The notes beneath the pieces were generated by a model. The model worked only from the letters and a program-made list of their open reading frames with translations, was not told where the DNA came from and made no database searches. A stretch of 51,357 nt of DNA, taken from positions 1 through 51,357 of IMG/VR virus record IMGVR_UViG_3300046507_000096; one strand, 5' to 3'. Of this stretch, positions 1-51,357 are shown one piece after another. Both the position numbers and the translations under genes were made by a program. Every line of letters begins with the position of its first letter. The stretch's first letter is position 1. This DNA is from a virus.

Positions 1-127
1 CCAAGGTTTGTACCAACAACACCAATGGCACCTTGTGTGCCGCTACCTCCTGTCCCCAAACCAGCGTTCTCACTCTGTTGTAGGATCATAGCGCGTCTCA
101 CACGAGCCTCTCGTACAGCCTTTCGAC
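1..127. repeat. Terminal direct repeat, left copy (assembly overlap)
   Basis: These 127 bases are identical to 51231-51357. The repeat lies inside a coding sequence whose reading frame continues correctly across the join. That fits a circular or circularly permuted molecule better than a biological terminal repeat. 127 is also a common maximum k-mer in short-read assemblers. Confidence 0.95.
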
Positions 128-281
128 GTGAAGCATTAGCTTCATTCTTCTGGTTAGCTGTAGAAATGTTATTAGCTTCTTTACGTTCTTTAGCAGCCGA
201 CTTGGCTGCACTCATCTGTTTCATGCCAGTGACCACTGATACCGCAGCAGTCACAGCACCGATCAGGAGTTCAATGCCCAT
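1..281 (-). CDS. Internal virion / DNA ejection protein, T7 gp14-like by position (N-terminal part)
   Basis: This is the N-terminal part of a gene split by the linear ends; the remainder is 51056-51230. The start is the ATG at 281, with a purine-rich GGGTG stretch upstream. Joined across the circle, 281 + 175 bases give 152 codons, so 151 residues. The first 20 residues form a hydrophobic helix (MGIELLIGAVTAAVSVVTG), followed by a long Ala/Lys/Glu/Asn helix and a Gly-rich part. A small protein with an N-terminal membrane helix, placed between the tail nozzle gene and the very large internal protein genes, matches the position and character of T7 gp14, which forms the outer-membrane part of the ejection channel. 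The assignment rests on gene order and composition, not on clear sequence identity. Confidence 0.7.
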   Translation of the reverse strand, partial: MGIELLIGAVTAAVSVVTGMKQMSAAKSAAKERKEANNISTANQKNEANASRRKAVREARVRRAMILQQSENAGLGTGGSGTQGAIGVVGTNL

Positions 282-574
282 CTTAGCACCCTATACTGTC
301 CGTCTTCCCATTCCATAGGACCGAGGTCTTCATAGCCGGGGAAGAGCTTATAAAACGAAGGAGTGGCTGAATAGGAATAAATATAATCATATCCAGCACT
401 CCGTATTTTCTTTTTGAAACTATCGAATTCTTTACGGAGATGTCTGATGAATTTAGTTGTAGGCTTGATTTTCAATTCCATATGAAGGAAAAGAATTCCT
501 TGTGCTTCTTCAAGCCTAGCTGTAAATTCAGGTGTATCTCTATAAACTCGTCTTTTCACTTTATGCATTATCAT
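263..574 (-). CDS. Hypothetical protein between tail nozzle and ejection genes (T7 gp13 position)
   Basis: A basic protein of 103 residues rich in Lys, Arg, Tyr and Phe, without signal peptide or membrane segment. It overlaps the 3' end of the upstream nozzle gene by 14 bases and the start of the downstream ejection gene by about 19, so it is translationally embedded in the late operon. The position equals that of T7 gp13, a small protein needed for assembly of the internal core. I see no motif that proves homology. It ends with an acidic-aromatic stretch and a short basic tail (YRVLRWALNS). Confidence 0.6.
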   Translation of the reverse strand: MIMHKVKRRVYRDTPEFTARLEEAQGILFLHMELKIKPTTKFIRHLRKEFDSFKKKIRSAGYDYIYSYSATPSFYKLFPGYEDLGPMEWEDGQYRVLRWALNS

Positions 575-2807
575 TCACCGATAAGAATAAACTCCATCCG
601 TATAGATGCATTTCCTTCTTGGGAGATGAAGTGAACATAACAGAGATTGCTCTCCCTCGTCCCCTCACCTTGTTCTTACTAATAATCATCTGGAAGCCCG
701 TATCAAACGGATCGTCCACAGATGCAGGATAGTAAGCTCTAGGATAGCGATATGCTTGGAATGGAATACTCCACTTATTGGAGTTGTTAGAATTAGCCCA
801 ATCCCACATCACTCGAATTGTACAAGACGACTGATGCTTAGGTGTCCAATCAACGCCCTCAAATCCATCCTCTGTACGTCTCTGGTGGACCAGTAGGTAG
901 GGCATTTGCTTCTGACGCATATTATCCCCACCAGAGGCAGAGCCTGTGATGAGGGTGGCAGGAGCGTCTACACCTACACTATCCCAACCCTTCCAATCTA
1001 TAAACTCCATATCTGTTTGTTTGGACACGGTGTATTGCAAGAATGGGTTAAGCTGTACGACAGTGACGTATGCCACTTCAAACACTTTATTAGTTAGGAT
1101 GTTAAGCTCGAATGGTTCGCAATTAAACGCTCCTACAACAAGGGGGAGATTGTCTCCATCTATCTGACTGTAATGGCGTTCATACCAAGCACTCAGATTG
1201 ACATTGAAGACAAGTTCTTTCTGTTGAGTGATAGCATCCATACGGTTATTATAAAGCCACTTGACCTTACGCTGATAGCTGTCATAGACACCATTGATGG
1301 TGTTAGTGTTGCTAATCGTTATAACGTTGTAGAGCTTCTGAATTTTACCCTGTGTCTGATTTTCACTGATCCAGTCTCCGAACTCATTCTGCTTCATCCA
1401 ATAGATGCCATCATTAGACCAATACATCAGGGTGTTTTCAACCTGAACAATACTGTCTGAGTAGGCAACACCTTTGTCTGTGATCTTCTCAACAACGTAA
1501 TTGGTAGCCGTGAAGCCACTATCGTTACCACCGAAGATACGCCAAATACCATTAGCGCCACAGATGAACAAGCTCTTACCAAGATTGACAATACCACAGA
1601 TGCCATAGGCATTGTTGATACGAATGTAACCACCATCTGTATCGATGATGTCTGGTTCTGTATCAGTGGTAGGATCACCTGCTTGGTAGCATTGAGTGAT
1701 GAGGGAAGGATTGCTTACTAGCTGAGAGAAAGCAATGTAGGAGGAAAGCTGTGGGGATTTAGTGTCACCATCAATCACCTCACCAGAGAAACCCCCATAC
1801 CATACTCGTCCAGCAAACTCACCAACAACTGTAGCTCCACCGGGAGTGCTGTCTGTAGGAAGGTCTGAAACGATATAAGAGAGTTCGGGGTATGTAACTC
1901 GGTTGAAAAGGTCTTGCTGAATTCTACTAGCACCACGATTAAGCAAATCAATGATGAAATAGCCCTGAGCTGCACGAGAACTACCTAGTGGGTTCTTAAC
2001 AGCGTCTACAGGGAAATAACGTCTAGTGTTTCTATCATCTGTATCGTTAGCATCAGCATAGAGAAAGTCACCAACATTGTCAGCGTTACCGGGACTACCA
2101 TCAGTTCCCTTGACACCAGAGAAGGCTGTACGGAAAGATCGGATAGGATCATCCAGAGTTTCTTCAGGCGTTTGCATCCGAGGGATGCCAAAGGATTGAT
2201 TGCGTAGATTGTATAGATGAGGATCAGTAAGACCACTTGGCCTACGAGAAACTGCTGTACCGATAGTGAGGTCTTGATTAGTTGGGGGATCAATATCTTC
2301 AACGCCGAAGAAGTCACGAACACGAATAATGTCAGTGGTGAAGGAGATGGCACCAGAGTTAAAAGTCCCGATGGTGATTGTGTTAACACCACTGGCGATA
2401 ACAATCCTACCATCAATAGCAGCAAAGCTCACACGATTGTCAACCGGGATAGTGAAGGTGATTGAACCAACCTGAGAACCAGAAATAACATCTTCTTTTA
2501 GATCGAAGAACTTCACCTCATTACCAAACTGGACACAGAGAATAGCCTTCTCAGGATCGCCAGCAACATTCTCCCAACGATAGGTTTTGAATGTTGTAGG
2601 TACACCCTGAGCGCCAGTAATCGTTGTATCGATTACAACATGACCTGTTTCGTAATCCAATCCGAGAGTTCTCTGACGAGAGCCATCGGAGTTGAGTTCC
2701 ATATTGATATCAGAGAGGGAAGTGTTTTCAGGGAATGTAAGAGGGGAAGCGTCGGTGATAAGACCACCGACAAAGCTATTAATCTCTACTTTCGCTTTCT
2801 GTACCAT
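561..2807 (-). CDS. Tail tubular protein B-like (tail nozzle)
   Basis: A structural protein of 748 residues beginning MVQKAKVEINSFVGGLITDA. This opening (a strand, then a 'F..GLitdasplt..ent' segment) is typical of T7 gp12-type nozzle proteins of podoviruses. The body is rich in beta-strand patterns with many Gly, Asn, Thr and aromatic residues, including a repeated-looking propeller-like middle ('lfiCGangiWrifGg', 'ntlmYWSndGiYwm'). It lies two small genes downstream of the tubular A-like adaptor, as in T7-like phages, and would form the distal tail tube to which fibres attach. Confidence 0.85.
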   Translation of the reverse strand: MVQKAKVEINSFVGGLITDASPLTFPENTSLSDINMELNSDGSRQRTLGLDYETGHVVIDTTITGAQGVPTTFKTYRWENVAGDPEKAILCVQFGNEVKFFDLKEDVISGSQVGSITFTIPVDNRVSFAAIDGRIVIASGVNTITIGTFNSGAISFTTDIIRVRDFFGVEDIDPPTNQDLTIGTAVSRRPSGLTDPHLYNLRNQSFGIPRMQTPEETLDDPIRSFRTAFSGVKGTDGSPGNADNVGDFLYADANDTDDRNTRRYFPVDAVKNPLGSSRAAQGYFIIDLLNRGASRIQQDLFNRVTYPELSYIVSDLPTDSTPGGATVVGEFAGRVWYGGFSGEVIDGDTKSPQLSSYIAFSQLVSNPSLITQCYQAGDPTTDTEPDIIDTDGGYIRINNAYGICGIVNLGKSLFICGANGIWRIFGGNDSGFTATNYVVEKITDKGVAYSDSIVQVENTLMYWSNDGIYWMKQNEFGDWISENQTQGKIQKLYNVITISNTNTINGVYDSYQRKVKWLYNNRMDAITQQKELVFNVNLSAWYERHYSQIDGDNLPLVVGAFNCEPFELNILTNKVFEVAYVTVVQLNPFLQYTVSKQTDMEFIDWKGWDSVGVDAPATLITGSASGGDNMRQKQMPYLLVHQRRTEDGFEGVDWTPKHQSSCTIRVMWDWANSNNSNKWSIPFQAYRYPRAYYPASVDDPFDTGFQMIISKNKVRGRGRAISVMFTSSPKKEMHLYGWSLFLSVNDNA

Positions 2808-3033
2808 CAGTCTTCACCTCTCGTGGGAATAGCTTCACCTTCTTGATCGGAGGTGGTCTATCATCTTTCTCTTGTCTCTGAAGGAGATATTGGTCAATAG
2901 CCTGAATGGCTAGGATAGCTTTCGTGTAGCTACCCTCCAAGACTTTGGGGAGGCCACCGCCGAAACCAATCACCTTGATAACCTTCATACCGAAGGTTCC
3001 ATCACCCTCAATCTTATAACCCTTATATTCCAT
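2779..3033 (-). CDS. Small hypothetical late protein
   Basis: 84 residues from the ATG at 3033, beginning MEYKGYKIEGDGTFGM. A TTG one codon before is a possible but weaker start. The N-terminal half looks like a short beta-rich domain (a 'YkGYkIegdgtfgmkvIk' pattern common in small phage proteins). The C-terminal half is charged and Pro-rich (RPPPIKKVKLFPRE). The start overlaps the stop of the upstream gene (TGATG) and the end overlaps the nozzle gene by 29 bases, so it is tightly coupled in the tail operon. Function unknown; a tail-assembly accessory role is inferred only from position. Confidence 0.6.
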   Translation of the reverse strand: MEYKGYKIEGDGTFGMKVIKVIGFGGGLPKVLEGSYTKAILAIQAIDQYLLQRQEKDDRPPPIKKVKLFPREVKTDGTESESRD

Positions 3034-3260
3034 CAATTTTCATTCCATCTTGTTCTGCCCGGCTTCTGCAAGGGCTTACGACTATATTCTCCTAGCCCAA
3101 CTTGGGCGTCATGCTTGGCGGCAGCATCCATTGAATGCAGCCCAGCCTTAACAGCCATATCGCTATTGCTATTAGCACCTCCGGGATTTCTAGGCCCCTT
3201 CTGCCAAGCACCTGTAGCTTCTGTGGTGTTCTCAGAAACGCGATAGAGTTTGTCTCTCAT
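3033..3260 (-). CDS. Small hypothetical late protein, Gly/Asn-rich
   Basis: 75 residues, hydrophilic, rich in Gly, Ala, Asn and Lys, with no membrane segment. The start overlaps the stop of the tubular A-like gene and the stop overlaps the next start, so it sits inside a translationally coupled set of tail genes. It has no recognisable motif. The composition (charged, low in large hydrophobics) suggests a flexible or partner-dependent structural accessory. Confidence 0.55.
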   Translation of the reverse strand: MRDKLYRVSENTTEATGAWQKGPRNPGGANSNSDMAVKAGLHSMDAAAKHDAQVGLGEYSRKPLQKPGRTRWNEN

Positions 3261-4060
3261 TCTTTGCCCTGCTTAAATGTTGGATCAGACGCATCAGAAC
3301 TAATGCCTGAGCGCTTCCTACCAAATCTCACATACTTGATGCCACCAGCTACACGCCAGTTCTTACGAGAGAGCCATTGGTTCTGACGCTTGCTTTCCTG
3401 TTCAGCCTTGGGGTCTTGCTTCTGAGCAATCTTGATGGCGCTCTTACTCTTAGCCTCTTCAATGAGGAATGTAAAAGCTTCTTCAGGAAGATCAGGAACG
3501 AAGTCATCTCGTAGTTCAAACTCAGGAGTGACATAAGCTCTAACCTGCGTTTTACTGGACTTGAGGATGTCATCTACATCTGCATCGAAACTATCGAAGA
3601 CGAGAGTATTGTCATCAAAGCTCGTAAAGTAGGTCGGAGCTACGTTATTTTTAATGATAAATACTTGACCATCTCCACCATCAATCGTGAGGGTGTTGAC
3701 ATCATCCGTGTTTCTAGAATAGAACACTCGGAGCATGTCATCAGGTTCGATATACTTCACCTTCTCATAACGCAGACGTGTATCGAAAAACTTTTGTTTG
3801 TTGTAATAGACAGAGACGAGTTCTTTAATCTGCTCATCGAATGTCATGATGTTTGGCTTAGAACTATCTGCTGAAGAGTTCATTCGTACAAGACGCAACG
3901 TATGGGGCCAATTACGATTAGACATAATGGCTTTGTACGTGCTTGCTACGATGTTAGCAATCTGCAAACTTTCAGTCGTATCGCCAATGGAATTAACTTC
4001 GTCCGTATCTAGGTCGTTGGCGATCTCTTGGACGATTTCGATCAATGATGGTTTAGCCAT
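3257..4060 (-). CDS. Tail tubular protein A-like (head-tail adaptor)
   Basis: 267 residues opening MAKPSLIEIVQEIANDLDTD, then 'VNSIGDTTESLQIANIVAST' and 'YKAIMSNRNWPHTLRLVRMN'. The helical 'l.iVqeiandL....vnsi.dt.Es.qia.i...tY..i...r.W' pattern is characteristic of T7 gp11-like adaptor proteins that sit between portal and nozzle. The C-terminus has an 'eEAftfLieEAksksaikiaqkqd' helix followed by a basic tail. Gene order (capsid, head protein, this, two small genes, nozzle) agrees. The gene begins just below a hairpin terminator at 4075-4110. Confidence 0.85.
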   Translation of the reverse strand: MAKPSLIEIVQEIANDLDTDEVNSIGDTTESLQIANIVASTYKAIMSNRNWPHTLRLVRMNSSADSSKPNIMTFDEQIKELVSVYYNKQKFFDTRLRYEKVKYIEPDDMLRVFYSRNTDDVNTLTIDGGDGQVFIIKNNVAPTYFTSFDDNTLVFDSFDADVDDILKSSKTQVRAYVTPEFELRDDFVPDLPEEAFTFLIEEAKSKSAIKIAQKQDPKAEQESKRQNQWLSRKNWRVAGGIKYVRFGRKRSGISSDASDPTFKQGKE

Positions 4061-4074
4061 TAAATCCTCATAAT

Positions 4075-4110
4075 AAAAAAGGGAGGGAGGAAATTAATCC
4101 TTCCCTCCCT
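4075..4110 (-). terminator. Rho-independent terminator, leftward
   Basis: On the minus strand a GC-rich stem (GGGAGGGA..GGA pairing with TCC.TCCCTCCC, 4081-4091 with 4098-4109, one bulge) is followed by six T residues (4075-4080 read on the minus strand). It lies between the head protein gene and the tail adaptor gene, so it would lower tail-gene transcription relative to capsid genes. Confidence 0.85.
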
Positions 4111-4119
4111 GCATCATTG

Positions 4120-4647
4120 TTAAGCCTTAATGTAGCTAACAATTACATCCATCTTACCAGCAGCAGTGACAGTCGGGGTCGTGCCACCAAGAGCAATACC
4201 AACCGTAAGGGCGGTAGCAATAGGAGCATTCCACGTACCTGTACGGGCAGCGGTGAGATCGTATGTACCTACAGCCTGTGCCTGTGCCTGAGAGATCGGG
4301 AAGCCGTTAGTGACTTCGCTACCTTCAGTACCAATAAGGATTGTAGGAGTAGTACCACCAAGGACGAAAGCCGTCTTAACCTGAACAACTACCCGAGTGA
4401 TCAGGGCACCAACCGGAATTTTGAACTGTGTAAGGAAGGCGTCATTAGTAGCCACATCCCGAACAAGCTGAACACCAGTGATAGTGGCAGTAATTTCTGT
4501 AATAGCATTATCGCTGTGATTGACACCAATCTGCTCACCAAGGAGAGATTGGTTGTAGCGGTTATGGGGGTCGCCATCCTGGTTGTTGACGTTACCGCCA
4601 GAACCTACTGCGACACCATTACCAAATTTACTCTTTTCAAAAGACAT
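4120..4647 (-). CDS. Putative head decoration / head fibre protein
   Basis: 175 residues with a Gly/Asn-rich N-terminus and a beta-rich body made of Thr, Val, Ile, Ala and Gly (for example 'GTTPTILIGTEGSEV' and 'GIALGGTTPTVTAAGKMDVI', two similar GGTTPT segments). Directly downstream of the major capsid gene and just before a strong terminator, it belongs to the highly transcribed head module. Size, composition and position suit a capsid-surface or decoration protein. No catalytic motif is seen and the family is not certain. Confidence 0.65.
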   Translation of the reverse strand: MSFEKSKFGNGVAVGSGGNVNNQDGDPHNRYNQSLLGEQIGVNHSDNAITEITATITGVQLVRDVATNDAFLTQFKIPVGALITRVVVQVKTAFVLGGTTPTILIGTEGSEVTNGFPISQAQAQAVGTYDLTAARTGTWNAPIATALTVGIALGGTTPTVTAAGKMDVIVSYIKA

Positions 4648-4665
4648 ATAATCAACCCTCCAAGG

Positions 4666-5613
4666 TTAAGCGATGTTAGTCTGGTGGGTGTAGAGAACGC
4701 CTAGAGTGTCCATACGCTGAACGCCCCAACCGAAGCGAGCACGGGTGACGTATTCGTCACGAGCACGATCCTTGTTACGTTCACCTTCGACCTTAGGCAT
4801 ACGACGCCATGCGAACATCAGGGGCTTGGTCTGATCGTCTGTTACGCAGAAGAACAGGTTAGCACGAGCGTTAGCAAGAGTGGTCGTACCATCCTGAGCG
4901 GAGGCTACGATAGGCAGGCGGTTCGACAGAAGGATATCCCAACCATACAGGTTGCCAACGAAGCGCTGACCACGGGCAAGGCCGTTAGCCAGAATGTTAG
5001 CAGCGAAAGGCGTGACATCAGACGTAATCGTTACCAGACCATTAAGCGTTGCTTCAACAACCGGATCAGCAACGAAGACACGGCCTTCAGCCGGAACGTT
5101 AGCCTTATCGAATGCGAGGCGCATACGGATCAGGTAGGAGAGAGCAAAGAGGCCATTGGCACCAGTTGCGACAATCTTGTGAGCAAAGCCGTTAACGAGG
5201 AACGGGCCAGCCGTACCAGCATAGACTGCTTCAGCAGTTGCGAGCATCCGGGTTTCAACATGTTCCTGAATAGCACGGGTGCTTTCAGAAGCGCGTTCAG
5301 CCATCAGACGATCAATATCCGTACCATCTTCACGAAGATCATCCGTGACAAACCATGCGTCACCAATGTAGTCCGTGATTACGAAAGTGATTTCACCACT
5401 TTCAATCGGGCTATAGGTGAGCGGCGTATCTTCGGCTGCATCCTGAATGGTGACAGTACCGATGGTCTTGATGTGAAGCGTAGTGCCGGAACCGAAATCA
5501 GACACGTTACGATAGAACTGTTCACCGAGAAGGCCATCATGCAGATTGAGCAGAATGAAATCGGAATACTGTTCAGCTTCGATAAACGCGCGGGTATTAG
5601 TAGTGAGCTGCAT
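4666..5613 (-). CDS. Major capsid protein
   Basis: 315 residues. Diagnostic features are the N-terminal strand-rich segment ('GsGttLhIktiGtvtiqD..edTpltYspiesgeiTf.I'), the long spine-helix-like region with many Ala/Glu ('AERASESTRAIQEHVETRML'), a P-domain-like 'fvadPvveatLnglv.i' and a C-terminal 'r.rdeyvtrarfGwgvqRmd.lgvl', all seen in HK97-fold capsid proteins of podoviruses and related phages. It follows the scaffold gene and precedes the decoration protein. Codon use is GC-richer and more biased than in neighbours, as expected for the most abundant virion protein. Confidence 0.9.
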   Translation of the reverse strand: MQLTTNTRAFIEAEQYSDFILLNLHDGLLGEQFYRNVSDFGSGTTLHIKTIGTVTIQDAAEDTPLTYSPIESGEITFVITDYIGDAWFVTDDLREDGTDIDRLMAERASESTRAIQEHVETRMLATAEAVYAGTAGPFLVNGFAHKIVATGANGLFALSYLIRMRLAFDKANVPAEGRVFVADPVVEATLNGLVTITSDVTPFAANILANGLARGQRFVGNLYGWDILLSNRLPIVASAQDGTTTLANARANLFFCVTDDQTKPLMFAWRRMPKVEGERNKDRARDEYVTRARFGWGVQRMDTLGVLYTHQTNIA

Positions 5614-5626
5614 TTATTTAATCCTG

Positions 5627-6337
5627 TTACTTTTCAATGTTGTGACGTTTATAAACTTCTTCCTTAATCTTCAACATGTATTCCTTCTGGTCCCTTGAAG
5701 TTGATCCGAGCAGCAAAGACTTAGCTGGTGGCTCGAGAGCGGGACGCTGAGGATTAGAAGGAAGATTGAAACTAGAAGTCATAGGGGACACCGGAGAACG
5801 AGGGGAACCGAAAAGAGCGAGAACCATTGCAGGAGAAGTCCTAGCAAGTTCACCGAGCTTCTCGGGAGTAGTTCCAAGTTCGGCTGCCTTCTTGGCAACT
5901 TCAGCTTGGGTCTTATCACCAAATTTTCCGATCAGAGTAGTTTGAACCTTGTTGTAGTTCTCTGAAGCAACCTTCGCGGTGGTCTCTTCGTTGAGTGTCT
6001 TACGAACAAGTTCAGCAACTGCTTCTGGACTAAGGCCACTAACAGGGGGGTCAACCGGTTTCGGGTTATCGTCTTTAGGTGCAGTCAGTTTAGCCAAAAC
6101 CTCTTCGATGCTCGTGATCTTCTTGGCGTCTTCTCGGAGTTTATTTAATTCCTCTTCAACAGTCTTTTTCTCACTGAGAAGCTGGGGGATGAATGCCTGA
6201 GAATTAGCAAGAGCCTTGAGGGCATCTTCTACGGTTTTGTACTTGGGTTCGCCAGCCTCATTCTTGATCGCAGCCAGTAGGTCTTCTGGAGCGACGGGGG
6301 AAGGGTTGGACGCAAATGGATCGACGTGGTCCGTCAT
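5627..6337 (-). CDS. Capsid scaffolding protein
   Basis: 236 residues, highly charged. It has an N-terminal 'vedALkALanSqafIpqLlsEkktvEeElnkL' helix that is a likely coiled coil, a Pro-rich linker, a second helical part and a basic C-terminal helix (MLKIKEEVYKRHNIEK), the usual capsid-binding end of scaffolds. It lies immediately upstream of the major capsid gene and downstream of the portal gene. The start has AAGGAA in front (minus strand). Its own sigma70-type promoter is visible at 6502-6530. Confidence 0.85.
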   Translation of the reverse strand: MTDHVDPFASNPSPVAPEDLLAAIKNEAGEPKYKTVEDALKALANSQAFIPQLLSEKKTVEEELNKLREDAKKITSIEEVLAKLTAPKDDNPKPVDPPVSGLSPEAVAELVRKTLNEETTAKVASENYNKVQTTLIGKFGDKTQAEVAKKAAELGTTPEKLGELARTSPAMVLALFGSPRSPVSPMTSSFNLPSNPQRPALEPPAKSLLLGSTSRDQKEYMLKIKEEVYKRHNIEK

Positions 6338-6352
6338 AAAAATTCCTTAGCT

Positions 6353-6406
6353 AAAAAATTGGTGGAAGGAACGCGGAAGAAGAAAGGTTTCCTTACAATC
6401 CTTCCA
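6353..6406 (-). terminator. Terminator or attenuator hairpin ahead of the scaffold gene
   Basis: On the minus strand the 8-bp stem TGGAAGGA / TCCTTCCA (6399-6406 with 6363-6370, 28-base loop) is followed by CCAATTTTTT. It lies between the promoter at 6502-6530 and the scaffold start at 6337. A competing inner stem AAGGAA / TTCCTT is possible, so the element could act as an attenuator or stop portal-operon read-through. The loop is long, so strength is uncertain. Confidence 0.45.
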
Positions 6407-6412
6407 AAGAAG

Positions 6413-6473
6413 AATATATATATATAATTATAATTTATATAATATTATTATTTATATATAATTATTATAATAT
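6413..6473. other. 61-bp pure A/T tract
   Basis: Every base from 6413 to 6473 is A or T, mostly alternating TA runs, inside the 215-bp gap between the portal-side genes and the scaffold gene. It forms part of the 5' leader of the scaffold-capsid transcript started at the promoter at 6502-6530. Such a tract melts easily and could serve as a leader spacer, an RNase target or a DNA-unwinding element. Confidence 0.8.
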
Positions 6474-6501
6474 CTATATCTCTTAAGGGTTATATCCTTA
6501 T

Positions 6502-6530
6502 ATAGTAAGATAATTAAGAGAATGTGACAA
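6502..6530 (-). promoter_or_regulatory. Sigma70-type promoter for scaffold and capsid genes
   Basis: Read on the minus strand: TTGTCA (-35, 6525-6530), a 17-base spacer, TACTAT (-10, 6502-6507). The spacing is ideal, with 5/6 and 4/6 matches to consensus. Transcription would start near 6495 and run into the scaffold-capsid genes through an A/T-rich leader of about 155 bases. Confidence 0.6.
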
Positions 6531-6552
6531 AAGAAAAATAAATTATTTTCAA

Positions 6553-6813
6553 TCACTCATCAAGGAGGCTCATAGCTTCCCTAATTCCTCTTTCATATCC
6601 ATTCAAATCCGCCTGAAGAAACGCCCAAGAAGGACTATCATAATTGATCTTTTCTAGGCGTTCAGACTGAGTTGTTTCAATCTTTTTCAATAGCAATTCG
6701 TTTAGGCGTTTACGAAGACGAAGAGCCTCAATGAAGAGGCCCTTAATTTCTTTTTTATCTTCTTCGTTCAATCCACTAAGCAGGGATGTTTTCAAAACTT
6801 CCTCCAGTATCAT
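6553..6813 (-). CDS. Small coiled-coil protein downstream of portal
   Basis: 86 residues, almost wholly helical and charged (heptads of Leu with Glu/Lys/Arg, for example 'IKGLFIEALRLRKRLNELLL'). It overlaps the 3' end of the portal gene by 38 bases in another frame, so it is translationally coupled to it. No family is recognised. Position between portal and scaffold suggests an assembly or accessory head role. Confidence 0.6.
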   Translation of the reverse strand: MILEEVLKTSLLSGLNEEDKKEIKGLFIEALRLRKRLNELLLKKIETTQSERLEKINYDSPSWAFLQADLNGYERGIREAMSLLDE

Positions 6814-8611
6814 TACCAGCTACGTTTAGTTCTTCAGGAGGCAGATCAGGAACGTCTGCTTCACTAGGACCAGTAGCTTCAACCTGAGCATCTTCAGCAG
6901 CTTGACTAGCAAGTGACTGAGTTTCTCTAGCTTCCATAACAGCAACGTTAGAACGGAATACCTGATACCCTCTGATGTTGACAATATCGTCAATCAGACC
7001 CGCCAAGTTCTTACCAGAAACGTGAGGTGAGATGGTAGCCCACAGAGGGGAATTAGCTACACCAATAAGGTTCTGAAGGTCTTGAGACTGTTGACTAAAG
7101 TGCCTAGCACCTACAGGACGAAGAACACCCTTAGCTACCAGATCATCCTGTGTGATGGACTTGAACTGTGTAACGCCCAAATCAGTATCAATGATACGGA
7201 CAACATCAGCTTCATCCATGTTACGAACAGACTGTTCCAGCATACCATTCAGCAGAGGCTCTAGAAGTTCAGTTTCGAAGTTGGTAGCCTTCTCTTGGAA
7301 AATACGACCTGCTGCTGTAAGCAGACTGTTCACCTCAAAAGCTGTCTTCTCACCGGGGGTACGAATACCCATAGCTTCTCTAGGAGCACCAGCATACAAT
7401 TCCATCTTGTCTTCAAGAGCAGAGATTTGCTGATCGGCTGTGATGATAGCTCCCATATTCTTGGAAACTTCTTCAATATCACCATTCTCATCGAGATGGA
7501 TTTCAGCACCCGGTCCCCATGTAAACTCTTCTACCTCACCCTTAATCTTTAGAGGCGGCCAGACACTAAGGTCCATAGCATCCGCCTTAAGGTTCTCCAG
7601 ATGGTCGATACGATACTGCATACCAACGAGGTTATCCAGAGGCCCCATAGCCCAAAGGTTATCAGGGCGGAGACGCCACCCAACATGATAGATTGGGGCG
7701 TTACCAGAATACGTATTGATGGGGACATCTCGAACTACATGACATCTATCAACGATAGTCATCATTCGATTAGTCTTAACTTCCATCGATCCTTCTACAT
7801 GCAAATCCCCATAGAATTCAAGGATTTCAACATAGTTGGACATATAGTATTCGTACAGATTACCGAAGCCATCAACGCTATACTGAGAAGCCTTAGACCA
7901 GTCCTCAGCCTTATAGGCCCCAAACTTACTACGAACATCTAGGCGTCTAGCTACTACGTCCCTCCAGAATGCACTATCAGGGCTAGTCTCTGCTAGAGCA
8001 AGAAGTTCACCGATAGTCTTGACACTACGAACAATCTTAGGGGTGTTCTTGAACGAAGACGCCAATGGATTGAATACAATGTCTTCAGGGCTGATACGTT
8101 CAGCTAAAGGACCAATGTACGAAGGGATGATACTATCGTCTACAGTATCACGGTTGTACCTTGCCTCATAGGAGGCTTGTGCGAAGGCATTGCCGTAATC
8201 GATATAGTCTAGTACCAGACGAGAGATACGCGAGCGTAGACCCCCTTCACGGGCCTTATTATCCATATAGGCTGTGATTGTCTTAGCCTTCTCGTGAGAC
8301 GCACTATCTTTCGTATAGGCAGTCCACTGAAGCCACTTGTCATTAGGGAAGAGAGCAGAGATATAATTCGAATGAAGGTTGTCTCTGATCTGGCACAACT
8401 TCGGAGTTGTGGTAGTATTGGACCAAGGAAGGATATTGTTAGCAGTAGTTTTCGTATCTGTAGCGAAGATGTACTTCTTCAGTTCAGACCACTGTTCACG
8501 CTTACTATCTCTCTGGTTATTCCATTGATCCCAGTACCAAGCAATCGCTCTAGCACCGTTATCAGGCTCAAGAGCTATACGAAGCTCCAGCACTTTAGTT
8601 CCATTTGCCAT
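6776..8611 (-). CDS. Portal protein (head-tail connector)
   Basis: 611 residues, normal for podovirus portals. It has the N-terminal helical 'R..qWseLkkYIfatDt' segment, a central 'SIIPSYIGPLAERISPEDIV' region, a stem/crown-type segment ('GPLDNLVGMQYRIDHLENLK', then 'aiitadqqIsaLedkmel') and the motif 'aprEamGiRTPGEKTAFEVn.L..aAgrIFqeka', which recurs in portal proteins of this type. The C-terminus is acidic and Pro-rich. It follows the large terminase gene directly. It forms the dodecameric DNA gate and the docking site for terminase and tail. Confidence 0.9.
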   Translation of the reverse strand: MANGTKVLELRIALEPDNGARAIAWYWDQWNNQRDSKREQWSELKKYIFATDTKTTANNILPWSNTTTTPKLCQIRDNLHSNYISALFPNDKWLQWTAYTKDSASHEKAKTITAYMDNKAREGGLRSRISRLVLDYIDYGNAFAQASYEARYNRDTVDDSIIPSYIGPLAERISPEDIVFNPLASSFKNTPKIVRSVKTIGELLALAETSPDSAFWRDVVARRLDVRSKFGAYKAEDWSKASQYSVDGFGNLYEYYMSNYVEILEFYGDLHVEGSMEVKTNRMMTIVDRCHVVRDVPINTYSGNAPIYHVGWRLRPDNLWAMGPLDNLVGMQYRIDHLENLKADAMDLSVWPPLKIKGEVEEFTWGPGAEIHLDENGDIEEVSKNMGAIITADQQISALEDKMELYAGAPREAMGIRTPGEKTAFEVNSLLTAAGRIFQEKATNFETELLEPLLNGMLEQSVRNMDEADVVRIIDTDLGVTQFKSITQDDLVAKGVLRPVGARHFSQQSQDLQNLIGVANSPLWATISPHVSGKNLAGLIDDIVNIRGYQVFRSNVAVMEARETQSLASQAAEDAQVEATGPSEADVPDLPPEELNVAGNDTGGSFENIPA

Positions 8612-8619
8612 GTTGTTCC

Positions 8620-10209
8620 TTAAATCCCTCCGAACCTACTACGACTGGTAGTGGTAGTCAGGAAATCCTTAATCTTGTTATAACCATTGTTCATAGGCTT
8701 GACAGCTATAGAAATAGCTGAAGTGAGGGCATCTTTGATATCATCATGAGGGGGACGAGCAAGGACAAGTTCATCTTCCAGAACAGAGGTCCATCCACCT
8801 TCACAATGCCACATCTGATAGTTTTCATATCTGTGCTCCAATGTTGCAGCAATACGTTCTTCCTTGGTGCCTTCTACTTTAGATGGCCTGTATTCGACCA
8901 CAGAGAGGCCAAGGCCGCTCTTCTTCACATAGTCCTTGATATCCTCCACCAAAATCTTCTGAGCCGCTGTAACCTCGGCTGAGAGCTTTTTAAAGCCCCA
9001 TTTGGAAACTAGCTCAGTTAGATGCTGGAAGTGGTCAATACTCTTCTCAGCCCTGAACCTGTCGATATCTAGAACATAGATGTTGTTATCACTATCGATC
9101 CCAATAACAACGATGGCTGTATAGTCAGCTCGTTTATTCAGTGAGAACGCGAAGTCAGTGGCAGCGAATACGTTGAGACGCTTACTATTATAGAACCAAT
9201 TACCACCTTCTCGCTTTAGGAAGCGAGGATTGTAATACTGGAAGTTCTCTCGGTTAATTCTATTTGAGCCAGCTTCGTTGGGGTTGTTGTAATACTGAGC
9301 GAAGAACTGTACTCTGTCTTCGTACTCAGCTCTAATGCGCGAAAGAACTCTTCGGTCGAAACCGAAAGCCTTTCCATCATCACGAACAACACGAGGCCAA
9401 ATGTATATGTCATCAGTCTCAACCGCATATTCCTTAATCTCCCAAACAAGCTTCTCATCAGTCTTCAATCCATCATCGTCATAAACATCATACTTCTGGT
9501 TAGCCCAAGTGAAGTAGATGTCAGTGGGGTAGTATCTAGTTCCGCAAGCCATGGTGAAACCACCAGCATTACGAATAGATGTGAACTGAGAAGCCTTCTT
9601 AACAACTTCCTCACGACCATTCTCTGTGTAGGCGTTCTCAGGAACCACCAAGTCATCTGCGATGATGACATCAGCATGCCAGCCAGTAGTAGTAGTGGTC
9701 AAACCTGCTGTAACCACTGTAGGATCACGTGTGGCCTGTTCCTTACGATCTGGATGGTCTACAGAGATGGCTGTACTGGACCACTGTTCTCTCAAACCCT
9801 TCTGAGGATTAATGTACTCAGGGAAATACCTCATGTACACATTACTCGTCAGAATGTTCTGGATAGCGAACAACTGGATTTCAGCTAGTCCTGCTGTAGC
9901 AGAGACGTAGAAGATGGATATCTCAGGGTGATTAGTAATCATCCAAGCTGCCCATGTAGCCACCATGTGGCTCTTCAAGTGACCACGAGGAAGCATGATA
10001 AGCTTGTTGGAGGTTAGATCGTTACCAACGCCATACAGATTGTAATCTTGCATCCATCGGAAAATTTCTCTATGGATTTCACCATACATATAGCCGGGAT
10101 TAACGAGACGAGCGAAGAAGTTTAGATCTTGCTTCGCCCTCTCTCTAATCTCTTTAGCTGATGTAGGCATAAGCTCCAATCGCTTATACGCGTCATCTAG
10201 CCAAGTCAT
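8620..10209 (-). CDS. terL: Terminase large subunit
   Basis: 529 residues. ATPase part: Walker A-type LPRGHLKS (about residue 93), Walker B VIIADDLV (about 186) and the coupling region with 'CGTRYYPTDIY'. Nuclease part: acidic residues in 'FAATDFAF' (about 347), 'SAEVTAAQ' and 'PPHDDIKDAL'. These are the signatures of the headful/cohesive-end packaging motor with an RNase H-like nuclease. It overlaps the small subunit gene by four bases. Nothing in the sequence shows which packaging mode is used; circular assembly favours circular permutation. Confidence 0.95.
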   Translation of the reverse strand: MTWLDDAYKRLELMPTSAKEIRERAKQDLNFFARLVNPGYMYGEIHREIFRWMQDYNLYGVGNDLTSNKLIMLPRGHLKSHMVATWAAWMITNHPEISIFYVSATAGLAEIQLFAIQNILTSNVYMRYFPEYINPQKGLREQWSSTAISVDHPDRKEQATRDPTVVTAGLTTTTTGWHADVIIADDLVVPENAYTENGREEVVKKASQFTSIRNAGGFTMACGTRYYPTDIYFTWANQKYDVYDDDGLKTDEKLVWEIKEYAVETDDIYIWPRVVRDDGKAFGFDRRVLSRIRAEYEDRVQFFAQYYNNPNEAGSNRINRENFQYYNPRFLKREGGNWFYNSKRLNVFAATDFAFSLNKRADYTAIVVIGIDSDNNIYVLDIDRFRAEKSIDHFQHLTELVSKWGFKKLSAEVTAAQKILVEDIKDYVKKSGLGLSVVEYRPSKVEGTKEERIAATLEHRYENYQMWHCEGGWTSVLEDELVLARPPHDDIKDALTSAISIAVKPMNNGYNKIKDFLTTTTSRSRFGGI

Positions 10210-10715
10210 TTATAATCTTGCATCCTCACTACATCAGAGCTGAACTCTTCATCCAATCTTTCATGAACTTTCCTATTGAATTCAGCTTCTTCCTTCTTGG
10301 GACGCCCAGCTCCACGCTTAGACCAGCCACGTTCAGCAAGCCACTTAGCAGCCTGCTGATTATCTTCTGCCTGATCTAGCATCATCCTTACACCCTCGCT
10401 CATAAGCTTAAGCTCTAGCTCGTCTCTCCATTGTTCAATGTGACGCATGATGATGGCATTAGTGCATAGACGCTTCCAATGGTTCCAATCATAGAGGTAG
10501 GTGGTGGCGAATTCATATTCGATAGGATCACCCAATTCCATATACAGCTTCTTCAGGGAAGGATAGGTTTTACCATTGTAAACCTTATCCTCTCCATCGA
10601 ATGTGTACATGGCAAACTCTTCATTGTAATTCGGCTCTAGGAACAAACTCTGTGTGATGTATCTTCCTAGTTGATCTTTCATAGCTTTCTTATTCGGAAC
10701 GAACTTAGAGCTCAT
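10206..10715 (-). CDS. terS: Terminase small subunit
   Basis: 169 residues from the ATG at 10715 (MSSKFVPNKKAMKDQL). A longer in-frame reading exists but would run further into the fibre gene. It contains a helical DNA-binding-like N-terminal half and a C-terminal 'aerGWSkrGAGRPKKEEAEF' segment typical of small terminases. It would recognise the packaging site and load TerL. Its start overlaps the stop of the upstream fibre gene and its stop overlaps the TerL start. Confidence 0.8.
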   Translation of the reverse strand: MSSKFVPNKKAMKDQLGRYITQSLFLEPNYNEEFAMYTFDGEDKVYNGKTYPSLKKLYMELGDPIEYEFATTYLYDWNHWKRLCTNAIIMRHIEQWRDELELKLMSEGVRMMLDQAEDNQQAAKWLAERGWSKRGAGRPKKEEAEFNRKVHERLDEEFSSDVVRMQDYK

Positions 10716-12243
10716 AATCTGCTGTCCAATCGTAATCTGCTTTACCCACCCCACTATTATTAGAAGTTACGGTGATGTACAAAGCTCTATCTGTTTGAGA
10801 AACACTAGTAAGAGTTAGATTGGTCAACGTTCCATTGATTGTGTAACCGGGAGTGTTAACGCTAATCTTTGTTGTCTTGAAAGGAATAGTGATGATATAA
10901 ACACCAAGATTAGTGACATCAGCAGTCCAGACATGATTACCCTTTTCATAATATCTTTGATCATTAGCCATGGTTTCAGCAATATGCTTAGCTTGGAAAG
11001 GATCAGCTACAGATGTGGCATCACCATCAACAATACTGACATGAGCTAATTCAAACGTACCGCTCTGCTGTAGAGCTGTAATACCATACGTAGCAGCATT
11101 AGTAGCCCCTACATCAAACACCCAGCGGAACAATGTAGCTTCACGCTTATCTGTACCAATCGTTTTACCGAGCAAGCTAGCGAAGTTAACAGTGAACGAA
11201 AACTTCTGCCAAGCATTGGTAAGGGCTAGTGTTCGCTGGTTAGCATGAACGTTAGTACTACCACCTGCTCCGAAGTATTGCGTCGTAAAGAAGCTGATGT
11301 TCTTGGAGCTGTCAGCCTTAGCCCAGAATGTAACTGTAAGCTGCTTACCAGCAAACTTAGCCAATCCCTCAAGGGGATGGTCAAGCTCACTGTAGTTGGA
11401 AACACCAGCTACACTAGTAACTACTGTACGGAGATAGTAGGAAGCACTAGGAACATCTGTCTGTCCAAGGGTGAACGTTTGTCTGCTATGAGCACCAGTA
11501 GTTCCGTTATTTCTATTCACCCATCTGTCTACAGCAAACTGGAGGACGAAGGGTGGCGTACTAGCAACTTTGTTATTCGTAGCGTGTTCGAAATTACCAT
11601 TCTCAGCGTAGTTGTTCAAACCACCACCTACTGCTGCTCCATTGATTGTAGCAACATTGGTAATATCATTTCCACCCATATTCAAATCACCAGACATTGT
11701 ATCCCCAGCTTTATTAAGCTTGAGGGCTAGTCCAGAGGTGAGGGCTGTACTATCAGCCTTAAGGGCGATAGCTGCATCTACTGATGTAAACTTGGTGGAG
11801 ACAGAGCCTGCTCCATGCTGTACTTGAGCAGATGTATAATCATTCACAGCAGGGACTACAGCTAGTGTACGTCCATTGAAGGAAGCAACACCGGCTACAC
11901 CAGCTACATGATTGTCTTCAGCTTTAGTAGCCCAATGGAGGGAGGAATAATGTCCGGGCGTAACTGGAACGTCTTCAGGGTTCTCTGCCCATTTCTGAGC
12001 AAGCTGTGAAGCTTCTTCAATATCTTCGATGAACTCTCCGATATCTTGTCCATTCACTTCCAATCCATTAAGATTGAGAATACCAAATCCATTCATGTCA
12101 AGGTCGGCATTCATTTGATTTGGACCCTCACCTGAACGGCTAAGGCCGTCTTGGAGGGCAGTTTCTATTTTATCGAAGTTGTCATTAATCTTAGTTAGAT
12201 TGTAACCGGAGGTAATGATGTTCTTGATGAATTCAATGGCCAT
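10705..12243 (-). CDS. Tail fibre protein with shared N-terminal anchor and binding-module-like C-terminus
   Basis: 512 residues. The N-terminal region (about 18-58: 'iNdNFDKIetAlqdglSR', then 'PNQMNADLDMNGFGILNL') matches the start of the tailspike at 38384-40585, indicating a common virion-attachment domain. A second 'GDTMSGDLNMGGNDITNVAT' repeat follows after about 190, a fibre-shaft hallmark. The C-terminal part ('NYAENGNFEHATNN', 'FAVDRWVNRNNGTTGAHSR') resembles carbohydrate-binding-like modules of fibres. It is the first gene of the leftward late operon, far from the other receptor-binding genes. Confidence 0.85.
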   Translation of the reverse strand: MAIEFIKNIITSGYNLTKINDNFDKIETALQDGLSRSGEGPNQMNADLDMNGFGILNLNGLEVNGQDIGEFIEDIEEASQLAQKWAENPEDVPVTPGHYSSLHWATKAEDNHVAGVAGVASFNGRTLAVVPAVNDYTSAQVQHGAGSVSTKFTSVDAAIALKADSTALTSGLALKLNKAGDTMSGDLNMGGNDITNVATINGAAVGGGLNNYAENGNFEHATNNKVASTPPFVLQFAVDRWVNRNNGTTGAHSRQTFTLGQTDVPSASYYLRTVVTSVAGVSNYSELDHPLEGLAKFAGKQLTVTFWAKADSSKNISFFTTQYFGAGGSTNVHANQRTLALTNAWQKFSFTVNFASLLGKTIGTDKREATLFRWVFDVGATNAATYGITALQQSGTFELAHVSIVDGDATSVADPFQAKHIAETMANDQRYYEKGNHVWTADVTNLGVYIITIPFKTTKISVNTPGYTINGTLTNLTLTSVSQTDRALYITVTSNNSGVGKADYDWTADYEL

Positions 12244-12279
12244 TAGAATTCTTTCTGTTAGGGAGAACTGAACACTAAA

Positions 12280-12297
12280 CGTGTCTCAGGTAGTATT
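12280..12297. repeat. 18-bp direct repeat, copy 1
   Basis: CGTGTCTCAGGTAGTATT here recurs as CGCGTCTCAGGTAGTATT at 12574-12591 (17 of 18 identical, 294 bp apart). Both lie just upstream of the first late gene on the minus strand, as expected for activator sites or promoter elements read by the phage sigma factor. Confidence 0.85.
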
Positions 12298-12380
12298 TTA
12301 ATTGAACGCAGGAGGATAAGAGGCGGACTAGTACCGGACCCTTGCCGATTTAAGAATTGTAAATTCCAAATGTCCGTATT

Positions 12381-12410
12381 ATTGTAGGAAAAATTTTAGA
12401 ATAATGTAAT
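12381..12410 (-). promoter_or_regulatory. Possible leftward promoter for late operon
   Basis: Minus strand: ATTACA (12405-12410), an 18-base spacer, TACAAT (12381-12386). The -10 box is a 5/6 match, the -35 is weaker. A separate perfect TATAAT lies on the minus strand at 12422-12427 without a good -35. Either could feed the late operon starting at 12243. Confidence 0.35.
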
Positions 12411-12573
12411 TTTCCTTAGAGATTATATAGGGGGAATGCACTAATCTGCTCGCACCCCCAACCCCCTGGTGTGGGGCACGGAGTGCCTCTATTTCCACGT
12501 GTATATATGGGGTGCCTGATGGGTAATTTACTAAGGATATCAATAGCTTAGCTTATATATTATTCTAACGCTT

Positions 12574-12591
12574 CGCGTCTCAGGTAGTATT
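12574..12591. repeat. 18-bp direct repeat, copy 2
   Basis: CGCGTCTCAGGTAGTATT, the partner of 12280-12297. Read on the minus strand both copies start AATACTACCTGAGAC. Confidence 0.85.
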
Positions 12592-12631
12592 CATGATACT
12601 CATCATATATATAGCGCATATCATCACACAA

Positions 12632-12650
12632 TGTTACACACTCTGTTACA
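12632..12650. promoter_or_regulatory. Paired TGTTACA motifs
   Basis: TGTTACA occurs at 12632-12638 and 12644-12650, 12 bp apart. Related half-sites form the palindrome at 12747-12761. A 12-bp spacing puts the two copies on nearly the same DNA face, as in cooperative operator sites. Confidence 0.5.
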
Positions 12651-12746
12651 TTTATTTACTTGACCATTGGATTGATGTGTGTTAGTCGCGCCCGCCTGTT
12701 CATATATCCATCGTGCATGAATGTGTTCACGGATTATTTCATCTCT

Positions 12747-12761
12747 GTAACATTATGTTAC
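12747..12761. promoter_or_regulatory. 15-bp perfect palindrome, likely operator
   Basis: GTAACATTATGTTAC is a perfect dyad around a central T. It abuts the -35 box of the rightward promoter candidate at 12762-12789 and shares its half-site with the TGTTACA pair about 100 bp upstream. A dimeric DNA-binding protein is the expected ligand. Confidence 0.55.
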
Positions 12762-12789
12762 TTTACATGGCGGACTGATATGCTATTCT
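12762..12789 (+). promoter_or_regulatory. Rightward sigma70-like promoter candidate
   Basis: TTTACA (12762-12767), a 16-base spacer, TATTCT (12784-12789), giving 5/6 and 4/6 consensus matches. It would transcribe the ORF-free segment from about 12796. The dyad GTAACATTATGTTAC ends one base upstream. Confidence 0.45.
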
Positions 12790-13005
12790 CTTAATCACCG
12801 AAGCAGAGATGCCAAGGCGGCTGGTGAGCCGAATAGGGAGAATTCCCTAGTGAGTGCCTAGGCGCTTGTGTAATACACTCTATCCCCGAATAGGTCAAAG
12901 GCGGGGCGACGGGTCAACAGGCTAGAAATGATCCAACTCTAATTACCTGCCCCTTTGGCAGATGAGACTTGAATAACATAGTCGCGTAGCAGTAAATTTG
13001 TCCTC

Positions 13006-13034
13006 TTGACAAAGCGTATGGTGGCGGCTATAAC
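13006..13034 (+). promoter_or_regulatory. Strong rightward sigma70 promoter
   Basis: A perfect TTGACA (13006-13011), a 17-base spacer and TATAAC (13029-13034). It should be recognised immediately by host RNA polymerase and is the best candidate for the main early promoter. The first likely start codon (13847) is about 800 bases downstream, which leaves a very long leader. Confidence 0.8.
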
Positions 13035-13846
13035 ATGACTAGTCCAGAGTGGCTAGAGGTGTACTATGTGCCTTAGCGATAGGGCATAAAAGTTAGAGGC
13101 GTACAACATCGCGAAGTGATGCAATGTCAGGCTCTAATGTGCACCACAAACTATATAGGCAAGGTGTGGCGTTAATTCACTTTGTCACTAATGCTTGAAT
13201 ATATTCCTATCACTAGGAGTATGTTCCTAGCAGGCTCGGGTGTGGTGTTAGGCGGATGAGGCGCTATGTGTCTCATGGTTCGGACAGCATCAGAAGACTA
13301 GGCAACGGTGACTTAGAGACATTGGCCCTAAAATGCGCAAAGGCGATGCGCAATAATTGCTCATGTAGTAGGGGAGACGAGAACCCCTTTAAATCGCAAT
13401 CTGCGCCCTATATGGACATTGGGGCCTAATCCATGTCGTGAGGCTAACACACTATTAGCTGGTCGGGTGAAATCCCCATCGTTCCAATACACACTAGCAA
13501 TTTGTGTTGGGGGCAACGATATCATTTGTGTGATGGACGCGAGACAGCAGACGCCGCAAGCAATTGCGTATAATGCTCTGTCATGTAGCACGAAGGATGA
13601 AAACGCTTAGAGACGAGAATGTCATAGGTGTGGCGATGATTTAGTCATTAGCTAGGATATGTACGTTAGAGGCACAACATAGCTGTGCCAGCGAAGATGT
13701 ACATTGATGAGCAGATTACTAAGTTGTTCGGGCAAGGTAGGGAGTGGAAAGCCCCCTCATTTAATCACTGCAATGATAAGGCAGCTAGATTAAATGTTCC
13801 ACTCTCTTCCTTGCTTGAACTATTTCTGTTAACGGAGAGGAAACTA

Positions 13847-13999
13847 ATGTTCTATGTGTCAGTTGACGACTACCTGTATGGCCCGTTCAACTCAAGACAT
13901 GAAGCGAACGTGTTCATAAGGGAATATGGCAACATGTTCTATGGTAAATCTCTAATAGTAATCGACGTGAGAAAAGCTATTCGCGTTGATATTGAATAG
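13847..13999 (+). CDS. Small early protein, unknown
   Basis: 50 residues from the ATG at 13847, chosen because GGAGAGG lies six bases upstream. The frame stays open to a GTG at 13685 and an ATG at 13697, neither with a ribosome binding site, so a longer 104-residue form is possible. The product begins MFYVSVDDYLYGPFNSRHEA and is aromatic-rich with a basic C-terminus. No family is recognised. It is the first gene of the rightward arm and thus likely among the first expressed. Confidence 0.55.
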   Translation: MFYVSVDDYLYGPFNSRHEANVFIREYGNMFYGKSLIVIDVRKAIRVDIE

Positions 14000-14031
14000 T
14001 AGATCGAAAATGCGCAAGGAGGCGGCAAAAT

Positions 14032-14217
14032 ATGTGTGATCCGATACATGACCGGATACAAGACTTGTTCAAAGATAGGCGTATGGACGATCCAGCCCGT
14101 ACATTGGATAAAGAGCTTGGTAATAGGTTAATTCCACACATTAAAATGTGGGAAGATGGTTTGATAGCTAGTTACGAATTGGTTAACTCAATCATCTATG
14201 AAGCGACAAAGCCTTAA
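14032..14217 (+). CDS. Small early protein, unknown
   Basis: 61 residues, starting MCDPIHDRIQDLFKDRRMDD, after an excellent AAGGAGG ribosome binding site. It is hydrophilic and helical, without Cys pairs or membrane segments. It is followed by two hairpins at 14231-14293. Function unknown; position suggests an early host-takeover factor. Confidence 0.65.
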   Translation: MCDPIHDRIQDLFKDRRMDDPARTLDKELGNRLIPHIKMWEDGLIASYELVNSIIYEATKP

Positions 14218-14230
14218 CATGTAGGCATTC

Positions 14231-14293
14231 TATACGCTAGCTTGTTCTAGCGTATATTGAGCTACATGCTCATATGAAGGCAATCCCGCCTTC
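14231..14293 (+). promoter_or_regulatory. Two consecutive hairpins ahead of the 14323 gene
   Basis: Hairpin 1 has a perfect 10-bp stem TATACGCTAG / CTAGCGTATA (14231-14240, 14247-14256) with a six-base loop. Hairpin 2 is GAAGGC / GCCTTC (14276-14281, 14288-14293). Neither is followed by a T-run, so they are more likely RNA-stability, processing or protein-binding sites than terminators. Confidence 0.7.
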
Positions 14294-14322
14294 GTCACGT
14301 AACGATTGTAAGGAGAATGACA

Positions 14323-14973
14323 ATGGTTGACCTTAAAGTAATCAATGGTCGTATCAAGAAAATCGGCAATGGCGAAACCACGTTCAAGCAGGAGCTTGCT
14401 ACGTTGTCGCGTGAATTGCTGGAGTATGTGCCTGCAACCGGCGACATTGACGCTGTTAACCGGCTATGTGCTGTGCTGACGCCCGTTAACAAGGACAAGG
14501 CAGTTCAGTTCTTTCGTGCGTTCCTTTCGCATGGCTGGAGCAAGGAAGAAAATCGCTTTGGCAGCAAGTCGAAGAACAAGGACATGGTGAACAAGCGCAT
14601 GTCAGCCGTAACTGTCTTCCTTTCTTCGGAAGGCAATAACATCTGGACTTGGGCTGCCGAGAAGGCAAAGCCCGCTGAGCGTTCGGAGCGTGTCAAGCGT
14701 GACTTGGGCAAGGCAGTTGAAAATGCTGTGGCCCGTGCCATTGAGGTGGATAATAACCCCGATGCAATCGACATGCGGGAAGTTCTCAAGCGTACCATTC
14801 GTGCTTGCATCAATGGCGGCATGAAACTCACTGAAATCATGTCGGCCTTCGAAGATGTTGCCAAGGAAGAGCAGAAGGCTCATTCCGAACTCATCAAGAC
14901 TGAGGCTAAGACTGAAGAAGACAAGCCCACTGCTACTCTTCTCAAGGCCGAACCTCGCCGTAAGGCTGCTTAA
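14323..14973 (+). CDS. Probably abundant early protein, unknown family
   Basis: 216 residues from ATG 14323, which has AAGGAG seven bases upstream; the in-frame ATG at 14317 is too close to it. The protein is helical and Ala/Lys/Glu-rich with an 'ENRFGSKSKNKDMVNKRMSA' centre and a low-complexity C-tail of Glu/Lys/Thr ending RRKAA. Codon choice is visibly more GC-rich and regular than in the small genes around it. It is a single gene framed by 5' hairpins and a strong 3' terminator, the layout of a stable, highly translated mRNA. A nucleic-acid-binding role is possible from the charged composition but no motif proves it. Confidence 0.7.
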   Translation: MVDLKVINGRIKKIGNGETTFKQELATLSRELLEYVPATGDIDAVNRLCAVLTPVNKDKAVQFFRAFLSHGWSKEENRFGSKSKNKDMVNKRMSAVTVFLSSEGNNIWTWAAEKAKPAERSERVKRDLGKAVENAVARAIEVDNNPDAIDMREVLKRTIRACINGGMKLTEIMSAFEDVAKEEQKAHSELIKTEAKTEEDKPTATLLKAEPRRKAA

Positions 14974-15002
14974 CTTTTCCTCCGTTGCTTAAGCAGCCCT
15001 TG

Positions 15003-15036
15003 CCCTCGCTCTTAATTGAGCGGGGGTTTTGCTTTC
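15003..15036 (+). terminator. Rho-independent terminator
   Basis: A nine-base-pair stem (CCCTCGCTC with GAGCGGGGG, one G-T pair, loop TTAATT) followed by TTTTGCTTT, right after the 14323-14973 gene. Confidence 0.85.
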
Positions 15037-15138
15037 ATATATCTATCTCTTCGGACTTTGTAGCTAGTGAGAGGACACATATTCCGTCCCTTTCTCACAG
15101 GGGATAAGCATTATGTTGCGTGTAGAGATAGATATATG
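15036..15138 (+). repeat. Long nested inverted repeat
   Basis: A perfect 15-bp inverted repeat (CATATATCTATCTCT at 15036-15050; its complement at 15124-15138) encloses a second hairpin, GTGAGAGGAC at 15067-15076 with GTCC and TCTCAC at 15086-15098. The whole would fold into a 103-base stem-internal loop-stem. The right arm includes an ATG (15136) of the next reading frame. Confidence 0.85.
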
Positions 15139-15171
15139 AGGGCAATGGTGCCTGAAATAAAAGGTGCGAAA

Positions 15172-15402
15172 ATGTGGGATTTGATAAGAGAATTCTTTGC
15201 TGCGTTTCGTAGCATCGTTCATGTTTGCTCGGAAGAGCATTACAATGAAGGCTATGCCGACTATATGGAGGGCGTAGATGTATTTGAAAACCCATTTCCG
15301 AAAGGGTCTATGGCCCATACGGATTGGGAGATTGGCTGGACTGCTTGCGAGGATGCTTGCTGGCATGACGCTATAGCTGAAGAGAATAAGCGGGAAGACT
15401 AA
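15172..15402 (+). CDS. Rmf/CrpP-like small protein
   Basis: 76 residues from ATG 15172, preferred because AAAAGGTG lies seven bases upstream; in-frame ATGs at 15145 and 15136 would lengthen it. The C-terminal half has the pattern 'YNEGYADYMEG...NPFPKGS....DWEIGWTACEDA': an aromatic-Gly helix, an N-P turn, then D-W-x-x-G-W. Ribosome modulation factor and related CrpP-fold proteins show this arrangement. Two further small proteins (17673-17825, 17825-17983) share it. Role unknown; ribosome or small-molecule binding is a hypothesis. Confidence 0.6.
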   Translation: MWDLIREFFAAFRSIVHVCSEEHYNEGYADYMEGVDVFENPFPKGSMAHTDWEIGWTACEDACWHDAIAEENKRED

Positions 15403-15428
15403 CCCGTCCAATCTAAGAGGATAAGCAG

Positions 15429-15908
15429 ATGAGAAAGCTTGTAGTGGCAATGATGCTTCTCGCGTCATCTGCCTATGCTAATGACAGAATAGTGATTGAA
15501 GACGATATGGGTGGCGAAGTTGCTGTCTATCGTACGCAGTCAGTAGAATACATGCTTGATGGCAAGAAACTGGCTATCAAAGGAGCATGTGCAAGCGCAT
15601 GTAACATATATCTGATGAGGGAATTCAATCTAGATGTATGTGCTATGCCCGGTTCATTGCTAGCATTTCATATCCCCTATTTCGGATTGGCTAAGGCTGA
15701 TGGCGAATGGGAGGCAGGGATTGATGAGCAATGGGCTGATGAGAATGAGCGCTATTGGCGTAAGAATTGGCTTGGCCATTTCAATACCAAGCTAAATATC
15801 ATTCTTGCATCAGCCACTAAGAAAGGTCTTATCCCCTCTCCCAATAGGGACGGGGATACGGGCAAGATGTATGTAATCAAGGCAACGAGTGTATTACCTC
15901 GCTGCTAG
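15429..15908 (+). CDS. Secreted ClpP-like serine peptidase-fold protein
   Basis: 159 residues with a clear signal peptide (basic start, hydrophobic core, cleavage expected after 'SSAYA', about residue 17). The core motif 'KGACASACNIYLM' with Ser at about 56, followed by 'GSLLAFHIPYF' with His at about 81, is the pattern of the COG3904-type periplasmic ClpP/crotonase-fold proteins ('G.CaSAC...', then 'lgFH'). That Ser and His would be the catalytic pair. It should act in the periplasm early in infection. The substrate is unknown, and the protein is shorter at the C-terminus than a complete ClpP fold. Confidence 0.65.
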   Translation: MRKLVVAMMLLASSAYANDRIVIEDDMGGEVAVYRTQSVEYMLDGKKLAIKGACASACNIYLMREFNLDVCAMPGSLLAFHIPYFGLAKADGEWEAGIDEQWADENERYWRKNWLGHFNTKLNIILASATKKGLIPSPNRDGDTGKMYVIKATSVLPRC

Positions 15909-15924
15909 GGCAAATGGAGACTAA

Positions 15925-16110
15925 ATGTCTAAGAAGTTTGAAAACTTACAGCGCTCTTATGCACGTAAACAGGCTAGACGCCTTCGTGCATTGGAGCGTT
16001 TCGCTATCATCTCTCACGATGAGACGATGATGACTGGTGATGATTATGCAGATTATATTCTGCGCAAGAATGTAGAGCTTATGTCTCTGCGTTCCAAGTT
16101 GGGGGTTTAA
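15925..16110 (+). CDS. Small basic protein, unknown
   Basis: 61 residues, starting MSKKFENLQRSYARKQARRL, strongly basic in its first 25 residues and helical. GGAGA lies upstream of the start. Possibly nucleic-acid binding from charge; no family recognised. Confidence 0.6.
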   Translation: MSKKFENLQRSYARKQARRLRALERFAIISHDETMMTGDDYADYILRKNVELMSLRSKLGV

Positions 16111-16111
16111 T

Positions 16112-16312
16112 ATGTACGAGGAATTCGTTCGTTCGAACAATCCAATCAGGGAGTTTGTCCTTGATTTCGTCCGTCCTGATGGCACTGTATCCTCCGTTCA
16201 GACGGTGAAGGATACGTCCATCGTCAATGCTGTTGCATATGGACGATCGCTTGCTGCTGGCACGACGCTGGCAGTGTATCAACACATTGAGCCGGTCAAG
16301 AAGGCCGCTTAA
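16112..16312 (+). CDS. Small early protein, unknown
   Basis: 66 residues, starting two bases after the previous stop. It appears as a compact alpha/beta sequence (strand 'EFVLDFVRPDGTVSS', helix 'SIVNAVAYGRSLAAG', strand 'TTLAVYQHI') ending in KKAA. No family recognised. Confidence 0.6.
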   Translation: MYEEFVRSNNPIREFVLDFVRPDGTVSSVQTVKDTSIVNAVAYGRSLAAGTTLAVYQHIEPVKKAA

Positions 16313-16402
16313 TCCCTTTCATCTGTGGTGCCTAGTAGTAAGAGATAGGCTAAGTTAAATGCGTACTGTAACAACGCAGCCACAATCTTATTGGAGAATG
16401 AA

Positions 16403-16618
16403 ATGAAACAGATCAATCTCGCCATCCTTTCCCCCAATCACAATGATGTGGTTGGCATCCTCACTGTATATGCCAATGATGTGAAGGATGCGCTCAAGCG
16501 TGTCCGTCAAGACCCGGACATGGATGGTGTACGTTGCCATCCTATCTCTCAGGCAGTTGAGGTGGCCCCAGTAGAGCCTTCCCTCGTATCGGCTGTTGCC
16601 TCTCTAGAGATAGCTTAA
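16403..16618 (+). CDS. Small early protein, unknown
   Basis: 71 residues from ATG 16403, with GGAG at a proper distance; a TTG at 16391 in frame is unlikely. Alternating hydrophobic segments ('INLAILSPNHNDVVGILTVY') suggest a small folded alpha/beta domain. Its TAATG overlap couples it to the next gene. Confidence 0.6.
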   Translation: MKQINLAILSPNHNDVVGILTVYANDVKDALKRVRQDPDMDGVRCHPISQAVEVAPVEPSLVSAVASLEIA

Positions 16619-16857
16619 TGGCTATTATAGAGCAGCGTAGTCGAATACTTGTTAACACAGACCCCCAACGTAGATGCTATGACGGATGTCACTACAGTTC
16701 AGAACTCCAATGGACAGAGTGGGTGGACTTTGAGAGTGGTGTCTCCGACAACGACACAGCTTCGAGGCTGGATTTTTGGCGTGGTCTAAATGACTATGCT
16801 GTAGAGGCGAGGGGGAAAAGCGCCCGATCCGAGTATAGACTGAAGAGATCAGCTTAA
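16618..16857 (+). CDS. Small early protein, unknown
   Basis: 79 residues, rich in Arg, Asp, Ser and Trp, with a 'RRCYDGCHYS' Cys-x3-Cys segment that might bind a metal. It starts on the ATG that overlaps the previous stop. No family recognised. Confidence 0.55.
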   Translation: MAIIEQRSRILVNTDPQRRCYDGCHYSSELQWTEWVDFESGVSDNDTASRLDFWRGLNDYAVEARGKSARSEYRLKRSA

Positions 16858-16900
16858 GCCATACAGCCTCACACAGAGGCTTCAGTGTTTTCCTTATACA

Positions 16901-16948
16901 TGACACCTTGCCCTCACAGATACGCTCTGTGGGGGCATTGTCGTGTCA
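16901..16948 (+). promoter_or_regulatory. Long composite hairpin
   Basis: An inner 11-bp stem GCCCTCACAGA / TCTGTGGGGGC (16910-16920, 16926-16936, one T-G pair, loop TACGC) is extended by an outer TGACAC / GTGTCA (16901-16906, 16943-16948). There is no poly-T tract, so it looks like an RNase III-type processing or stability element, or a weak terminator, between two gene groups. Confidence 0.75.
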
Positions 16949-16963
16949 AAGAAAGGCTATTGT

Positions 16964-17047
16964 ATGAAATGGATAGATGCAATCCTGCCCTATCTCGTAT
17001 GTTACGCAGCAATAGGGCTTTTAGTGTATATCATCGTTAGTCAATAA
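16964..17047 (+). CDS. 27-residue single-membrane-span peptide
   Basis: Starts MKWIDAILPYLVCYAAIGLL and continues as one hydrophobic helix to a short polar end. GAAAGG precedes the ATG by about eight bases. Such mini-membrane proteins in phages often modulate host envelope functions. The coding assignment is based on the ribosome site and the clear membrane helix. Confidence 0.5.
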   Translation: MKWIDAILPYLVCYAAIGLLVYIIVSQ

Positions 17048-17089
17048 CGAGATGCAAAAGGCGGGAATTTCCTGCAAATGGAGATTGAC

Positions 17090-17263
17090 ATGAATAGTGT
17101 TTATACGAAGCGTTTCGATACGTTCATCAAACGCTGGATCATGGAAAGGCATGAGGGGAGAGAGGTGACGTATGTCGCGAGCTATCCCGAGACAGAGGAA
17201 GCTCTAATCGATAAGATTATTAATATCTGTAACGACCGGACAATAAGGATTGATGTGGCATGA
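17090..17263 (+). CDS. Small early protein, unknown
   Basis: 57 residues from ATG 17090, which has GGAG six bases upstream; an in-frame ATG at 17078 lacks one. It begins MNSVYTKRFDTFIKRWIMER: a basic-aromatic helix, then an acidic helix 'ETEEALIDKIINICNDRTIR'. Its end overlaps the next start (ATGA). Confidence 0.55.
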   Translation: MNSVYTKRFDTFIKRWIMERHEGREVTYVASYPETEEALIDKIINICNDRTIRIDVA

Positions 17264-17370
17264 ACGATGACACTCACTACTACATAATGCTATTGTTATT
17301 GCTCTTAGTGTGTGTACTAAATTCAATAATCATAGTTGTTGATATTTGGCTTCTCGTGGAGATGATATGA
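17260..17370 (+). CDS. 36-residue membrane peptide
   Basis: A polar start (MNDDTHYY) is followed by an almost uninterrupted hydrophobic stretch of Leu, Val and Ile, then WLLVEMI. It overlaps both neighbours by four bases (ATGA), so it is translated as part of a coupled chain. Function unknown. Confidence 0.5.
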   Translation: MNDDTHYYIMLLLLLLVCVLNSIIIVVDIWLLVEMI

Positions 17371-17486
17371 AAACGCTCATCGTTGTTGTTCTTTTGTCGT
17401 TGTCTGGTTGTGGGCATTATGTGTCTGACAAGCAGTGGAACGACAGGAACTTGGTTACCATCCTCGAAAGGGAGGGACTGGTATGA
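17367..17486 (+). CDS. 39-residue mini-lipoprotein
   Basis: Begins MKTLIVVVLLSLSGCGHYVS: a type II signal with lipobox LSGC, so lipidation at Cys15 is expected, leaving about 25 residues in the mature protein. It overlaps the preceding and following genes by four bases each. It could be an outer-membrane-anchored factor such as an exclusion lipoprotein or a minimal outer-membrane spanin, but it is not next to the lysis genes. Confidence 0.6.
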   Translation: MKTLIVVVLLSLSGCGHYVSDKQWNDRNLVTILEREGLV

Positions 17487-17668
17487 ATGTGGATACGATT
17501 AAGATTGGGGATTATGTCCTCACGTCCTATTCAGGACGGCTACACACACTGTTCAACACAGAGACAGGTGATGTACGCAACATTCTTCCTTCTGAATATT
17601 CATGGGTGAAGGATAACAAGTCTGTGGAATGTTGCAAATGGGTGGAACAAGCCCACCAGATTGGATAA
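17483..17668 (+). CDS. Small early protein, unknown
   Basis: 61 residues from ATG 17483, with GGAGG upstream and a four-base overlap with the lipoprotein gene. It is a beta-rich N-terminal half ('IKIGDYVLTSYSGRLHTLFN') followed by 'VECCKWVEQAHQIG'. The C-C-K-W and His residues are notable but no family is recognised. Confidence 0.55.
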   Translation: MNVDTIKIGDYVLTSYSGRLHTLFNTETGDVRNILPSEYSWVKDNKSVECCKWVEQAHQIG

Positions 17669-17672
17669 GACA

Positions 17673-17825
17673 ATGACTTCGGCTTATCATGAAGGCTTTA
17701 ACGCTTTTATCAAAGGGCTAACCACCCTTGATAATCCGTATAAGGCTCAAACAACTCAATCGAAAGATTGGAATGTGGGCTATCTCGATAGCAGAGCTGT
17801 TGATCTTTTGAAGTGGAGAGTGTGA
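17673..17825 (+). CDS. Rmf/CrpP-like small protein
   Basis: 50 residues: 'AYHEGFNAFIKG' (helix with aromatic-Gly spacing), then 'DNPY', then 'SKDWNVGYLDSRAVDLL'. The order helix, N-P-Y turn, D-W-x-x-G-(W/Y) helix matches ribosome modulation factor-type proteins. It overlaps the next gene, a second member of the same pattern, by one base. Ribosome or nucleotide binding is only a hypothesis. Confidence 0.6.
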   Translation: MTSAYHEGFNAFIKGLTTLDNPYKAQTTQSKDWNVGYLDSRAVDLLKWRV

Positions 17826-17983
17826 TGCCTTGGTATTCGGAAGAGTATTGGGAGGGAAGGGGTGCATTCTTCTATGGAGATGACTTCTTCTACAACCCCT
17901 ATGACGAGGGGTCGGATGAATATCTCGACTGGAGAAATGGCTATCTCGATGCTAAGGAAGACTTAGATATCTTCCTTATGTAA
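17825..17983 (+). CDS. Rmf/CrpP-like small protein, acidic
   Basis: 52 residues: an acidic-aromatic N-terminus ('MPWYSEEYWEGRGAFFYGDD'), then 'NPYDEGSDEYLDWRNGYLDA', again N-P-Y followed by D-W-x-x-G-Y. The stop codon sits inside the stem of a 9-bp hairpin (17977-17998). It is a probable tandem paralogue of 17673-17825, with a strongly different charge, since Rmf proper is basic. Confidence 0.55.
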   Translation: MPWYSEEYWEGRGAFFYGDDFFYNPYDEGSDEYLDWRNGYLDAKEDLDIFLM

Positions 17984-18018
17984 GCAAATGCTTACATATA
18001 TAAGGCCCCTACGGGGCC
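17977..18018 (+). promoter_or_regulatory. Two stacked 3' hairpins
   Basis: TATGTAAGC / GCTTACATA (17977-17985, 17990-17998) includes the stop codon of the preceding gene. GGCCCC TAC GGGGCC follows at 18004-18018. There is no T-run; they probably stabilise or partially terminate the small-gene mRNA. Confidence 0.65.
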
Positions 18019-18083
18019 CTCTCGGTATCAGTGTGTGATCCAACTATTAAGATCATATATCCTGATGCTCACATACGTTCGCC

Positions 18084-18098
18084 ATCAGTAATACTGAT
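18084..18098. promoter_or_regulatory. 15-bp palindrome abutting a start codon
   Basis: ATCAGTAATACTGAT is a perfect dyad around a central A and ends directly before the ATG at 18099. It could be an operator or an RNA hairpin that covers the ribosome entry site of that gene. Confidence 0.5.
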
Positions 18099-18359
18099 AT
18101 GAAAGATTATATAATGAAAGAAGAATTTAAGTATCAGTTTATATTCGATAGAGAATTGACTGATGATGAAAAGATAACTATTAGAGATATGATTAAGGGT
18201 GAATTCCTAATTGGAATGAAACCTATCATCGTTTCGGATTGGAGAAAAGAGTTGAGCGTCTACGCTAAGAGCGTATATGCTAGTGGACTTCCTTGTAACT
18301 ATCAGTCTCTAGGGATTAATTATGCGTCTCTAGGAATTCGATATAAGGATAAGAAGTAA
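18099..18359 (+). CDS. A/T-rich small protein, unknown
   Basis: 86 residues (81 if the second ATG at 18114 is used), starting MKDYIMKEEFKYQFIFDREL. Its codons are clearly more A/T-rich than those of the flanking genes. The C-terminus carries a short internal duplication, 'YQSLGINYASLGIRY'. No ribosome binding site is obvious at the first ATG, which follows a palindrome directly. Possibly a recent acquisition. Confidence 0.55.
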   Translation: MKDYIMKEEFKYQFIFDRELTDDEKITIRDMIKGEFLIGMKPIIVSDWRKELSVYAKSVYASGLPCNYQSLGINYASLGIRYKDKK

Positions 18360-18412
18360 CACTGATATATAGCATCATTCTAACCAGAATGTTACATCAA
18401 GAGGAAAATAAA

Positions 18413-18607
18413 ATGACATATGAGATTAGCCGTCAGGTTACGCGTTCAGAAGAACGCAAGGCACTCACTGCTCAACTGGCATACGATAAACAGTATGCTA
18501 AGCGTGAAGCAGGTAGAGCCCTAGTCAAGAGACAGGGCAATAATCCCAACTCTATCTTGAGCAAGGCATTGAATGCTGTCTCAAGAATTTCTGCTTGGAG
18601 GGGCTGA
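18413..18607 (+). CDS. Small basic protein, unknown
   Basis: 64 residues from ATG 18413, with GAGG seven bases upstream; an upstream in-frame ATG at 18389 lacks one. It is Arg/Lys-rich and helical (SRQVTRSEERKALTAQLAYD). It overlaps the ATP-grasp gene by TGATG, so it may belong functionally to the amidoligase island or simply lead into it. Confidence 0.55.
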   Translation: MTYEISRQVTRSEERKALTAQLAYDKQYAKREAGRALVKRQGNNPNSILSKALNAVSRISAWRG

Positions 18608-19428
18608 TGTCCTATATCCTTCGTTACGGAAATGCAGGGCTCAAGATGTGCCCTGTCATCGGTGAAACTGCTGGTCTTGATGTATTCAAGACTGGTGATG
18701 CTCTCCCCAAAGATGCTGAATATGTATTCCGTTGGGGTACTACAGCAGGTGTGGATAATGGTCCGAAGATTGTCAACAAAATCCCTGCTATCAGGGAGAC
18801 ATGTGATAAGCGTCTCTTCCGTGCCAAGTTGGCAGCTAAGGGCCTAGCCCCTCGTACATGGACTGATGCTGATGCGTTCCGTAATGAAGTCGGGAACAAG
18901 GAATTTGATGTTCTCGTGCGTCCCTCTGAACATAAACGTAGCGAAGGCATCTATCATTGCACCAACGCATGGGATGTAATGGATGCTGTCCATAAGATTG
19001 GATATGAATTCTACATCTCTGAGTACATCAAGAAGGTGGCTGAGTATCGTGTCTTCGTCGTCTCTGGACGTGTTGCTTGGGTGATCGAGAAGACGCCTCA
19101 GAACAAGGATGATGTATCATGGGGGTGCGTTGATGCAGGAGCATTCGACTATGTGGTATGGCAGGATTGGCCATTGTCTGTGGTACAGAATGCTGTTGAT
19201 GCGTTCTATGTAAGCTCGCTTGACTTTGGTGCTATCGATGTAATCCAAGCAGCCGATGGCACAGCTTACACATTGGAAATCAATACGGCCCCCTATCTCA
19301 CCCCCTATTATGCAAGGACAATCGGTAAGACGTTCAAGTATATCATGAAGAATGGGCGAGATAGGTTCCCGGCAATGGTGTTTAACACATGGCGTGATGC
19401 AGCGCATCCGGCTATTCAATTGGATTGA
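18607..19428 (+). CDS. ATP-grasp carboxylate-amine ligase
   Basis: 273 residues from ATG 18607, behind GGAGGGG. It is an ATP-grasp fold of the RimK-like type: nucleotide/substrate-side segment 'FDVLVRPSEHKRSEG' (about 100-114), 'EYRVFVVSGRVAW' (about 146-158), and a metal-binding end 'FGAIDVI...YTLEINTAPYL' with Asp211, Glu224 and Asn226. These enzymes join a carboxylate to an amine through an acyl-phosphate. The gene opens an island with two further COOH-NH2 ligases and two amidotransferase-fold enzymes, implying a peptide-like or amide product. The substrate cannot be read from sequence. Confidence 0.8.
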   Translation: MSYILRYGNAGLKMCPVIGETAGLDVFKTGDALPKDAEYVFRWGTTAGVDNGPKIVNKIPAIRETCDKRLFRAKLAAKGLAPRTWTDADAFRNEVGNKEFDVLVRPSEHKRSEGIYHCTNAWDVMDAVHKIGYEFYISEYIKKVAEYRVFVVSGRVAWVIEKTPQNKDDVSWGCVDAGAFDYVVWQDWPLSVVQNAVDAFYVSSLDFGAIDVIQAADGTAYTLEINTAPYLTPYYARTIGKTFKYIMKNGRDRFPAMVFNTWRDAAHPAIQLD

Positions 19429-19430
19429 AC

Positions 19431-20345
19431 ATGCGAGAACATACGAGAAAGAATAATAGGCTTGTAGCCAAGCTTAAAGCTCAGATGGATGCTGCTGTCA
19501 CAATGACAGGCTATATTGATCCTCGTCATGGTGGTAGTATCAATCGTAATCCCAACTACCTAGTGTATTGGGCTGTCATTGATGAGAAGGGCGAGACATA
19601 TCATGACAGTAGTTGGCAGTGCCATGTTGGCCTGAACTATTCTGAGGGGGTACAAAAGTATTTCCTTCTCAATAGATTGCAGTTTGGAAACGCAAAACGC
19701 CCTCTCCCAGATGAAATCATCGATGAGTATCTGCTGTACATCACCAAGCATAGTCCTTACAAGGATGCCTTCTATCGTAAGGGTGGCAAGAAGGTGAGGG
19801 AGTATGGTTATGTCGTGATGGACACAACTGTTCCAGCTAACTACATGGCCTCTGCTCTCGTAGCCCTTCGTATGATTTGGGAATATCCGGGCATTCCTTT
19901 CCTCTGGTCTAAGCTGGTGAAGGAAGGGGTTCATCCTGATGTGGCTTATTGTCATGCGTATCAGGTGTCTTGTAACGATCTGAAGACTGTGAGTACAAAT
20001 GAATCATGGTCTCATACATCTTGGGATGGACACCAATTCACCAATAAGATGGTGAAGAATTTCATCAGGAATAAAATCAAGGTGAAGAATGCTCCATACG
20101 TAGAGGGTGGCAAGTATGCCCCTATGTGCTTCATGTATGGTGATCCGGCTGCCGTGAGTTATCTCCGTGATAAAACCCTTGCTTGCCATGAACAAGCTAA
20201 GAAGAAAAAGAAGGGCACCAACAACATCTTCAATCAAGGCAACCAACGTGATAATGTTAATGTTGATGATTTCATCCCATTGTGGGCTGAGATGCTGAAA
20301 GAAAACTACGGAAACGTAGAGGAATGGGTGAATAAAAATGGGTAA
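19431..20345 (+). CDS. Unknown protein of the amidoligase island
   Basis: 304 residues from ATG 19431; a TTG at 19425 overlapping the previous stop is less likely. It is soluble, rich in Tyr, Trp, Lys and Asn, with segments such as 'NYLVYWAVIDEKGETYHDSS' and 'DGHQFTNKMVKNFIRNKIKV', and a Lys/Asn-rich low-complexity stretch near 265-285. It sits between the ATP-grasp ligase and the amidotransferase-fold hydrolase and overlaps the latter by eight bases. I do not recognise the family. Co-location suggests a partner, acceptor or further enzyme of the same pathway. Confidence 0.7.
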   Translation: MREHTRKNNRLVAKLKAQMDAAVTMTGYIDPRHGGSINRNPNYLVYWAVIDEKGETYHDSSWQCHVGLNYSEGVQKYFLLNRLQFGNAKRPLPDEIIDEYLLYITKHSPYKDAFYRKGGKKVREYGYVVMDTTVPANYMASALVALRMIWEYPGIPFLWSKLVKEGVHPDVAYCHAYQVSCNDLKTVSTNESWSHTSWDGHQFTNKMVKNFIRNKIKVKNAPYVEGGKYAPMCFMYGDPAAVSYLRDKTLACHEQAKKKKKGTNNIFNQGNQRDNVNVDDFIPLWAEMLKENYGNVEEWVNKNG

Positions 20346-20991
20346 GGTGTATATCGAAGGTGGACAGGCCAACTACAATGAAATGTGGCGTCGGTTCGGA
20401 TGGGCTATCGTTGGTGATATGTTTGACGCTGATGTCATTCAATTCACTGGTGGCTCTGATGTAAGCCCCCATTATTATGGAGAGGCTGCTCATCCTCATG
20501 CTCAAGTTAATCTTGATCGTGATGCCCGTTGCAAAATTCTATTCAATATGGCTAAGCGTAGGGAAATTCCTATGGCTGGTATCTGCCGTGGTGGACAATT
20601 CCTCAACGTCATGAATGGTGGCAGTATGTTCCAGCATTGTGATGGTCATGGTATCTATGGCACACATAAGGCCACCATCCTTGCTACAGGTAGTGAGGTG
20701 GATGTTACGTCAACGCATCACCAGATCATGAGGCCAAATCGTGACAAAGCCATCATCCTTATGGAAGCTAATCCTAAGCTTTCTACGTTCAAGGAACATA
20801 TGTCTGTCGATGAACCAACAGACAAGTGGTATGTCAGCGATAAGCAGGAAGAAGATGATATCGAAGCAGTGTTCTATCCCGATACGATGTCGCTATGCTT
20901 CCAGCCCCATCCCGAATACTGCGATCCCAAATCTAGCTGTGTCGCTACGTATCGGAACTTCCTGCGTAACTATTTGGAACTAGATGTATGA
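20338..20991 (+). CDS. Class I glutamine amidotransferase-fold hydrolase (peptidase C26-like)
   Basis: 217 residues. Catalytic triad of the class I amidotransferase fold: nucleophile Cys83 in 'GICRGGQFLNV', and His191/Glu193 in 'CFQPHPEY'. 'IQFTGGSDVSPHYYG' near residue 34 and 'STHHQIM' near 125 place it closer to gamma-glutamyl hydrolases of the PuuD/C26 type than to synthetase-bound amidotransferase domains. It could hydrolyse a gamma-glutamyl bond made by the neighbouring ligases, or supply ammonia. It overlaps the upstream and downstream genes slightly. Confidence 0.8.
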   Translation: MGKVYIEGGQANYNEMWRRFGWAIVGDMFDADVIQFTGGSDVSPHYYGEAAHPHAQVNLDRDARCKILFNMAKRREIPMAGICRGGQFLNVMNGGSMFQHCDGHGIYGTHKATILATGSEVDVTSTHHQIMRPNRDKAIILMEANPKLSTFKEHMSVDEPTDKWYVSDKQEEDDIEAVFYPDTMSLCFQPHPEYCDPKSSCVATYRNFLRNYLELDV

Positions 20992-21161
20992 AACAAGTTA
21001 TTCCCCCGAGCTTCCAGAGGAAGATGTTGGCGGATGCTTTGGTCAATCTGGAAACGAGTAGGTTTGTTGTTGACTTTGACGAATACAAGAAGTTGAAGGC
21101 AAGACAGAAGAGAGCTTATAGAGAGTGCGAAATTTATCAATTTCCCTCAAAAAAGGAATGA
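20988..21161 (+). CDS. Small basic protein in the amidoligase island
   Basis: 57 residues, starting MKQVIPPSFQRKMLADALVN, then a charged helix 'FDEYKKLKARQKRAYRECEI'. It starts on ATGA overlapping the previous stop. No motif; coding is supported by the overlap and full-length open frame. Confidence 0.55.
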   Translation: MKQVIPPSFQRKMLADALVNLETSRFVVDFDEYKKLKARQKRAYRECEIYQFPSKKE

Positions 21162-21165
21162 GTGA

Positions 21166-21534
21166 ATGTTCGAAGTTGGGAAGCAATACGTAAGGTCCGA
21201 TATGCCGGGCTATATAATGAGGGTGGTGGCACTAACTGACTTGTCGGCAGTCATTGTGTACGATGCGGTTGGTGAAAGCTCTTACGTAAGAGCTGGCAGA
21301 GAACTTCTTTGGGCGCTGGAGGGTGTTGAAAATCTCTGGAAAGAATACATTAGCCCTCGTTCTACCATTCCCAAATGGTATAATGTGTTCGAAAATGCTT
21401 CTGAACCAACCAAGATTTGGCTCTCTCAAACTCCCCATGGGAGTAAAGAAGGCGCTAAAGAGTATGCTAAACTCTATGTAGGTGGTTGCAAACTTATTGA
21501 TACAATTGAGATTACCTATACGGAGAAGAAATAA
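21166..21534 (+). CDS. Unknown protein in the amidoligase island
   Basis: 122 residues. The N-terminal half looks like a small beta-barrel ('FEVGKQYVRSDMPGYIMRVV', 'LSAVIVYDAVGESSYVRAGR'). The rest is mixed, ending 'LIDTIEITYTEKK'. It begins four bases after the previous stop with AAGGA upstream, and the next gene follows within two bases. No family is recognised. Confidence 0.6.
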   Translation: MFEVGKQYVRSDMPGYIMRVVALTDLSAVIVYDAVGESSYVRAGRELLWALEGVENLWKEYISPRSTIPKWYNVFENASEPTKIWLSQTPHGSKEGAKEYAKLYVGGCKLIDTIEITYTEKK

Positions 21535-21535
21535 T

Positions 21536-22927
21536 ATGTGCGGCTTGGTAGGCGTTATTGGTGATCTGTTTGTAGCAGATCGAAAAGCTTTCAAGTTTAT
21601 GCTTGAATTGGATACAGTTAGGGGCCCACATTCCACTGGTATCGCTCGCATCACAGCAGATTTCCCGAAGAAGGTGGAAATCTGTAAGGATGTTGGTACT
21701 CCGTGGGATTTGCAACGCCTCAATCAAGAAGAGTTCTTCAATCATGAGAAGGAAACAGGTCATATTCATGGCAACCTGATTGGCCTTATGGGCCATAATC
21801 GATGGGCAACTGTCGGTAAGGTGACGCCTGATAATGCCCATCCCTTCCTAGCAGGGAAGATTGTTGGTGCTCAGAATGGAACATTGCCTCACTATCAAAG
21901 GACGAAACTTGATGATTGGGAAATGTTCGACACCGACACAGAAGCATTGATTCACAATATCGACAAGCATGGTGCTGAAGCTGTCATCCCTCGTATCGAT
22001 GGAGCTTGGGCTCTCACTTGGTACAACAAGGAAGACGATACGTTTAACATTCTTCGGAATGTTGAGCGTCCTCTCGTCTACGCTTGGAAGAAGGGCGGCA
22101 AGGTTTTGTATTATGCGTCCGAAGCATGGATGATCTATGCTGCTACAGAGAAGTTCAACATCGATATTGAGAATGATCAGGTGTACAAGTTCGAGAAGGA
22201 CTTCCTGTATTCTTGGAAGCTTGGCACCTGTGCTCAGTTCAGCAAGGCTGTAGGCACGTCTAAGCCTTTGAAGGGGTATGTAACCCCTCCGGTTGACTAC
22301 AGCAAGTGGAAGACCTCTACAGCGGCTTCTAGTGCCAATGTATTCACTGGAGGTGGTAGTTTCACTGGAAATTTTTCCGATCAGCATTCCGAATGGTCAA
22401 AAATCTCTTATTGGTTTAAGAAGATTGGTCAAGAGGTGGAGTTTACTCCCCTTATATGCCTTCGGACAGATGATCAGAAGAAGCAATACCTCCCCTGCCT
22501 CACAAGGAATGGCCATCAGAACGTTCGTATCTACACCGAAGGTCTGAGTGCTGCTCATACGATGCTGTTGGAGGATTTCAATATCCAATCCCTCTCTGCT
22601 AAGATCAGGAAGGTGAAGGCTCAGAAGGGCGGAGGGTTCTATCTCCTTATCGATAAGGACACTCTAACTCCTGTTGAAGTGAAGAAAGCAGCTCAATCCG
22701 ATCTGTTCACATCATCTGACACAATGATGATTGCGAATGGCAAGGTGATTGAGCCTGATGAATACGACCGTAAGGTGGCTGTTGGTTGTGCATGGTGCAC
22801 ACATACTCCATCACGTGAAGATGCTGGCCATCTCCATTGGTTTAATGAAACAGACTTCCTTTGCGCTGACTGCGCTGTCAATGAAGAAGTTCTACAATAC
22901 ATCCCCGAACTTGTGAAGGTTTCGTAA
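21536..22927 (+). CDS. Class II glutamine amidotransferase with C-terminal zinc-binding extension
   Basis: 463 residues from ATG 21536, chosen because it gives MCGLVGVIGD: after Met removal Cys2 is the Ntn-type nucleophile, which requires this exact start (GGAGAAG lies upstream). Supporting motifs are 'RGPHSTGIA', 'GHNRWATVG', 'GAQNGTLPHY' and 'DTDTEAL', as in GlmS/asparagine synthetase-type glutaminase domains (about 1-230). No synthetase or isomerase domain follows. Residues 240-410 are unassigned, and the end carries CxxC at 418/421 and CxxC at 443/446 with intervening His, a zinc-ribbon-like knuckle. It would release ammonia from glutamine for the adjacent ligases. Confidence 0.85.
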   Translation: MCGLVGVIGDLFVADRKAFKFMLELDTVRGPHSTGIARITADFPKKVEICKDVGTPWDLQRLNQEEFFNHEKETGHIHGNLIGLMGHNRWATVGKVTPDNAHPFLAGKIVGAQNGTLPHYQRTKLDDWEMFDTDTEALIHNIDKHGAEAVIPRIDGAWALTWYNKEDDTFNILRNVERPLVYAWKKGGKVLYYASEAWMIYAATEKFNIDIENDQVYKFEKDFLYSWKLGTCAQFSKAVGTSKPLKGYVTPPVDYSKWKTSTAASSANVFTGGGSFTGNFSDQHSEWSKISYWFKKIGQEVEFTPLICLRTDDQKKQYLPCLTRNGHQNVRIYTEGLSAAHTMLLEDFNIQSLSAKIRKVKAQKGGGFYLLIDKDTLTPVEVKKAAQSDLFTSSDTMMIANGKVIEPDEYDRKVAVGCAWCTHTPSREDAGHLHWFNETDFLCADCAVNEEVLQYIPELVKVS

Positions 22928-22928
22928 T

Positions 22929-24062
22929 ATGAGCAAGATTAAAATGATGGTAGGTGCCGATCCCGAACTGTGGATTTATGATAATCAGGCCAAGAAAATC
23001 ATCTCGGCTGATGGCTTGTTCCCCGGAACGAAGGAAGAGCCTTTCAAGGTGCCCTATGGTGCCATTCAGGTTGATGGTATGGCTGCTGAATACAATATCG
23101 ATGCAGTGTCGAAATCTAAACAGTTTGTATTCAATAACATTGCTGTCCTTCGATCCCTTCGGGATGAAATCAAGGCTCGCAATCCTGCTCTGGATTTCTC
23201 TTTCAAGTTTGGCCCTGTGGCTGAATTTGGCGCTGAGTATATTGCTGAACAGCGTGAAGAAGCTCGTCGTCTTGGCTGTACCCCTGACTTCGATGCATAC
23301 AAGGATGGACAGCCTAACCCTGCCCCTGATGCAGAGATGCCTTTCCGTACAGCATCGGGCCATGTGCATGTTGGTTGGGGAGATGATTATGATATTACTG
23401 ATCCTGAACATCTCGAAGCTTGTGTCATGATGGCTAAGCAGCTTGATAGCAGCGTTGGTATCTATCTCCTTCAACTTGAAGGTAAGGCCGGGAAGAAGCG
23501 GCGGAAGCTTTATGGTAAGGCTGGTGCATTCCGTCCGAAGTATTATGGTATGGAATACCGCACCCCTTCGAATGTATGGCTCGCTGATACGCATCTGATG
23601 ACTTGTATGTTCAATGGTGTTCGAAATGCCTTCGATGCCCTTATGGCAGGGATGAGAAATTACGAAGAATACCCCGAAAATCATCAAGATATTGTCAATG
23701 CCATCAATGAAAGTAAACTGAGATGGGCGGTTGATAACTACGGTTGTTGGGCAGCTCCTGTTTGGGAGGAACATCCGGTCAATGTTGACACATTAGATGA
23801 TTTGTATGCCAATTGGTATCATTATCGTGACGCATCCAAGGATGAACTGGTCAAAGCTCCGCCTAATAAGTTTTGGGCTGTTGATGAGGTTGTTCCGGCA
23901 GCACCAAATCTCGGTGAAATCTTAGCTCAGAATATGGTTCCCAGAGCTATCCCTGTAGCTGAAATTGAAATGGCTGGAGTGGCATTCGATGTCGCCCCTG
24001 ATTTTGATCCTTTCGATGAAGAAGAAAATGTTGTCGAAGTTGATGAGGATGACGAGGATTAA
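22929..24062 (+). CDS. phiEco32-type COOH-NH2 ligase (amidoligase, type 2)
   Basis: 377 residues. 'MVGADPELWIYD' near 7-18, 'IQVDGMAAEYNID' near 47-59, 'TASGHVHVGWGDD' near 141-153 and 'YYGMEYRTPSNVW' near 205-217 are the conserved acidic/His blocks of the phage COOH-NH2 ligase family (glutamine-synthetase-like fold, ATP-dependent amide formation), first noted in phiEco32-like phages. The last 40 residues are an acidic tail (EEENVVEVDEDDED), unusual for the enzyme core. It stands directly after the class II amidotransferase gene. Confidence 0.8.
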   Translation: MSKIKMMVGADPELWIYDNQAKKIISADGLFPGTKEEPFKVPYGAIQVDGMAAEYNIDAVSKSKQFVFNNIAVLRSLRDEIKARNPALDFSFKFGPVAEFGAEYIAEQREEARRLGCTPDFDAYKDGQPNPAPDAEMPFRTASGHVHVGWGDDYDITDPEHLEACVMMAKQLDSSVGIYLLQLEGKAGKKRRKLYGKAGAFRPKYYGMEYRTPSNVWLADTHLMTCMFNGVRNAFDALMAGMRNYEEYPENHQDIVNAINESKLRWAVDNYGCWAAPVWEEHPVNVDTLDDLYANWYHYRDASKDELVKAPPNKFWAVDEVVPAAPNLGEILAQNMVPRAIPVAEIEMAGVAFDVAPDFDPFDEEENVVEVDEDDED

Positions 24063-24064
24063 TC

Positions 24065-24622
24065 ATGGCCTATGATGATTTGGTGTATGCCCGTGGTAGG
24101 CTGAATGATACAATCATTCGTTATAATGAACGGGCTGTAGTGGTTGATAGTGTAGTTCCTAGCAAGGATGGATTGGTGATTAAAAGCACTGAAATCCTCA
24201 CAGGGAATAGTGTCAATCATCCTCTCGTTGAGTTCGATCTCACTCCTGTCCGTCTAGGTATGTCCAACATGCCTAATGGCGGAGTGAGCTATGTAGTTAG
24301 AATGCCTCTCCGCCATGACTGGCGGCAGGGGCTCCGTCAACAGAATACAATCTTCGCTTGGGGCGAAAAGAATTGGGATGCTCATGCAATCGCTAAGACG
24401 ATTGAGAATGACTATCCCTCTGTCGAAGCTGCTCGTGAGTTGATCGTTGAGGAAGACAGGGACTATCTTGCATGGTGTAGAAACTTCTGCATCGATAAGA
24501 AGAATGACATCTATTACAGAACCTTTGGTAAGATTGGTAACTTCGTTGATAAGACGAAGAACTATCTTCTTGATCAGAAGTTCTTTTGGGTGGAACAGCA
24601 TTTGAATGAGGCGTTGAAATGA
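24065..24622 (+). CDS. Unknown protein between two amidoligases
   Basis: 185 residues with GAGG before the start. 'LVYARGRLNDTIIRYNERAV' opens a beta-rich first part with 'HPLVEFDLTPVRLGMSNMP'. The second part is helical ('AIAKTIENDYPSVEAARELI', 'KIGNFVDKTKNYLLDQKFFW'). It overlaps the next amidoligase gene by four bases. The tight coupling to ligases on both sides makes a shared complex or substrate likely, but no family is recognised. Confidence 0.65.
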   Translation: MAYDDLVYARGRLNDTIIRYNERAVVVDSVVPSKDGLVIKSTEILTGNSVNHPLVEFDLTPVRLGMSNMPNGGVSYVVRMPLRHDWRQGLRQQNTIFAWGEKNWDAHAIAKTIENDYPSVEAARELIVEEDRDYLAWCRNFCIDKKNDIYYRTFGKIGNFVDKTKNYLLDQKFFWVEQHLNEALK

Positions 24623-25461
24623 AAGATATGTTCACTGTTCTCGATCTCGCCAAGCGTACCGATGGTAGGTTTGGCGTAGAGATTGAAGTGGAAGGTAAGA
24701 ACCTGCCAATCAACGGTAAGGATGCCGACTTTGACAAGGTGTGGGTTACACACAAGGAAGGCTCTATCGACGCCGAAGGTATGGAATATGTCTTCAGGAA
24801 GCCTCTCCTGCTGGAAGAAGTGATGCCTGCTCTTGATCTTCTTGAGAAGAATTATCAGCAGGCTCAGAGTGTCGTCAATGAAAGTTGGAGGGCTGGTGTT
24901 CATGTTCATTACAATGTTCAGGACTTCACCCCCCTTGAATTAATGACATTCGTCACTACATACTACCTACTGGAAGATTATCTCCTTCATTGGTGTGGTC
25001 CTGACCGTGTAGGAAACCACTTCTGCCTTCGTGTTGGAGACGCAGAAGGAGGCTTTCTCTCTCTTCTCAAGACATGTAAGACAAAGGATTGGAGAAATCT
25101 GAATACGGATAAAATCCGTTATCAGGCTCTCAACCTGAATGCCTTGCTCAAGTATGGCTCTGTCGAATTCCGTTCGATGCGTTCCACTCGAGACCACGCA
25201 GTCATCTACAAGTTCGTCCTTCTGATCGACCAGATTGCTAAGGGCTCCAAGAAATTTTCTTCTCCTGAAGATGTGATTGAGAGCGTTAGCCGTATGGAAG
25301 GTGGGGAAATCTTTGTTCGCTATGTCATGGAAAACTTGGCTGATGAATTCCTCAAGATTGAAGGAATTGATATGTGGGACACAATCCATGAAATCCAGCC
25401 TCTGGCTTACATGGTGGATTGGAAAACATTCAATCGTGAAAAGATCAACCCGTTTGTGTGA
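24619..25461 (+). CDS. Amidoligase_2-family COOH-NH2 ligase
   Basis: 280 residues. Family blocks: 'FGVEIEVEG' (Glu21, Glu23), 'DAEGMEYVFRKPL' (Glu53, Glu56), 'AGVHVHYNVQDFTPLEL' (His95, His97) and 'KYGSVEFRSMRSTRD' (about 180-194), i.e. the metal-binding Glu/His set of glutamine-synthetase-like amidoligases. It is a second, distinct ligase from the phiEco32-type gene two positions upstream. It starts by ATGA overlap behind GAGG. Confidence 0.8.
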   Translation: MKDMFTVLDLAKRTDGRFGVEIEVEGKNLPINGKDADFDKVWVTHKEGSIDAEGMEYVFRKPLLLEEVMPALDLLEKNYQQAQSVVNESWRAGVHVHYNVQDFTPLELMTFVTTYYLLEDYLLHWCGPDRVGNHFCLRVGDAEGGFLSLLKTCKTKDWRNLNTDKIRYQALNLNALLKYGSVEFRSMRSTRDHAVIYKFVLLIDQIAKGSKKFSSPEDVIESVSRMEGGEIFVRYVMENLADEFLKIEGIDMWDTIHEIQPLAYMVDWKTFNREKINPFV

Positions 25462-25464
25462 CAT

Positions 25465-25653
25465 ATGAACGATGGTTATAAAGATAATGATGCACGACAG
25501 GTGGTGTTTCGATACTTCCGCTATCGTGTAACGAATACAGTGGGTGTCTACACCTGCTGGTACAGTGGGACCATTCTCAAGATTGGTCAAAGAAAAGACA
25601 TCATGGCTCGTTTCAAACAGGCTATTGGTGAAATGCAGGGCGCAGCCCTCTAA
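25465..25653 (+). CDS. Small protein, unknown
   Basis: 62 residues, starting MNDGYKDNDARQVVFRYFRY, with a GIY-like turn 'TCWYSGTILKIGQRKDIMAR' that recalls small nucleic-acid-interacting domains, without enough residues for a nuclease. There is no strong ribosome site; it is three bases downstream of the amidoligase. Confidence 0.5.
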   Translation: MNDGYKDNDARQVVFRYFRYRVTNTVGVYTCWYSGTILKIGQRKDIMARFKQAIGEMQGAAL

Positions 25654-25667
25654 AAATAAGGTGTGAA

Positions 25668-26423
25668 ATGCAAGAATTTTTCAAAAGTGTTTTCGTTGGT
25701 TTTCTGACAGGCATTCTTGTAGGTATCGTCTATCTTCTGCTAGCCGGTGCTGTTAAGGCTTCTGAACTCGATCAGCTCCAGCAGCAGGTGATTAATCCGG
25801 TTGTCCAGCTTGATCGTGATTGCTCTGGCGTCGCTATCAAGACCGACATTCCGGAAACTACATACATTGTCACTGCTCTTCACTGCAAGGGTGACAAGAG
25901 TGGCTTTGTCAACATCGATGTCAAGGAACGCCAGAAGGTGATTAGTGTCACCAATGTCGTGTATGATGTCGTCCGTGTTGATCCGAAGCAGGATATTATG
26001 CTCGTCAAGACCCGTCAGAAGCTAAATGTTGATTTGGCTACAATCGCCCATACAGACCCAAGGGAAGGCGAGAAGGTATTTGCAGTAGGTTATCCCCTCG
26101 GATGGACAAGAACGATCACAGAGGGCTATGTGGGCGGCTATGAGAGCATTGACGCTGCACTGTCCGGTTTCAACCAGTTTGGTAATGAACGTGCCCTTCT
26201 TCGTGCCACTGCTCCTATCACTGGTGGTAACTCTGGTGGTGGACTGTTCATCAAGAATGGTGACAACTATGAACTCGTAGGCATCACTGATGCTGGTGTA
26301 AATTCATTCCCTCAAGCAGCTCTCTTCGTTACACAGGACGCCATTCGTGAATTGGTAGATGGTGCTCTCAAGTATGAGAAGAGCAATCTGAAAGTTGAAG
26401 AAGACAAGCGTAGTCAGAAGTGA
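25668..26423 (+). CDS. Membrane-anchored trypsin-like serine protease
   Basis: 251 residues. Residues about 8-29 form one hydrophobic segment (uncleaved anchor or signal peptide, possible cleavage near 'VKA'). The protease domain has the full S1 triad: His72 in 'VTALHC', Asp109 in 'KQDIMLV', Ser189 in 'ITGGNSGGGLF'. Cys52 and Cys73 could form a disulfide, consistent with the periplasm. There is no PDZ domain, so it is a minimal DegP-like protease. It lies just downstream of the amidoligase island, so it may process the same envelope target or a host protein. Confidence 0.8.
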   Translation: MQEFFKSVFVGFLTGILVGIVYLLLAGAVKASELDQLQQQVINPVVQLDRDCSGVAIKTDIPETTYIVTALHCKGDKSGFVNIDVKERQKVISVTNVVYDVVRVDPKQDIMLVKTRQKLNVDLATIAHTDPREGEKVFAVGYPLGWTRTITEGYVGGYESIDAALSGFNQFGNERALLRATAPITGGNSGGGLFIKNGDNYELVGITDAGVNSFPQAALFVTQDAIRELVDGALKYEKSNLKVEEDKRSQK

Positions 26424-26554
26424 GCGAAGAACCTAAAGACGAATATGATGATATTGATCCTGATGTAGATTATTTCAAGCGAGGTCTTGTAGTTTGCGCA
26501 GGAATGATTATATTCTATATTGCAGGTTCTTATATCATTTCACTCTATAGCTAG
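26420..26554 (+). CDS. Small acidic membrane protein
   Basis: 44 residues from a GTG overlapping the protease stop. It has an acidic N-terminus (MSEEPKDEYDDIDPDVDYFK) followed by one membrane helix ('GLVVCAGMIIFYIAGSYIIS'). The overlap with the protease gene suggests co-translation, perhaps as a membrane partner. Confidence 0.55.
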   Translation: MSEEPKDEYDDIDPDVDYFKRGLVVCAGMIIFYIAGSYIISLYS

Positions 26555-26562
26555 GAGAAATC

Positions 26563-28302
26563 ATGGGACGACCAATCCTGAAAATACCACATAAGTGTGG
26601 TAGTAGGGATGCTTTACAATGCTTTGAAGAAGACGACGGTCGTATTACAGGCTATTGTTTCAGTTGTGGTAAGTGGGTGAAAGACCCCCTTGGTAAAGGA
26701 GCGAAGGTCGATGATCTCGATCTTCCTCCTGCTAAGTCGCCTCAGCAGATAGCTATTGAAATGGCTGAAATTAGTGGATATCAATGTATTGACATTCCTC
26801 AGAAGAAACTTCGATCTGTCAATCTAGACAAGTTTGGCATTAAGGTTGGGGTGAGTGAGCAAGACGGAAAGACGCCTGAAACAATTTACTACCCTTATCG
26901 GAAGAAGGGGAAAGTTGTCGGATACAAAATCAAGCTTCTACCGAAAGGAAATGAAGCTAAACGAATTTGGTCCATCGGAGATACCAAAGACGCTCCAGAC
27001 AATCCAATCGAACCCTTCGGATGGAAAGAAGCTGTAGCTCGTGGTGGTAAACGCCTAATCATTACAGAAGGTGAAGATGACGCTGTTGCCACAGAGGCGA
27101 TCATGCAGCGCCATACTAAGGATGAGTGGAAGGATCATATACCTGCCATCATCTCGCTTCCCCACGGGGCTGGTAGTGCCCATGAGACGCTATCCAAGTG
27201 GAAGAAGGAAATCACCGCTCGTTGGAAAGAAGTTATTCTTCTATTCGATATGGACCAAGCTGGACTGGACGCCATACAGAAATGTATGTTGGTTATCCCA
27301 GAAGCTGTTACAGTAAAATTGCCTGCTAAGGATGTAAATCAGTGTATCATTGATGGCGTATCCAAAGCAACGTTTGATGCTATTTCATTCAATCAAGAGA
27401 AGCCTAAGAACTCTCGAATTGTATTTGGTGAAGATTTACATGAAGAGGCTAGATTTGCTGCCCAATATGGTGAGCTGTCTTGGCCTTATCCACATCTCAA
27501 TGAAGTGACTAGAGGTATTCGTCTAGGAGAAACCATCTACATTGGCGCTGGCGTCAAGATGGGAAAATCAGAACTCCTGAACGATATAGCTGCTCATTTC
27601 ATCAAGGTGCATGGCGTCAAGGTGTTTATGGCAAAGCCAGAAGAAGCTAACAAGAAGACATATAAGCTTCTAGCTGGTAAGATTGTAGGGAAGAGGTTCC
27701 ATGACCCCAAGGTCGAGTTCGACAACGAAGCCTATGACGAGGCTGGTAAAGTGTTGGCGGGCAAGTTGTCCATGGTTAATCTGTATCAGCATCTTGGCTG
27801 GGACAGCCTTCGTGACGATATTGTTGCTGCTAGCCATTGGGGAGCCAAAGCAGTCTTCATTGATCCCATCACCAATCTCACGAATGGTGTAGATGCAGGG
27901 GATGCTAACACAGAACTACAGAAGATTGCTCAGGACTTGTCAGCAATGGCATTGAACCTGAACATTGTCATCTTTATCTTCTGTCACTTGAAAGCTCCTG
28001 ATGGTAACATCGCTAAGGAGAAACGAGAAAAGTATTATCGTGAACAACATTTCATTGGTTTGGGGGCTTGCCCTCATGAACTTGGTGGTGATGTCTTGTC
28101 AGCTCAATTCGCTGGATCACGGGCTATGATGCGTTCTTGTAACATGATGATTGGTTTGGAAGGGAATAAGGATAAGGATTTGGACGAAGAAGTCCGTAAC
28201 ATCCGTAATCTGGTTCTTCTTGAAGACCGTGAGTTTGGTGAGAGTGGTAAGTTTCCTGTGTATTGGTCTAAGAATACAACTTTGTTTAGAGAGTTAGAAT
28301 AA
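26563..28302 (+). CDS. DNA primase-helicase (T7 gp4-like)
   Basis: 579 residues with AGGAG before the start. N-terminal zinc-binding module with Cys12, Cys20, Cys32 and Cys35. TOPRIM part with 'LIITEGEDDAVAT' (about 166-178) and 'ILLFDMDQAGLDA' (about 224). RecA-type helicase part with Walker A 'GAGVKMGKSE' (about 328-337), 'AVFIDPITNL' as Walker B region and 'IFIFCHLKAP' as the sensor strand. It unwinds the fork and primes the lagging strand with the polymerase encoded two genes later. All domains are present in T7 order. Confidence 0.9.
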   Translation: MGRPILKIPHKCGSRDALQCFEEDDGRITGYCFSCGKWVKDPLGKGAKVDDLDLPPAKSPQQIAIEMAEISGYQCIDIPQKKLRSVNLDKFGIKVGVSEQDGKTPETIYYPYRKKGKVVGYKIKLLPKGNEAKRIWSIGDTKDAPDNPIEPFGWKEAVARGGKRLIITEGEDDAVATEAIMQRHTKDEWKDHIPAIISLPHGAGSAHETLSKWKKEITARWKEVILLFDMDQAGLDAIQKCMLVIPEAVTVKLPAKDVNQCIIDGVSKATFDAISFNQEKPKNSRIVFGEDLHEEARFAAQYGELSWPYPHLNEVTRGIRLGETIYIGAGVKMGKSELLNDIAAHFIKVHGVKVFMAKPEEANKKTYKLLAGKIVGKRFHDPKVEFDNEAYDEAGKVLAGKLSMVNLYQHLGWDSLRDDIVAASHWGAKAVFIDPITNLTNGVDAGDANTELQKIAQDLSAMALNLNIVIFIFCHLKAPDGNIAKEKREKYYREQHFIGLGACPHELGGDVLSAQFAGSRAMMRSCNMMIGLEGNKDKDLDEEVRNIRNLVLLEDREFGESGKFPVYWSKNTTLFRELE

Positions 28303-28796
28303 TGAGAAATGATATAATCGAAGAACATTATCGTAAGAATTTCAGGATGATGGTCAATCGAATGCTTCGGCGTGTTCCGGGTAATTCTCGGGCTCTAGCT
28401 GAAGAGGTGGTGCAGGAAGCTTATTTCAATGCCCTTCGTTACTGGAAAGCTTTTGACCCAGAACGAGCATCATTCGATGTTTGGTTCAATCGTATTGTCA
28501 ATCGAGCAGCATCTAAATGCACTCGTGAAGAGAATGGTCAACCATCTATCCCTTACGATGATGGCTTGGAACCTTTCGTTCTCGACTTGGAAACTAAAAT
28601 TCCACGAGAGATTGTGAATAAAGTGCAGCAGGCAATCAGGGAAATGAAACCTGAAGTGTCTGAAGTGCTTAATATGTTTTTCAATTTGGGGATGAAAACC
28701 ACAGACATTTGTGAATGTACGAACTACTCTCATTCTAATGTGAGGCAGGTAATTCGTCGCTTTAGAATGAAATGGACAGATGAAAATATTTTCTAA
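28302..28796 (+). CDS. Phage-encoded sigma70-family (ECF-like) sigma factor
   Basis: 164 residues. Region 2: 'LAEEVVQEAYFNALRYWKAF' followed by 'FDVWFNRIVNRAASKCTREE', matching the core-binding and -10-recognition helices of ECF sigma factors. Region 4: 'MKPEVSEVLNMFFNLGMKTT' then 'YSHSNVRQVIRRFRMKW', a helix-turn-helix for the -35. The two are joined by a short linker and region 3 is missing, as in ECF types. With no phage RNA polymerase gene, it is the likely switch that redirects host polymerase to late promoters. Its start overlaps the helicase stop (TAATG). Confidence 0.8.
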   Translation: MRNDIIEEHYRKNFRMMVNRMLRRVPGNSRALAEEVVQEAYFNALRYWKAFDPERASFDVWFNRIVNRAASKCTREENGQPSIPYDDGLEPFVLDLETKIPREIVNKVQQAIREMKPEVSEVLNMFFNLGMKTTDICECTNYSHSNVRQVIRRFRMKWTDENIF

Positions 28797-28863
28797 TTTG
28801 TGTAACATGATTGGTGTTTCTGTACTAATCATAGTTACCGTTTATCTAGTGGTGGCACTATGA
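28780..28863 (+). CDS. 27-residue membrane peptide
   Basis: A polar start, MKIFSNLCNM, then a hydrophobic helix 'IGVSVLIIVTVYLVVAL'. It overlaps the sigma factor gene by 17 bases and the phosphoesterase gene by four (ATGA). A start at ATG 28807 would leave only the helix. It is supported by the two overlaps and the clear membrane span. Confidence 0.4.
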   Translation: MKIFSNLCNMIGVSVLIIVTVYLVVAL

Positions 28864-29360
28864 AAGATATTTGGCTAATCAGTGATACACATTTCTACCA
28901 CGAAAACATCATTGGATATTGCAATCGTCCTTTCGCTAACGCTAAAGAGATGAACGACTACATGGTGACGATGTGGAATGAAATTGTGAAGGATGGTGAC
29001 AAGGTTTACCATCTAGGTGATGTCTACATGGGGCATAAGGAAGACACTCCTCTCAATCTCCTATCTCAACTTAAAGGACAGAAAAGACTTATCCTTGGAA
29101 ACCATGATAATGGCAAGGATCAAATTCTTCAGAAAGTCTTTAAGAAGATAGATGTATGGAGGATGTTCCCTGAATTTGGTCTTCTCCTAACCCATGTACC
29201 CGTACATGAGAGCACAGTGTCTAATGAGCATGGGAGACATCTCCTCAATGTTCATGGGCATATCCATCAAAACCCTTCTCCCTCTGTCAACCATCAGAAT
29301 GTTTCGGTTGAACAGATTAATTACAAACCAATTAATATAGAAGAAGTTCGTATCAGATGA
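28860..29360 (+). CDS. Calcineurin-like metallophosphoesterase
   Basis: 166 residues. Complete set of metal-binding motifs: 'ISDTHFYHEN' (D-x-H), 'VYHLGDVYMG' (G-D), 'LILGNHDNGK' (G-N-H-D), 'LLTHVPVHES' (H) and 'NVHGHIHQNP' (G-H-x-H). It is a small single-domain phosphoesterase common in phages, next to the polymerase gene. The substrate (nucleotide, phosphoprotein or RNA end) cannot be told. Confidence 0.85.
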   Translation: MKDIWLISDTHFYHENIIGYCNRPFANAKEMNDYMVTMWNEIVKDGDKVYHLGDVYMGHKEDTPLNLLSQLKGQKRLILGNHDNGKDQILQKVFKKIDVWRMFPEFGLLLTHVPVHESTVSNEHGRHLLNVHGHIHQNPSPSVNHQNVSVEQINYKPINIEEVRIR

Positions 29361-29361
29361 A

Positions 29362-31221
29362 ATGGATAATCATTACGTAATTGATATCGAGGGGAACAGC
29401 TTGTCCCCTACGAGGATATGGTGCACAGCCGCCTATAATCTTTCCTCCAACAAGCTAAACTCCACGACAAACTACGACAACATGAGAACTCTGTACGAAA
29501 AGGCAGAGGTGATTATCGGACACAACTTCATCAGATTTGACGCTGTTGTGATCGAACGTATCCTTGAGATTAAAATCAAGGCTAAGATTGTAGACACACT
29601 AGCCCTCTCTTGGTATCTCTATCCTGAGAGGCATAATCATGGCTTGGAAGAATGGGGTGAAGACCTCGGGATTGAAAAGCCTGAAATTATCGAATGGGAT
29701 AATCCTGATCTGATAGACGATTATGTCCATCGTTGCAGGGAAGACGTTCGGATCAATACCAAACTCTGGAATAAGATGTACAACCATCTCCTTCAACTGT
29801 ACGAAACAGACGAAGCTGTATGGGCGTTCATCGACTATCTTATGTTCAAGATGGATTGTGCCAGAGAACAGGAACGCTCGAAGTGGAAGCTTGATGAGCA
29901 ACTATGTACTAAAGCTCTTGGAGAACTCGTAGAGAGGCAACAGGAGGCCGTACAGCAGCTTATCGAGGTGATGCCTAGTGTCCCTACCATAACGAAGAAG
30001 AAGCGTCCAGCGAAGCCCTATAAGGCAAATGGAAGCTATTCAGTTTTTGGGGCTCTTTGGTTTGCTCTTCTGAAAGAGAGGGGACTACCTGAAGACTACG
30101 ATGAAGAAGTTGATGTTGTCATAGGACACACTCCCGGAAATCCCGGATCAAATCCTCAAGTCAAGAAATGGCTAACGGATTGTGGGTGGGTTCCTGAGAC
30201 ATTCAAGTATAAGAAAGAAGCGGATGGAACGACTAGGAAAATTCCTCAAATCAATCTGGAACATGGTGCTGGTATCTGTCCTTCTATCCAGCGTCTATTC
30301 GATACCTATCCTGAGTTTCGACTTCTTGAGGGGCTCGGCGTTATCACTCATAGGATTAGTATTCTTAGAGGCTTTCTTGATAATGTTGATAGTGACGGTT
30401 TTGTGGCCGCACAGATTGCAGGACTAACTAACACCCTTCGTTTCAAACACAAGACGGTGGTTAATCTACCAAAGGTTGGTAAGGCTTATGCTGATGCAAT
30501 CAGAGGGAGCCTAATTGCTCCTGATGGATATGAACTCTGTGGCTCTGACATGGCTTCTCTTGAAGACCGTCTCAAGCAACATTATATTTACCCTCACGAT
30601 CCAGATTTCGTTAATGAAATGCTGGCCGATGACTACGATCCTCACCTATCTCTAGCAGTTCTGGCTAAGGAAATTACAGAATTGCAAATGGAGAAGTATA
30701 AGAGTGGTGAAGATAAATCGATTAAACCAATTCGTGACATCTTCAAGAATGGCAACTACGCATGTCAATATGGGGCTGGACCCCCTCGCCTCGCTCTAAC
30801 AGCTAATATCAAGCTAGCGAAGGCAGAACAAGTACATGCAGCTTACTGGAAGAAGAATTGGGCAATCAAAGTGATTGCTGATGAACAGGAAGTGAAGACT
30901 ATCAGAGGACAAATGTGGCTGAAGAACCCAATCAGTGGGTTTTATTACAGCCTCCGTCAGAAGAAAGACATCTTCTCAACACTCGTTCAAGGCTCTGCTT
31001 CATATGTATTTGATCTATGGGTGCAGGAGTTTCGTAAGAAACGCCCACAACTCACAGGTCAGTTCCATGACGAAGTTGTATTATGCGTTAAACTTGGATT
31101 TAGAAAGCAAGCAGAAGAACTTCTGCGTACAGCAATCAAAGCTGTAAATGAACAACTCAAACTCAACAGAGAACTTGGTATAGATGTCCAATTCGGAAGT
31201 AGATATTCAGATATCCATTGA
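29362..31221 (+). CDS. DNA polymerase, family A (T7-type) with 3'-5' exonuclease
   Basis: 619 residues. Exonuclease: 'YVIDIEGNSL' (Asp8, Glu10; Exo I), 'GHNFIRFDAV' (Exo II), 'YVHRCREDVRINTKLW' (Exo III). Polymerase: motif A 'LCGSDMASLEDR', motif B 'RDIFKNGNYACQYGAGP', motif C 'TGQFHDEVVLC'. Motif A has S-D-M-A-S-L-E-D-R, as in the T7 variant rather than the bacterial D-Y-S-Q-I-E-L-R. There is no 5'-3' exonuclease domain; a separate gene at 32409-33272 supplies that. It replicates the genome with the primase-helicase. Confidence 0.92.
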   Translation: MDNHYVIDIEGNSLSPTRIWCTAAYNLSSNKLNSTTNYDNMRTLYEKAEVIIGHNFIRFDAVVIERILEIKIKAKIVDTLALSWYLYPERHNHGLEEWGEDLGIEKPEIIEWDNPDLIDDYVHRCREDVRINTKLWNKMYNHLLQLYETDEAVWAFIDYLMFKMDCAREQERSKWKLDEQLCTKALGELVERQQEAVQQLIEVMPSVPTITKKKRPAKPYKANGSYSVFGALWFALLKERGLPEDYDEEVDVVIGHTPGNPGSNPQVKKWLTDCGWVPETFKYKKEADGTTRKIPQINLEHGAGICPSIQRLFDTYPEFRLLEGLGVITHRISILRGFLDNVDSDGFVAAQIAGLTNTLRFKHKTVVNLPKVGKAYADAIRGSLIAPDGYELCGSDMASLEDRLKQHYIYPHDPDFVNEMLADDYDPHLSLAVLAKEITELQMEKYKSGEDKSIKPIRDIFKNGNYACQYGAGPPRLALTANIKLAKAEQVHAAYWKKNWAIKVIADEQEVKTIRGQMWLKNPISGFYYSLRQKKDIFSTLVQGSASYVFDLWVQEFRKKRPQLTGQFHDEVVLCVKLGFRKQAEELLRTAIKAVNEQLKLNRELGIDVQFGSRYSDIH

Positions 31222-31252
31222 TAAGAAAAGGAATGACCTTTCTTATTACGAG

Positions 31253-31360
31253 ATGAAATTAGACTTAGCACGAGATGATGTTAATTATTTGAGTGATAAG
31301 GTCGATCAACTTCATATAGATATCTATAAACTAGAGAAAGAATTACATAATGGCTCTTAA
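31253..31360 (+). CDS. Small coiled-coil peptide
   Basis: 35 residues, starting MKLDLARDDVNYLSDKVDQL, a heptad-rich charged helix. It fills most of the space between the polymerase and SSB-like genes and overlaps the latter by 11 bases. The frame is open further upstream without a start codon, so the N-terminus is uncertain. Confidence 0.4.
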   Translation: MKLDLARDDVNYLSDKVDQLHIDIYKLEKELHNGS

Positions 31361-32108
31361 TGCAAAGAATAAAGAATTCACCAGCAATGGTAAAGGCCCT
31401 GATCCTGTAGAACCCGGTTCTTATCCCGGTCGTCTGGTTCAGGTGATTGATCTTGGTGTACAGGAACAGCGCCCTTTCAAGGGTGAACCTAAGCCACCAG
31501 CTCAGGAAATCATGACCACCTACGAACTCGTAGATGAATTCATGAAGGACGAAGAAGGCAATGATCTTGAGGATAAGCCTCGCTGGATCAGTGAGAACTT
31601 CCCTCTTCATAACCTGAAGAGTGAACGTGCTCGTTCTACTGCTCGCTATCTCGCTCTCGATCCCACACAGGAATTCGATGGTGATTGGACTGCTCTGATT
31701 GGTACACCAGTCATGGTGACGATTGTCAATGATGTTGGCACTGGCAAGAACGCTGGTAAGATTTACAATAACATTGGCTCTACCAACTCCATGCGTAAGC
31801 GTGATGCTGATAAACTCCCTCCCCTCAAGAACCCCGGCAAGGTGTTTGACCTTTCTGATGTTTCCACTGTGGATGTTCTTATGACCCTTCCGGATTGGCT
31901 CCAGAAGAAGATTAAGGAAGGACTTGAATTCGAAGGTTCTGAGATGGCTGATGCTGTCAAGAACTATAAGAAGAAGGAAGGCGCAGCGGATGCCAAGCAG
32001 GACAAGAAAGCAGATGCTAAGAAGCGCAAGGCGGCTATTGTCGAAGAAGACGATGACGCTCCCTTTGATACAGATGACAAGCCCTCCGATGAAAGTGGTG
32101 ATTGGTAA
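31350..32108 (+). CDS. Single-stranded DNA-binding protein-like
   Basis: 252 residues. The N-terminal 170 residues are a beta-rich domain ('EPGSYPGRLVQVIDLGVQEQ', 'QEIMTTYELVDEFM', 'ALIGTPVMVTIVND') as in phage OB-fold ssDNA-binding proteins. A Lys/Ala linker leads to a strongly acidic tail ending 'DDKPSDESGDW'. An acidic C-terminus closed by an aromatic residue is how T7 gp2.5 and bacterial SSB contact replication partners. It lies between the polymerase and exonuclease genes. Confidence 0.75.
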   Translation: MALNAKNKEFTSNGKGPDPVEPGSYPGRLVQVIDLGVQEQRPFKGEPKPPAQEIMTTYELVDEFMKDEEGNDLEDKPRWISENFPLHNLKSERARSTARYLALDPTQEFDGDWTALIGTPVMVTIVNDVGTGKNAGKIYNNIGSTNSMRKRDADKLPPLKNPGKVFDLSDVSTVDVLMTLPDWLQKKIKEGLEFEGSEMADAVKNYKKKEGAADAKQDKKADAKKRKAAIVEEDDDAPFDTDDKPSDESGDW

Positions 32109-32437
32109 TGAATAAAGACGAACTGATCCGTCCGAATGACTTCTGTGAAATCATCACAGACAAGTTCGAAGGTGAAGGTGTTAAGCAGGGCCAGCGAGTT
32201 TTCATCGCTGGTCATCGTGCCTTCCCTGAAAATGAAACTGATCCCTACACGCAGCGTATTAAGTTCTTCGTCCATCTGGTGAACAAGGATGACTTTGATC
32301 CTCGTCTCTTTGTTATGGACCCTCGATCTCTCCGTAAGGTGAAGAAGAACGAACAGAAGAAGCTTAAGAAACTATTTGCTGCTTGGTTCGAAGAGAAGGT
32401 TCCTGCTGATGGAGAAGCAATTAACACCACTCATTGA
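32108..32437 (+). CDS. Small replication-region protein, unknown
   Basis: 109 residues from ATG 32108 (a TTG at 32102 is less likely), overlapping the SSB-like stop. It begins MNKDELIRPNDFCEIITDKF. 'GEGVKQGQRVFIAGHRAFPE' and 'FFVHLVNKDDFDPRLFVMDP' form a small beta-barrel-like domain, and the C-terminal helix is basic (KKNEQKKLKKLFAAWFEEKV). Possibly an SSB or exonuclease partner. Confidence 0.6.
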   Translation: MNKDELIRPNDFCEIITDKFEGEGVKQGQRVFIAGHRAFPENETDPYTQRIKFFVHLVNKDDFDPRLFVMDPRSLRKVKKNEQKKLKKLFAAWFEEKVPADGEAINTTH

Positions 32438-33272
32438 TGGTGACATTCTCGTCTATGAACTCGCCTCTTGTGGTGAGTATAAGGACGAAGATGGTGAGCT
32501 GAATATAAGGAACTTTGAGTTTGTTCAAGAATTGGTTGATGGGCGTATTAGGGGGATTATGGAGGACATCGGAACGTCCTCCCTCCCCATCATATTCCTT
32601 ACTGGAAACAGCACTAGCACAAGAATACTCAACCGCACAGCACGGGTGGAAGATCGTCCTGATACAACACTTCTTAAACCGTTTCGAGAAGTGGTCGCTA
32701 CAATCAAACCTTACAAGGGTACGAGAAAAGTCGATAAACCATTTCACTACGAAAATGTTACGGCACACCTCCTTGCCAATTACGATTGCCGTGTCTCGAA
32801 TGGGATTGAGGCTGACGATCTTATGGCCGTCGAGCAGACCAGACGACCAGATGAAACCATTATCTGTTCCAGAGATAAGGACTTACGAATGGTTCCTGGG
32901 TGGCATTTCGGTTGGGAGTGTGGTAAGCAGCCTTCTTTCGGACCCGAACTGGTTGATCGTAGAGGAAAACTCTGGCTTAACAAACTCGGAGAACCAAAAG
33001 GAACCGGTCTCATGTTCTTCTTCTACCAGATGCTTGTGGGTGATACGGTAGACAATATCTCTGGTTGCCCCAAGGTTGGCCCTAAGAAGGCGTTCGCTAT
33101 TCTAAGCCAGTGCTCTACCAAGAAGGAAGCTGAATGCGCTGTACGGGCCTCCTATGAGGCTGTGTATGGGGATGAGTGGGAGACATACCTCCAAGAGAAC
33201 TCAAAGCTCCTTTGGATGGCTAGAGAACTAAATGAAGATGGAACTCCTGTATATTATGAATGGACATTTTAA
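32409..33272 (+). CDS. 5'-3' exonuclease (FEN/PIN fold)
   Basis: 287 residues from ATG 32409, with GAGAAGG upstream. 'PLIDGDILVYELA' is the first acidic block. 'GIEADDLMAVEQT' and 'TIICSRDKDLRMVPG' carry the metal ligands, and 'VGDTVDNISGCPKVGPKKAF' is the helix-hairpin-helix-type DNA clamp of flap-exonuclease families (compare T7 gp6 and T5 exonuclease). It would degrade host DNA, remove RNA primers and process recombination ends. Confidence 0.85.
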   Translation: MEKQLTPLIDGDILVYELASCGEYKDEDGELNIRNFEFVQELVDGRIRGIMEDIGTSSLPIIFLTGNSTSTRILNRTARVEDRPDTTLLKPFREVVATIKPYKGTRKVDKPFHYENVTAHLLANYDCRVSNGIEADDLMAVEQTRRPDETIICSRDKDLRMVPGWHFGWECGKQPSFGPELVDRRGKLWLNKLGEPKGTGLMFFFYQMLVGDTVDNISGCPKVGPKKAFAILSQCSTKKEAECAVRASYEAVYGDEWETYLQENSKLLWMARELNEDGTPVYYEWTF

Positions 33273-33697
33273 TGGCTGGTAGAATTGGAGGTCCAAAAGT
33301 CAGAAATAATGGACGATGGACCGAAGCTCAATTCACTTCATTCATTCGTGGTAATCTTAGACGCATCACATCTCGATGGGGTCCAATTTCGGACTGCTTG
33401 AAAGCTGCTAGAACTCGTAGGGGCTTCTACACTTGCAATAGCTGCAAGGAAGAAGTTCCAGCGTCTACCAGAGACGATAACAATAAGCGTGTTAAGAATG
33501 CTGTAGTTGACCATATCGTTCCAGTTATTGATCCTGACATTGGTTGGGTTAGTTGGGATGATACGATCAACCGAATGTTTAGTGAAGAGAATAATTTACA
33601 AGTGCTTTGCTACGCCTGTCACAAGTTGAAAACTGATGACGAGAAGGGTAGAGCAAAGATGAGACGCCAGAATGCAAAGGAAATATTTGATGAGTGA
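33272..33697 (+). CDS. HNH endonuclease
   Basis: 141 residues starting at the TAATG overlap (a start at 33260 is possible). It has a basic N-terminus with 'GRWTEAQFTSFIRGNLRRIT', then zinc knuckle 'CNSCKEEV', HNH core 'VVDHIVPVIDPDIG', 'NNLQVLCYACHKLKTDDE' (second CxxCH). Being embedded in the replication cluster and not between or inside other genes, it may be a host-DNA-degrading or resolvase-like enzyme rather than a homing nuclease. Confidence 0.8.
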   Translation: MAGRIGGPKVRNNGRWTEAQFTSFIRGNLRRITSRWGPISDCLKAARTRRGFYTCNSCKEEVPASTRDDNNKRVKNAVVDHIVPVIDPDIGWVSWDDTINRMFSEENNLQVLCYACHKLKTDDEKGRAKMRRQNAKEIFDE

Positions 33698-33947
33698 TGT
33701 TATTGCAGAAGAATTTAAGGGCTATTCAACCTTTACCGAGATTGGTAATCGTATGCTCCGTGCCTTTAATCAGTGGAATGTTCTGGCAGGGATGCATGAG
33801 AATAAGCTCGACCATATTGGTGTAGAATACATCAACAACCTCCCTCAGACTGATCGTGTTAGTTTGGCTATTGTCACACAATACATTCGTACTAAGGGGC
33901 TGGACGAAACCAAGCGAGAACTTATCGCAGAAGGACATGCTGTTTAA
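33690..33947 (+). CDS. Small helical protein, unknown
   Basis: 85 residues from ATG 33690, with AAAGGA upstream, overlapping the HNH gene by eight bases. It begins MSDVIAEEFKGYSTFTEIGN; the remainder is helical ('RMLRAFNQWNVLAGMHENKL'). It lies between two nuclease genes. No family recognised. Confidence 0.55.
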   Translation: MSDVIAEEFKGYSTFTEIGNRMLRAFNQWNVLAGMHENKLDHIGVEYINNLPQTDRVSLAIVTQYIRTKGLDETKRELIAEGHAV

Positions 33948-34726
33948 TGGCCGCTCGTATCCTCCTACTTGATGTAGAAACGGCACCTCATCTTGTTTGG
34001 GTTTGGAAGTTCTTCAAGGAGAATGTCGGAGCTAAACAAGTTGTAGAGAATGGCTACATCCTTTCTTGGGCTGCTAAATGGCTCAATGAGAAAGAGATTT
34101 TCTATCAAGATAAATCTAATCAATCTGAAAAGGAAATGCTACTTCCCCTTTCAGCTCTCCTAAATGATGCTGATATCGTTGTAACGCATAATGGTATTAA
34201 ATTTGATATTCCGCACATTCAAGGTCGTTTCCTTGTTCATGATATCAATCCTCCATCTCCTTTTAAGCAAGTAGACACTGTACTGATTGCTCGTAAGGAA
34301 TTCAATTTTCCATCTAACAGTTTGGAGTATTTGTCGAACGTTCTCGATCTAGATATCAAGAAGGGTGACCATGCCAAGTACAATGGGTTTGAGCTTTGGA
34401 GAGCAGTGCTTAAGGACGACCCTGAAGCTTGGAAAGAGATGGAATATTATAACATCGATGATGTTAGGACATTGGAACTTCTCTATCTGAAATTCAGACC
34501 ATTTGCTAGGTTCCATCCTAATGTCGGAGTGTTCAATGATGAAATTGATAAGCCTCTATGCCCTAAGTGTGGTAGTGATCATATTCAGTATCGTGGTTTC
34601 GCTCATACTAATGTTGGCCGCTTTCATCGTTTTCAGTGTAATGATTGTCACGGATGGGGGCGTACTCGTCATAACATTCTTGGAAAAGAAGCTCGTAAAA
34701 ATATTGTCGTAAACGCGGTGAATTGA
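33947..34726 (+). CDS. DEDD-family 3'-5' exonuclease with C-terminal zinc ribbon
   Basis: 259 residues. RNase H-like exonuclease: 'ILLLDVETAPHLV' (D-x-E), 'DIVVTHNGIKFDIPHIQGRF' (Exo II), 'EYYNIDDVRTLELLYLKF' (Exo III, DEDDy type with Tyr four residues before Asp). The last 60 residues hold a zinc ribbon, 'LCPKCGSDHIQYRG' and 'FQCNDCHGWGRTR'. The polymerase already has its own proofreading domain, so this enzyme probably acts on other DNA or RNA substrates guided by the ribbon. Confidence 0.8.
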   Translation: MAARILLLDVETAPHLVWVWKFFKENVGAKQVVENGYILSWAAKWLNEKEIFYQDKSNQSEKEMLLPLSALLNDADIVVTHNGIKFDIPHIQGRFLVHDINPPSPFKQVDTVLIARKEFNFPSNSLEYLSNVLDLDIKKGDHAKYNGFELWRAVLKDDPEAWKEMEYYNIDDVRTLELLYLKFRPFARFHPNVGVFNDEIDKPLCPKCGSDHIQYRGFAHTNVGRFHRFQCNDCHGWGRTRHNILGKEARKNIVVNAVN

Positions 34727-34728
34727 AA

Positions 34729-35037
34729 ATGACATTTGATGAATATCAGACTGAAGCACATTCGTTTGCTTCGTATGGGGACAGGGAGATTTATCCTGTC
34801 CTCGCTCTGGCTGAAGAAGCTGGTGAAGTGGTTGGTAAGTTTGCTAAGGCTATCCGTAAGGGTGTTGATGTAGACATTGACGCTATCAAGAAGGAACTCG
34901 GAGATGTTCTCTGGAACGTTGCAGAGATTGCTACAATACTTGATATCGATCTTGAAGAAATTGCCATTGGTAATATTGTGAAGCTCTCTGATAGAGAGGA
35001 TCGTGGGGTGATTGTTGGTGAAGGTGATAATCGATGA
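34729..35037 (+). CDS. MazG-like nucleotide pyrophosphohydrolase
   Basis: 102 residues from ATG 34729. 'LALAEEAGEVVGKFAKAI' and 'IKKELGDVLWNVAEIATIL' are the E-E-x-x-E and E-x-x-D metal-binding motifs of the all-alpha NTP pyrophosphatase superfamily. It converts (d)NTPs to monophosphates or degrades alarmones in related phages. It is coupled by ATGA to a second all-alpha hydrolase-like gene. Confidence 0.85.
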   Translation: MTFDEYQTEAHSFASYGDREIYPVLALAEEAGEVVGKFAKAIRKGVDVDIDAIKKELGDVLWNVAEIATILDIDLEEIAIGNIVKLSDREDRGVIVGEGDNR

Positions 35038-35465
35038 CATCAAAGCCATCTAATCCTAAGGACAGTGTAGGCATCAAGAAGGTGTACTACTCTGTCATTC
35101 CTTGGGGCGTTATCGCTGAAGTTGGACTGGCAATGCTTGAAGGAGCAAGAAAATATGGACGCCATAATTATCGTGGTATCGGTGTTAGAGCTAGTGTTTA
35201 TTTCGATGCTAGCTTGCGCCACCTTACTGATTGGTGGGAGGGTGTCGATATTGACCCTGACAGTGGCCTTAGTCATATTACAAAAGCTATTGCTTCTCTT
35301 ACTGTTCTTCGGGATAGTATGATTAGAGGGAATTGGGAAGATGACCGTCCTATTCGTATGGATGAAGGATGGCTTCAGGAACTGAATAAGAAGGCTGCTG
35401 AGATTGTCGAGAGATATCCAGAAGCTGCTCATACATACACACAGAAGGATGATGGAATTGCGTAA
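35034..35465 (+). CDS. DUF5664 / dATP-dGTP diphosphohydrolase N-terminal domain-like protein
   Basis: 143 residues. 'SNPKDSVGIKK' at the start, then 'GLAMLEGARKYGRHNYRGIG', 'YFDASLRHLTDWWEGVDIDP' and 'SGLSHITKAIASLTVLRDSM' form the conserved Asp/His/Glu pattern of this phage family, which is related to the dNTP pyrophosphohydrolases of the MazG group. It directly follows the MazG-like gene. Exact nucleotide preference cannot be read off. Confidence 0.75.
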   Translation: MTSKPSNPKDSVGIKKVYYSVIPWGVIAEVGLAMLEGARKYGRHNYRGIGVRASVYFDASLRHLTDWWEGVDIDPDSGLSHITKAIASLTVLRDSMIRGNWEDDRPIRMDEGWLQELNKKAAEIVERYPEAAHTYTQKDDGIA

Positions 35466-35871
35466 AGCATATCTTGCAGCTAAGTTTAGCAGACGTGAAG
35501 AGATGGAGAGCTATGTTCCCCTCTTCAATGACATGGGCTATGATGTAATTGCTCGTTGGGTGTTTGGTGGTGAAGATGGACTAACCAGAGAAGATATTGC
35601 CAAGCTTGATCTTGACGATGTTGCTGCTGCTGATACGCTCATCATCTTCACTCATCCTCGTCGTGAACCACAAACTGGTGGTGGACGATTTGTAGAAATG
35701 GGTTATGCCATTGCACTCGGTAAGGAAATCATTGTCATTGGTCATCATGAGAATGTGTTCACCAGCGCCAAAGGTGTGAAGGTGTATGACACTCTCACTG
35801 ACTTTGCTCTTGGTGTATTGACAACTCGCACTCCTGATAGCGATCTAGTCGAAGATCGGAAAGTGGCCTAA
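35449..35871 (+). CDS. Nucleoside 2-deoxyribosyltransferase-like protein
   Basis: 140 residues (start ATG 35449, or 35452). A flavodoxin-like opening, 'LRKAYLAAKFSRREEMESYV', with later 'DDVAAADTLIIFTHPRREPQ', 'TGGGRFVEMGYAIALGKEII' and 'VIGHHENVF'. The 'GR.vEmGyAiAlgkpvivig...nvf' block is typical of nucleoside deoxyribosyltransferase-like proteins, with Glu as catalytic residue. It may salvage or swap bases on deoxynucleosides to support DNA synthesis. It overlaps both neighbours. Confidence 0.7.
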   Translation: MMELRKAYLAAKFSRREEMESYVPLFNDMGYDVIARWVFGGEDGLTREDIAKLDLDDVAAADTLIIFTHPRREPQTGGGRFVEMGYAIALGKEIIVIGHHENVFTSAKGVKVYDTLTDFALGVLTTRTPDSDLVEDRKVA

Positions 35872-37724
35872 TGAATTTGGAGAATGCTATCCTCTCCGAC
35901 ATCACAGTTTTTTCGAAGTATGCCCGCTTCATGAAAGACTTTGGTAGGAGAGAGACTTGGGAAGAAATCTGTTGGCGCAATGCAGATATGCATATGAGAC
36001 GCTATCCACAGTTGAAAGATGAAATCCGCAGAGTGTATGCGGATTATGTACTAACGAAAAAAGTGCTCCCATCTATGCGGAGCATGCAATTTGGAGGGCG
36101 AGCTATTGAACGTAATCCTTCTCGTATTTATAATTGCGCTTATCTACCTATCGAGCATCCAGACGCATTTAGTGAGACAATGTTCCTACTATTGGGTGGC
36201 ACTGGTGTTGGCTATTCTGTACAATATCGCCATACTAACAAGCTTCCTTCTATACTTGGTTGTAAGAGGCGTACCCGTAGGTATGTAATTGGCGATAGCA
36301 TTGAAGGATGGGCTGACGCTGTAAAGGTGTTGGTAGAAGCCTACTTCAAAGGAAAGCTTCAGCCTATCTTCGACTATGGAGATATCAGAGATAAGGGAAC
36401 AGAGCTTGTCACATCAGGTGGTAAGGCTCCCGGTCCTGATCCTCTCCGAGTGTGCCTTGCACAAGTAGAAGCTATTCTACATGGTGCTATTGGACGCCAG
36501 CTATCTGATCTCGAATGTCATGACATCCTCTGCTTCATTGCAGATGCCGTTCTGGCAGGTGGTATTCGTAGGGCAGCAATGATTGCTTTGTTCTCACCCG
36601 AGAGCATTGAAATGATGGAGTGTAAAAGTGGAAACTGGTGGGAGCTACATCCTCAGCGTGGGAGAGCTAACAATTCTGCTGTCCTGCTTCGAGGGGCAGT
36701 GTCTAGAGAAGATTTCGAAAGACTATGGGAGTGTGTCCGTAAATCTGGTGCGGGTGAGCCCGGAATTTACTGGACTAATAACCTTGATTGGGGAACTAAC
36801 CCCTGCTGCGAAATTGCTCTACGACCCTACCAATTTTGTAACCTAACGGAGATTAATGGTGCTGCAATCACTTCGAAAGCTGATTTCATGTCTGCCGCTA
36901 ACAGAGCTGCATTCATTGGAACACTTCAAGCAGGTTATACGGACTTCCACTATCTTAGACCAATATGGAAAATCACCACTGAAGAAGACGCTCTGATCGG
37001 TGTTGGTATCACTGGTATTGGTGCTAATGCAATTAAAGAGGACTGGCTACCTTTTGCGGCTAGAATAGTAGAGGTAACGAATAATGGGCTATCGCAAATT
37101 ATTGGCGTCAATTCGGCTGCTCGTACTACCACCGTCAAGCCTTCCGGCACTACTAGTATTGTCCTTGGCAGTAGTTCTGGCGTTCACGCTTATCACAATG
37201 ATTTCTACATTCGTAGAATGAGGTTTGGTAAGGACGAAGCCATCTGGAAATATCTATCAGAAAAGCTTCCTGAGTTCTGTGAAGATGAGAAGAGCCGACC
37301 TAATACAATGGGTGTGTTCTCTATGCCACAGAGAAGCCCACAGGGAGCGATTGTAAGAACTGAGCCACCCATACAGCTTCTAGAGCGTGTACGTCTGTAC
37401 AACGAGCTGTGGGTCAAAGAAGGGCATGTCTATGGAGACAATAGAAATAACGTGTCCTGCACGATTTCTCTCAGAGACGGTGAGTGGGATAGTGTTGGAG
37501 AGTGGATGTGGGATAACAGAAATTCGTATAACGGGATTTCAGTCCTCCCCTACGATGGAGGGACTTACGTACAGGCTCCATTTGAAGACATTGGGCAAGA
37601 GACATACGAGAGACTTGTTGCAATGGTTAGAGACATTGACCTATCTCAAATTGTAGAAACTGAAAACAACACTAACCTAGTGGGCGAACTAGCATGCGCT
37701 GGTGGCCAATGTGAGGTGATATGA
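35871..37724 (+). CDS. nrdJ: Class II (B12-dependent) ribonucleotide reductase, monomeric type
   Basis: 617 residues. Cys89 ('IYNCAYLP') and Cys323 are the active-site redox pair. 'NPCCEIALRPYQFCNLTEIN' supplies the radical Cys312 with Cys323 eleven residues on, the same spacing as in Lactobacillus leichmannii RTPR. The C-terminal shuttle pair is Cys609/Cys614 ('ACAGGQCEVI'), also RTPR-like. 'TVKPSGTTSIVLGSSSGVHA' is the phosphate-binding region. It reduces ribonucleotides using adenosylcobalamin, independent of oxygen, so the host must have B12 available. It is about 120 residues shorter than RTPR. Confidence 0.92.
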   Translation: MNLENAILSDITVFSKYARFMKDFGRRETWEEICWRNADMHMRRYPQLKDEIRRVYADYVLTKKVLPSMRSMQFGGRAIERNPSRIYNCAYLPIEHPDAFSETMFLLLGGTGVGYSVQYRHTNKLPSILGCKRRTRRYVIGDSIEGWADAVKVLVEAYFKGKLQPIFDYGDIRDKGTELVTSGGKAPGPDPLRVCLAQVEAILHGAIGRQLSDLECHDILCFIADAVLAGGIRRAAMIALFSPESIEMMECKSGNWWELHPQRGRANNSAVLLRGAVSREDFERLWECVRKSGAGEPGIYWTNNLDWGTNPCCEIALRPYQFCNLTEINGAAITSKADFMSAANRAAFIGTLQAGYTDFHYLRPIWKITTEEDALIGVGITGIGANAIKEDWLPFAARIVEVTNNGLSQIIGVNSAARTTTVKPSGTTSIVLGSSSGVHAYHNDFYIRRMRFGKDEAIWKYLSEKLPEFCEDEKSRPNTMGVFSMPQRSPQGAIVRTEPPIQLLERVRLYNELWVKEGHVYGDNRNNVSCTISLRDGEWDSVGEWMWDNRNSYNGISVLPYDGGTYVQAPFEDIGQETYERLVAMVRDIDLSQIVETENNTNLVGELACAGGQCEVI

Positions 37725-37867
37725 CGAACGAAGAACTTACTGAAATTATAAACGCCCTCACCAATGCAGGAGTTGACGCTACACTGATTGAACAAATCAT
37801 TGAACAAGTTGAGATTGTTGAAGCAGAACCTAGCGTTGCCATCCTCTACCCTAATAATGGGTGGTGA
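37721..37867 (+). CDS. Small acidic protein, unknown
   Basis: 48 residues, starting MTNEELTEIINALTNAGVDA, overlapping the reductase stop by ATGA. It is acidic and helical, with the repeat-like 'IEQIIEQVEIVEAE'. No family recognised. Confidence 0.5.
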   Translation: MTNEELTEIINALTNAGVDATLIEQIIEQVEIVEAEPSVAILYPNNGW

Positions 37868-37868
37868 G

Positions 37869-38096
37869 ATGAGAACAGCAATTTGGCGTGAACCAATTCG
37901 TACACTAGAAGTTCAACCTTATTATGGTGGGGATATGTACAGTTATCCTCCAGCAGATTTTGGTAAAGGTGTTTCGTATAACGAATACTATTATGATATT
38001 AATCCTCTCTATGAGATGGATGGTAGTGTTCACTTCTATGAAGTTATTCATTATAAGAATGATGAGATAACTAAAGTGGAAGTTGTCAAGAAGTAG
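37869..38096 (+). CDS. Small Tyr-rich protein, last gene of the rightward arm
   Basis: 75 residues from ATG 37869, one base after the preceding stop with GGTGAG upstream; a longer in-frame start at 37788 would overlap the whole previous gene. Tyr- and Asp-rich ('EVQPYYGGDMYSYPPADFGK', 'YNEYYYDINPLYEMDG'). The 3' end runs into the convergent terminator. No family recognised. Confidence 0.55.
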   Translation: MRTAIWREPIRTLEVQPYYGGDMYSYPPADFGKGVSYNEYYYDINPLYEMDGSVHFYEVIHYKNDEITKVEVVKK

Positions 38097-38103
38097 AAAC
38101 AGA

Positions 38104-38147
38104 AAAAGCCCCTGCTGGAAATCAATCCGGCTAGGGGCTTTCTTTTT
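38104..38147. terminator. Bidirectional terminator between converging arms
   Basis: Stem AAAGCCCCT (38105-38113) with AGGGGCTTT (38133-38141), flanked by an A-run on the left and T-run (TTTCTTTTT) on the right, so it works from both sides. It closes the rightward arm (last gene ends 38096) and the leftward late arm (last gene ends 38146). Confidence 0.9.
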
Positions 38148-38373
38148 ATTTAGATAGTAGATTTTTAATATCAGAACGAAGCTCAGACAGATGTTCCTTG
38201 ATTTCCTGTTCAGCTTCCTTTCTGTATTCCTCTCTGGTTGTCAACTCCTGCTTGAGCAGATCGAGTTGCTTTTCATTCGTAACCACTTTACGTATAAGCC
38301 AGATGATACCCGCGATAAGGCCGGTAACAATCCCATAAACCCACGTATTAAGTTCACTAACCCACTGTGACAT
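38146..38373 (-). CDS. Small membrane protein with coiled coil (holin- or spanin-like)
   Basis: 75 residues. One membrane helix near 12-30 ('VYGIVTGLIAGIIWLIRKVV') is followed by a charged coiled coil to the end. It is the last gene of the late arm, beyond the tailspike, in the lysis-host-range region. The architecture fits a one-span holin-like protein or a short inner-membrane spanin. No lipoprotein partner is seen beside it. Confidence 0.6.
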   Translation of the reverse strand: MSQWVSELNTWVYGIVTGLIAGIIWLIRKVVTNEKQLDLLKQELTTREEYRKEAEQEIKEHLSELRSDIKNLLSK

Positions 38374-38383
38374 CGGAGCTCCC

Positions 38384-40585
38384 TTAATTGTTTGGCATGG
38401 CTTTGGAGACAGTCATCATCGCCTTATTAGCTATAACGTTAAGTGATCCACCAGAGTTCTGGAACGCCAGAACCTTAATACCTCCAGTAATATCACTAAT
38501 ATAGACAAGTCCAGAAAAATTACATGTTGTATCATTAACTGCACTACCGGGCTGAGAACTGAAGAGTGTAGCTTTCGTCACCCCGCCCACAGTGCATGAA
38601 AGAGCCCTGAGACCAGTACCATTCGCAGCGAATGTAATTGCTGCTTCTACACGATACCAACCCGCTTCTTGAACGAATACAGTGTCAGTGTTAGAAGAAC
38701 CACTATGCATACTAGCACCATCAAAATCCTCACTAGCACCCCAATCGATGGCGGTCGCGGCATTGTTTGGTATAGCCTGCGCGGTCGATCGGAAGACACA
38801 GCAAGCCGGATAAGGGAATGTAGCAACGTGTTGACCACCAGCAGCATAACCACCACTCTTACAATTAATCACCTCGTTCATAGGCTGACCACCAAAATTG
38901 GTCTCATTCCTGAAGCCATGGTACTGCGTCTTTACAGTTTGGTTATCATAAGCTGTACAGCCAATGAACCTATAGCCACGAGGATAATCCTGATACGAAG
39001 GGGCAGCACCGGGGGTGACAAGGAAGCCAGCAGGCTGAGACGTACCACGGCCTGTGTTACCAAAGCCTGTGCTCCAAGCGCCACAACCAATGAAGGTGAC
39101 GTGCTGTGGAAGACTAGAAGGGACAGGGCTATCAGGATCGACATCAACCGTCGGGCCACTGCCGACAAAGCCTGCCGATCCCGCACGATGTACATTACAT
39201 CCCATAACCGTGCCGAAGCGGTTGTAGTTAGCGAGCTTGATGCCCCAAGTTTCAACGTCACGAACAGTGATGCCCATGAGGACAAAGTTGAAGTTACCAG
39301 CAGAACCAGTCAGGTCAACACCTACGTCAGCGTCATAAATCTCACCACCGATAATTCGGAAATAAGAACAACCAAGACCAATAGCCAGAGGACGCCCGAA
39401 AGCCTGTCTAGGGCTACCACCTACAATACCCCTAATGGTATACAGATTAGGTTCGATAACTGAGAAGTCAGAACAAGCACTCAGCCATAGTCCTTGTGTC
39501 TGGTCGTTAGCAGGAAGAGATGCTGATACATAGATGATGTCATGAATAAGTGGGCGTATCACTTTGAAGTTAGTGGCACTGGTAATAGTGAAACCTGTAC
39601 CAGCATCAGACCCAAAGACTTCAACATCTTCGAAGAAGTGCTTAGACCCTCCAGTGATAGAGATACCAGCAGCGTTCAATAGAGAACCACCTGTACCATC
39701 ACCATTACGATCAACTGTCACTCGCTTGAATGTAAGGCTGGAAACACCACTGCAACCAATCGTTACAACACTCGTAGTGGCATGAGGGGCAAGCTGCTTG
39801 ACAGAGATGTCTTCAAGCCAAGTGTTAGCTAGTGGCGTAATCTTACCAGTGACGCCATAGATATGAGCAGGATCACCCTTGAGGCGATAGCCAGTGGCAA
39901 TGGCCTTAGTGAACGAGGAAAGGATATCTACAGCAGAGCTAGCATAACCAGCTTGGATGAACTGTTCGATATTCACATAGCCATTCACAGGAGAGGCGTA
40001 AACCTTGACACCACCTGCTGTGATGATATGGTAGTCGCTAGAGCCAGATGGAGCTACGACATAGAGCCACCCCTTGGAAGTGATGGTGACATATGTAGTT
40101 CCAGCAATAACGGCTCCACCACCAGAGTAGGACAGGTTGGTGTCTGCTGTCAGATCACCAAGCACCCTGAATGAGACAGGGAGATTAGGGATGAGGGCAG
40201 CAGCAGCTTCTGCTGCATCAGCAGCCGCCTGAGCCGCAGCAGCGTCAGCAGCAGCAGCACTGGCATCCGCGTCTGCATCTGTGGCAGAAGAAGCAGCAGC
40301 AGCACTAGCCGCTACAGCGATATCCACCAGATCATTAATGTTCTGCCCACCAACAGTAAGCTCTTCAACATCCAACGACTGCATGAGCCATTCAATTGTA
40401 TGAACATTAAGAATATCATTGCCATTCATGTCAAGATCAGCGTCCATATGATTGGGCATTGATCCATCACGACTTACTGTGTTGTTGAAAGCTTCAACAA
40501 TCTTGTCGTAGTTTTCGTTAATCGCCATTACAGCACTGCCCGTAGACAGATTAGTAACAGGGGTTAGGGTATCAATTTTAGTCAT
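38384..40585 (-). CDS. Tailspike with shared anchor and pectate-lyase-like repeats
   Basis: 733 residues. The N-terminal anchor (about 20-62, 'NENYDKIVEAFNN', then 'PNHMDADLDMNGNDILNV') is shared with the fibre at 10705-12243. An Ala-rich helix follows at about 88-130 ('AAASSATDADADASAAAADA'). The central 250-570 region shows repeated beta-helix rungs ('SGVSSLTFKRVTVDRNGDGT', 'AGISITGGSKHFFEDVEVFG', 'LMGITVRDVETWGIKLANYN'), as in right-handed parallel beta-helix depolymerases. The C-terminal 140 residues are a separate beta-rich domain. It probably degrades or binds a surface polysaccharide. Confidence 0.85.
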   Translation of the reverse strand: MTKIDTLTPVTNLSTGSAVMAINENYDKIVEAFNNTVSRDGSMPNHMDADLDMNGNDILNVHTIEWLMQSLDVEELTVGGQNINDLVDIAVAASAAAASSATDADADASAAAADAAAAQAAADAAEAAAALIPNLPVSFRVLGDLTADTNLSYSGGGAVIAGTTYVTITSKGWLYVVAPSGSSDYHIITAGGVKVYASPVNGYVNIEQFIQAGYASSAVDILSSFTKAIATGYRLKGDPAHIYGVTGKITPLANTWLEDISVKQLAPHATTSVVTIGCSGVSSLTFKRVTVDRNGDGTGGSLLNAAGISITGGSKHFFEDVEVFGSDAGTGFTITSATNFKVIRPLIHDIIYVSASLPANDQTQGLWLSACSDFSVIEPNLYTIRGIVGGSPRQAFGRPLAIGLGCSYFRIIGGEIYDADVGVDLTGSAGNFNFVLMGITVRDVETWGIKLANYNRFGTVMGCNVHRAGSAGFVGSGPTVDVDPDSPVPSSLPQHVTFIGCGAWSTGFGNTGRGTSQPAGFLVTPGAAPSYQDYPRGYRFIGCTAYDNQTVKTQYHGFRNETNFGGQPMNEVINCKSGGYAAGGQHVATFPYPACCVFRSTAQAIPNNAATAIDWGASEDFDGASMHSGSSNTDTVFVQEAGWYRVEAAITFAANGTGLRALSCTVGGVTKATLFSSQPGSAVNDTTCNFSGLVYISDITGGIKVLAFQNSGGSLNVIANKAMMTVSKAMPNN

Positions 40586-40938
40586 CGTTTAACTCCAGTA
40601 GCATTAACGAGAAATAAAAATCCAATAATCCAACCCGCCCACTGGTCTAGGGGCGGGGGAAGTGCAGCAATACTCCAAGGCTGAGGATAGATGCAATCAT
40701 TGCACCACAGGAGGGAATACAAAACCACCCCTGCAAACCATACAGCCAAAGGGATAATGAAGAATAGCTGGAACCACCAAGCGCCATTCAGAAGAATGGC
40801 CCCCTTGATGTTGTCCTTATTCTTCTCTACATCAGCAGCTATCTGAGCTCGTTCTACTTCCGTAGACGCCTGCTTGAGTTTGTAGTTTCCCCAAAAATTA
40901 AGTCCGAGCTCAACAATTTTCCATATGATAGTAAACAT
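40582..40938 (-). CDS. Putative holin (three-TM, GTA-type)
   Basis: 118 residues. An amphipathic N-terminal part, a charged middle ('STEVERAQIAADVEKNKDNI') and three hydrophobic segments with a 'GAWWFQLFFIIPLAVWFAGV' motif and 'WIIGFLFLVN' near the end. This resembles the three-TM holin family first defined in gene-transfer agents. It lies with the endolysin and fibres in the late arm and overlaps the tailspike start by four bases. Confidence 0.65.
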   Translation of the reverse strand: MFTIIWKIVELGLNFWGNYKLKQASTEVERAQIAADVEKNKDNIKGAILLNGAWWFQLFFIIPLAVWFAGVVLYSLLWCNDCIYPQPWSIAALPPPLDQWAGWIIGFLFLVNATGVKR

Positions 40939-40947
40939 AAAAGTTCC

Positions 40948-43080
40948 TTACAGACCTGCTGTAGCTCCCACCCAAGTTTCGGCGTTCGTTAGATCAGTGC
41001 CAGAAAGCACTGTGTCAGCAATCAACATGCCAGCATGAGCAGATGGAGGGAACACACTAGTTGGAGCAGTAGCCGTTGCGCCAACAACTGCACCAATTAT
41101 GAACTGACTGATGCTATAGTTTGTACCTCCCACGATTGTCCCTGTCGCCACTTGGACTCCGTCTATACGGTAAACGATATTCAATCCATCGATTGTTGTA
41201 GTGTGAACATGCCAGTTGCCATCGAAAGCTGTCTGGAATGCTGTGTAAGCTGTGCCACCACTGACTGGTGTAACAGACGGGCCACGGTTTGTCGTAGTTT
41301 GTCTCATGGCCATGCTTGGAGCACCAGACACACCGCCGATAGTACCGAACATGAAGCCTCGACTAGTCGCACCGGACACATACTTCAGGGCTTCGATTAT
41401 CGTTAGTTTTCCTGAAGAGACAGCACCATTCGCAGCCTGAAGAATACGGGCATCAGCCGACTGTAGCCAGTCTATAGACGCGAACGTAATTACACGCTTA
41501 TTACTTGCAACACCACCTGTGAGAGATATGTCAGGAGATGTTCCAGAGCCGGGGAGGATATCACCACCACCATAGGAAGCTCGCATACGGACTAGATTTC
41601 CTGCGCCGTCATCTGTAACCTGACTAACATTGTTCGTGTCATAGGCAGCGGTCAGAGCATACCCGAGATCGGCAGGTGTCCATGCACCGGGAGCTGGGAT
41701 GGTAAAGGTGAACGCAGTGACGTATGGAGCAGTAACAGTGTCGCATTCGAATGAGGTAGGATGAACACCATCGAGTGTTCGGTTGCCACCGGGCCATATA
41801 CCACTGTTGAATGAGGTGCTAGTTACTGAACAGAAGTCCACTACGGCTGTAACGCGGGGAAGACCCGCGCGGATATCGGTGTTTAGAGTGATCTGGTTGG
41901 CCCAATTGCCGTCCGTCTTAGGGGTCTGTGTGCCTGTATTGTAGTCGGTTGTGGTGTCCGTCCGGTCAGTTGCAGTAGCAAGATAGAACCGCTTGCAATT
42001 GCCCCACATACCAAAGACTGTCTGGATAGCTTCCTTGATTGCGGCAACAGTAGTGCCATTACGAAGGTCGCCACCAGTAAAGTCTTGAATGGTATCAGTA
42101 GCTTTGCATAGCGCAATAAAGGTGGATAGTGTTCCGTTTGTGCGGAGACCAGCCATGTTGGACGTGTCCATCCCGCCCTTGCATATTTTCACATAGGGGT
42201 AGCGGCTATCCAAACCCTTGGCATGACCACCACTGCCGCCCTTGACACCAGACGTAGTAATATCCCCTTGACCGAAGGGAATGCTATGGCCTACAATAGC
42301 GAAGCCACGAGCGTTCGTCTTATTGACAGTGCCTGTGATAGCATTAGCTCCGAAGAATAGCGGGCTTGCTTGACCTGCTCCGGGATAGGCAGGAGCGCCA
42401 GCCCATGTGTACTTCGCATCTCCGACACCAATGGTGTCTGCGTTGGCTGGAAGCTCAATGCAGGAGAGGGTAGCACCGCCGGAAATCAATCGAGTATGAA
42501 CTCTAGCTTTCGTTCCTGCCAATCCAGTCACACCAACAACTGTGTCACAACTAACAACGCCAGTGCCCAACGTGTAGGTTAGGTTCCCACCATTGAATGT
42601 GAGCTGTGTAAAGACGCCTAGAGGGTATTCAAGATAGGCTGAGAATGTTCCGGTTGAACCAGTTACTAGAGCAAAACTACCATTGATATATGTGTTGACA
42701 TGATGGACAACAATATTTGTTACATCACCTTCGGGCGAGAACCACACATCTCTAGACGAAACCGTGTCATCAGGGATAAGAGCAACGTTAGTTGGGAACT
42801 GTCCACGGTTAGCTGCAAGTATCCCATTGGTAGGAATTTCTGGAATTACACCACCACTACCATGTCCATAGTTCAGAGGATATGGAAGGTTGGCCCACAG
42901 ATCAGACAAACTACCAGTGAATCCCTGCCCCCGGAGATACTCTCTCCAGAGATCAGGAATGTCATTATAACCTGTCCCACCTACAACACTCTTCAGCCAT
43001 TCCAATTCCAAATCTGACAGTGCCCCGGAATGGCCGAGGGCTGTGGCGAAGTATGTCCGCCTATCTTCATTAATTGTCAT
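40948..43080 (-). CDS. Receptor-binding fibre with SGNH esterase and LamG-like domains
   Basis: 710 residues. The first 90 residues are a helical start and Gly/Pro linker. An SGNH-type hydrolase fold spans about 258-450: Ser266 in 'AIVGHSIPFGQGD' (block I, His for the usual Asp) and Asp437/His440 in 'TLDGVHPTSFECD' (block V). The last 200 residues look like a LamG/concanavalin-like lectin ('GNWHVHTTTIDGLNIVYRID'). It would deacetylate a surface glycan during adsorption. It lacks the anchor shared by the other two fibres. Confidence 0.75.
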   Translation of the reverse strand: MTINEDRRTYFATALGHSGALSDLELEWLKSVVGGTGYNDIPDLWREYLRGQGFTGSLSDLWANLPYPLNYGHGSGGVIPEIPTNGILAANRGQFPTNVALIPDDTVSSRDVWFSPEGDVTNIVVHHVNTYINGSFALVTGSTGTFSAYLEYPLGVFTQLTFNGGNLTYTLGTGVVSCDTVVGVTGLAGTKARVHTRLISGGATLSCIELPANADTIGVGDAKYTWAGAPAYPGAGQASPLFFGANAITGTVNKTNARGFAIVGHSIPFGQGDITTSGVKGGSGGHAKGLDSRYPYVKICKGGMDTSNMAGLRTNGTLSTFIALCKATDTIQDFTGGDLRNGTTVAAIKEAIQTVFGMWGNCKRFYLATATDRTDTTTDYNTGTQTPKTDGNWANQITLNTDIRAGLPRVTAVVDFCSVTSTSFNSGIWPGGNRTLDGVHPTSFECDTVTAPYVTAFTFTIPAPGAWTPADLGYALTAAYDTNNVSQVTDDGAGNLVRMRASYGGGDILPGSGTSPDISLTGGVASNKRVITFASIDWLQSADARILQAANGAVSSGKLTIIEALKYVSGATSRGFMFGTIGGVSGAPSMAMRQTTTNRGPSVTPVSGGTAYTAFQTAFDGNWHVHTTTIDGLNIVYRIDGVQVATGTIVGGTNYSISQFIIGAVVGATATAPTSVFPPSAHAGMLIADTVLSGTDLTNAETWVGATAGL

Positions 43081-43089
43081 TGTAATTCC

Positions 43090-43908
43090 TTAGCGCCAGA
43101 ATACTGGTCTGCCTGCATCATCCCATCGTGCATAGAGGCTGTATAGAGCCCCACAGACAGCGACGAGACCAATGACTATACCAACTACCTGTCCAGTGTT
43201 GAAAGCGTCCTGATGGGCCTGTACGGCCTCTACAACACCATTCACATTATCAACAAGCACAGCAGCTCCACCACCACCACTAATCACAGCACCTTGTACT
43301 GTACGAGAAGTGGAAAGAGGGTAGTCATTAGCAATCTCAGCTTTACGAAGGGAACGATCAATAAGGAGGGCAATCTTTGCAATCTCCTTCTTCTTATCAA
43401 CACCATTGATAATCCTTCGTCCACTTTCAAATTCTTTCAAATCCTCAGCATCAGTTTCCTGATTGCCATCCATATAATCAGAAAGCTTCCTGCCAGTGAA
43501 CCAGCCTTCCAGCATTCCTTCAAATAGGATTTTCACGGCAACTACAGGCACCATAGCCTTGTCAGGATACTTCACAAGATTGACGCCAACAATGTCGCCA
43601 GCCTTCTTGTAGTTGTAATCCCATGTGAGCTGGACATAGCCCCTACCAATGTAGGGCCAATACTTCTTTCCCCTCAGATAAGTTTCACTACCATACTCCT
43701 TGACAGGCTGCATTGTCTTAGCAGTCTCCCAAACCGTGGTGGCTAGGATGTAGGCGAATTCATCATACTCGATGTCGCCCCTGTTCTCCCATTCATCAAC
43801 GATGAGATCGAGCCCTTCCAATCGGGCTCGACCAACACGGCCTTCGTAGCCACCGGGGAATAGTCCCTTGATGGCTGCGTAGAATGTCTTACGATTAATC
43901 TTGTTCAT
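43090..43908 (-). CDS. GH19 chitinase-type endolysin with C-terminal membrane helix
   Basis: 272 residues. The GH19 core includes catalytic Glu61 in 'TTVWETAKTM', 'SETYLRGKKYWPYIGRGYVQ' and 'LTWDYNYKKAGDIV', the 'Y.GRG..QLTw..NY' hallmark. A Gly-rich linker follows, then one membrane helix at about 236-258 ('VVGIVIGLVAVCGALYSLYA') with a short basic tail. It should cleave peptidoglycan at lysis. The C-terminal anchor is unusual, since signal-arrest endolysins carry theirs at the N-terminus. Confidence 0.8.
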   Translation of the reverse strand: MNKINRKTFYAAIKGLFPGGYEGRVGRARLEGLDLIVDEWENRGDIEYDEFAYILATTVWETAKTMQPVKEYGSETYLRGKKYWPYIGRGYVQLTWDYNYKKAGDIVGVNLVKYPDKAMVPVVAVKILFEGMLEGWFTGRKLSDYMDGNQETDAEDLKEFESGRRIINGVDKKKEIAKIALLIDRSLRKAEIANDYPLSTSRTVQGAVISGGGGAAVLVDNVNGVVEAVQAHQDAFNTGQVVGIVIGLVAVCGALYSLYARWDDAGRPVFWR

Positions 43909-43914
43909 ATAACC

Positions 43915-46380
43915 TCACAAAGATGCTACAAGAGTTTTGAATGATTTCCTACTAGTAGACAAACCTTCCCACTCATTCTGTAGGCTAGCGATAAACTCTT
44001 TCTTACTTAGTTCACCTGATTTATAAGCTTGATATCCTCTCCCCTTCAACAGTTGTAGAAACATCCTATCCTGCAATTCGGGGGTGAAGAGTTCATCACC
44101 AGTAAGTCCAAGCTCATTTTTCAGTTTACGAAGAGTACGCCCAACAATCTGGTATCTCCCCATAGGTGTAGCCACCTTTCCGAGCTTGTTCTTAGTGTAA
44201 GCACCATAAGGTCCATCAGCACTAGAGAAAGCAAGTAGATCATTCACTGTCTTGTTAGTGATATCAGCGTCATCGAAACGTCCACCAGTACGATTAGTAT
44301 GGCCCAAAAGTGTGCCATAATCACCTGTACCAGTCTCCCCAATATCAATAGCTTTAGCGATATCTCTCACATCACCTTCCAAAGTGGAGGCGTCTACACC
44401 AGCGAATGCAGGATCAGTAGAAGCCTGTTCAACCAGATCGGTTAGATCGAAATCATTCTGCTGTTGAGCACGTTCCTGAACAGTGTTGACCCGTGGGTCT
44501 ACATAAGCCGCCTTATCAATAGGCGTACCATCAGGAGCTGTCAATGCACCCTGCTTGTCAGAACCAGCTTCACCGGTCCCAAACACTTCAGGAGCAAGAG
44601 TTTCATAGCTCTTCTGGTAATCCGTATTCCCTTGAACATGTGAGTTGGAGATAATCATCTTGTTGAACACCTTGCTGAACGCAGAATTGTTCACCTTCTT
44701 GATGAGAAGATCATTGAACCTATTGGGCTCAATCCCTTCCTTAAGCTTAAATCCAAACCTGTTATTTTCAAAGGAAGGCTCAATCATGTCACCGGCCTTC
44801 TGAATATCAGAGCCCTTCATGATTTGACCTACACCTGCACCGGGCTTCTCGTTATACAGCGTTTCCAGTTCAGTCTGGAGAAGAGGGACAACCTGCTTCT
44901 CATAACCATCCTGTAGCACCTGACTAACTTCACCACGAATGCTGACAGGAATACCACCACGCTCCTGTAGATACTTGCCTACAGTTGGGTTAGCGAGGAA
45001 GTCAACAATAGGCTGGAACTCCTTGGCGCTCTCTACAGAGTTGGAATAGACACTAACGCCACGGAAGATAGACTTCATCTGTCCATCAATTTCCTTATCG
45101 AGCTGCACCTTATCTTCAGCAAGCAATCCACTACTGCCCTTATCAATCAGAGTGACAACGCTATTCAGATAATCCTTTACAGACTTCGTTTGTTCGTCGC
45201 CAGAAGGAAGAGGATCAATAGGCTTAGCCTTATTCGGATTTACAGTGAGCTGATCTTGACCAACACCTGTATCGTTGCTTTCGTCAGCAGCTTGAGCATT
45301 CCTAGCATAAGCTTCGACAATCTCAGTCTGGATAGGACCAGCGAGAACAGCAGACAATCCCTGAGAAGACTTGGATAGTGTGAGCCATTCAAGAGCCTTC
45401 GGAGAGAGCTTACCAAGAGCAGCAGTTTCTGCTCGAGCCATAGCTCCATCACTCTGACGCTTGAACATCTCTGTATCGTACGTACCATCAAGTTCCTTGA
45501 TGTATGTATCGATCAGGTCTTTCTGAGGCTTCAAGATTTGATCAATCTTAGCTTGGTTAGTAGCGAGGCCATCACCAGACAATGCTGCTGTACGCTGAGC
45601 ATAATCTGTATTAAGCTGCACAATACCATCCTTGATGATCTTCTGGCGTTCCTGTTCAGAGCCAGCCTTAGCAGCAGCTTCCTTAATATTCTCATACTGT
45701 GTACGCCAATATGGAAGAGCAGCTTGACCAACCTTAGCCAAACCATCCAGCACTTGCTTCTCACCCTCTTGCTTAACAACTTCACGCTGCTTAGTAGAAA
45801 GATCGAGACGAGCACTTTCTGCATTAATCTTCTTAGCATCCATTTCAAGCTGCGTAGTTTGACGCTGGAAGTTCTCCAGATCACTGACAGCTCGTTCCTG
45901 TGCAGCAGGATCACCCACCTTACTAGCGGGAAGGAAGCCAGCCTTGACGGCTGCTTCAGTCTGCTGCTGTTCAATCTCGTAACGCTGAATGTCAGGGGTT
46001 GCCACCTTATCTACACCAGACTGATTAAGCCATGTAGAATAGCGCTTGAGAATATCTTCTTCTGCGTTAGGGTTATTAGAAAGGGATGTGGAAAGGAGGG
46101 CACGAGAACGTGTCCTCACTTCCTGAGCTGACAAACCTTGATCCTGAGCATCCTGCAAACTATTCAGCTTGAGGCTGAAGTCTGCAAGATACTTATTAGA
46201 AGCGGCAGCAGCGTTGTTTCGGAAGATTGCTCCTACAGTTTTGGCTCCCTGAGCAATCCCCTGTCCAATCGTATTGAGGGCATTAATCTCGCCCTCACGA
46301 GTAACTGGATTTAGGGGAGTTGCGGATGGAGCAATCTGACTGTCAACATCTGTAGCCCTCGTTGAAAAATCTACTGCCAT
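43915..46380 (-). CDS. Internal virion protein with C-terminal lambda-lysozyme-like domain
   Basis: 821 residues. About 680 residues are long charged helices ('AAAASNKYLADFSLKLNSLQ', 'ERQKIIKDGIVQLNTDYAQR'), as in ejectosome proteins of the T7 gp15 type. The last 140 carry a muramidase-like domain: 'DIAKAIDIGETGTGDYGTLL' (probable catalytic Glu), 'PMGRYQIVGRTLRKLKNELG' and 'FTPELQDRMFLQLLKGRG', matching the lambda R-type 'GRYQ...W..l...lgl..f.p..Qd' pattern. It would open the peptidoglycan locally during DNA injection. In T7 the corresponding activity sits at the N-terminus of gp16. Confidence 0.8.
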   Translation of the reverse strand: MAVDFSTRATDVDSQIAPSATPLNPVTREGEINALNTIGQGIAQGAKTVGAIFRNNAAAASNKYLADFSLKLNSLQDAQDQGLSAQEVRTRSRALLSTSLSNNPNAEEDILKRYSTWLNQSGVDKVATPDIQRYEIEQQQTEAAVKAGFLPASKVGDPAAQERAVSDLENFQRQTTQLEMDAKKINAESARLDLSTKQREVVKQEGEKQVLDGLAKVGQAALPYWRTQYENIKEAAAKAGSEQERQKIIKDGIVQLNTDYAQRTAALSGDGLATNQAKIDQILKPQKDLIDTYIKELDGTYDTEMFKRQSDGAMARAETAALGKLSPKALEWLTLSKSSQGLSAVLAGPIQTEIVEAYARNAQAADESNDTGVGQDQLTVNPNKAKPIDPLPSGDEQTKSVKDYLNSVVTLIDKGSSGLLAEDKVQLDKEIDGQMKSIFRGVSVYSNSVESAKEFQPIVDFLANPTVGKYLQERGGIPVSIRGEVSQVLQDGYEKQVVPLLQTELETLYNEKPGAGVGQIMKGSDIQKAGDMIEPSFENNRFGFKLKEGIEPNRFNDLLIKKVNNSAFSKVFNKMIISNSHVQGNTDYQKSYETLAPEVFGTGEAGSDKQGALTAPDGTPIDKAAYVDPRVNTVQERAQQQNDFDLTDLVEQASTDPAFAGVDASTLEGDVRDIAKAIDIGETGTGDYGTLLGHTNRTGGRFDDADITNKTVNDLLAFSSADGPYGAYTKNKLGKVATPMGRYQIVGRTLRKLKNELGLTGDELFTPELQDRMFLQLLKGRGYQAYKSGELSKKEFIASLQNEWEGLSTSRKSFKTLVASL

Positions 46381-49300
46381 TATTCTTTAGCCTTCATAAA
46401 ATCAAAAATCTTTTGCAATTCACGTTTCTTGTCAGGGGTCATAGGGGCCTTCGACAAAGCATCATTCAATTGACCTTCGTCAATGAAAGGGATTTGCTCA
46501 ATCAATCTGTTCAAGATGATGTGGTCACCAGTCTTAGAACGCCTACTGATTTCAGCCTGAATAACCTGCATAGCTGCTGGATTATTCTCCCACACCCTGT
46601 TGGCCTCTCTATACATACGAAGGACGTATTCACTTTCCTTCTCAGAGATACCCTCACGAGCTAGACGCCTAGTCGTTTCGTCCATGAGATACTTAATGTC
46701 GTCCCGGAACGTTTTACTATTGGTGTAGAGTTCAGTACCAACTTGGTAGCTGAGCATCTCATCAACTGTCTGGAACCCCATAGTACGCATCATGGCTTCA
46801 AGCTCATTGACGTTTTCGTCAACAACCTCACCCTTAGTATTAATCATATACCCGCGTTGATACGCATATCTGGCTTTCAGAATATTGGAAGCACCAGAGA
46901 ACATGTTGAGGAACGTAACCCCAACATCCTTGATAGCTCCATCATCATCAGGTACAGTGAAGAACCTTGCCATAGACTTTACCAGATTACCAAGCCGAGC
47001 ATTGTCACCTACTACTAGGGCAATGGACGGGGAATTAGTAACCATCGTCTCGATATCCATAGTCGCCATGTTATTCCACATATCAATGAGATGAGGAATT
47101 TCAATCAGACGCATGGAGGAAGAGAAGTCTACATCGACATCTTCGCCATACAGCGCAGACAGTGTACGGTTGAGGGCTAGATTAAATAGTCCGCCAGACA
47201 CAATTTCGTGCAATTCCCTGTCGTCAGTTGGGAGCAGCTTGTCAGCAGCTTCGTACATCAGACCATAGCCTGTACCATATGTCGTTACATAAGCTGTGCC
47301 GAGTTTAATCCTATCACTTCTGGACAGAGCCCTATTACCTGCAAAGATTTGAGCAAGCGCCTTGTGGGGAGCCTGAGCAAACTGCATAATGGCAGACAGA
47401 GCATTCTCGTTGTAAGCCATCTCACCAGCCTTGTTCATGTTCAATGTCAAATCACGGACACGAGCATGGAGAAGACCAAGAGCTTCTTTCGTAATAGGCT
47501 TACCACTCTTGCGTAGCAAATCGTATTCAGACAGCCACACAGAACGCATCAGCATATTTTCACCAGCTTCGAAACCAACCTTCTGCATAACATCGATTGG
47601 CTTACCAGCTACAGCCTTGGCTTTCTGGAGGACGCCACGATTAACGAGGCTCTTCAGATCGTCACGAATAAGACTGTGAGCAGATACAGCAGAACTAATA
47701 CCACTGTCCTTGTAAGCCTTCTCAAGCTGGATAGCTTCTTCCGGCGTGATACCAGTCAGCTTCTTACCAAGCCCCTTGATGAAGCTCTCCGTGTCACCAC
47801 CTCTATCGAGATAGCGAGTGAAGATCATCTGCCAAGGAAGACGGGCTGTGAACTTGGGGTTGGTAGCAAGGATGACAGGCAGAGCCTGTGAAGCCTGTAC
47901 TACACCCTGACGCAGAGGGTTAGCTGCAAGCAGAAGACGGAAAGCCTTTTTACGAGCATATGCTGTAGGAGAAACATCTTCAGCCTTACGAGCAGCTTTC
48001 TCAAGGAATGTAAATCCCTTCTTACCACTCGTCTCTGCGATAGCCTTGAAGAAGTTCTTCGAGCCATCATCTAGAAGATTGACGAAACCATTCTCCATCT
48101 GATCGATGTAACGGAATGTAGAGACAGCATCAGTGTAGGCTTTGCTATCACCAGACAAGTCTGGCTTTCTCAAATCCTTAACGCTGTCAGGCCATATCTT
48201 CGCATGAGTTTGCGGGTCAATGGGGAGGAAGTCTTTGTACTGTTCTCTGAACCTAGTCTTGGCAGTGTCCAAGTATTCCTTGTAACTGATACGACGAGAG
48301 ATAGAGTTGATAGAACGAAGCAAGCTTTCTTCAGGCGTAGCGATATGACGGAAGCCAAGATCAGTTGGCCTGTCAGTTACATCCTTGAGGGTTTCCCCAC
48401 GAGTACGCTGAGCTGTACGACCAGTATTAACCCGGCTATTCCAAAGCATCTCATCCAAGTCTTCACCAACCCGGTCAGACCGAATTGTATATTCACCTTT
48501 AGGATCAACCTTCTGGAGACGAGCAAGATGGGCGTTACCATCCTGTATCGTTTCAGATGTAGCAATAGCCCTCTCATACGTAGAGCCGTCAGCATTCTTC
48601 ACCGTCTTCGTAATGAACACAGGGTTCTTGTAGTAGATGGTGAAATGACCGTCTCTGTAATTGAGAAGCTTATCACTATCACGAAGAGCCCTAGAATAGT
48701 TCTGACCGTTGTTCCTAACGAGTACATAAGGAATGGACTGCTCACCTACTACGACCGGAGTACGGGCAACAGCAATTGAGCCACCTTCCTTATAAAGATC
48801 GGTACGTTCCTTGGACGTGATGTTTCTGATCTGACCAATCTCGGGATCGTAAATCTTTCCCTTGAACCCCGGCATATTACCAGCCGTTGAATTGGAGATT
48901 GGTTTAACCAAGAACCTATCCTGTCCATCTGCTGTCTCAAACATCTCGAAGCCCTTACGTCTGGACTGACGAACAAGGTCAGTGTTCTCCAATACGTATA
49001 GCGTGTCGTTCGTCTTCTTCCAGCTACGGAACGCAGACAGTTCTTCAGTGGTCCAGCCATCAGCACGGAGCTTAGCTGGTTCAAACTTCAGACTGTCATG
49101 ATTAGCTTGTAGAATGTAATTGTCCAACTTCTTACGGGAAGTCTTGGACAGGCTTGTATATTTATCAGCCCAATCATTACCAAGGTCGGTGAGCAGATGC
49201 ACATTGTGTGCAGCCTTGTCAGCCGTTGTGCTTGCTGAACGAGTGAGCAAAGGATCGATATAGGACTGAGGCGGAATGAGATGCTGTGTGATCGATCCAC

Positions 49301-51044
49301 CCTTGCCCTTCAGATAAACTGGAAGCTTATCGAAGATGTTCAGGGGAATGCCAAGGAACGAACCCTTGACACTGGTTGTGGACCAAGCAATCGTATCAGC
49401 CGGATCGTATTCCGATATATGGTTGATGCCTACAGCATAGTTGCCTTTCATATCAGGCGTACGAAGATCGTTATAAGCTTTCTCCATACCAGCGTCTACA
49501 ACCTTGTACGTACCGTCAGGAGCACGCTTCAGGAGCGTGATCTCGTCATCGGTGACACCATACTTCCTTGTAGCTACCTTAACCTGCTGTATGGCCTCCT
49601 GTGGGTCAGAGAAGCCCCCTTCTATGGGGGAGAATACGGTTCTGACCTGAACGCCATCATCGACAGCCTGAATGGTAGTCATCTCCTTGTGGGAGTTAAG
49701 ACCAGTGACATCAGGGTTGGTAAAATCATTCACCACCTGATTAAGCTTGGAAGCTTTCTCTTCAGGGCTGAACTGGATGGAGCCATCCTTATTCAAAATT
49801 TGTTTAGCAACATCTACATCAGGATCAAACTGATCGTCATCGATCAGAGGCTTATACCTGACAGTACCATCACCATGACCAATCTCAGGACCAACTGTAT
49901 TGACGATGGCATCATTGCGAGACGTACCATAAACTACGTCAGCCACTTTACCAGTCTCGTCCTTAGTAGTCATCCTCAGAAGATCATTAGCGCTAGCTGT
50001 ATTCGTATTCGCTACAGTTTCTCCAACAGAGATAGGGTTGCGACGCATGAACCTAGCAGCACGAGCAGGACTAGACAGTCCCTTGATGGCACCACGAGCC
50101 ATACTCCCCACACCAACAAGATCGAGAACACCAGTGATGTCATCAATGATCCTATCGCTAGTGGTGTATTGCCCCTCCACCAAATAATCTCTAAGATGCT
50201 CTGTAAGCATCAATGCATTCTTACCACCAGTGATAGACTGGTTGGTAGTTGTTACAATTTCGTAAAGAGAACGAGCCAGATCAAGACGTTTATCGACTGG
50301 TACTTTAGCCAAGGCTTCACGGATTTGATCTTTAGTCTCACCGAGGGTGAGGAAAGTTTGTAGATAATCTGCCGTACGTTCCGACTTTGTGTCATCACCA
50401 CCCTGCTGAACACGAAGTTTATTTAGTGTGTCCGCCACATTGGGCTGAGAAAGGAGAGGCATAATTGTCTCTACAAAATCTTTAACTTTACCTGCTGTAC
50501 CCGGATCATTAGCAATCTCTTGCTGCGTAATCATCTTATGGATTTCAGCGTTATACTCATTGACTTCACGAAGCTTTCCAGCCAAGTCCCAACGAGTGTT
50601 ATCCGCTTCATCATTACCATCAGTGATGCCTTCCTTCTCAAGCTGATTGACACCAATCAACTCTTGAGGACTGCGTTCACGGGGAGCTACCACCTGTCCT
50701 GTACGCCACAGAGAAGCATAGCTCACCTTCTGGTCAATAGGAATATTGTTATCAGACAGGATGTTTCCCATCTGCTGAATATTCAAATCTTCTTCACGCT
50801 TATTAGCTTGTGTCGTAATCTGATCAAATGTAGGAGAGCCGTTGTTAGTACGGAACTCTCCCATCATCTGATTGTACGTATCGACTGCTGCTTCTGGCTC
50901 TACGAGCAAGGCAGCATGAGAAGCCATGTTATTAGCCGTAGCCTCATTATTGATAGGCATGTCCATAACACTAGGATCAGAAACTAGATCGCTAAGAGAC
51001 GTACCCTGCCCTGCTTCCACCAAACTATTCAGATCAATCGACAT
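46380..51044 (-). CDS. Very large internal virion protein (DNA ejectosome, T7 gp16-like)
   Basis: 1554 residues, the largest gene. It is mostly helical with long charged stretches, hydrophobic helices in the region 300-330 and again near 1100-1300 ('RQGVVQASQALPVILATNPK', 'AIMQFAQAPHKALAQIFAGN', 'IKLGTAYVTTYGTGYGLMYE'), and an end of charged helices. Size, single-gene length and location beside the gp14-like and lysozyme-bearing proteins match the gp16-type core protein that enters the cell and pulls DNA. No lysozyme motif is seen at its N-terminus, consistent with that activity having moved to the 821-residue partner. It overlaps that gene by one base. Confidence 0.8.
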   Translation of the reverse strand: MSIDLNSLVEAGQGTSLSDLVSDPSVMDMPINNEATANNMASHAALLVEPEAAVDTYNQMMGEFRTNNGSPTFDQITTQANKREEDLNIQQMGNILSDNNIPIDQKVSYASLWRTGQVVAPRERSPQELIGVNQLEKEGITDGNDEADNTRWDLAGKLREVNEYNAEIHKMITQQEIANDPGTAGKVKDFVETIMPLLSQPNVADTLNKLRVQQGGDDTKSERTADYLQTFLTLGETKDQIREALAKVPVDKRLDLARSLYEIVTTTNQSITGGKNALMLTEHLRDYLVEGQYTTSDRIIDDITGVLDLVGVGSMARGAIKGLSSPARAARFMRRNPISVGETVANTNTASANDLLRMTTKDETGKVADVVYGTSRNDAIVNTVGPEIGHGDGTVRYKPLIDDDQFDPDVDVAKQILNKDGSIQFSPEEKASKLNQVVNDFTNPDVTGLNSHKEMTTIQAVDDGVQVRTVFSPIEGGFSDPQEAIQQVKVATRKYGVTDDEITLLKRAPDGTYKVVDAGMEKAYNDLRTPDMKGNYAVGINHISEYDPADTIAWSTTSVKGSFLGIPLNIFDKLPVYLKGKGGSITQHLIPPQSYIDPLLTRSASTTADKAAHNVHLLTDLGNDWADKYTSLSKTSRKKLDNYILQANHDSLKFEPAKLRADGWTTEELSAFRSWKKTNDTLYVLENTDLVRQSRRKGFEMFETADGQDRFLVKPISNSTAGNMPGFKGKIYDPEIGQIRNITSKERTDLYKEGGSIAVARTPVVVGEQSIPYVLVRNNGQNYSRALRDSDKLLNYRDGHFTIYYKNPVFITKTVKNADGSTYERAIATSETIQDGNAHLARLQKVDPKGEYTIRSDRVGEDLDEMLWNSRVNTGRTAQRTRGETLKDVTDRPTDLGFRHIATPEESLLRSINSISRRISYKEYLDTAKTRFREQYKDFLPIDPQTHAKIWPDSVKDLRKPDLSGDSKAYTDAVSTFRYIDQMENGFVNLLDDGSKNFFKAIAETSGKKGFTFLEKAARKAEDVSPTAYARKKAFRLLLAANPLRQGVVQASQALPVILATNPKFTARLPWQMIFTRYLDRGGDTESFIKGLGKKLTGITPEEAIQLEKAYKDSGISSAVSAHSLIRDDLKSLVNRGVLQKAKAVAGKPIDVMQKVGFEAGENMLMRSVWLSEYDLLRKSGKPITKEALGLLHARVRDLTLNMNKAGEMAYNENALSAIMQFAQAPHKALAQIFAGNRALSRSDRIKLGTAYVTTYGTGYGLMYEAADKLLPTDDRELHEIVSGGLFNLALNRTLSALYGEDVDVDFSSSMRLIEIPHLIDMWNNMATMDIETMVTNSPSIALVVGDNARLGNLVKSMARFFTVPDDDGAIKDVGVTFLNMFSGASNILKARYAYQRGYMINTKGEVVDENVNELEAMMRTMGFQTVDEMLSYQVGTELYTNSKTFRDDIKYLMDETTRRLAREGISEKESEYVLRMYREANRVWENNPAAMQVIQAEISRRSKTGDHIILNRLIEQIPFIDEGQLNDALSKAPMTPDKKRELQKIFDFMKAKE

Positions 51045-51055
51045 ATCATTTCCTA

Positions 51056-51357
51056 TTATGCTGTAGCAGTAGGTTTAAGCCCCTGCGAGAACGAACCAAG
51101 AGCACTGGAGAATATGTCTCCGAATGCGCCCCACTGAGCAGCCTTGAAGTCGTAATCAGCAGCCTTCTGCTGACGCCTATTAATTCCTTGGATGGCAACT
51201 GTTTGACCAGCAGCCGCTGAGTTAGCACTTCCAAGGTTTGTACCAACAACACCAATGGCACCTTGTGTGCCGCTACCTCCTGTCCCCAAACCAGCGTTCT
51301 CACTCTGTTGTAGGATCATAGCGCGTCTCACACGAGCCTCTCGTACAGCCTTTCGAC
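51056..51357 (-). CDS. Internal virion / DNA ejection protein, T7 gp14-like by position (C-terminal part)
   Basis: This is the C-terminal part of the gene starting at 281 on the circular map. The frame is open to the window end and the overlap 51231-51357 repeats 1-127. It contains 'NAGLGTGGSGTQGAIGVVGT', 'AAAGQTVAIQGINRRQQKAA' and a terminal 'FGDIFSSALGSFSQGLKPTA'. It is followed 11 bases later by the large internal virion gene. Confidence 0.7.
   Translation of the reverse strand, partial: RKAVREARVRRAMILQQSENAGLGTGGSGTQGAIGVVGTNLGSANSAAAGQTVAIQGINRRQQKAADYDFKAAQWGAFGDIFSSALGSFSQGLKPTATA
51231..51357. repeat. Terminal direct repeat, right copy (assembly overlap)
   Basis: Identical to 1-127. 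Removing one copy gives a circular genome of 51,230 bp with an intact coding frame across the join. Confidence 0.95.

Follow-up and report, generated by a model that had tools for sequence, protein, structure and literature searches.

Closest described systems

A module of amide-bond enzymes in phage genomes has been recognised since 2009, and papers of 2013-2018 gave it a name and reported it from many phages (PMC5498523, PMC6256558). In phages it goes under the name "peptidoglycan modification cassette" (Iyer 2009; Hardies 2013; Duhaime 2017, PMC5498523), with a published listing of RIO-1, phiEco32, 7-11, PA11, tf, MR299-2, LUZ24, PaP3 and CW02 (PMC5498523), and phiM6 (PMC6256558). No demonstrated product appears in any account of this cassette that was read, which agrees with what the original prediction had said of these ligase families. 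The cassette is present in phages tested for therapy. In descendants of phage FJK that had been evolved, both the amidoligase and the class II glutamine amidotransferase (GATase) have acquired missense changes, in data that do not isolate an effect of the cassette (PMC11450229).

A partial parallel is offered by the gamma-glutamyl-polyamine route of E. coli (Puu) and P. aeruginosa (Spu), which likewise joins a glutamine synthetase (GS)-fold ligase to a C26 hydrolase, gamma-Glu being added and then removed; its PuuA/PuuD form is described in PMC9397018. The cassette differs in that its ligases are of other GS-like families, that an ATP-grasp ligase, a class II GATase and proteins B and H are added, and that no oxidoreductase, dehydrogenase or transporter is found among the genes of the block. 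The R2K/RimK-like ATP-grasp ligases (Burroughs 2015, PMC4431377) share with the ATP-grasp of our locus the motifs for peptide-bond-type ligation. The latter, however, lies just under the R2K_2 and R2K_3 cut-offs, and its cassette lacks the partner GNAT or ARG genes.

A conserved seven-gene locus

The window analysed here (51,357 nucleotides, IMG/VR record IMGVR_UViG_3300046507_000096) comes from a Zobellviridae-like podovirus. Five intact enzymes, namely an ATP-grasp ligase, a Peptidase_C26, a class II GATase, a COOH-NH2 ligase and an Amidoligase_2, lie within 7 kb on the plus strand, and neighbouring genes of the cassette overlap or are separated by tiny gaps. All of this is as originally predicted in identity, position, strand and packing, with families now assigned by HMM (Pfam, phrog). 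The features by which the published cassette is known are thus found together in the window: COOH-NH2 ligase, Amidoligase_2, ATP-grasp and class II GATase, a C26, and an adjacent primase.

Neighbourhoods were compared across 93 loci, the window included. Dozens of viral contigs have the core order B-C26-GATaseII-COOH.NH2-H-Amidoligase-ATPgrasp upstream of the primase, and since it is kept in loci whose COOH-NH2 ligase is only ~38-60% identical to that of the window, the arrangement is far from chance. The full set of seven core genes is present in 49 of 55 complete viral loci; the ATP-grasp, GATase, COOH-NH2 ligase, H and amidoligase are found in every one (55/55). Median intergenic gaps run from -8 to +11 bp, except between C26 and GATase, the sole variable gap (median 67 bp, IQR 2-443 bp). 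The cassette keeps its place in the genome relative to the primase/helicase gene immediately downstream (26563..28302, plus strand), whose cluster is present in 85 loci at a median of 4.6 kb after the COOH-NH2 ligase gene. Catalytic residues of the window enzymes are intact and near-invariant among relatives. The idea of a working, co-inherited amide-bond pathway, against which loss of these residues in relatives or a gene order found nowhere else had been named as evidence, is therefore supported on both counts.

The COOH-NH2 ligase was found in 316 or more records of sequenced phages and in at least 555 viral contigs. Its close family is almost restricted to phages: among 84,980 genomes only seven MAG contigs carried it, all phage-like, and 0 of 14 control genomes did. 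The cassette also occurs in unrelated phages (LUZ24, Kuravirus, Rhizobium phages), and the module takes different orders and neighbours in LUZ24, ES17, Rhizobium, Aeromonas and crAss-like phages. We had considered a private novel island and dropped it, as the gene order recurs widely. A defence system was likewise set aside, PADLOC giving no match to the core and only generic trypsin-like matches to the protease downstream.

Enzyme families and the site beside primase/replication genes match those of the published cassette or phiEco32-type amidoligase module. In contrast to it, the window has C26 rather than GGCT, a divergent ATP-grasp at the 5' rather than the 3' end, an acidic extension on the COOH-NH2 ligase, and a protease between block and primase, besides the private inserts D and E. 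Cassettes of Zobellviridae PA11/O4 and CVT22 (L003, L002) have the identical order B-C26-[insert]-GATaseII-COOH.NH2-H-amidoligase, but in these the ATP-grasp belongs to the common clade and follows the amidoligase on its 3' side. New here are the constancy of B and H, now separated from the private inserts, the presence of C26 or GGCT in 58/58 untruncated records, and the exchange of the ATP-grasp.

Glutaminase and GS-like ligases

The class II GATase (21536..22927, plus strand; GATase_6 PF13522 5e-17; phrog_18128 1e-73) has a GlmS-type glutaminase domain with a Cys2 nucleophile. It had been described as a stand-alone glutaminase; the domain assignment holds, while "stand-alone" does not, since a C-terminal part of ~260 aa follows, at whose end lies a conserved Zn ribbon of four Cys (C418, C421, C443, C446). 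GlmS relatives of this enzyme are present in the PDB; for the COOH-NH2 ligase and the amidoligase no credible sequence relatives were found there.

The phiEco32-type COOH-NH2 ligase (22929..24062, plus strand; PF14395 5.5e-10; phrog_3815 9e-65) bears in the window an extra acidic C-terminal extension of ~110 aa, and its residues D11, E13, E54, H145, H147, R202, K204, E209 and R211 are invariant in 94-95 relatives. In the Amidoligase_2 enzyme (24619..25461, plus strand; PF12224 8e-11; phrog_7469 7e-60), E21, E23, E25, H95, H97, R130, E183 and R185 are invariant among relatives. We take both to belong to the glutamine-synthetase-like superfamily, so that the ligase folds of the cassette number two and not the three that had been proposed.

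Predicted gamma-glutamyl cleavage and a proposed pathway

The C26 gene (20338..20991, plus strand; PF07722 4e-22) is predicted to encode a PuuD/SpuA-like gamma-glutamyl hydrolase of the class I GATase fold. The protein scores 79.5 bits against a Pfam cut-off of 20.5, and its Cys-His-Glu triad (C83, H191, E193) is kept in 72/72 relatives. Its nearest solved relatives (Lin1909, entries 7d4r/7d50/7d53, PuuD 6vtv) are enzymes of the PuuD and SpuA type. Other amidotransferases also have the C26 fold, and the gamma-glutamyl specificity of the phage C26 and GGCT is presumed from family membership. The folds of C26 and GGCT are unrelated, and GGCT acts on gamma-glutamyl groups bearing a free alpha-amino group.

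C26 and/or GGCT is present in every untruncated cassette record, and the two tend to replace each other: the eight records lacking C26 all have GGCT (p=2.6e-4, a value that ignores shared ancestry, most C26-lacking records belonging to a few lineages). In RIO-1, GGCT occupies the C26 slot. Genus tallies over 50,697 phage records follow the same pattern, with COOH-NH2 ligases equal to GGCT plus C26 in Escherichia (93=93+0), Vibrio (22=7+15) and Klebsiella (3=0+3) and nearly equal in Pseudomonas (121 against 104+16). These family assignments, together with GGCT where C26 is absent, strengthen the suggestion that the C26-like enzyme may trim gamma-glutamyl bonds. Such retention in every complete copy checked narrows the possible product of the cassette and turns a vague amide-bond pathway into a testable chemical claim about gamma-glutamyl species.

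From the genes, their intact active sites, their co-conservation and the complementarity of C26 and GGCT, we infer a reaction order, a gamma-glutamyl intermediate, an acceptor and a role in infection. To a cytosolic seven-gene pathway with a transient gamma-glutamyl group, built on a small amine or a soluble envelope precursor, we would give an even chance. The two GS-fold ligases and the ATP-grasp would activate carboxyls with ATP and couple them to amines, at least one ligation step yielding a gamma-glutamyl amide with a free alpha-amino group. The GATase would cleave glutamine to supply ammonia to a ligase, or might act directly as a gamma-glutamyl amidohydrolase; an amidating ligase could also have it as its only partner, with no gamma-glutamyl step involved. 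C26, or GGCT in other phages, would then take the gamma-glutamyl group off again, so that it serves only for a time, as a cap or a handle for turnover, in the manner of the putrescine route of PuuA/PuuD; B and H would be obligate partners. The acceptor, presumably made in the replication phase, would most likely be a small metabolite (an amine or amino acid) or else a soluble precursor of the envelope. Ligation of ammonia or an amino acid to an envelope glycan, a tag or a protein, as first suggested, is a conjecture. A bolder version, which we regard as somewhat doubtful, makes the cassette a gamma-glutamyl protecting-group pathway to a dedicated small molecule or modified precursor, with C26 and GGCT as interchangeable deprotection enzymes and B as a new pathway-specific enzyme family (Cys/Arg/Glu/His).

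The published hypothesis is peptidoglycan modification for superinfection exclusion, whereby unusual linkages on peptide side chains of cytosolic precursors would block later phages. It was put forward for this cassette in RIO-1-like phages and taken up again for phiM6, phiEco32 and others (PMC5498523, PMC6256558, PMC10580990), in these papers as a hypothesis without experiment. The weak matches of the ATP-grasp profile to D-Ala-D-Ala ligases are in its favour. Yet the core contains no flippase, glycosyltransferase, signal peptide or membrane protein (none of the seven proteins has a hydrophobic segment >1.3), and the cassette is also found in phages whose hosts differ greatly in envelope. The Glu of the stem peptide, moreover, is D and N-acylated, which conflicts with the substrate requirement of GGCT, so that only an appended group could serve as its substrate. 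The free alpha-amino group required by GGCT suits a small amine or envelope precursor better than a peptidoglycan stem peptide or a ribosomal tag, and we consider peptidoglycan modification rather unlikely.

Constant partner proteins

Four further genes of the block had been put forward as one set of partners. The genes at 19431 and 24065 are indeed constant, whereas those at 20988 and 21166 are private, with no relatives in the 93 loci. Protein B (19431..20345, plus strand) is present in 53/55 complete viral loci with conserved C64, R147, E151 and H195. Its AF2 model (pLDDT 84) has no fold match in the PDB and matches 18 viral proteins at probability 0.99-1.00, all named ones being from cassette-phage groups. 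B is found solely in cassette phages. Profile alignments of B with LUZ24 gp14/gp15 and ES17 gp87/gp88 gave no support for B in these two phages. Protein H (24065..24622, plus strand; 185 aa), encoded between the two GS-fold ligases in 55/55 complete loci, has an AF2 model of pLDDT 96 with only weak partial matches in the PDB, to SH3/Tudor/KOW-like barrels (E>=0.05). Scans from the H and B alignments returned no loci. For B the role of an enzyme is probable, for H that of an adaptor.

The constancy of these two unassigned proteins, beside an unusual pair of GS-like ligases, suggests a specific product and not bulk metabolism. It argues, as does the near confinement of the close family to phages, against auxiliary nitrogen or amino-acid metabolism, in which glutamine-nitrogen recycling or a gamma-glutamyl (glutathione-like) cycle would feed phage replication. 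That role was argued for phage ZRK32, which has a similar enzyme set, was among the matches of our phage-record search, and improves host growth on nitrate/ammonium (PMC10945688). PaP3 genes 44-47 (cassette members included, by UFV-P2 homology) also fall in the middle-expressed class (PMC4707531). However, the ZRK32 growth effect is not tied to cassette genes, nor do the PaP3 data isolate the cassette, and we judge a metabolic role improbable.

The ATP-grasp ligase

The ATP-grasp gene of the window (18607..19428, plus strand) lies at the 5' end of the cassette, the usual place being 3' of the amidoligase. The protein belongs to a divergent clade of the RimK/R2K-like assemblage (11 members, support 1.0), 10/11 of which lie outside the usual 3' slot; in this phage a divergent clade at another position has thus taken the place of the usual 3' ATP-grasp. 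It falls below the curated cut-offs of the R2K Pfam models (PF18299, 1.7e-5, 25.1 against 26.2 bits; PF14243, 24.5 against 26.3) and matches phrog_2599 (1e-17). The core ATP-grasp residues (ExR, ExN and the conserved Lys) are present, with K68, E146, R148, K162, D211, E224 and N226 invariant in 87 relatives. A scan with the window ATP-grasp alone returned no loci.

As the best ATP-grasp profile matches are RimK alpha-glutamate ligases, and the R2K clade has been proposed to modify host proteins (PMC4431377, PMC7824862), the ATP-grasp and other ligases might put amino acids or short peptides on host or phage proteins, redirecting transcription or translation, with C26/GGCT undoing the modification. 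The barrel of H would fit as a common binding module, but its matches are weak. Simple RimK-type tailing would not need two further ligases and a glutaminase, and no target or carrier gene is conserved. Among small ORFs, only a Zn ribbon recurs, after the ATP-grasp in ~24 loci and absent from the window; its variable C-terminus led us to drop a LysW-type carrier (a small Zn ribbon with a conserved C-terminal Glu). Protein tagging therefore appears quite unlikely.

Variable inserts and neighbouring genes

Small ORFs D (20988..21161, plus strand) and E (21166..21534, plus strand) occupy the variable gap between C26 and GATase, outside the core. The ATP-grasp profile also reaches weakly to the graspetide maturases MdnB/CdnC/MvdC, and a small encoded peptide, for instance D, E or J, could in principle be cyclised by ATP-grasp and amidoligases into a ribosomal-peptide product. 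With D, E and J lacking relatives in the compared loci, and no small ORF of the cassette kept across loci as a conserved precursor peptide, such a product is highly improbable.

The trypsin-like (HtrA/DegP-related) protease (25668..26423, plus strand; PF13365 1e-17) had been noted 207 bp downstream of the island. It is set off from the block by an ORF at 25465-25653 and has a relative in only 1/92 other loci (L015), so we dropped it as a pathway member; like D and E it is lineage-specific, whereas B and H are constant. The protease has the H, D and S motifs and an N-terminal hydrophobic segment, with a hydropathy peak of 2.58 at residue 8.

Composition of the cassette

Judged by its structural and replication genes and best matches, the window (51,357 bp, a virus record in IMG/VR) is a Zobellviridae-type podovirus. 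The original prediction described a phage-borne amide-bond island within it, and all of its genes lie where they were placed, with families that agree in Pfam and PHROGs: a divergent ATP-grasp ligase (A, 18607-19428), a Peptidase_C26 enzyme (C26; C, 20338-20991), a class II GATase (F, 21536-22927), a COOH-NH2 ligase (G, 22929-24062) and an Amidoligase_2 enzyme (I, 24619-25461). Interleaved are four genes of no assigned family, B (starting at 19431), D (20988), E (21166) and H (24065). The observation is confirmed and its interpretation partly supported.

The cassette is of a kind already described, of which the window's copy is a further member. It was named the 'Peptidoglycan Modification Cassette' in PMC5498523, whose list after Hardies 2013 includes RIO-1, phiEco32, 7-11, PA11, tf, MR299-2, LUZ24, PaP3 and CW02, and the same cassette was described for phiM6 (PMC6256558). 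Where they cite Iyer 2009, PMC10580990 and PMC11318856 do so for cell-wall modification and superinfection exclusion, while PMC10945688 argues for a role in nitrogen metabolism; no cassette product is reported in these five papers. In the evolved phage FJK, the amidoligase and class II GATase genes both carry missense mutations at each of the two stages sequenced (PMC11450229), which hints that the two are jointly under selection. Genes 44-47 of PaP3, some of them homologues of cassette genes according to the UFV-P2 table, belong to the middle-expressed class (PMC4707531).

Conservation of the cassette as a unit

The locus set comprises 80 viral loci collected by alignment of G (80 of at least 555 relatives) and 12 annotated phages. 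Per-gene profiles were built to score the cassette genes across loci, and gene presence and order were counted in those 55 viral loci whose flanking sequence was long enough. By these profiles A, F, G, H and I each occur in 55/55, B in 53/55, C in 51/55 and gamma-glutamyl cyclotransferase (GGCT) in 18/55, with the complete seven-gene core in 49. The order is BCFGHIA in 33 of the 55, ABCFGHI in the window and four other loci, and BCAFGHI in five. Core junctions are tight (medians of -8 to +11 bp) except for C-F, which is variable (median 67 bp, IQR 2-443) and holds the window's D and E. Active-site residues are near-invariant among relatives: Cys-His-Glu of C26 in 72/72, the acidic, His, Arg and Lys residues of the COOH-NH2 ligase in 94-95/95, those of the amidoligase in 90-92/92 and of the ATP-grasp in 86-87/87, and Cys2 of the GATase in 71/72 rows having a residue at that column. 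Loss of catalytic residues in relatives, or an order peculiar to the window, would speak against the working pathway originally proposed; instead the residues are kept and the order recurs across viral loci.

The module is kept in other orders in the unrelated phages LUZ24, Kuravirus ES17, Rhizobium N3_13, Aeromonas LAh_8 and RIO-1, and also in crAss-like phi14:2, without H and I in the stretch examined. In bacterial genomes the cassette was found in 7 MAG contigs only, in one block in all 7. At L014:8182-12591, G is surrounded by amidoligase and H genes in both orientations; this inverted duplication could have been produced by the assembly.

The window's ATP-grasp falls in a distinct clade (n=11, support 1.0), of which 10/11 members lie outside the usual slot after the amidoligase, being placed either upstream of B or in the C-F gap. 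Because an ordinary ATP-grasp was not found in the stretch examined of these loci, the step has been retained, with its gene replaced and relocated. Two loci (L073 and L074) have two ATP-grasps each. Directly 3' of the ATP-grasp in about 24 loci (including L019, L024, L035, L037, L045, L049, L050, L054-L057, L068 and L088), and absent from the window, is a mostly acidic-tailed CxxC...CxxC protein of 53-101 aa, similar to the terminal Zn ribbon of F.

Complementarity of C26 and GGCT

C26 and GGCT have unrelated folds, and both remove gamma-glutamyl groups. When the complete records of 60 cassette phages were searched, 50 had C26 and 23 had GGCT. Only L015 and L040 have neither; both contigs begin inside or just before F, so that the place of C26 is cut off. 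At least one of the two is present in 58/58 untruncated records, and all 8 records without C26 have GGCT (p=2.6e-4, shared ancestry not corrected for). A 20.8 kb fragment outside those records (L047) carries neither. The GGCT gene of RIO-1 lies between B and F, precisely where other cassettes have C26.

Across 50,697 phage records, G occurs in 316, GGCT in 266 and C26 in 58. Summed per genus and not matched record by record, G equals GGCT plus C26 in Escherichia (93=93+0), Vibrio (22=7+15) and Klebsiella (3=0+3), and tallies are equal in Aeromonas (11=11) and Proteus (8=8), and in Pseudomonas they are nearly so, with 121 G against 104 GGCT plus 16 C26.

Among proteins of solved structure, C is related to PuuD and to entries 7d4r, 7d50 and 7d53, these three presumably P. 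aeruginosa SpuA. PuuD is a gamma-glutamyl-removing enzyme (PMC9397018). Against NCBIfam, C gave weaker matches, far below cut-off, to gamma-glutamyl-GABA hydrolase and gamma-glutamyl-CDP-amidate hydrolase.

Constant and private genes

The four interleaved genes had been taken together as partners in the island. B and H prove to be constant members, and D and E are private to the window; no relatives of D, E or the small ORF J were found in the collected locus set. This sorting and the C26/GGCT complementarity are the useful additions of the analysis, and neither was found stated in the cassette literature, with Iyer 2009 and Hardies 2013 represented by the papers citing them.

The structure of H is predicted with high confidence (pLDDT 96), with weak, partial matches in the PDB to SH3/Tudor/KOW-like barrels (E 0.05 and above). 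That of B, also well predicted (pLDDT 84), had no match in a fold search of the PDB and matches 18 viral proteins (probability 0.99-1.00). Those named, from CVT22, CW02, RIO-1, Cronobacter GAP52, Aeromonas 4_4572, LAh_6, LAh_8 and Proteus 3H10_20, all belong to cassette-phage groups. Since C64 and R147 (52/52 each), E151 (48/52) and H195 (43/51) are conserved in the alignment, B may be an enzyme. In LAh_8, adjacent gp5 and gp4 (L011:7234-8999) are mutually similar (5e-5 and 2e-5), and the fold search groups LAh_6 and LAh_8 proteins with B, which may be multiplied in LAh_8.

The protease gene K (25668-26423) encodes an HtrA/DegP-like trypsin with an N-terminal hydrophobic segment, intact triad motifs and a weak PADLOC match to LmuA. 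Its single relative in the locus set (L015:5365-6144) likewise lies 3' of the amidoligase.

Proposed pathway

What the analysis shows is the genes, their residues, their co-conservation and the complementarity; the chemical steps that follow are all inferred. The GS-fold ligases G and/or I would make a gamma-glutamyl amide, and the ATP-grasp would add a further carboxyl-amine bond; F would supply ammonia or itself cleave a gamma-glutamyl amide, and C or GGCT would take off the gamma-glutamyl cap. GGCT acts only where the alpha-amino group of the glutamyl residue is free, so the glutamyl group must be terminal. This agrees with a precursor or with an amine, either small or on a side chain, but not with D-Glu inside a peptidoglycan stem peptide. 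Membrane, secretion and glycosyltransferase genes were not found in the cassette, which points to cytosolic chemistry.

Start codons and copies of the class II GATase

F ends in a conserved four-Cys ribbon. The codon directly before its catalytic Cys2 is ATG in the window (21536); across the F genes compared it is ATG in 53, TTG in 9, GTG in 3, and ATT or ATC in about 16 relatives (L003, L009, L010, L021, L022, L031-L033, L036, L040, L051, L062-L064, L077 and L091), which have a Shine-Dalgarno-like stretch upstream. Because the catalytic Cys has to be the second residue, these appear to be true AUU/AUC start codons, and they account for the database entries of O4 and ES17 in which the gene start is truncated. 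In Rhizobium phage N3_13, two class II GATase genes of only distant similarity flank the cassette (L010:7110-8246 and L010:13687-14823).
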